DNA of 26,644 nucleotides from a virus. Each line of letters opens with the position of its first letter. Positions within the stretch are counted from its first letter, which is position 1. Location: positions 1 through 26,644 of IMG/VR virus record IMGVR_UViG_3300032083_001344. One strand, written 5' to 3'. A program made the position numbers and the translations under genes. The notes under the pieces are model-generated. The model was not told where the DNA came from, made no database searches, and worked only from the letters and a program-made list of their open reading frames with translations. Shown piece by piece: positions 1 through 26,644 of this stretch.

Positions 1-3000
1 AAAACAGTTGGGTCGTAATTAAACGCGGCTGGATCCGTACACCCAGGCCATAAACAAGAACCATCTGCATTATTTACCGATGGATTATAATTCATAGCTG
101 TTGGATCCATACAACCATAAGTTACTGGATCATAAGTACAAGAACCATCATCAACATTAGCTAATGGATTATAATTATTTGCTGCTGAATCTGTACAGCC
201 CAAAACATCTGGAACGTTTATACTTACTAAAGCGCCTATACCTTGTATTGCAAAACTTGCTTGATCCCAAAGAGAACTACCATCACTGTTTACTACAATA
301 GATGAATCAGAAGCCATGTGATCAATATCTTCTCCTTTTAGATAGAAAAACCATTTACCTTCTTTTTCAATAAACTCTTCTATTCTACCTTTTTCTTTAT
401 TTGTAAATACAGCGTCAACGTACCAGCCTTGTTTTGCAGTAAGATTATAATACTCGTTATCTGTAGTTATTGGAATTGTATTTCCATAATCATCTACTGT
501 AGTTGAAACAAAAGGCGTAACTCTTGTTTGAGTTCCTTCATAGTTAACTGTATGGAAAGATTTAACTAGACCTGGGCTGTCGTTTAATATTACATTAAAA
601 GAAGATGGTGTTGTAATATTATAAAAAGTATTTCTAGGTTTGCTTTCGTCATGATGTCTCCATAAATTACCGCTATTAAAAGTGTAATATTGATTAGCAC
701 AACTAATACCATTATTAGTTACAAAAGATTTAAAACTAACCCATCCTCTTACGTTTTCTTTAAAAGTAACAGACTTTCCAATAGTCTCAGTTGTTGTTTG
801 TAAAGATATATTGTATTCATCTTTTCTATCGTCATAACTACCAATTAACTTATTATTTAATTTTAAGTTATCTCTAAACCAATCTTCCATACCATGATTA
901 GATATAGGTGTTAGTCCATCTGTTGATAATCTCATAACAGCACCTCTAACTTTATCAGTAAAATATGCTCTATAAGATTCTGAGGCAAATGACTCTGGAT
1001 TTTTTGATATACCATATTCACCAGTGTAAGGCATTGCTGATCCTAATACTCTATTGGTAGCTGTAATATTACTATTTCCATCAGCGTTAAATAATGCATC
1101 TTTATTAGCTAGTATTTTTAAAACTCTATCTTCGCATAATGTTATTAAATCTCCACTTTGCCCCCAACCAGCTTTTAATTTTTGTATACTACCGTAAATA
1201 GGATTTATATCTTTTGTTATTTTTTCAGCCGCTATAAACTGATTTAAATTATTAACACCTGAAGTAGAATTATATATTCCTGAGTATATTAAACCGTGCT
1301 TTCTTCTTTCTTGTTTATATTCAACATCTAAAGTTGTAGATGCTTTAACACCATTAATTATAAATGGTAAATTAAAATTATCTTTAATTCTATTAGACTC
1401 AACACCGTTTCTAAAAGAAAAGCAATTATGCCAATTTAAATGATATCTACTATTGTATATTGTAGTATCTAATACAATTTTAGTTGAAATTTGTGGATTA
1501 GCAAGATCTGGAATTAATTGCGCAACTCTTACGTCAAACGCGTTGCCATTAGGCTTTGTTATTTTTAAAATATCACCAACGGTTAAAGGTTGTAAAGTTA
1601 AATTACCAAATACAAAAGGACCAGAACCTATATAAATCCCAGCTGGTAATCCTGGTACGTCTAAATCTATAGTATCTCCAGTGGCAGAAATGTTGTTTAA
1701 AACAGTAACATTATCCCAAGCATGTCCAAATCCAGAAGTATTTTCAACTCTAGACCCAATAGGTATTGCCGAGATAATGGTGGTGGTGTCTAGATTTATT
1801 GGATTATTTTCACTTATTTCATAATAAATATCTAGATCAGTATCTTCTTTAGGTTCTGTTTCCCAAACAAAAGGATCTGGAGGTAAATTACCACCGTCGC
1901 TATATTCGTCTACAGGCTCCACCATTATCATGTTATAACCAACAGCTGCCATAGCTCCAGCTGGAGCTGTTCGATCTATGTTCAACCAATAATCATAAAA
2001 ATAATCAGTATTATGTTCAGTGTAATTACTAGCGCCATTCATAGATACTTGTCTAAATTCTAAATTTTGACCATTAATTAAATTAGTACTAATATCATCA
2101 CCGTTCCAATGAAGAGGTTCTGTATAACCACCTAAATCAAGTCTATAGAAAGTTGTGGCTGGATCATATGTAATCTTTTTAACAACTAGATTTGGTTGAT
2201 CAGGTGTTGCTCCTAAATTATTATACCGAGTAAGCATCATGCCCTCGTGTAATTTATATTTAGGAAGAGCACTGTTATTTTGACAAGTTGAGAATATAGT
2301 GTCAACTATTAAATAATTTTCTTTTTGAGTCGTAAAACTACCGCTTCCCCAAACAGAGTGACTTTGTAGTTGTATGTCTTGTAGTTGTAGTCCGTTACTC
2401 ATAAAAGTACCAGGAAGCGCTGTTGGATCCCAACCACTACCAGTCGTGTTATCCATAGACGGCTCTACCCATAAATCCCATCTTCTATGGTATGAACCAG
2501 ATCTATCGTCTAATAATAAATCACCGTGAGGATAAGAATTACTATCATAACCCATATCATGCCTACCAAATCGAACTCTGTTTTGAACACTAACTTGGTT
2601 GTAAAATGTATATATCGTTTCTGTTGGATCATGCTCCCATTTAAATTTAGCACCAGAAGTAAATTGTTTAACAAAATTAACTGTACCAGCATCCCCATGT
2701 GCGCCAACACCATCTTCACCTACACTAAAAAAATCTTCTGCAATAGTATTAAAATACTGGGCAGGCGTATTGTTATCAGGTCCAAGTACTAAATTGTTCA
2801 TAATACCACCAAAACCAATACTCATTTTAGTAGAATCTATCCCTGAAAAATGAGCAGCACCAGGACCAGTATTAAGAGATGGGCTCCAACCAGCGGCATT
2901 TGGATTGTTGTTTCCTGGTACACCGTAGTCTGGTGATAAATGACTTGTTTCATTATTTTGAGGCCAAAAAAGACTCGTAACAGAACCATCACCACCAGAA

Positions 3001-6000
3001 TTTGAAGTGTATTTTTCTGTTGATCGATCTATAAACCAAACGCCAGAAGTACATCCATTATTTTCCGCTTGATTATTAAAAGATGGGTATATTGACTCTC
3101 CGCCAATACAGTTATTTAAGTATAAGTCATAACCGCCTAGGGAAGACTGAAAATCGTGATCATATTGAGAGTAGCCAAAATAAGATTGTCTTGCGTAAAA
3201 GTAATTGAAATTTGTACCAAGTGGATTAGTGTCGTTTGGCCCAACAAAATCACTACGCACTTCATTAGAGTAGTCATGGTCAGTTAACCGCTCCATAATT
3301 CCATTGTAATAATTAGCACCCGAAGAAAAAGTTGCGTTACTTTGTCTACTCATTAACAATGAATCAGAATCTAAAACATAAATAGTTTTTCTAGCTGTTT
3401 CTATATAATTAACACCAACAGAATCATCTGTTATTTGCGTTTTAATCTTACCATCGTTTTCAATTTTAGCAAAAAATCTACCATCAAATATTGGTTTATT
3501 TTCAACAACTGCTTTTGAAAAAAGAACTTTTACTTGATCTTGAATAGCGCCTGGAGAAGCTGCGTTATCAAATATAAAGTCCATATCTTCTTTTAAATTT
3601 GTATCTAAAGTTACGTAATATTGAGTGGCAGGATCGTCTTTAGTAATTTCTGATATTTTGTATTTCGCAGAGTAATTATTACCTAATACAAATTGTACGT
3701 ATAAATCTTCTGTGATAGTGTCTAAACTTGATAAACTACTAGCTGCAAAAACAGGGGAACCAGCAGCACCATCCCAGTTCATAGTAAAACTAATACCATT
3801 GACTGCTGGAGCATCTTGTAATTCAGCGCCGGAAGCACCAAACAAGTAAATAGGAGTTGGAGTTGCTGTTGTGTTATGTGTAACAGTACCAATCCTAAGC
3901 TTTCTAGTTTTGATAAATTCAGGCGCTTCGTTTTCTATAGCTAAAATTTTATATCTAGTTGTATTTTCTATAGCGTCTTCATTACCTTTTTTAAAGTATA
4001 AAGAAGTTTCTAAATCTACCTTGTTTCTATCGTTAGAAGGAAACGCTAACCATATATTACCATCTTCCGCTTGGTACCATCGATCCATAGCTAGATTATA
4101 GTATTCAGTAGAAGTTTCTTTTATAAAGAATTTAAAGTAAGCCATGTTTTCTGGGGCAGAACCTTTTAATCCTACTACTAATCTATTAGCATTTTTACTT
4201 TGTTCTTTGTCTACTTTAAATCCACCAGACTCACTAATTAAAATAGGTGTTTCTCTACCGTAATCATCTGTAAAAACAACGCCAAGTTTATAATCTCTTA
4301 ATGATTTAATTGATTTTTCAACACTACCTTTATCGCCATAGCCTCGTGTCGCCAAACTATTTGTAAACTCAGGTTTAAACTTTTTTTGGTAACCACCACT
4401 TCCAACAAGTAAATCAAAGTTTTGCTCGTAATTACCATATATTATTCTACTACCAGTAACATCTTGAGCTAAAGCTTTTTTAGGCACATTATCCCAAGAT
4501 CTTAAAAGTTGATTAGAAGGTAGAGTGTATTTTATTGATTCTGATTCTATAGTATAAGTACCAGTATACCAAGGATTAGGAGTTCCTGTAGGCATGAGGT
4601 CTAGCGGACTAATAGTTTCAACAACATATACATTAGGAGAACCTTCTTCTTTGTATAATATATCAACTTCAATAACATCTTTACCTAAAGGCTGGTTCAT
4701 TATTGTTGGTACAAAACCTTGTAGTTGTATTGATGTAGCATGGTTAACCATACCTTTATTGTAACCTTTGCTAGATTCGTAGCTAAAATTTGAAGGCAAA
4801 AAACCTACGTTAGACCATGGGGCAAAAGTTGAATATTCCCCGTCTCCATATTTATATCTATAAGAAAATTTAGGAAATTTATCTTCAAATATTGCCTCTT
4901 GTTCTACTTCTAAATCTACAGCGTAATTTAAAACAGTACCTCCACTAGCAATTATAGAAGATGGTACTTGTGGTGGAGTTCCATCTAAACCTATTATCTG
5001 TATTTCAACATGCGCTGTACCAGGAGCAGAAGAAGGCCAATCACTACCAACAAGACCAGCTTGGTAACCAGCAGCAAGTTGATTATTTTCAAATTGATTA
5101 TATTGCCAACCCGTTATTACGCCTCGTATAGTAAAATTAGTTAACGGTAATGGTGGAGAAGTTTGCACGCCATAATCATCAACGTTGTATTCTTTTAGTA
5201 TTATAATATCACCTTCTTTCCATGCTAGTGTAAAGTTTTCAGCATTATTCGAATCTGTTTCAATTTCAAATTGAACAGTATCATTTAGTTGGAGAGTTGA
5301 AAAATCAGATATTACTGAATTATTTGAAGAATTTATTATAGAAGAAGCATTAATATTAGCGTTAATACCTGGATCTATAGCTGTATAAGTTATACCAGAA
5401 TAAGTTAATTCAGGATCTCTTCCGCTTGACATCTCTAAGGTTAAAGCGTTTTTAGGAGTCTTTCTAATAACAGTTATATGCTCTTCTTGTACAGGGTGGT
5501 AATTTGACAATGATAATCCAGTTGCATCATTAACAATGGCAGTGTGCTTTTCTCCATTATATTCTGTTCCTTCAATACTACGTAATATATTTATTTTTTT
5601 TGGTTCTGTAAAGTTATCAGTCCAAAATAACATATCATCTACGATGTTAATACCTGTGACTAGATTATTATTTTGAAAGTTTAATACTCTAGGAAAACCA
5701 AATTCTATGGTAGATACATTGCTTAAATCTACGTCTTCGGCTAACACAGCAGAATTAACTGATAAATCATTACTAAAACTTAAATTAACTGGATTGTTAG
5801 AAGAGGGAAGTACTGGTGTTGTAAGGTCACTACAACTAACTACATCGTAAACGCCTGGGTTAACGGGACTTTGTTCAACTAAACACGAGTTTGATGGCCA
5901 AGAATTGCTACCGTCATCTATAGATACAACAATAGCGCCACCAGAAAGCGCTAAATCAATTTCGCTAACCCAAGTTAAATCAGTAACAGTTATTTCGTTG

Positions 6001-7049
6001 GTAAACGTAGGTATAACATAATCAATACTAAATCCCCAATTAGTCATATCAATAGCACCACCTCCAATACCTGGCGCGCAGCCAGCATAACTCCCTGCTA
6101 AATCGTAATTTCCTGATTCAAATTCTTGTTGAAAAATTAATAAATCATTAGGATCATTTAATACCACCAAGTCGTAAACACTACCAAAAGGATCTGGTAT
6201 AACACTATATTGTGTTGTGTTTATTATAACAAAACCATTTGGATCTGTTATTCGTAAATAATTTGTCCCACCATTAGGTAGATTTGGAAACACACCGCCA
6301 AAAACATTGTTTAAATCATAAAAACCACTTGGAATATAAGAGCCTAATGTGCCCGTAGTATAAGGTCCTGGGCTTATAACATTACCCGGTGCAAACTCAT
6401 TTCCACATTGAACATACGCCGCGGTTTGAGCTATATTAGTATTAGGTATAACTGAAATAGAAGTAGCCATTCCCATTGTAACATTGTACTCAACACCTGG
6501 TATAGAATTTATAGTACCTACATTTATTACTGGTTGTGAAAATTGTGAAACACCACTAGCATCGTAACCAGTTGCTGTCATGCCTATAGCAGCAAAATCT
6601 ATAATACCAGGGGAATTTAATTGATTTATAGCCGTGCTATTGTCAATATTATCTACAACGTAATTATATATATCTACAAAAACAGGTTCGCATCCAGAAG
6701 GTAAGGCTGGATTAGTACGCATTATCATGTCTTTTTTAATATTATAATCACCACTACTACTAGGAGCACCGCTATTAGGTCCGGCAACTAACCAGTATAA
6801 AGAGTCATTTTTTTCATCTGAAACAGAACCAATTGTGGTTGATGCTGGTTGAATCGGATTGTCATTAGAATCCTCGTAAAAACAACCAGGAGTGTTACCT
6901 AATACATTTTGTATAGTGCCAATTTCAGATTCTTCTGAAGATGACACTTGCACATTCATTGCATCTCTATATTCGCCTGGTGGAACAAGTCTTTCGTCAA
7001 GATCTTTGTTCATTTTACCTTTGGTAAAATTACGCTTCATCTCTGGCAT
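1..7049 (-). CDS. Giant tail protein (nozzle-like) with C-terminal Cys-rich repeats, partial
   Basis: One uninterrupted frame runs from an ATG at 7049 to the left edge, giving at least 2349 residues without a stop. The start lies three bases after the stop of the upstream ring-protein gene. The N-terminus carries GKMNKDLDERLVPPGEYRD (about residues 11-29), and a later stretch (about plus 1280-900) has LCEDRVLKILANKDAL and ESYRAYFTDKVRGAVMRLS. I recognise both as conserved in the large tail protein that follows the ring proteins in crAss-like and marine podoviruses, probably a nozzle comparable to P22 gp10 or T7 gp12. The last ~70 visible residues hold at least three GCTDP-type Cys repeats. 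Most of the middle is beta-rich with no domain I can name. The 3' end lies outside the window. Likely role: distal tail tube plus a host-contacting tip. The nozzle call is inference from position and recognised stretches. Confidence 0.85.
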   Translation of the reverse strand, partial: MPEMKRNFTKGKMNKDLDERLVPPGEYRDAMNVQVSSSEESEIGTIQNVLGNTPGCFYEDSNDNPIQPASTTIGSVSDEKNDSLYWLVAGPNSGAPSSSGDYNIKKDMIMRTNPALPSGCEPVFVDIYNYVVDNIDNSTAINQLNSPGIIDFAAIGMTATGYDASGVSQFSQPVINVGTINSIPGVEYNVTMGMATSISVIPNTNIAQTAAYVQCGNEFAPGNVISPGPYTTGTLGSYIPSGFYDLNNVFGGVFPNLPNGGTNYLRITDPNGFVIINTTQYSVIPDPFGSVYDLVVLNDPNDLLIFQQEFESGNYDLAGSYAGCAPGIGGGAIDMTNWGFSIDYVIPTFTNEITVTDLTWVSEIDLALSGGAIVVSIDDGSNSWPSNSCLVEQSPVNPGVYDVVSCSDLTTPVLPSSNNPVNLSFSNDLSVNSAVLAEDVDLSNVSTIEFGFPRVLNFQNNNLVTGINIVDDMLFWTDNFTEPKKINILRSIEGTEYNGEKHTAIVNDATGLSLSNYHPVQEEHITVIRKTPKNALTLEMSSGRDPELTYSGITYTAIDPGINANINASSIINSSNNSVISDFSTLQLNDTVQFEIETDSNNAENFTLAWKEGDIIILKEYNVDDYGVQTSPPLPLTNFTIRGVITGWQYNQFENNQLAAGYQAGLVGSDWPSSAPGTAHVEIQIIGLDGTPPQVPSSIIASGGTVLNYAVDLEVEQEAIFEDKFPKFSYRYKYGDGEYSTFAPWSNVGFLPSNFSYESSKGYNKGMVNHATSIQLQGFVPTIMNQPLGKDVIEVDILYKEEGSPNVYVVETISPLDLMPTGTPNPWYTGTYTIESESIKYTLPSNQLLRSWDNVPKKALAQDVTGSRIIYGNYEQNFDLLVGSGGYQKKFKPEFTNSLATRGYGDKGSVEKSIKSLRDYKLGVVFTDDYGRETPILISESGGFKVDKEQSKNANRLVVGLKGSAPENMAYFKFFIKETSTEYYNLAMDRWYQAEDGNIWLAFPSNDRNKVDLETSLYFKKGNEDAIENTTRYKILAIENEAPEFIKTRKLRIGTVTHNTTATPTPIYLFGASGAELQDAPAVNGISFTMNWDGAAGSPVFAASSLSSLDTITEDLYVQFVLGNNYSAKYKISEITKDDPATQYYVTLDTNLKEDMDFIFDNAASPGAIQDQVKVLFSKAVVENKPIFDGRFFAKIENDGKIKTQITDDSVGVNYIETARKTIYVLDSDSLLMSRQSNATFSSGANYYNGIMERLTDHDYSNEVRSDFVGPNDTNPLGTNFNYFYARQSYFGYSQYDHDFQSSLGGYDLYLNNCIGGESIYPSFNNQAENNGCTSGVWFIDRSTEKYTSNSGGDGSVTSLFWPQNNETSHLSPDYGVPGNNNPNAAGWSPSLNTGPGAAHFSGIDSTKMSIGFGGIMNNLVLGPDNNTPAQYFNTIAEDFFSVGEDGVGAHGDAGTVNFVKQFTSGAKFKWEHDPTETIYTFYNQVSVQNRVRFGRHDMGYDSNSYPHGDLLLDDRSGSYHRRWDLWVEPSMDNTTGSGWDPTALPGTFMSNGLQLQDIQLQSHSVWGSGSFTTQKENYLIVDTIFSTCQNNSALPKYKLHEGMMLTRYNNLGATPDQPNLVVKKITYDPATTFYRLDLGGYTEPLHWNGDDISTNLINGQNLEFRQVSMNGASNYTEHNTDYFYDYWLNIDRTAPAGAMAAVGYNMIMVEPVDEYSDGGNLPPDPFVWETEPKEDTDLDIYYEISENNPINLDTTTIISAIPIGSRVENTSGFGHAWDNVTVLNNISATGDTIDLDVPGLPAGIYIGSGPFVFGNLTLQPLTVGDILKITKPNGNAFDVRVAQLIPDLANPQISTKIVLDTTIYNSRYHLNWHNCFSFRNGVESNRIKDNFNLPFIINGVKASTTLDVEYKQERRKHGLIYSGIYNSTSGVNNLNQFIAAEKITKDINPIYGSIQKLKAGWGQSGDLITLCEDRVLKILANKDALFNADGNSNITATNRVLGSAMPYTGEYGISKNPESFASESYRAYFTDKVRGAVMRLSTDGLTPISNHGMEDWFRDNLKLNNKLIGSYDDRKDEYNISLQTTTETIGKSVTFKENVRGWVSFKSFVTNNGISCANQYYTFNSGNLWRHHDESKPRNTFYNITTPSSFNVILNDSPGLVKSFHTVNYEGTQTRVTPFVSTTVDDYGNTIPITTDNEYYNLTAKQGWYVDAVFTNKEKGRIEEFIEKEGKWFFYLKGEDIDHMASDSSIVVNSDGSSLWDQASFAIQGIGALVSINVPDVLGCTDSAANNYNPLANVDDGSCTYDPVTYGCMDPTAMNYNPSVNNADGSCLWPGCTDPAAFNYDPTV
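3..200 (-). repeat. GCTDP-type Cys-rich coding repeats (3 visible units)
   Basis: Translated on the minus strand, the end of the giant tail gene shows three consecutive units following the pattern G-C-[TM]-D-x-[AT]-A-x-N-Y-[ND]-P, ending in D-G-S-C in the complete ones. Units begin at 200, 116 and 44, giving spacings of 84 and 72 bases (28 and 24 residues). The third is cut by the window edge after DPTV. Units of this kind are common in secreted proteins of marine Bacteroidota. The paired Cys and the Asp/Asn pattern suggest small disulfide- or metal-stabilised modules. That function is inferred. Confidence 0.85.
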
Positions 7050-7052
7050 AAA

Positions 7053-8399
7053 CTAGTGTTTTATTTGTTTTGACTTACCTCTTAAATCTTGAATAATTTC
7101 TTCTAACTTAATGTTAGATAATCTTAACTTTGCAGTTCTTATAGCTGCAAATTTTTCTTTTTTAAATCTTCGCACTATGTACTCTTGTATATTTGCTCGT
7201 GTAGATACTATAGCGTAAATAATATACTTATACATAGCTTCTTCTGCAAATTTATGAACTTTTAATTCTTCTATTAATGAATCTCTAGACAAACCATCAC
7301 CTAAATAATCTAAAACAATTGTTTTTCCACTTAAATTAGAACTAAAATGGATTTTACCAGCATGCTCGTCTACGTAAAAAGCACCATTTACATTAGCTAG
7401 CACTGGATCTAAGCCGTATCTAGCGTTATTCCAATGTAAATAATCATCGTCATCACTTACTGGGTTTAAAGATTTATAATTGTTCCACGTATCTGATGTA
7501 GCATCAAAAGATATAAAAGTTATTTCACCAGCTGTTGCTGGCACTGTTGGTAAATTGCTCACGACTAAAATACCATTTACTTTGTCAACATTAGTAACTC
7601 TTGTACCTTGAGAAAAATGAACATGACTTACGAACATACCTACTTCAATGCTATCAAAATCAGATGTACCTGATGCTGTAATTTTATAATCTGTAGTATT
7701 CCAAGACAATGATTCTACTACGTGCGTACTGTCAGCATCATGAATTAACTGATTTCCAGTTTTTTCAAAACTTAATCCAATTTCATCGGCAGATTGAGTT
7801 GGAAAAACAGCGGCACCAGCAGCATCGCCTAAAACCACAGTTGTTATACCACCAGAATTTTGAGTGTGTCTAACGTAAGTATTAGCTGGTATATAAGGTC
7901 CTTTAACAAACATACCTACTTTTATGTCAAGGTATTCACCGTTTAGCGGAATATTACTTAAAAGAGAGTTGAGAGTACCAACCGCGGTTAATTTATAATC
8001 ACCATCGCTATTTTGATAAGGATTAGAGTTTGGATCGTACATTGAGCCAGATGGATTAGATGTTAAATTAGTAGGTAGTATACGGTGTTTTATACCAGAA
8101 CTATCTATCCAGCTTATTTTAGTATAATTAACATAATCTTGTGGCATTGTTACGTGTAGCGAATTAGGCATTAAAAACTCTATGCTTTTAAAAGATTTGA
8201 AAGTATCAAAAGATAATTCTTGCATTGCTCTTTGAGCATGAAAAGCAACGTCTATACGTCTTGCTTTAGGAATAATCTTATCTTCACCAACATAGACCGC
8301 CATAAATTGCTTTATTATATCATCTAAAGAAGTAAATTGATAATGACCGTGGTTAGATGGTGTATTGTAATATAGTTGATTGCCAGTATATGTTGCCAT
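7053..8399 (-). CDS. Virion connector/ring protein with two tandem inserted beta modules
   Basis: This 448-residue protein sits between the other ring protein (gap 4 bases) and the giant tail gene (gap 3 bases), the position of head-completion or collar proteins in crAss-like podoviruses. Residues 1-120 contain a helical segment (DVAFHAQRAMQELSFDTFKS) followed by beta strands. The last 80 residues are helical and Lys/Arg-rich (RRFKKEKFAAIRTAKLRLSN). The middle holds two similar modules, each starting VGMFV (about residues 162-210 and 253-300) and following a pattern of V-G-M-x-V, a G-T or N-T turn, then V-x-x-V. They look like small Ig-like or beta-sandwich inserts duplicated in tandem. No enzyme motif is seen. 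The structural role follows from neighbours and recognised similarity, and the exact ring position is unknown. Confidence 0.75.
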   Translation of the reverse strand: MATYTGNQLYYNTPSNHGHYQFTSLDDIIKQFMAVYVGEDKIIPKARRIDVAFHAQRAMQELSFDTFKSFKSIEFLMPNSLHVTMPQDYVNYTKISWIDSSGIKHRILPTNLTSNPSGSMYDPNSNPYQNSDGDYKLTAVGTLNSLLSNIPLNGEYLDIKVGMFVKGPYIPANTYVRHTQNSGGITTVVLGDAAGAAVFPTQSADEIGLSFEKTGNQLIHDADSTHVVESLSWNTTDYKITASGTSDFDSIEVGMFVSHVHFSQGTRVTNVDKVNGILVVSNLPTVPATAGEITFISFDATSDTWNNYKSLNPVSDDDDYLHWNNARYGLDPVLANVNGAFYVDEHAGKIHFSSNLSGKTIVLDYLGDGLSRDSLIEELKVHKFAEEAMYKYIIYAIVSTRANIQEYIVRRFKKEKFAAIRTAKLRLSNIKLEEIIQDLRGKSKQIKH

Positions 8400-8403
8400 T
8401 TAT

Positions 8404-9162
8404 TTATTGTTTTTCTTGTTGAACTTGTGATATTTCTAGCCCTTGCCCTGCGCTTAAAATATCGTTTCTTTGCATCGCTACTCCAGCGTATTTTAATATT
8501 TTATAAACCAACTCGTTTTCTTCAGATGGATGTAATTCAAAATGAAACGTTTTGTTTACAGATGTATCATATAGAGCTTTACCTCCAACAACAAAATACC
8601 CCCAAGCAACGTTAGGATAAGTACCAGCAGAATTTACTCCTCCTGGTTTCTTATAATAAGTTATTTGTTCTGCTACAGCAATTATAAGAGAGTTTTGATA
8701 TAAGAATATTCTCAAAACATTATTTCTAATATTTGCTATAGGTCTTTCTACACTAGGCCTTATTAAACGACCGCCGTGAAGACATTCGGTAAATTCTTTT
8801 GTATTTAATATCTCGCAATCAACAAGCTCACCAAGTTGCAAAGACCGTATATTATTAACTCTATAAATATAAGAAGGTAATTCAAAACCATCAAGAACAG
8901 GAGTATACGCAGCTATAGTAGTAGCATCATCTGTATTTTCAAGAATTTGCAATTTTTCTTCCAACATATCATCCATGTCAGGGTACGAGTGTTCATTACT
9001 TTTAATTCTGCCTTGTTGTCTTATATCGTAAAAATACTGCTCAAATATTTCTTGTTGAGCTTGGTTTGCATATAGATTAAACTCCTGCGGAGTTATATAA
9101 CCTCTTTGCTCTTTATTAGCAAAAGCTAAAACTTTTTGATATACTGTATCTATGTTTACCAT
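8404..9162 (-). CDS. Ring / tail-tube (TTA-like) virion protein
   Basis: This 252-residue protein begins with a helical segment containing NKEQRGYITPQEFNLYANQA (about residues 16-35). I recognise it as strongly conserved at the N-terminus of a tail-tube or ring protein in crAss-like and marine Bacteroidota phages. The central part (FELPSYIYRVNNIRSLQLGE, about 93-112) resembles the receptor-like beta region of tubular protein A families. The C-terminus is helical and Gln/Glu-rich. The gene follows the small Cys protein by 9 bases and precedes the second connector protein by 4 bases, so the two are probably co-translated and assemble together beneath the portal. No enzymatic motif is visible. 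The family assignment is from recognition, not a search. Confidence 0.75.
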   Translation of the reverse strand: MVNIDTVYQKVLAFANKEQRGYITPQEFNLYANQAQQEIFEQYFYDIRQQGRIKSNEHSYPDMDDMLEEKLQILENTDDATTIAAYTPVLDGFELPSYIYRVNNIRSLQLGELVDCEILNTKEFTECLHGGRLIRPSVERPIANIRNNVLRIFLYQNSLIIAVAEQITYYKKPGGVNSAGTYPNVAWGYFVVGGKALYDTSVNKTFHFELHPSEENELVYKILKYAGVAMQRNDILSAGQGLEISQVQQEKQ

Positions 9163-9171
9163 AATTTCTTT

Positions 9172-9336
9172 TTAGTTATTATAAGGAAATAATCTATTTA
9201 AAGTATGTTGTCTTTTGTTGCAACCACAATCCTTTCCAGTTGCTTTGCTAACAGTATCAACTACTTTTTTTATTCCAGTTGCTTTTGTGATTTTCGCTAC
9301 AGTATCACCCAAACCTTTTGATTTATTTTTTTCCAT
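9172..9336 (-). CDS. Small Cys-motif virion-module protein (54 aa)
   Basis: The chosen ATG at 9336 gives 54 residues: a Lys-rich start (MEKNKSKGLGDTVAKI), an amphipathic helix, then KDCGCNKRQ and a C-terminal LNRLFPY. The frame is open upstream to an ATG at 9381, but that start would put the start codon inside the hairpin at 9355-9380. The ATG at 9336 has the A/T-rich leader typical of this genome (AATTAAATTAT before it). The CGC-x-KR-xxx-LN-xx-FPY arrangement recurs in small proteins of marine Bacteroidota phages next to structural genes, as I recall it. The two Cys could bind metal, but two alone are too few for a classic zinc site unless the protein dimerises. Function unknown; possibly a minor virion or assembly protein. 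Confidence 0.7.
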   Translation of the reverse strand: MEKNKSKGLGDTVAKITKATGIKKVVDTVSKATGKDCGCNKRQHTLNRLFPYNN

Positions 9337-9354
9337 ATAATTTAATTTGTAGTT

Positions 9355-9380
9355 TGCAATCGCCCCGTAGAGCGACTGCA
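9355..9380 (-). other. Hairpin upstream of the 54-aa gene
   Basis: On the transcribed (minus) strand, TGCAGTCGC pairs with GCGATTGCA around an 8-base loop: nine base pairs, one of them G-U. In the plus-strand RNA that pair would be an A-C mismatch, so the fold favours the sense transcript. It begins 18 bases upstream of the ATG at 9336 and no U-run follows, so it looks more like a 5' leader structure or processing site than a terminator. A weaker six-pair hairpin (AGATTA/TAATCT, 9390-9404) overlaps the stop of the upstream gene. Confidence 0.55.
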
Positions 9381-9392
9381 TCTACAGTTAGA

Positions 9393-10220
9393 TTATTTTA
9401 ATCTTTTTTCAATATTGGAGTAAATCTCCATACCTTCATCTGTTTTAAACCATGCGGCTAGAGCAGAGTAAGGATGTTCGTCAAAAGGAACGTTCATTAA
9501 TTTTCTATCATTAGAACCCCAACTAAATGCCCTTTGATCTTGAGATAATTTTAATATTCCCATTTCAGTTGCTCTAATACCAAAGTTTCTAAGCATAACG
9601 TTTTCGTCATTTACTAAATCTAAGAATAAACTTGGGTTTTTCTTAGCATATACTAACAAATCTCTTTTAAGTTCTTTAGAACTCATGTTAGATACTTCAG
9701 ATCCAATCTCTACTCTCATAACAGCTTCTGCCATATCTATATCTAAATTTGCAGCTGCATTAAGCGCTTCAAGTTCTAACTCAATAGTATCTATTTCGCT
9801 TTCAGCTACAACTTGAGGTTTCCACTCTTCAAAAAGACTATCTCTATGTGGATGGTATAAAGATAACAATTTTTGTAAAGTTTGCTTGTTTCTTGGAACA
9901 CTCAAAGCTCCATTTCTAAAAATAATATGAGATAATCTTTGATCACCTTGCATTTCATCTACAAAACAAGTTCTTTGGTTTTCGCAATATTTTAATTCTC
10001 GTTCATAACCTTTTTCTTCGTCAAACCAGAATATATTAGTAGATCTTATCATTTTACTTAAAGGTTTTTTTCCTTTTGTTAAATAATACATTCTATCTTT
10101 TATTTCCCAAGTATCTTTTTTTTCTTTTAATTTTGGTTTTTCTGAAATTGGTTTTTCAACTTTTGGTTGCTCAACAACCTGTGGAGTTGGTTCCACTTGT
10201 GTTTTTTGTTTTTTTGCCAT
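9393..10220 (-). CDS. Conserved virion-module protein (275 aa), function unknown
   Basis: The first ~38 residues are a Lys/Pro/Gln/Glu-rich, probably disordered tail. From about residue 39 a compact domain follows with KGYERELKYCENQRTCFVDE, then an acidic helical stretch rich in Ala/Glu (ELELEALNAAANLDIDMAEA, about 147-166), and a C-terminal part ending in DEHPYSALAAWFKTDEGMEI. I recognise this as a conserved protein next to the capsid gene in marine crAss-like phages, with no assigned function. It is the first gene after the terminator behind the capsid gene, so it is transcribed by read-through or from its own start signal. Its leader (10221-10249) closely matches the scaffold gene's leader. 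Possible roles are capsid-associated or head-tail joining protein. Confidence 0.75.
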   Translation of the reverse strand: MAKKQKTQVEPTPQVVEQPKVEKPISEKPKLKEKKDTWEIKDRMYYLTKGKKPLSKMIRSTNIFWFDEEKGYERELKYCENQRTCFVDEMQGDQRLSHIIFRNGALSVPRNKQTLQKLLSLYHPHRDSLFEEWKPQVVAESEIDTIELELEALNAAANLDIDMAEAVMRVEIGSEVSNMSSKELKRDLLVYAKKNPSLFLDLVNDENVMLRNFGIRATEMGILKLSQDQRAFSWGSNDRKLMNVPFDEHPYSALAAWFKTDEGMEIYSNIEKRLK

Positions 10221-10249
10221 AATATAATATATAATAAAATTAATAAAAT
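10221..10249 (-). promoter_or_regulatory. AT-only leader shared with the scaffold gene
   Basis: The 29 bases before the ATG at 10220 are A/T only. Apart from a two-base insertion and one or two changes they match the 28 bases before the scaffold ATG at 13029. On the minus strand both read TTTTATTAATT, then ATTATAT repeats, ending in TATATTATG or ATATTATG. This may be a promoter core or an unstructured ribosome-loading leader. The role is inferred. Confidence 0.45.
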
Positions 10250-10279
10250 AAAAGGCCGAGGCCGAAGCCCCGGTCTTTT
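10240..10279 (-). terminator. Rho-independent terminator behind the major capsid gene
   Basis: Ten bases after the capsid stop, the minus strand forms AAAAG-A-CCGGGGC, a UUCG tetraloop, then GCCUCGG-C-CUUUU. There is one G-U pair and one A-C mismatch, and the stem is followed by UUUUAUUUUAUU. A C(UUCG)G-closed GC-rich stem with a U-tract, in a genome this AT-rich, is a clear terminator and probably limits or stabilises the capsid transcript. Confidence 0.88.
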
Positions 10280-10288
10280 AAAAATTGT

Positions 10289-11776
10289 TTAGTTTAATAA
10301 CATAAAGTTATTAGCACCTTGAGTAATTAAACATCTTTCAGATAAGTAATGTACTTCCATCGCATCTAAATCAGATGTTACAGCGCCAACTGAACCAGTA
10401 GTCCATGTTTTCATTCGTCTGTCATCTGTTTGAGAAGCTCTATAACGTACGTGTAAGAAAGGACGTTTCATATTTTTTCCTAACATTTCATCATAAACTG
10501 AAGAAACACCAGCTGGAATAAATACACCTCTAATAGCATTAACAGTGTCAATAGCGTTAATTGAACCTCTTGTTGCTTTGTCATTTAGATATTTCCAGTC
10601 AGTTTTGTAGAAGTCATAAGAACCTCTTCGGAAACCAGAGAAACCTAAATTAAGCGCCATGTCTTCAGAGTTGTCAAACACTCCGTAAGAAGTACCACCT
10701 GTTCCATTAGAATTCATAGCTGCTAACATATCGTCAACCGCTAATGCAGTACTTCTATCTAAGAACATCATGTTTTCCTCAATAGCACCTTGAGAGTCAA
10801 ACTCTGCTAAAATAGCATCAAATTCAGCTAAATCAGTAGCAGCTAAAACACCCGTGATACCAGAAGACATGTTACCTCTACTTTCAATAGCAGCAAATAA
10901 ACCTTCTGTACCGAAAGTATTACCGGCAGCACCGTATAATTCACTATCAAGTAATGTAGAACCAGGCACACCTTGAACAGACTCAATCATTGCCATTTCA
11001 ACGTAATCAGCAAATCTAGCTCTTGTATCACCTTCAGCTTTTAAGTACCATAAGTAACCTGATTGACCATCTTCACCAGAAATCTCAATCCAACCAATTG
11101 CAGAAGCATCAGATCCTGATACAGCATATTTATCTTTTAAGATAATTGGCTTGTTAGAGAAAGAAGTGAATTGTGGTTCGTTTTGACCATCTCTACCAGT
11201 AACACCTTTAGCGTATTCAGAACCAATAACTAATACTCTAAGAGCAGAACCTGTAGTTGCTGTAATACCAGCAGCAGAAGCCGTGTTAGCTTCATAGAAA
11301 CCAACAGAAATAAGACCTGTTGTTGCATTAACTGCTGTTACAACACCTCTAGTTGTAGTGTCAGAATCAGCCATTAAAAGAATATCATTAACTCTAATAC
11401 CGTGGTCGTTAGTTGAGTAAACGTTTGTTCCTGTATTACCATCGATATCAGATACGATAGTAATCTGACCACCGGCAGTAGTGTCAGCTTTTTGTGTAAC
11501 ATGTGACATCGTAGCTATGTACGATAAATGTAATCTACCTTGTTCTGACCAAACAACTTGGTCTGAAGTCATAGATTCTTCAGCTCCTACTTGTGAAAGA
11601 AATCCTGAAATAGTTCTGTTACCGAACACCTCAGCTTCTTTTTCCATAAGATCTGGTAAATATTGTTGAGCCCATCCGCTTGTACCGGACGCTCTAAAAT
11701 CGATGTAATTTGAAGTAAGTGCTTGCTGTATTGGAGCTGGCACACTATTCAAACTACCACCTGCAGTAATTGCCAT
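10289..11776 (-). CDS. Major capsid protein
   Basis: This 495-residue protein follows the scaffold gene (gap 20 bases) in the portal-scaffold-capsid order and is closed by its own strong terminator, as expected for the most abundant virion protein. Its length fits crAss-like capsid proteins (about 490-500 residues). The N-terminus (MAITAGGSLNSVPAPIQQAL) is followed by a helical arm. Residues ~105-185 form a Thr/Ala/Gly-rich beta segment (IRVNDILLMADSDTTTRG, GLISVGFYEA) that looks like an insertion domain in the HK97 fold. The C-terminal half contains GFSGFRRGSYDFYKTDWKYL and LHVRYRASQTDDRRMKTWTT, which look like the conserved P-domain and A-domain. The HK97 fold is inferred from position and size. 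No obvious N-terminal cleavage site was identified. Confidence 0.88.
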   Translation of the reverse strand: MAITAGGSLNSVPAPIQQALTSNYIDFRASGTSGWAQQYLPDLMEKEAEVFGNRTISGFLSQVGAEESMTSDQVVWSEQGRLHLSYIATMSHVTQKADTTAGGQITIVSDIDGNTGTNVYSTNDHGIRVNDILLMADSDTTTRGVVTAVNATTGLISVGFYEANTASAAGITATTGSALRVLVIGSEYAKGVTGRDGQNEPQFTSFSNKPIILKDKYAVSGSDASAIGWIEISGEDGQSGYLWYLKAEGDTRARFADYVEMAMIESVQGVPGSTLLDSELYGAAGNTFGTEGLFAAIESRGNMSSGITGVLAATDLAEFDAILAEFDSQGAIEENMMFLDRSTALAVDDMLAAMNSNGTGGTSYGVFDNSEDMALNLGFSGFRRGSYDFYKTDWKYLNDKATRGSINAIDTVNAIRGVFIPAGVSSVYDEMLGKNMKRPFLHVRYRASQTDDRRMKTWTTGSVGAVTSDLDAMEVHYLSERCLITQGANNFMLLN

Positions 11777-11796
11777 AATTTATTTTTTTTAAATTG

Positions 11797-13029
11797 TTAT
11801 TTATTTTTGTTTATTTTAAATTTAAAACCAGAAGAATTATCACCTAACACCCTTACCTTTACCCCACCAGCTTCTATTGTACCATGAGCTTGCCTTGGGT
11901 TCATATTAACATTTTTAGCTTTAGCAACACTATCTTTCATTGCGTCAGCTTTTCCTTGTTCATAAAAGTGTTTTGCAACAGCATCTGCATTCATAGCTGT
12001 ATATAGAGATTTGTGATAACCCTTTGCATCTGACATTTCATTTTTTTCGTTCAAAAACTTTTTGACAAAATTATTAATATCGCTTTGAGCTTCTTTAACC
12101 TCACTAGCATTGTTTACTTTAAATCTATATTTTTTATCACCAACATTGTATTCAAAACCTTTGAATTTGTCATTAAAAACTTGATTAGTTTTGTTTAAAA
12201 AATTAGATTTTTGAGCTTCTGCTTGTTTTTTAGTCTCTTCTGACTCTTTGTTGTATCTATTAAAAAAATCCATAGCTTTTTGTTGTTCAGGCGTAAGCTT
12301 TGAACCAGCTTTGATTTCTTCATAGTATTTAGACTTTTGCCCGTCTAAGTGGCTTTTAGCGTTGGCAACTTGCTCTTTTAACGCTAATTTTTTTCTTTTT
12401 ATTTCTCTTTCGTCATCTTCTTCTTCATCGTAAGAAAATTGATCTTCCATGAGAAAGTTAATTTCTTCATTATCTAAATGAGGTCTTGTTTGCTTATAGT
12501 ACTCATATAATAAATCTTTATCTTCTAGTCCACTATAATCTTGATTAAGCTTAACGTAATCATTTAAATCACCACCAGTTTCTTCCATAAAATCCATTAA
12601 TTTTTGAAGATTTTCTGGTATTGGTTTTCCAGTAGCTTCAGCTTCAGCAACAGCTTCTTCAACCTGTTGTTCTACTTCAGCAATTTCTTCTTCAGTAGAT
12701 TCTTCAGTAATTTCTTCTAATACTGGTGATTCTTGTGCTTCTGCTTCCTGTTGTACTTTTTCTTGTTCTTGTGGGGTGTCGGCATTTTCAGACTCTGCAG
12801 CCACTCCGCTGTCGTCAGTTGAACTTGTTTCAACTTTTGTGTTTTCTTTTGGTTCTTCATTTTTTTCTTGTTTTGGTGTTGGGGGTTTACTTAAATCTAC
12901 TTTTAAAACATTATCGTTACCAGCAGATTCAAATTTACTTTCATCAACTTTCACCACGTTTTCATCACCTGGGTCTTGTTGGTTTTTTTGTGTAGTTTCT
13001 TCAACTACGTTTTCATCTTTTTCTTCCAT
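11797..13029 (-). CDS. Capsid scaffold protein
   Basis: This 410-residue protein lies between portal and major capsid genes, the usual place for a scaffold. Residues 1-150 are extremely acidic and low-complexity (runs of Glu, Asp, Gln, Thr), including a short internal repeat (DENVVEE, DENVVKVDES, DNVLKVDLS). Residues ~200-300 are charged and helical (ERKRKK-type and KSNFLNKTNQVFNDKFKG stretches) and suit a coiled-coil dimer. The C-terminus is basic (GSSGFKFKINKNK-like), which suits the capsid-binding end of a scaffold. An FESAGND motif near residue 32 is shared with the portal C-terminus. No protease motif is seen, so a separate prohead protease is not evident here. The scaffold role is inferred from composition and position. 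Confidence 0.75.
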   Translation of the reverse strand: MEEKDENVVEETTQKNQQDPGDENVVKVDESKFESAGNDNVLKVDLSKPPTPKQEKNEEPKENTKVETSSTDDSGVAAESENADTPQEQEKVQQEAEAQESPVLEEITEESTEEEIAEVEQQVEEAVAEAEATGKPIPENLQKLMDFMEETGGDLNDYVKLNQDYSGLEDKDLLYEYYKQTRPHLDNEEINFLMEDQFSYDEEEDDEREIKRKKLALKEQVANAKSHLDGQKSKYYEEIKAGSKLTPEQQKAMDFFNRYNKESEETKKQAEAQKSNFLNKTNQVFNDKFKGFEYNVGDKKYRFKVNNASEVKEAQSDINNFVKKFLNEKNEMSDAKGYHKSLYTAMNADAVAKHFYEQGKADAMKDSVAKAKNVNMNPRQAHGTIEAGGVKVRVLGDNSSGFKFKINKNK

Positions 13030-13057
13030 AATATAATATAATAATAATTAATAAAAT
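13030..13057 (-). promoter_or_regulatory. AT-only leader of the scaffold gene
   Basis: This 28-base gap between the portal stop and the scaffold ATG contains only A and T apart from its edge. It is nearly the same as the leader of the 275-aa gene (10221-10249), which argues against random AT richness alone. No Shine-Dalgarno sequence is present. Whether it acts in transcription or translation is unknown. Confidence 0.45.
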
Positions 13058-15478
13058 CTATCTAGGTTCAAACGCACCTAAATCAAATCCTCCGCCTAGT
13101 ATATCATTACCTGCAGACTCAAAGTTTTTAGGTGGTTTTCCACTATTTCTTTGTTCAATCATCTCTGATTGTTGTGTAGCTTGTATTTTTGTTCTTTCAT
13201 CTTTACGATCTTCTTTTTCTTTTTCTCTACTTTTCATGCCTTGAACCTCCATATTTTTCAACTGCATACTCATTTGAAACTCAAGTTGCATTAACTCTTT
13301 TTTATATTCTACTTCTTGTTGCATTTTTTGAGCTTCAAGTTGCGCTTTAACTTGTTCCAGCTGAGCATCACTTTGGGCTATAGCTTGATTTTTTTGAACA
13401 TCAGCTTGAGCCGCGGCTTGCGCAGCTTGTGCATTTGCTTGTGATTGCATTTGTATATTTTGTTGTTGTACCGCTTGATCTCGTTCTTGCTTTTTCTTTC
13501 TACGTATTTTCAACATTTGATTAGCAAGCTTTATATTTTTTATTTCTCTAAGATCAATGGCATCTTCAAGATCAACACTTCCTTGTTGTAGCGCCATTTG
13601 TATATTGTTCTCAAGCATCATTTTTTCTTCTTCGTCTGGTTGTAATTCTAAAAATATACCAAAATCATATAAATGTAATTCAGACATTTCTTCTAAAGTG
13701 GCTACATTATGAGCTCCTATAGCTTGAATAAAAGCGTCTCTTGTAGGAGAATATTCTATAATATCAGATATTCTAAGTGACAAGCATTCGGCAGTTTCAG
13801 CGGTAAGATATAGTCCAGCTTGTAATATATGTCGAGTTGCTGTATTACTATTAGCTGCTGCTAATTTTTGAACACCAACTAAAGCATTTTTATCTGGCAT
13901 ACTACCATCTCTAGCTTCATTAAGCCCGGTTACATCTCTTATCATTTGTAGATAATAATTATAATTACCAATAAGAGCTTGCATTTTATTACCGCCACTA
14001 CCAGATGTAATTTCTTGAATAGGCACTTTACCAGGATTCATATCGCCGTCTTGAGTAAATGATCTACCTATAACGCTACCAGTCTGGAAAAACATGTTTA
14101 AAGCTTCTTGCGGGTTATAATTTGTACCATTACCTAGATCAACCTCAGCTAAGCCGTCGGCATCAAGATAAACGCCATCTGGTACCATTCTAGCCATTAC
14201 TTGTTGTAATTTTAGATGAGTCAATTGAATCATGTCAGCAAAACCAGTTATACGTTTTACCAATGAATCAATCCTGCCATTATACATTCTTGGCGCTACA
14301 ATAGCGTAATTCATTTTAACTTTAGTAAAATCACTTTTAGGACGCATCATGTTTTTTGACATTTCCCATTTAAGTAGTTTATCAGTACCAAGAATCATAG
14401 CACCTTCATATAAACACTCTATAGATCTTAGTAATCTACTATATCCACCTTCCATGTTTTTAGGTGGATCAAACGAGTCGTTTTTAGGAATTATTTTATC
14501 TGAACCAGTTGCTGTTTCTTTTACTTTGTACACTTCATTCATATATGTTTTATAATTAAAATATAAAACTTGAATTGTATTGTTATCTTCTTTATCTATA
14601 GAATGTCTTGAGTTATAATTACTAACACTATACGACTTGTTTTTCATTATATCATCAAGATCAGTTTCTGTTAAATGAGGAAATTCTTTCGCTAACTCGT
14701 TTACTGGTATTGTTTTTACTTCACCAACATAATACACGTCATCAAAATAAGGTGAGTCGGTATAAGAATAGACTAAATTAGCAGGATCAACATAATCTAT
14801 GGTAACGCCTTGTGATGTATTAAAGCCTGTTTTTACAGCACCTATACCTAATACTGTTAAATCATAATAAAACTGTTTTTTAGTTAATTCATATTTATTA
14901 CCTTCAAATAAAACATTTAAAGCTTGCTCCTCTGCTAGTTCAACAGCTTGTTTGTAGTTTAACTGCATATGTAAACCTAACTCCTCCTCAGAATCTGGTA
15001 ACGTCTCTACATCGTTTTCAGCTAAAGATATGCCAAACGCTTGTTTTGAAAAAGCATCTAGTTCCTTAGTTCTCATGTCTGCTAGTATAGACTCCATGTA
15101 CCGAGTTCTTTTACTAACGCCATATGCGTCTTGTGAATATGCTTTTATATCGTAAGTTCTTTCTGCAATGCCGTTTACTACAATATCAACAAATTTAGAA
15201 ATAATTGGCACAGGCTTCCAATCTAAATTAAGATAGGACAAATCACCATTTATAGATAACTCATCCTTATACTTTTGAATAGATTGTTCGCCTCTAGCAT
15301 ACAATCTTAAATTATGAAAATCATTAACGTTAGACGCGTATCTATTAACGTTTCTATCATTAACAAACCATTCTGTTTCTATTGCTTTAGCTACTTTTAA
15401 ACCATAATCATAGCTTAACTTTTCAGCATCACTTACAGTTTGACTCGGAAAATAACTTTTTATGCCAGACTCTGCCAT
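13058..15478 (-). CDS. Portal protein
   Basis: At 806 residues this matches the size of crAss-like portal proteins. It follows terL by 4 bases. Residues ~57-115 contain RLYARGEQSIQKYKDEL, then NGDLSYLNLDWKPVPII and KFVDIVVNGIAERTYDIKAY, which I recognise as the conserved N-terminal clip/wing region of these portals. The centre has GGNKMQALIGNYNYYLQMIR and DVTGLNEARDGSMPDKNALV, typical of portal stems. Residues ~660-780 form a long Gln/Ala/Lys/Glu coiled coil (QAQAAA-like runs), as in portal barrel helices. The final residues (NFESAGNDILGGGFDLG) carry the FESAGND motif also found near the scaffold N-terminus. It forms the dodecameric DNA channel at one capsid vertex and docks the terminase. 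Confidence 0.9.
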   Translation of the reverse strand: MAESGIKSYFPSQTVSDAEKLSYDYGLKVAKAIETEWFVNDRNVNRYASNVNDFHNLRLYARGEQSIQKYKDELSINGDLSYLNLDWKPVPIISKFVDIVVNGIAERTYDIKAYSQDAYGVSKRTRYMESILADMRTKELDAFSKQAFGISLAENDVETLPDSEEELGLHMQLNYKQAVELAEEQALNVLFEGNKYELTKKQFYYDLTVLGIGAVKTGFNTSQGVTIDYVDPANLVYSYTDSPYFDDVYYVGEVKTIPVNELAKEFPHLTETDLDDIMKNKSYSVSNYNSRHSIDKEDNNTIQVLYFNYKTYMNEVYKVKETATGSDKIIPKNDSFDPPKNMEGGYSRLLRSIECLYEGAMILGTDKLLKWEMSKNMMRPKSDFTKVKMNYAIVAPRMYNGRIDSLVKRITGFADMIQLTHLKLQQVMARMVPDGVYLDADGLAEVDLGNGTNYNPQEALNMFFQTGSVIGRSFTQDGDMNPGKVPIQEITSGSGGNKMQALIGNYNYYLQMIRDVTGLNEARDGSMPDKNALVGVQKLAAANSNTATRHILQAGLYLTAETAECLSLRISDIIEYSPTRDAFIQAIGAHNVATLEEMSELHLYDFGIFLELQPDEEEKMMLENNIQMALQQGSVDLEDAIDLREIKNIKLANQMLKIRRKKKQERDQAVQQQNIQMQSQANAQAAQAAAQADVQKNQAIAQSDAQLEQVKAQLEAQKMQQEVEYKKELMQLEFQMSMQLKNMEVQGMKSREKEKEDRKDERTKIQATQQSEMIEQRNSGKPPKNFESAGNDILGGGFDLGAFEPR

Positions 15479-15482
15479 ATAT

Positions 15483-17696
15483 TTATTTTATTATTTGTGA
15501 ATTAACCCCAGTATTATTATACTTGGAAATATTTATGTTTAATTTAGGCTTTTCAACCTTAACATTTGGTGCGTACAAATGTCTATTATTAGCCATTATA
15601 GCTAAACCAGAACTTATTGATGCATCAAACTTTGTTCTTTTATTTATATCAAATTTACTCCAATCATTAAGCAACTCGTTAAAATATAAATCTCCAAATG
15701 TTCCATCTTGTTTCATGCCTACATGATCTTGAATATACATTTCAATAGCAGCGGCATGAGCTTGTTTAATATCTTCTGAGGAATTAGGTATTCCTCCAAT
15801 TTCTTTTTCAGCAACAGACAGTTTATTCCAAACTTTATCAGGTCTATTCATACTAAAACCTCTATAACCTCTTCTTCTTAAATAATACAAAAGACGTGGC
15901 TTATTGTTCTCTGCTAATATTGGCATGCCATAAAATACTAATGCCATTAAAACGTCTTCAAAAAATATCTCTGCCGTAGGTGGTCTTGATAAGTATTCTA
16001 AAAAGAAACTATTCGCAGGAGCGTCCTCCATACTAAACCTGGTTAAGCCGTGTAATGCTCCTTTAGAACCTACTCCATCTACGGTTCCCGATATATCATA
16101 AGAGTCACAACCAAATGCTCCCATGTGTTCATTACCAGGATGTTTTATACCATTTTTAAGTACCACTCTATTTTGTAATTGTTGAGGTGGAACCCAACTA
16201 ATTTTAAATCTACCTTTTGGATCTGGATAAAATATTACTTGCGAATCCTTAATACCGTTTATCCACTGGAAATTACCAGTTGTAATACCAAGTGTTTTTG
16301 ACATTTCCTCATTGTAGTCTATTTGCTCGTATATTTTTATAAGATTAAATATACTATTTTTCGTTTCATCTCTAAAAGCGTGCTCTTCAGTTCTAGGAAA
16401 TTGGCGGTAAAACTCGTTTAAAGCATCTTGATCATCTTTTAAGCCATCAGCTTCGTTTTGCCAATTATCTATTACGCCTATGTCTATTAGTTCACCATCT
16501 GGGGCGAGCACATCTGCGTCAGGAGTAGTGAATACTGGAACTCCATACTCGTCAATAAATCCTTCGTAGTTCCATTCCATTGGGATAAACAAAGAGTATA
16601 AACCAGACTTTGTCTGACCGTTTCTATTTCTCTTAGTGACATCTGATGCATTATATAGTTTTTTGAAGTTATCTCCACCTTTGTCTAGGGCGTTGGAAGT
16701 TGACCCCATCATACACTTGCCTATAATTCTACTACCTAATCTTAAACATGTTTTTGTAACACGCCAATTGTTTAATATATTGTCAGGTCTTTCCCACTTA
16801 CCACTTTCATCATGTACTAATAATGCTAGTTTTTCACCATCATAGCTATTGTCACCTGTATTTTTCCAATCAATAGTAGTATCCAACCCTTCTATTTCTT
16901 CCATACCATCTGTGGCAGACATTTTCTTTCTAGTAAACTTACTGGCTGGCACTCTATACGCTAACTCAGATTTAGGACGATCCATACCATCTTGAATAGG
17001 TTTAAAGAAAAAAGGATAATTAATACTAATAGGGACCACTTTGTCTGTAAACATTTTTTTAGCATCAGCACCTGTTTTAGAAAGTATACCATATCTACTA
17101 TCACTCGATATAGTGGCTAAATTAACGGTTTCAGCAGATGACATAAACGAAAATCCAGAACGTCTGTTTTTTAGGTAGCACATACCGTAGCATCTTCTAT
17201 CTGCTTTACAAGCCTCCCAGAATATAAAGAACAATCTATTTGCTTCTCTAAAATCCGGAGCACCAACATCTATCTTACTCCACTGAAGATACATATAATG
17301 TGTTCCTACTATATATGTTGGCTTACCGTTATTCATAAACCAAAAACCTTCATCTCTTCTTTTAAACTCTTCGTCTATATAATCGTACCACTGTTCTTTA
17401 TTTTCGTCTGGATAATTCCTCCAATCAAATATATTTTTAAGCCTACTTAATTCTTTAGGTTGTTCAAGCTTTACCCATTTATTTTTATCGTGCTTAAATA
17501 TATTTTTAGGTTGTTTAGGAAGTGCTATAGCTAGGTTTTGTATTTCTATTATTTCACCTATTTGACCAGTTTTAGATATAACAATAATATCATGATCTTT
17601 ATTATAACCGTATTTCCATTTCTTACCTTTATTAAGTCTACTTATAGTAGTCTTTTTTACAGGTTCAATAATCTTAACTAAACTTTGCTCGTACAT
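15483..17696 (-). CDS. terL: Terminase large subunit (packaging ATPase-nuclease)
   Basis: A 737-residue DNA-packaging motor. GTHYMYLQWSKIDVG (residues 131-145) and RCYGMCYLKNRRSGFSFMSS (168-187) are characteristic of crAss-like terminases. The second contains a divergent Walker A (RRSGFS, 178-183) in place of the classic GxxxxGK[ST]. Walker B is LALLVHDE (290-297) with Asp296/Glu297, followed by a coupling motif around GSTSN (331-335). RQFPRTEEHAFRDE (431-444) marks the linker before the nuclease domain, where FGCDSYD (528-534) offers metal-binding Asp531 and Asp534. The ATG overlaps the preceding stop (TAATG at 17694-17698), so translation is probably coupled to the small-terminase candidate. 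The portal follows directly. Confidence 0.93.
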   Translation of the reverse strand: MYEQSLVKIIEPVKKTTISRLNKGKKWKYGYNKDHDIIVISKTGQIGEIIEIQNLAIALPKQPKNIFKHDKNKWVKLEQPKELSRLKNIFDWRNYPDENKEQWYDYIDEEFKRRDEGFWFMNNGKPTYIVGTHYMYLQWSKIDVGAPDFREANRLFFIFWEACKADRRCYGMCYLKNRRSGFSFMSSAETVNLATISSDSRYGILSKTGADAKKMFTDKVVPISINYPFFFKPIQDGMDRPKSELAYRVPASKFTRKKMSATDGMEEIEGLDTTIDWKNTGDNSYDGEKLALLVHDESGKWERPDNILNNWRVTKTCLRLGSRIIGKCMMGSTSNALDKGGDNFKKLYNASDVTKRNRNGQTKSGLYSLFIPMEWNYEGFIDEYGVPVFTTPDADVLAPDGELIDIGVIDNWQNEADGLKDDQDALNEFYRQFPRTEEHAFRDETKNSIFNLIKIYEQIDYNEEMSKTLGITTGNFQWINGIKDSQVIFYPDPKGRFKISWVPPQQLQNRVVLKNGIKHPGNEHMGAFGCDSYDISGTVDGVGSKGALHGLTRFSMEDAPANSFFLEYLSRPPTAEIFFEDVLMALVFYGMPILAENNKPRLLYYLRRRGYRGFSMNRPDKVWNKLSVAEKEIGGIPNSSEDIKQAHAAAIEMYIQDHVGMKQDGTFGDLYFNELLNDWSKFDINKRTKFDASISSGLAIMANNRHLYAPNVKVEKPKLNINISKYNNTGVNSQIIK

Positions 17697-17971
17697 TACT
17701 TAGATCTACCTTCTGCGAATCCTTTAAAGACTTTTTCCTTTCTCTCTTCAGGTGCTTTGCCCTCAAGTAATTGTTCTTCTTCTTGGATTCTGTTAAGTAT
17801 TTCGAATGCGTCAAATATAGCTAGTTTTTTAGTAGCCGCGGCATTTTTAAGTCTATCTGCTGATATATCGTCGTCTGAATCTACAATTGGTTCTTTAGCA
17901 ACCTTGATCAATTCATCAACTGCCCTTTGCCCAGCTTGGATTATATTCTTCTTCGTCTCCTTGATATTCAT
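17696..17971 (-). CDS. Small terminase subunit candidate (91 aa)
   Basis: The ATG at 17971 gives a 91-residue acidic, helical protein (starting MNIKETKKNIIQAGQRAVDE, with PIVDSDDDISADRLKNAA in the middle). A longer frame from 18058 would lie mostly inside the upstream gene and starts with hydrophobic sequence unlike the rest, so I prefer 17971, which has an A/T-rich leader (ACAATTAAAT). Even so it overlaps the upstream gene by 56 bases. Its stop overlaps the terL start in a TAATG. Position, size and helical character fit a small terminase that recognises the packaging site, but no helix-turn-helix motif is obvious, so the call is inference. Confidence 0.6.
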   Translation of the reverse strand: MNIKETKKNIIQAGQRAVDELIKVAKEPIVDSDDDISADRLKNAAATKKLAIFDAFEILNRIQEEEQLLEGKAPEERKEKVFKGFAEGRSK

Positions 17972-18506
17972 ATTTAATTGTAATAAGATTAGATAAAATT
18001 CTATATAGTCTCTCGCCATCAACAACAAACTCATATTCACCACCTGGTCTAAAACCAATTAGATCATTGATGTTTACTGTACCATCCGAGTATTTAACAA
18101 TACCTTGTAATGGTTTTTCAGATTCAACATTAAATTGATCTATAGCTTTCAAAGGTTTTACAAAGCAATAACCTTTTGGAGCTGTCCACTTGTTATTTCT
18201 TTTGTATAAAAATATTTGATCGTGGTTTATAAAATAAGTAGATTCGTTGAAATAAGCTCTACTATTTTTTTCTATACCTTTTATATTGTGCCATCTTCGA
18301 AAAACATTATGATGCACTATAACAGTATCTCCTGCTTGTATATCGGTAAGCCCCGCTATTGGAGTAGATACAACTATTGCTTCTCTATTAACATATTGGT
18401 GGTTGTAAATCTCAGTATTAACAATTAATTCTGAGTCACCAATTTTTTTAGTGTTATTATATCTATCTCCTTTTGGCGTTACAACGAAGTTGTGAACGCT
18501 TTTCAT
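17916..18506 (-). CDS. Tandem GroES-like domain protein
   Basis: This 196-residue protein appears to be two co-chaperonin-like halves. The first (residues ~5-104) has VVTPKGDRYN, a long loop, REAIVVSTPIAG, then QAGDTVIVHHNVF and STYFINHDQIFLYKR. The second (~110-180) has KGYCFVKPL, LQGIVKYSD, INDLIGFRPGGEYEFVVDG and LYRILSNLITI. Each follows the GroES order: beta strand, loop, G-x-V strand, GD-hydrophobic turn, and a closing strand ending in a hydrophobic-Asp/Asn-hydrophobic step. It starts in a TAATG overlap with the 73-aa gene and overlaps the next gene by 56 bases. I recall the same protein upstream of terL in uncultured marine phages. It could be a lid for a chaperonin, as T4 gp31 is, or an unrelated use of the fold. 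Similarity is judged by eye. Confidence 0.6.
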   Translation of the reverse strand: MKSVHNFVVTPKGDRYNNTKKIGDSELIVNTEIYNHQYVNREAIVVSTPIAGLTDIQAGDTVIVHHNVFRRWHNIKGIEKNSRAYFNESTYFINHDQIFLYKRNNKWTAPKGYCFVKPLKAIDQFNVESEKPLQGIVKYSDGTVNINDLIGFRPGGEYEFVVDGERLYRILSNLITIKYEYQGDEEEYNPSWAKGS

Positions 18507-18727
18507 TAGTATTCTAAATTATATTCTACAGATACAGCCATGTTTTTATTAAAGTCTTTCCATGGTAGTACGTTTTTTTCTTTTTTGATATAAACAGAAT
18601 ACTTATCTTTTTCTTCTAATATATCACAAATAACGTGTCCACCATAAACTTCTTGACCTACAGCATAGTGCATAGCGTCATTCTTATAATCTTTACCTAC
18701 AGATATTTTACGAATTAGCTTGCTCAT
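18506..18727 (-). CDS. Small conserved phage protein (73 aa)
   Basis: A 73-residue protein beginning MSKLIRKISVGKDYKNDAMH, with VGQEVYGGHVICDI in the middle and a beta-rich C-terminus. It overlaps the end of the coiled-coil gene by 20 bases and its own stop forms a TAATG with the next start, so it sits in a tightly coupled block leading to terL. The pattern G-Q-E-V-x-G-G-H-x-I suggests a small SH3-like or OB-like beta barrel. No catalytic motif is present. I do not recognise a function. Confidence 0.65.
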   Translation of the reverse strand: MSKLIRKISVGKDYKNDAMHYAVGQEVYGGHVICDILEEKDKYSVYIKKEKNVLPWKDFNKNMAVSVEYNLEY

Positions 18728-19010
18728 CTTCTTTGTAGTTTATTTTACCATCTTGAATATTAATATCAAATGTACCATACTCTTTTTCAAACTCAGCTTG
18801 TAACATAGTTAAATTATCTCTAAGACCAGCAATATTGTGCATTAATTCATGCTTTTTAACTTCCATAGAACCTATTTCTAATTGAGCTCTATTTATACCA
18901 TTTACTGTGTCTTGAACTTTTGATAATTGCTCATCAGTTATTTTTTCAGGCTTAATACCTTTGAGTTCTTTAATTTTTTTACTTGTACCTTTTAATTTTG
19001 TTGTTGCCAT
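18708..19010 (-). CDS. Coiled-coil small protein (100 aa)
   Basis: A 100-residue, Lys/Glu-rich protein with a basic start (MATTKLKGTSKKIKELKGIK), long amphipathic helices through residues ~25-80 (heptad-like hydrophobics in VKKHELMHNIAGLRDNLTML) and an acidic end. The architecture suits a homodimeric coiled coil or a chaperone for a virion protein. It is preceded by a 32-base A/T-only leader with repeated TTAAATTAA and followed by an overlapping gene. No function is recognised. Confidence 0.65.
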   Translation of the reverse strand: MATTKLKGTSKKIKELKGIKPEKITDEQLSKVQDTVNGINRAQLEIGSMEVKKHELMHNIAGLRDNLTMLQAEFEKEYGTFDINIQDGKINYKEDEQANS

Positions 19011-19042
19011 TTTATTTAATTTAAGTTAATTTAATTTATTTT

Positions 19043-19810
19043 TTAATATTCAAATGCTAATATAATTTTAATAGGATGAGCATTGTATACGTAGTCATCA
19101 TCATCATAAGCTTGAGTTGCTGCTGCTGTAAGTGTAATCTGTGAAGCCGCTATAGCCTCTACTTCCCCTAAAGTTATTTCTGCTTCGCAATCAGAACCGT
19201 TTGTAGCAATTAAAGTGTCTCCAACCGCGAAGTGCTCGGTATTATCCATACTCGTACCATCTGTTGTTATAACTGCATCTTGCCCATCAGCTTCATTAAT
19301 TTGTATTAGTGTTGTAAAATCAAAAGCACCTTTAGCAATACCACCTATGTACATAGTTCTAAATCCTTCGCTGTGAGCATCTAATTTTGCTTTTGGAGTT
19401 AACACTAATAGATCTTGGTTTCCATGGCTTTCATCTACAGTAGGACCACTAGTACAAACACTTATACTACTGTTAGCTCCAAACGTATGTCCACCAAATC
19501 CAGCGGCAGACATTTCAAGCGCACCTAATATATCTCTATTTGGTTTATCTACTAAAGCAGAGTTAACAGTACCCATACTTACTCTATCGTCATCAGCAAA
19601 AAACAACTCTAAAGGAAACACGTTTGGAGTTGCATTGGCATCACCTTTTGGTCTAATTACAGCTGTTGCACTTAACAATCTGGCTGAACCTCTTGGTATT
19701 TCAAATGCGGTCCAATCAAATAGTAAATCGCCATCTGAAAATGCGGCGTGTTGTTTACATGCAGCTATAAATGGTCTTATTGTTACAGTGTGAAATTTTT
19801 GATAATTCAT
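19043..19810 (-). CDS. Virion-like beta protein (255 aa)
   Basis: This 255-residue protein is rich in Ala, Thr, Gly and Asp with many predicted beta strands. It contains ARLLSATAVIRPKGDANATP and FPLELFFADDDRVSMGTVNS (about 43-85), which I recognise from structural-type proteins of marine phages. The C-terminal third (EHFAVGDTLIATNGSDCEAE and ASQITLTAAATQAYDDDDYV) looks like an Ig-like or beta-sandwich add-on similar in style to the insertion in the capsid protein. It sits 5 bases after the holin gene. A capsid decoration or minor virion role is plausible. No enzymatic motif is visible. Confidence 0.65.
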   Translation of the reverse strand: MNYQKFHTVTIRPFIAACKQHAAFSDGDLLFDWTAFEIPRGSARLLSATAVIRPKGDANATPNVFPLELFFADDDRVSMGTVNSALVDKPNRDILGALEMSAAGFGGHTFGANSSISVCTSGPTVDESHGNQDLLVLTPKAKLDAHSEGFRTMYIGGIAKGAFDFTTLIQINEADGQDAVITTDGTSMDNTEHFAVGDTLIATNGSDCEAEITLGEVEAIAASQITLTAAATQAYDDDDYVYNAHPIKIILAFEY

Positions 19811-19815
19811 TTTAT

Positions 19816-20202
19816 TTATTTTTTTACTTTTTCAAATGATCGGCCGCCAAAATAAGCACCAATCACAGTTATTAATACTAGTTGTAATAAGTCAACCCAT
19901 GATGACTTAACTTCAAATTTAATTGTACCTGCGTCGATAAATATTAACAACATAGTACATATTATTAAAAAAATCAAGACTAATGGTCTAACGTTTTTAC
20001 TTAGCCATGAATCTGATTTTAAATCCGCCTCCCATCTACTTGTGATGTTTTTTTCCATCTCTACTTCATAGTTGGCAATTAATTCTTTTATTTTTCTTTC
20101 TGCTTCTAGTTTTTCTTCAGCAGAGGTATGTAGATTATCTACAACTCCACCTATACCCTTAACAAGATCAGCAGCTCCTCCTGAAAATAATTTTCCTAAC
20201 AT
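19816..20202 (-). CDS. Holin (GTA-type, two to three transmembrane segments)
   Basis: A 128-residue protein. Residues 1-28 are a Gly-rich, weakly hydrophobic N-terminus (KLFSGGAADLVKGIGGVVDN). A charged helix follows (~29-62). The motif SRWEADLKSDSWLSKNVRPL (~55-74) leads into a strong membrane segment (VLIFLIICTMLLIFIDAG, ~75-92), and a second spans about 103-119 (DLLQLVLITVIGAYFGG), with a basic end (RSFEKVKK). The SRWEAD...W-L-x-KN-V-RP-L signature is that of the three-TM holin family first described in gene-transfer agents. It should open the inner membrane at lysis. It lies in the module with a HExxH protein two genes upstream; no typical endolysin is seen in the window. Confidence 0.85.
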   Translation of the reverse strand: MLGKLFSGGAADLVKGIGGVVDNLHTSAEEKLEAERKIKELIANYEVEMEKNITSRWEADLKSDSWLSKNVRPLVLIFLIICTMLLIFIDAGTIKFEVKSSWVDLLQLVLITVIGAYFGGRSFEKVKK

Positions 20203-20212
20203 AATTTAATTT

Positions 20213-20440
20213 TTAATAACCTCCACCTCCTAAATTACCCTGCGGTGGTGTTGGTTGTGGTGCGTTTGAATTAGCTGGCATACCTGTTGCTTGGAGATGA
20301 GTGGCTCCTCCCATATAACCTCTTTGACCTTGCCAGTTATGTATATGATAACCATTAAGCCCTCTTGATCTGGCCCAAGCTAAAGCTTCTTGCAATGTAG
20401 TAAATAAAGGTACACCACCTATTGTTGTTAATATAGCCAT
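20213..20440 (-). CDS. Small Gly/His-rich conserved protein (75 aa)
   Basis: The ATG at 20440 is one base after the upstream stop (TAA-G-ATG) and gives 75 residues. A longer frame from 20518 lies inside the upstream gene and is less likely. The protein has PLFTTLQEALAWARSRGLNG, then YHIHNWQGQRGYMGGATH and a Pro/Gln/Gly-rich tail ending GGGGY. The Y-H-x-H and Q-G-x-x-G-Y-M-G-G segments recur in small marine phage proteins, as I recall. The sequence resembles a short helix followed by a flexible glycine tail. It lies between the HExxH protein and the holin. Function unknown. Confidence 0.7.
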   Translation of the reverse strand: MAILTTIGGVPLFTTLQEALAWARSRGLNGYHIHNWQGQRGYMGGATHLQATGMPANSNAPQPTPPQGNLGGGGY

Positions 20441-20441
20441 C

Positions 20442-20867
20442 TTAATGTTCGTTTCCGTTGTTAGCGTCATCTTCCCATGGGAAACCTGTATCACCAGCTT
20501 GTTTCCAAGTTCCATCAACTTTAATCATGTCTTTACCATTTATAGTTTCTCTAGGAAAAACTTCACCATTATAGGTCACGCTAGTATCATCATACTTTAG
20601 TTTACCTATCTTCATATCGGTAGCATGCCTCATTTCATGATTTATAGTTTGTTTATCTTCAAAGCTACCAGGCACTATATTTTCGTTTATATATATAGTA
20701 CCGTCCATATTAGCCTCGCCCATAACATTTTTTTCTAATGGCACTCTAATTACAGGCGTACCAGGTACTGATCCTACATCTGCAGTTTGTTTGCCAAAAC
20801 GCATTTTTGTTTTGATCTCACCATTAACAGCTTGTAATCCTTTATTTGTTCCTAGTTTAAAACCCAT
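20442..20867 (-). CDS. HExxH metalloprotease-like protein (141 aa)
   Basis: Residues 75-84 read INHEMRHATD. His77, Glu78 and His81 form a HExxH zinc site, with Asp84 as a possible further ligand. Preceding strands (DGTIYINENIV, ~56-65) match the edge strand that precedes the active-site helix in many zincins. The C-terminal part contains FPRETINGKDMIKVDGTWKQ and an acidic end. The protein is short for a full peptidase, though compact zincin domains exist. It starts in a TAATG overlap with the upstream gene. Two genes later comes the holin, so roles in lysis (a peptidase acting on the wall) or in processing virion proteins are both open. No signal peptide is seen. Confidence 0.65.
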   Translation of the reverse strand: MGFKLGTNKGLQAVNGEIKTKMRFGKQTADVGSVPGTPVIRVPLEKNVMGEANMDGTIYINENIVPGSFEDKQTINHEMRHATDMKIGKLKYDDTSVTYNGEVFPRETINGKDMIKVDGTWKQAGDTGFPWEDDANNGNEH

Positions 20868-21280
20868 TAAGCGCCGTAATATCCTTTCTTGTAATTTTTA
20901 GCCATAGATTTTTTACCATACTTTTTAGCCATAGATTTACCGTATTTCATAAATGGTGCTTCTGCCTTTGCTACTCTTTTTTGAGCCATAGACGATTTAG
21001 ATCTTCCTTCTTTTGTATCTGTATTACCTTCTGAATTTGGATTTACATTACCCATTCTTTTAGTTGGATAAGGATAATTTTTACGAGCCGGAGATTTTTC
21101 TGCTTTTGAAGCATGAACAGCTTTACGTTGTGCATCTGACACGTATTTTTGAGCTGGAGAAGCTAATATTTTTTCTTTTAATTCTTCAGGTAAATTTTTT
21201 TGTTTACCAATAAGCGCTTTCATCATTGGTGATTTACCTTTCATCATAAACGCTGATGTGTTTTCCTTAAATTTAGGCAT
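20867..21280 (-). CDS. Basic protein with FMMKGKSP motif and C-terminal Lys/Tyr repeats
   Basis: A 137-residue, strongly basic protein. Near the N-terminus it has AFMMKGKSPMMKALIGK (residues ~10-26), which resembles the FKMKSGNNP/FKMMGSKSP stretch of the protein at 25435-25731. The middle is Ser/Lys/Asn-rich and probably disordered. The last 30 residues contain imperfect copies of Y-G-K-[KS]-S-M-A-K-[KN]-Y. Composition suggests nucleic-acid or capsid-interior contact. It is flanked by the winged-helix-like gene and the HExxH gene with a one-base gap and a one-base overlap. No enzyme motif is present. Function unknown. Confidence 0.65.
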   Translation of the reverse strand: MPKFKENTSAFMMKGKSPMMKALIGKQKNLPEELKEKILASPAQKYVSDAQRKAVHASKAEKSPARKNYPYPTKRMGNVNPNSEGNTDTKEGRSKSSMAQKRVAKAEAPFMKYGKSMAKKYGKKSMAKNYKKGYYGA

Positions 21281-21281
21281 G

Positions 21282-21722
21282 TTATCTGTCTTTATCTTTT
21301 ATCATATCATCTATAGCTTTATTATAAACTTTATCTGTATATGATTTGTTATTGTAAAATACACTTCTTTCTGAAGTGGGCAAGTCTTCCTCACCTAATA
21401 GGATTCTATATATCCTACTTATCATTTGCGAACATTTCCACGAGGTTTTAAATACAGAGTACATTATAGTAGTTCTATTTCTATGTCTCCATACATCTAT
21501 CCAGCCTTCGTTTCTCAATCTGTCCCATCTTGTTTTATCCCACGAATATGTATAAACTCCGTTGATAAAATCGTTTCGTGTAAATCTTCCTTTACAATCT
21601 AAATAAATTAATAATTCTAAGTCTGCGTCTTTTAACCCGTAAGTTTTACAGACCCACTTTCTAGTGAGCCTGTAATACTTAAGGATATTCATTTCACGCA
21701 AATCTTGCGCGGTTAACTTCAA
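21282..21722 (-). CDS. Winged-helix-like DNA-binding protein (146 aa)
   Basis: This 146-residue protein has the layout of a MarR-type winged helix: TRKWVCKTYGLKDADLELLI (helices, ~19-38), DCKGRFTRNDFI (helix-turn entry, ~42-53), YTYSWDKTRWDRLRNEGWID (recognition helix region, ~57-76) and a basic wing (VWRHRNRTTIMYSVFKTSWK, ~77-96), then helices and a charged end. I recall this protein as widely conserved in marine Bacteroidota phages. In a virion module it may control late transcription or sit on packaged DNA. Aromatic residues are unusually frequent. No repressor-type operator beside it was identified. Confidence 0.6.
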   Translation of the reverse strand: MKLTAQDLREMNILKYYRLTRKWVCKTYGLKDADLELLIYLDCKGRFTRNDFINGVYTYSWDKTRWDRLRNEGWIDVWRHRNRTTIMYSVFKTSWKCSQMISRIYRILLGEEDLPTSERSVFYNNKSYTDKVYNKAIDDMIKDKDR

Positions 21723-21730
21723 TTGCTATT

Positions 21731-22099
21731 TTACTTAACAGCTGAAGCCATTGTTAGAGTACAAGCTGTAATATCAGGAACTAAATATGTACTCAACTGA
21801 TCATCGGCAATAACAGTGATGCCTTCATGATGAGGGCCGTTATTCATTGCTTCAACTAAAGCTTTTGTAACAAACTTGTTTCTGTCTTGAGTAATAGTCA
21901 GTGCAGCGAAATCTGCAATTATAGTCTCACCGTCTTCATCAACTGCTACGTTTTGTTGACTGTTAAAGTACACATTTACTTGCGTTGCATTTCGCGATAC
22001 TATACCAGTAATATCGTCTATTGGAACCATAACAGATGCGCTAGAGTCATCATCGTCACCCGCAGCTGCTTGGTCTCTAAAATAAAAAAATTTTTTCAT
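21731..22099 (-). CDS. Small virion-like protein sharing a domain with its neighbour (122 aa)
   Basis: This 122-residue protein starts KKFFYFRDQAAAGDDDDS, followed by VMVPIDDITGIVSRNATQVN and VYFNSQQNV, then a helix (DRNKFVTKALVEAMNNGP) and a beta end with VIADD. The same order, [LF]YF-acidic loop-DDI-strand-[VI]-x-Y-F/Y-strand-helix-M-N-N, occurs in residues 1-95 of the 308-aa protein encoded just upstream. This one therefore looks like a single-domain paralogue of that protein's head. The acidic loop may bind Ca2+. No enzyme motif is seen. A virion surface or assembly role is inferred from neighbours. Confidence 0.65.
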   Translation of the reverse strand: MKKFFYFRDQAAAGDDDDSSASVMVPIDDITGIVSRNATQVNVYFNSQQNVAVDEDGETIIADFAALTITQDRNKFVTKALVEAMNNGPHHEGITVIADDQLSTYLVPDITACTLTMASAVK

Positions 22100-22137
22100 T
22101 GTTTTATGTTTTTATATGTTTATAATTTATTTAACTA

Positions 22138-23064
22138 TTAAGAGAATGCTGCATTTGAAACTGTAGCTCCAGACCCTTGGTTTACCATAACCGCATCTAC
22201 TATCCAGCCATTTTGCGCACCGGTTGCGTTGACCCATCGTAACGTAGTACCTTTACCACCGTCTCCATTAGTAGCGCCAGTAATTGTGATAATATTATCA
22301 CCTGCTTGAGCAATATCGACGTAACCTCCAGCAGCACGAGATTCAGACCTAATTGTAGAACCTATTGCAAACGTAGTGTCATTACCATGCACTGTAAAAG
22401 TATGCTCATTAGTATTTCCAATGTTATCAATGTATATCATAGTGATAACATCACCTTTTGAACCAGCAGCTGGATCTGGCATAGTAAATGCTGATGTAGC
22501 TGTTAAAGCGTTTGTGTAATGTCTACCAGGTGTTAGAGCACCAGCACTAACAATAGCAAGTGTTCCATTATTTGTCCCAATATCAGGTAGCTCGTTGTCA
22601 TGTGTTCCAGTCCCAGAATCACCAATTGTAATAGTACCACAAGTAGCGATTAAATCACTAATTTTTGATGCTACTCCAATTGGAGTTGTTAAACCAGAAG
22701 CAAATGTTCTAGATCCAGCACCACCACCTACTATCTGTGTGTGATCATCAGCTACATCGATCCACCCAGTAAATGTTGGTCTTGTGTTGTTCATGTGATG
22801 AGTTAATATTTCCATCAACGCGAAGTGAGTGTGATTTGTAGCTAAGTTAATATCTACTTTATCAGTATGAACTTCTCCTCCTTTAACACTTGTAGCTCTT
22901 GCTCGCACTGGCAAATAATAAATTGTAAGTATACCATCACCAGTTGGCCCCATGCTTACGATATCATCAGCGCGGAAGCAAACGTTGGAGGTTAAACCGA
23001 TGTTATCGCTATCAGCTTCTGTGTTAAAGTAAAGCCAAGCTGATTTTCCTTGTTTTCCTTTCAT
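22138..23064 (-). CDS. Two-part virion-like protein (308 aa)
   Basis: Residues 1-95 (SAWLYFNTEADSD, CFRADDIVSMGP, LTIYYLPVRA, then helix FALMEILTHHMNN) form a domain shared with the 122-aa protein that follows. Residues ~110-308 are Gly/Thr/Asn/Ala-rich, with TSAFTMPDPAAGSKGDVITM, FTVHGNDTTFAIGSTIRS and a final beta region, resembling phage surface or fibre domains that end in a beta sandwich. The pattern suggests an attachment domain plus an exposed domain, as in capsid decoration proteins or head fibres. It follows groES after a 72-base gap and is a candidate client of the chaperonin beside it. That client idea is inference from order only. Confidence 0.65.
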   Translation of the reverse strand: MKGKQGKSAWLYFNTEADSDNIGLTSNVCFRADDIVSMGPTGDGILTIYYLPVRARATSVKGGEVHTDKVDINLATNHTHFALMEILTHHMNNTRPTFTGWIDVADDHTQIVGGGAGSRTFASGLTTPIGVASKISDLIATCGTITIGDSGTGTHDNELPDIGTNNGTLAIVSAGALTPGRHYTNALTATSAFTMPDPAAGSKGDVITMIYIDNIGNTNEHTFTVHGNDTTFAIGSTIRSESRAAGGYVDIAQAGDNIITITGATNGDGGKGTTLRWVNATGAQNGWIVDAVMVNQGSGATVSNAAFS

Positions 23065-23136
23065 TTTGTTTTTTTTTAAATGATTAATTATTGTTTTTAT
23101 GTTTATGTATAAAGGTTTGTAGTATACGGTTTTGGT
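23065..23136 (-). other. 72-base gap between groES and the 308-aa gene
   Basis: This is among the longest gene-free stretches in the window and is A/T-rich, with an A-run just before the next ATG. I looked for the Bacteroidota promoter pattern (TTG, then TAnnTTTG about 19-20 bases on) and did not find it, nor a terminator hairpin. It may still hold a phage-specific promoter. Confidence 0.3.
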
Positions 23137-23394
23137 TTAATCCACCAGAACTACATCACAATCACGTATAACTCTATAAAGAGTATCTTTCCATGATATA
23201 TCGTGTCCTGCGTGTTTGTCATAATATATTGTATCACCATCTTGTAATCCTTCTACAAGATTTCCACATGATATTATGTTTGCTTTTAAATACCTATTGT
23301 CAACATCGGTATCATCTGTCATTATAAGGCCAGCAACTTTTTTAGGTCCCGTTTTTATTTTATCAACTATTATATATCTATTAATTGCTTTCAT
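23137..23394 (-). CDS. groES: Co-chaperonin GroES
   Basis: An 85-residue GroES. Residues 1-12 (KAINRYIIVDKI) match the first strand. GLIM (22-25) in a mobile-loop position corresponds to the I-V-L tripeptide that docks on GroEL. ANIISCGN (38-45) and QDGDTIYYDK (51-60) match the strand and the G-D turn, and YRVIRDCDVVLVD closes the fold. It is ~12 residues shorter than E. coli GroES, mainly in the roof-loop region. The start lies 14 bases inside the groEL reading frame, so it is translated from an overlapping start behind groEL. This is the reverse of the usual groES-groEL order. It should form the heptameric lid of the adjacent GroEL. Confidence 0.92.
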   Translation of the reverse strand: MKAINRYIIVDKIKTGPKKVAGLIMTDDTDVDNRYLKANIISCGNLVEGLQDGDTIYYDKHAGHDISWKDTLYRVIRDCDVVLVD

Positions 23395-24943
23395 TCATTC
23401 TCATATTTGAAATTACACAATCTGCAGATATAATTGTTGATACTACACTTACTGCGTTTTTAAGAGCAGATTTGGTTACGAGTACTGGATCTATAATACC
23501 TTTTTCTATCATATCAACATCTTTACCTGTTACCACGTCTATACCTAAACCTTTAGTAGGTCTTGGCCCGGTTTGCTCTAGGCCAGCGTTTGCTAGTATA
23601 GTGTGAAAAGGAGATGTTATAGCTTTGAGTAGTATCTCTTCACCTACCGCTTTAGCGGTGATTTCCTGCGAGGCGTTAAGTAGTGCAATACCTCCACCTG
23701 GCACAATGCCTTCTTTCAGAGCTGCCTTTGTAGCGTATATTGCATCTTCTACTCTATCTTTCTTTTCTTTCATTTCAACTTTAGAATCAGCACCTACTTT
23801 TACCATACCTACACTACCTGATAGCATTGCTAATCTTTGTTGATGTTTCTTTTGAATATATGGGTTTTTTTCCCATTTATCAATAGTTTTTTTAATACTC
23901 TCTATTCTCTCTTCCATTTCTTCTTCTGGAGGATCTATAGTTAGAACAGTAGTCTTATCATCTGTTATTGCCGAGTAAGCTTCACCTAAACAATCGATAT
24001 CTATTAAATCAAGATCATCACCTAATTGTTCGTTGATAACTTTAGCTCCAACTAAAAATGCTAAATCAGCTACGGTATCTTCTTTAGTAGGACCAAAGCC
24101 TGGTAAGTCAACTATATTTACTTTTATATTACCTTTTACTTTGTTCATAAGAAGAGCAGCTTTAACCTGTTGTTCTACTGGAGCTACTATAAGTAGCGAG
24201 CGTTTGTTTTTTATAACATGCTCTAACACTGTTTGTATTCTTCTTATATTAGGTATTTCTGAAGATACTATTAATACTAATGGGTTATCAAGCTCTGCAA
24301 TTTGCTTGTCCTTATCAGTAACAAAATGTGGAGATGTAAGTCCTGAATCTATCTGAACTCCGTCAACTATTTCAACGTATGTTTCTTCAGTTGGGGACTC
24401 TTCCATTAACACCACACCATCTTTACCTACTTTAGTATAAGCTTCTGCTATAATCTTTCCTAGCTCTGCATCATTATTGCAACTTATTGAGCTAACAGAT
24501 TCCAGCATATCGCCCTCGATCTTGACAGAAATCTTATCTAGGTAATCGTTTACCTTTTTAAGTCCGGATTTAATTCCGTCTTTAATTTCTCTTGTAGTAG
24601 CATCACTGCTATTTACTTCTTTTAATAGAGATTCAGCAAGGACGGTAGCTGTAGTAGTACCATCACCTGCTTCTCTTACTGTATTTTTTGCAGCTTCTTT
24701 AATAAGGGTTGCCCCCATGTTTTCAACCGGGTCAAACAAGACAACTGATTCTGCTACAGTTACTCCGTCTTTTGTTATTACCGGGTTACCTCTAGCATCT
24801 TCGTATATTACACACTTTCCAGATGCTCCTAAGGTTGATTTTACTGCTTTTGCTAGTTTTTCAACACCAGCAACTACTTTTTTATTAGCGTTATCGCCAA
24901 AATTAACGTCTTTGACAATCTCGCTAGGCTGATTGTATTCCAT
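23381..24943 (-). CDS. groEL: Chaperonin GroEL
   Basis: A 520-residue group I chaperonin subunit. ATP-site motifs are intact: ITKDGV with Asp59, GDGTTTAT (93-100), GGG (416-418), and Asp400 in RVEDAIYAT (equivalent to E. coli Asp398). The apical domain spans about 195-375. By eye, several groove positions differ from E. coli GroEL: Leu202 for Tyr199, His206 for Tyr203, Gln237 for Leu234 and Lys261 for Leu259. Phe207, Leu240 and the Leu265/Met266 pair stay hydrophobic. The C-terminus stops at NMRMNESN, without the GGM tail. It likely folds phage proteins with the adjacent GroES. Phage GroEL genes are known but uncommon, and a host-derived, diverged copy is the likeliest origin. The ATG is preceded by two copies of TTAATCAAAT. 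Confidence 0.95.
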   Translation of the reverse strand: MEYNQPSEIVKDVNFGDNANKKVVAGVEKLAKAVKSTLGASGKCVIYEDARGNPVITKDGVTVAESVVLFDPVENMGATLIKEAAKNTVREAGDGTTTATVLAESLLKEVNSSDATTREIKDGIKSGLKKVNDYLDKISVKIEGDMLESVSSISCNNDAELGKIIAEAYTKVGKDGVVLMEESPTEETYVEIVDGVQIDSGLTSPHFVTDKDKQIAELDNPLVLIVSSEIPNIRRIQTVLEHVIKNKRSLLIVAPVEQQVKAALLMNKVKGNIKVNIVDLPGFGPTKEDTVADLAFLVGAKVINEQLGDDLDLIDIDCLGEAYSAITDDKTTVLTIDPPEEEMEERIESIKKTIDKWEKNPYIQKKHQQRLAMLSGSVGMVKVGADSKVEMKEKKDRVEDAIYATKAALKEGIVPGGGIALLNASQEITAKAVGEEILLKAITSPFHTILANAGLEQTGPRPTKGLGIDVVTGKDVDMIEKGIIDPVLVTKSALKNAVSVVSTIISADCVISNMRMNESN

Positions 24944-24963
24944 ATTTGATTAAATTTGATTAA
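24944..24963 (-). repeat. Perfect 10-base tandem repeat before the groEL start
   Basis: On the minus strand, TTAATCAAAT occurs twice back to back immediately before the groEL ATG. There is no Shine-Dalgarno sequence, so the duplicated A/T-rich block may serve as the ribosome-loading region or as a protein-binding site. The role is unknown. Confidence 0.6.
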
Positions 24964-24971
24964 ATTGTTGT

Positions 24972-25085
24972 TTAAATTGAAAATATTTTTATTATCGATG
25001 CAATAGCTATGTAATATAAGCAAAAATATGTTATAATACCTAACAAACCTACTAATATTATACCTATTTGCTCTAATATTTTCAT
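24972..25085 (-). CDS. 37-aa single-pass membrane peptide
   Basis: An ATG at 25085 overlaps the stop of the 97-aa gene (TAATG) and opens a frame of 37 codons. It encodes MKILEQ followed by an almost unbroken hydrophobic run (IGIILVGLLGIITYFCLYYI and on to residue ~32), then KIFSI and a stop. Only Lys2, Glu5, Gln6 and Lys33 are polar or charged among the flanks. It fits exactly between its neighbours, leaving 28 bases before groEL, which supports it as a real gene. It might be a small holin-like, antiholin or membrane-anchoring peptide. It is too short to assign by family. Confidence 0.6.
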   Translation of the reverse strand: MKILEQIGIILVGLLGIITYFCLYYIAIASIIKIFSI

Positions 25086-25378
25086 TATTCGAACGTTTTT
25101 ACTACTTTTGGACCTTTTGTAGCCTCTAATTTTTTTGAGAAATGGTCGATACTGCCATCAATTGCTGCTTCAGCACCTTCTAAGGTTTCTCTACGTGTAA
25201 CATCGTGCCAATCTTTGTCATTTTCTGGATCATTTACCTCAGTTTGGTAAAAGCCGTTAGGTAATTGTGTAATTCTCCAGTTCTTTTTATTGGCTAGATG
25301 TTGCCACTGGTTAATAGTTTTTTCATTCGGTTTGTTTGTGCTAGTTAACGTACTAGTCTTATAGTATAAATAAGTCAT
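25085..25378 (-). CDS. Conserved phage protein of unknown function (97 aa)
   Basis: A 97-residue protein beginning MTYLYYKTSTLTSTNKPNEK, with a helix around TINQWQHLANKKNWRITQLP, then GFYQTEVNDPENDKDWHDVT, ETLEGAEAAIDGSIDHFSKK and a Lys-rich tail. The alternating helix, beta pair and helix (NWRITQLPNGFYQTE suggests a beta hairpin) look like a compact alpha/beta fold. I recall similar proteins in marine phage contigs without function. Its stop overlaps the start of the membrane peptide in a TAATG, linking it to the chaperonin block. Confidence 0.65.
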   Translation of the reverse strand: MTYLYYKTSTLTSTNKPNEKTINQWQHLANKKNWRITQLPNGFYQTEVNDPENDKDWHDVTRRETLEGAEAAIDGSIDHFSKKLEATKGPKVVKTFE

Positions 25379-25411
25379 TTTGGTTTTATTTTTGGTTAAT
25401 ATTGACTTGGT

Positions 25412-25428
25412 ATAGGGTCTTTCCCTAT
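25412..25428 (+). terminator. Hairpin with a plus-strand T-run between small genes
   Basis: ATAGGG pairs with CCCTAT around TCTTT, and on the plus strand this is followed directly by GTTTTTTTAATTTTTT. As RNA this is terminator-like for plus-strand transcription, although no plus-strand gene is seen. In the sense (minus) direction the hairpin lies just after the 98-aa gene but lacks a downstream U-run. It may block antisense transcription or be a processing site. Confidence 0.4.
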
Positions 25429-25434
25429 GTTTTT

Positions 25435-25731
25435 TTAATTTTTTCCAGCTGGACTTTGAGATATAGCCGCTTGTCGCATATTTTGGCCCTTTGTGTTCAT
25501 GTATAATCTATTACCATCTTCATCAACACTCATCTTCCATGAATCGCCATAGTTTTTTTCTATTATTTTAGTTTTATCTTCATCAGCCGCTGCATCTACC
25601 TCGCTTTTAACTCTTGAAAATTTATCAGAATGTCTTTCTTTTTTTATTGGCGACTTACTACCCATCATTTTAAACGCCGGGTTGTTACCTGATTTCATTT
25701 TAAACATTGGACCTTTTTTCTTTCTATGCAT
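25435..25731 (-). CDS. Small basic protein with tandem FKM/SP motifs (98 aa)
   Basis: A 98-residue protein with MFKMKSGNNPAFKMMGSKSP at residues ~9-28, which is two adjacent copies of [MA]-F-K-M-[KM]-[SG]-x(2-3)-P. The rest is Lys/Asp/Glu-rich with a short beta segment (SWKMSVDEDGNRLYMNTKGQ) and ends SPAGKN. A related motif (AFMMKGKSP) opens the protein at 20867-21280. Motifs of this type occur in small marine phage proteins as I recall, and might be a capsid-docking peptide. Its gene follows the basic 77-aa gene by one base. Function unknown. Confidence 0.65.
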   Translation of the reverse strand: MHRKKKGPMFKMKSGNNPAFKMMGSKSPIKKERHSDKFSRVKSEVDAAADEDKTKIIEKNYGDSWKMSVDEDGNRLYMNTKGQNMRQAAISQSPAGKN

Positions 25732-25732
25732 G

Positions 25733-25966
25733 TTATTCTTTTTTAGTACCTTTACCGTCGTTACCGCGGTTGGCTTTTATAGATTTAAACTTACCATCTT
25801 TGTGATCGTAGTCTTTTCCTTTAATATTTTTACCGGCTTTTTTAGCAGCGCGTCTTTTACGCTGGTTCTCTGCTTTTTTCTTACGTCTATCCGCTGTCAT
25901 AGCCGCACGTTTATCACGAGCTGCTTTCATACGTTTTGCAGTGGGTGTTAGATTTTGTTTAGCCAT
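25733..25966 (-). CDS. Very basic 77-aa protein, probably nucleic-acid binding
   Basis: Of 77 residues more than a third are Lys or Arg, with runs such as ADRRKKKAENQRKRRAAKKA (~25-44). The N-terminal half is a likely continuous helix when bound to a polyanion. The C-terminal half is Gly/Lys/Asp-rich and disordered. There are no Cys and no fold signature. It resembles small histone-like or condensing proteins and could be packaged with DNA, or could bind RNA. Its start lies 12 bases downstream of a CGTTTACTATGT element, matching the arrangement of the gene before it. Confidence 0.65.
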   Translation of the reverse strand: MAKQNLTPTAKRMKAARDKRAAMTADRRKKKAENQRKRRAAKKAGKNIKGKDYDHKDGKFKSIKANRGNDGKGTKKE

Positions 25967-25978
25967 AATCTAATTATT

Positions 25979-25990
25979 ACATAGTAAACG
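25979..25990 (-). promoter_or_regulatory. CGTTTACTATGT element 12 bases before the ATG
   Basis: On the minus strand this 12-mer ends exactly 12 bases before the ATG at 25966. A copy with one change lies exactly 12 bases before the ATG at 26496. Matching sequence plus matching spacing suggests a regulatory signal, either a phage promoter element or a translation signal. Confidence 0.5.
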
Positions 25991-26001
25991 AGTAATTTAC
26001 A

Positions 26002-26496
26002 CTACTTACTTATATACAATTTTTTATTCATTATATACATCTCTCCAGTAGGTATGTATTTTAACTCTCTACCTAATAAGTCATATATTTTGCCATCAAC
26101 TGTATTATGACTAATTTCTTTAATAGATGTCGTATTACCTGTATCTAATAATACCCATGTAAATCCGTTAAACGCAAAGTAATCACAATCTGAACATGTA
26201 TATATAAACCCACTAACATCAATGTAAACATCGTAACACACATGCAACGTGTCAGTCATTTCGAACGGTTGGAATATAACGTTTATACCAGAACCAGGAT
26301 AACAAAACTCGTCAGTGCATACACCCCACTCCCAAGTTACATCACCCGGTATATTAGGTAAATACCCAGCTAATATCAGCGGATAACCAATTGTATTTGA
26401 TGTTGTAGCTGTATATGATATAGAATCACAATATATAATTTGTGCTTGTGTTTGTAGTCCAAGCAATACTAATAATATTAAGATAAATTTTTTCAT
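26002..26496 (-). CDS. Secreted protein with T9SS-like C-terminal sorting domain (164 aa)
   Basis: Residues 1-19 form a Sec signal peptide (MKKFILILLVLLGLQTQAQ, likely cut after Ala18). The mature part is beta-rich with six Cys (23, 60, 65, 87, 101, 104), two in a CSDC pair, consistent with disulfides outside the cytoplasm. The last ~35 residues (SHNTVDGKIYDLLGRELKYI, then PTGEMYIMNKKLYISK) match the flavobacterial type A T9SS sorting domain pattern: K-[IV]-Y-D-L-L-G-R-E, G-x-[MI]-Y-I, and a basic end. Such tails direct export through the host outer membrane by the type IX system. In a phage this suggests a product displayed on or released from the host cell. Its body is not recognised, so the role could be surface change, exclusion or lysis aid. 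Confidence 0.8.
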   Translation of the reverse strand: MKKFILILLVLLGLQTQAQIIYCDSISYTATTSNTIGYPLILAGYLPNIPGDVTWEWGVCTDEFCYPGSGINVIFQPFEMTDTLHVCYDVYIDVSGFIYTCSDCDYFAFNGFTWVLLDTGNTTSIKEISHNTVDGKIYDLLGRELKYIPTGEMYIMNKKLYISK

Positions 26497-26508
26497 ATAA
26501 ATATAGTC

Positions 26509-26520
26509 ACATAGTAAGCG
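26509..26520 (-). promoter_or_regulatory. CGCTTACTATGT element 12 bases before the ATG
   Basis: This is the upstream partner of the element at 25979-25990. It matches in 11 of 12 bases and has the same 12-base distance to the start codon. The Bacteroidota -7 consensus (TAnnTTTG) is matched only partly (TACTATGT), and no TTG sits at the right distance, so a phage-specific signal is more likely. Confidence 0.5.
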
Positions 26521-26531
26521 TGATTATTAAA

Positions 26532-26542
26532 AGTGTGACACT
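26532..26542. repeat. Inverted repeat AGTGT-G-ACACT
   Basis: A perfect 5-base palindrome with one central base lies 36 bases upstream of the secreted-protein ATG. Nearby GTGAC and GTCAC words recur (26505-26510, 26573-26579). It could be an operator, but it is short enough to arise by chance. Confidence 0.3.
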
Positions 26543-26613
26543 AGCCAGTTACTCTATACTATTAATAGCCTAATGTCACATAAAAATGTTATAAATATAG
26601 ACGAATTGCGCTG

Positions 26614-26639
26614 CCCCCTATACCCCTGGTACCCAGCCC
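26614..26639 (-). promoter_or_regulatory. G-quadruplex-type motif
   Basis: The minus strand has G-runs of 3, 3, 4 and 5 separated by CT, TACCA and TATA, which satisfies the four-run, loop 1-7 rule. It is isolated in a very AT-rich genome and lies about 118 bases upstream of the first gene seen here, in a region with no other gene evidence at the right window edge. Confidence 0.55.
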
Positions 26640-26644
26640 GTTAC

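Follow-up and report, generated by a model that had tools for sequence, protein, structure and literature searches.

The stretch of DNA analysed here, referred to as the window, comprises the 26,644 nucleotides of IMG/VR record IMGVR_UViG_3300032083_001344 and encodes a terminase, a portal protein, virion structural proteins, groEL and groES. Our gene of interest, at 26002-26496 on the minus strand, is an open frame of 164 aa that runs from an ATG to a stop codon. The features at this locus and the evidence used to define them are as follows.

26002..26496, minus strand: gene for a predicted secreted protein of 164 aa, stop codon included (open frame; homologues in viral contigs and host MAGs; dN/dS).
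26440..26496, minus strand: signal peptide and invariant Gln, residues 1-19, MKKFILILLVLLGLQTQAQ, with predicted cleavage between A18 and Q19 (sequence; alignment A1; Q-rule).
26128..26439, minus strand: passenger, residues 20-123, a predicted beta-sandwich that is weakly FN3-like (alignments A1 and A5; AlphaFold; Foldseek).
26005..26127, minus strand: candidate short T9SS-type C-terminal domain (CTD), residues 124-164 (spacing; cleavage-like motif; host-only HMM; hhalign).
26534..26580, no strand assigned: palindromic element TGTGACATTAG...CTAGTGTCACA, 37 nt upstream of the start codon, which marks an insertion slot (kept in relatives with and without the gene).

The protein begins with MKKFILILLVLLGLQTQA followed by Q, which confirms the signal peptide of the original prediction and makes it a Sec signal peptide that follows the 'Q-rule' of Bacteroidetes (PMC5837995). 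The assignment was made by eye and from conservation: the first 11 homologues all have A18 and Q19 (alignment A1), and [AS]Q is retained in 26 of the 32 family members that begin with a signal peptide-like M[KRN]. The ORF as a whole has no significant family match in Pfam, NCBIfam or PHROGs, and a profile search did not find PF18962 in the viral record.

The gene at 26002-26496 is a genuine phage gene. A profile search identified homologues in 44 viral contigs as well as in host MAGs, and a DNA pattern for the tail retrieved 14 viral stretches, most of which are recognizable as the same family. Relatives of the window found through groEL carry the homologue at the same position, upstream of groEL, with about 39-40% identity; groEL and the terminase of the window and of those same relatives share about 83-92% identity. 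The family also occurs in DNA polymerase/clamp-loader phages with a groEL of their own (L182) and in other viral lineages (L178, L195, L206 and L213). Marine Flavobacteriales share it with phages of theirs from several lineages. A tblastn search with four family members against cultured phages returned no credible relative. The cultured-phage relatives of the window's terminase infect Flavobacterium, Cellulophaga, Tenacibaculum and Maribacter, and the host is therefore probably a member of the Flavobacteriia. Because the gene sits at the end of the window and the same family is present on host chromosomes, the possibility that it is host DNA joined by an assembly or binning artefact, or a functionless host gene carried along by accident, had to be weighed. 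In long viral records (29-96 kb), however, the gene lies in the interior and phage genes flank it to either side; pairwise dN/dS values among close homologues are mostly 0.1-0.3, which indicates purifying selection, and the family spans several phage lineages. We consider an accidental passenger extremely improbable and reject host DNA at the contig end on the basis of the synteny in independent contigs and the internal copies. The original prediction that the gene is phage-encoded is thus confirmed, and the homologues in other phages whose search it had proposed exist in several lineages.

The 41-residue tail of the ORF is SIKEISHNTVDGKIYDLLGRELKYIPTGEMYIMNKKLYISK. It contains motif B (Y138-DLLGR143), motif D (G151-EMYI155) and motif E, a basic/hydrophobic end KKLYISK, and is preceded by a putative cleavage site at T123/S124-I125 (T/SI); in one relative (L177) the cleavage motif is an exact PT/GI. 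The motif columns B, D and E are invariant in alignments A1 and A2 and lie at the extreme C-terminus, with motif D in its GxxY variant. Six residues separate motif B from the motif D Gly in the window tail, and the tail measures 39-46 aa in nearly all members of the family. Among 38 members motif D is GxxY in 23, as in the window (G151-E-M-Y), and GxY in three, and the Gly is lost in 12. Four members of the sub-clade that lost the glycine also have a degraded signal peptide, and some phages may for these reasons have given up the T9SS route. In the AlphaFold model the tail forms short strands at 136-137, 144-145, 153-156 and 159-163, with a pLDDT of about 70-83.

The type A CTD models PF18962 and TIGR04183 gave no match in any of 11 members at E values up to 10, which we attribute to the tail being a short CTD for which these models were not built. 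An HMM built exclusively from 11 host tails with other passengers scored the window ORF at 44.3 bits (E = 9e-14); these tails had been collected with a profile that included phage tails and are not fully independent of them, although their C-terminal position and their passengers are. The best of 35,000 shuffled ORFs reached 9.7 bits and the next real ORF of the window 3.0 bits, and a match by chance is therefore excluded. Profile-profile comparison (hhalign) with 16 canonical CTDs gave E 8e-4 and a score of 20.0, against a maximum of 14.8 for 100 column shuffles, at a low probability of 24%. The sole credible match in a sequence search of the PDB was the C-terminal end of the arabinanase 4KCA (residues 655-682 of 692, E 3.5e-5).

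The same tail is found in bacteria. A search of 148 genomes from the order of FRAM18_bin188 gave 23 tail matches in 19 genomes, all of them ending no more than 18 residues from the stop codon and 21 no more than 6, and a signal peptide is present in 11 of the 12 host tail proteins whose start is covered. The host passengers joined to the tail are varied and include an M43 metalloprotease with PKD and BNR-like proteins. Passengers and tails are also exchanged: one host (L223) joins the phage protein's passenger to a different tail, VDVLGRKS...LFYIYDDGTVEKKIIIE, which is also found on a Porphyromonas-type peptidylarginine deiminase. L176 and L219 combine a passenger with CxPCDQL with the phage-type tail, whereas L173 and L175 combine it with the other one. 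The position of the tail, the swaps between passengers and tails and the agreement with short CTDs therefore identify it despite the failure of the curated models. The original prediction of a T9SS-type tail accordingly stands in part: the Pfam and NCBIfam profiles reject it, while the host-derived profile, the short-CTD spacing, the cleavage-like motif and the swaps support a sequence that behaves like a T9SS sorting tail of the short-CTD kind. SprA and PorU are present in three bacterial genomes that carry the family or the tail (G001, G002 and G003, with 33, 46 and 80 TIGR04183 matches, respectively).

A second short tail, vvDiLGRETk...LFYIYdDGtvEKriviE, is widespread in marine Flavobacteriales (L174, L175, L239 and L241), where numerous secreted proteins, a PAD_porph enzyme among them, carry it; the two proteins with this tail that were checked had no TIGR04183 match. 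The MAG that contains L175 (CAMBDW010000009.1) carries the label Chryseobacterium gleum, has a size of only about 1.5 Mb and encodes proteins that resemble those of marine Flavobacteriales, and the label is probably wrong.

The passenger domain comprises about 100 residues in which C23, C60, C65, C87 and C101 are invariant and C104 is nearly so (alignments A1 and A5). Its AlphaFold model is beta-rich with a mean pLDDT of 72.5, and the best Foldseek matches are FN3-type domains with an E value of 0.028 or weaker, which is suggestive, at low confidence, of an FN3-like fold. This weak match, together with the position of the gene beside the structural and chaperonin module and in the same orientation, would suit a virion component, that is, an Ig/FN3-like decoration or fibre protein whose hydrophobic N-terminus and tail arose by chance. 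Such an assignment is very unlikely, given that the Q-rule signal peptide is kept across most members, that bacterial chromosomes encode homologues among their secreted proteins and that the gene is optional among close relatives of the phage.

The secreted-protein gene is an optional phage cargo. The palindrome upstream of the groEL module is conserved in at least 24 relatives, and some phages contain two copies of it. Sequence is available for the upstream palindrome in 24 groEL relatives; the secreted-protein gene follows it in four of these and is missing there in 20. Members of the same phage group are split over different clades of the tree, L181 grouping with copies from other phages and L085, L124 and L188 lying together in another clade, and the slot has therefore probably been filled more than once; the tree leaves the origin of the window's own copy without a resolved position. 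We rejected the palindrome as a structured RNA, its inner halves varying independently as judged by eye, and an Rfam search of the window gave no match. A DNA operator is more likely than a structured RNA, and the element resembles an operator or promoter of a phage. Upstream of it, at 26597-26644, lies a GC-rich non-coding stretch (GGGGGCAGCGC...), and similar sequence is found beside the palindrome in relatives.

Other candidates for T9SS cargo were found in these phages. In a phage-contig protein at L162:14024-14536 on the minus strand, a type B T9SS domain scores above the cut-off (TIGR04131, 42.6 bits); the protein adjoins a family member whose passenger is extended or duplicated. In L200 (1786-4176) and L212 (10458-12848), the family gene is immediately followed by one for a 796-aa protein that has a signal peptide, repeats of the form GCTDPxAxNYxPxAxxDDGSC and a type-2 tail; these proteins are likely to be a second T9SS cargo in these phages. 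In the window, the large virion protein at 3-7049 on the minus strand (phrog_14478) has GCTD repeats at its end, like host T9SS cargo. Its C-terminus is hypervariable across 80 relatives and may hold the receptor-binding part; no C-terminal CTD was found in the 80 relatives, and this protein was rejected as a second T9SS cargo.

The explanation we favour, to which we assign a probability of about 0.72, is that a marine phage with relatives among Flavobacterium and Cellulophaga phages carries the gene as optional cargo, and that the product would leave the cell through Sec and then, by means of the short tail, through the host T9SS. For export through the host T9SS the inferential support is good. 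Sec would export the product, and cleavage before Q19 would leave Q19 as the new N-terminus. The short tail, which has motifs B, D and E only in its 41 aa, would then be captured by the host T9SS, by PorV at SprA, and be cut off near T123/S124, and in the course of infection the small cysteine-rich beta-sandwich domain would be either anchored on the cell surface or set free. All steps after the signal peptide, from PorV recognition and cleavage to the surface location and the function, we infer by analogy with the work on Prevotella intermedia and from general T9SS knowledge (PMC12618676). The likeliest use would be an alteration of the host surface that benefits the phage, such as one that blocks the adsorption of competing phages or trapping by debris. 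Receptor masking and superinfection exclusion, which the original prediction put forward, are candidate roles. A surface protein that comes from the phage, is present in some relatives only and is replaced between lineages would fit competition between phages. The role may instead be nutritional or adhesive. That the proteins constitute a dedicated phage surface-protein family, exchanged among unrelated phages of marine Flavobacteriales, which relies on a minimal T9SS signal, overlooked by present annotation, for coating the infected cell and keeping out competing phages, is a tentative extension that we think could well be wrong.

The product could instead be exported by Sec only and act in the periplasm, where it might, for instance, control lysis or block DNA injection; the tail would then be a remnant of an origin as host T9SS cargo. 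Many phage exclusion factors are small periplasmic proteins, the motif D glycine is gone in the 12 members noted above and the standard profiles miss the tail, all of which would agree with a periplasmic product. On the other hand, the window copy and most members keep motifs B, D and E, their spacing and the cleavage-like site at about 40% overall identity, and other phages have two adjacent signal-peptide proteins with different tail types, which a mere remnant does not predict; we therefore regard Sec-only export as unlikely. Because such tails escape current models, short-CTD cargo of phages and marine Flavobacteriales is invisible in annotation. The family extends short CTDs beyond Prevotella and reveals a recurrent phage cargo, and its 41-residue tag makes the alteration of the host surface by phages through T9SS directly testable.

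The closest known counterparts of the tail are the short CTDs of P. intermedia (Ye et al. 2025), which were shown by experiment, in the only species reported to have them (PMC11969387). These have about 40-55 residues, a B-D distance of 1-6 and a PT/GI cleavage consensus (PMC11969387). A GxY motif D with an absolutely conserved Gly and a three-stranded sheet that binds PorV also count as marks of the type. The tails described here resemble them in length, motifs B, D and E, the B-D distance of 6, the basic residue after the motif B Gly, the T/SI or PT/GI-like cleavage motif and a predicted final beta-hairpin; they differ in that motif D is mostly GxxY rather than GxY and that the carriers are Flavobacteriales and phages. 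Compared with the type A CTD (TIGR04183 / PF18962), the second half aligns (V-x-IYD-x-x-G-x-V ... L-x-x-G-x-Y), whereas the N-terminal YPNP half is missing and the curated models miss the tail. Phage-encoded T9SS cargo is already known (PMC7468147, PMC6949934). In Cryophage (Bellas et al. 2020), for which superinfection exclusion was already suggested, the T9SS-labelled cargo is likewise encoded by the phage and varies between related phages, but its type A sorting domains sit on an endoglucanase, a GH39 and a PA14 protein (PMC7468147), whereas ours is a small protein without a recognized enzyme domain that has a short CTD and recurs in several phage lineages. The crAss-BACON proteins are similar in that their phage ORFs lie near structural genes and include T9SS sorting domains, and different in having BACON repeats as passenger, gut phages as carriers and an annotated sorting domain (PMC6949934). 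We found neither a short CTD outside Prevotella nor a conserved phage cargo family with one in the open-licence literature; the short CTD in marine Flavobacteriales and their phages, and the conserved phage cargo family that carries it, are new.
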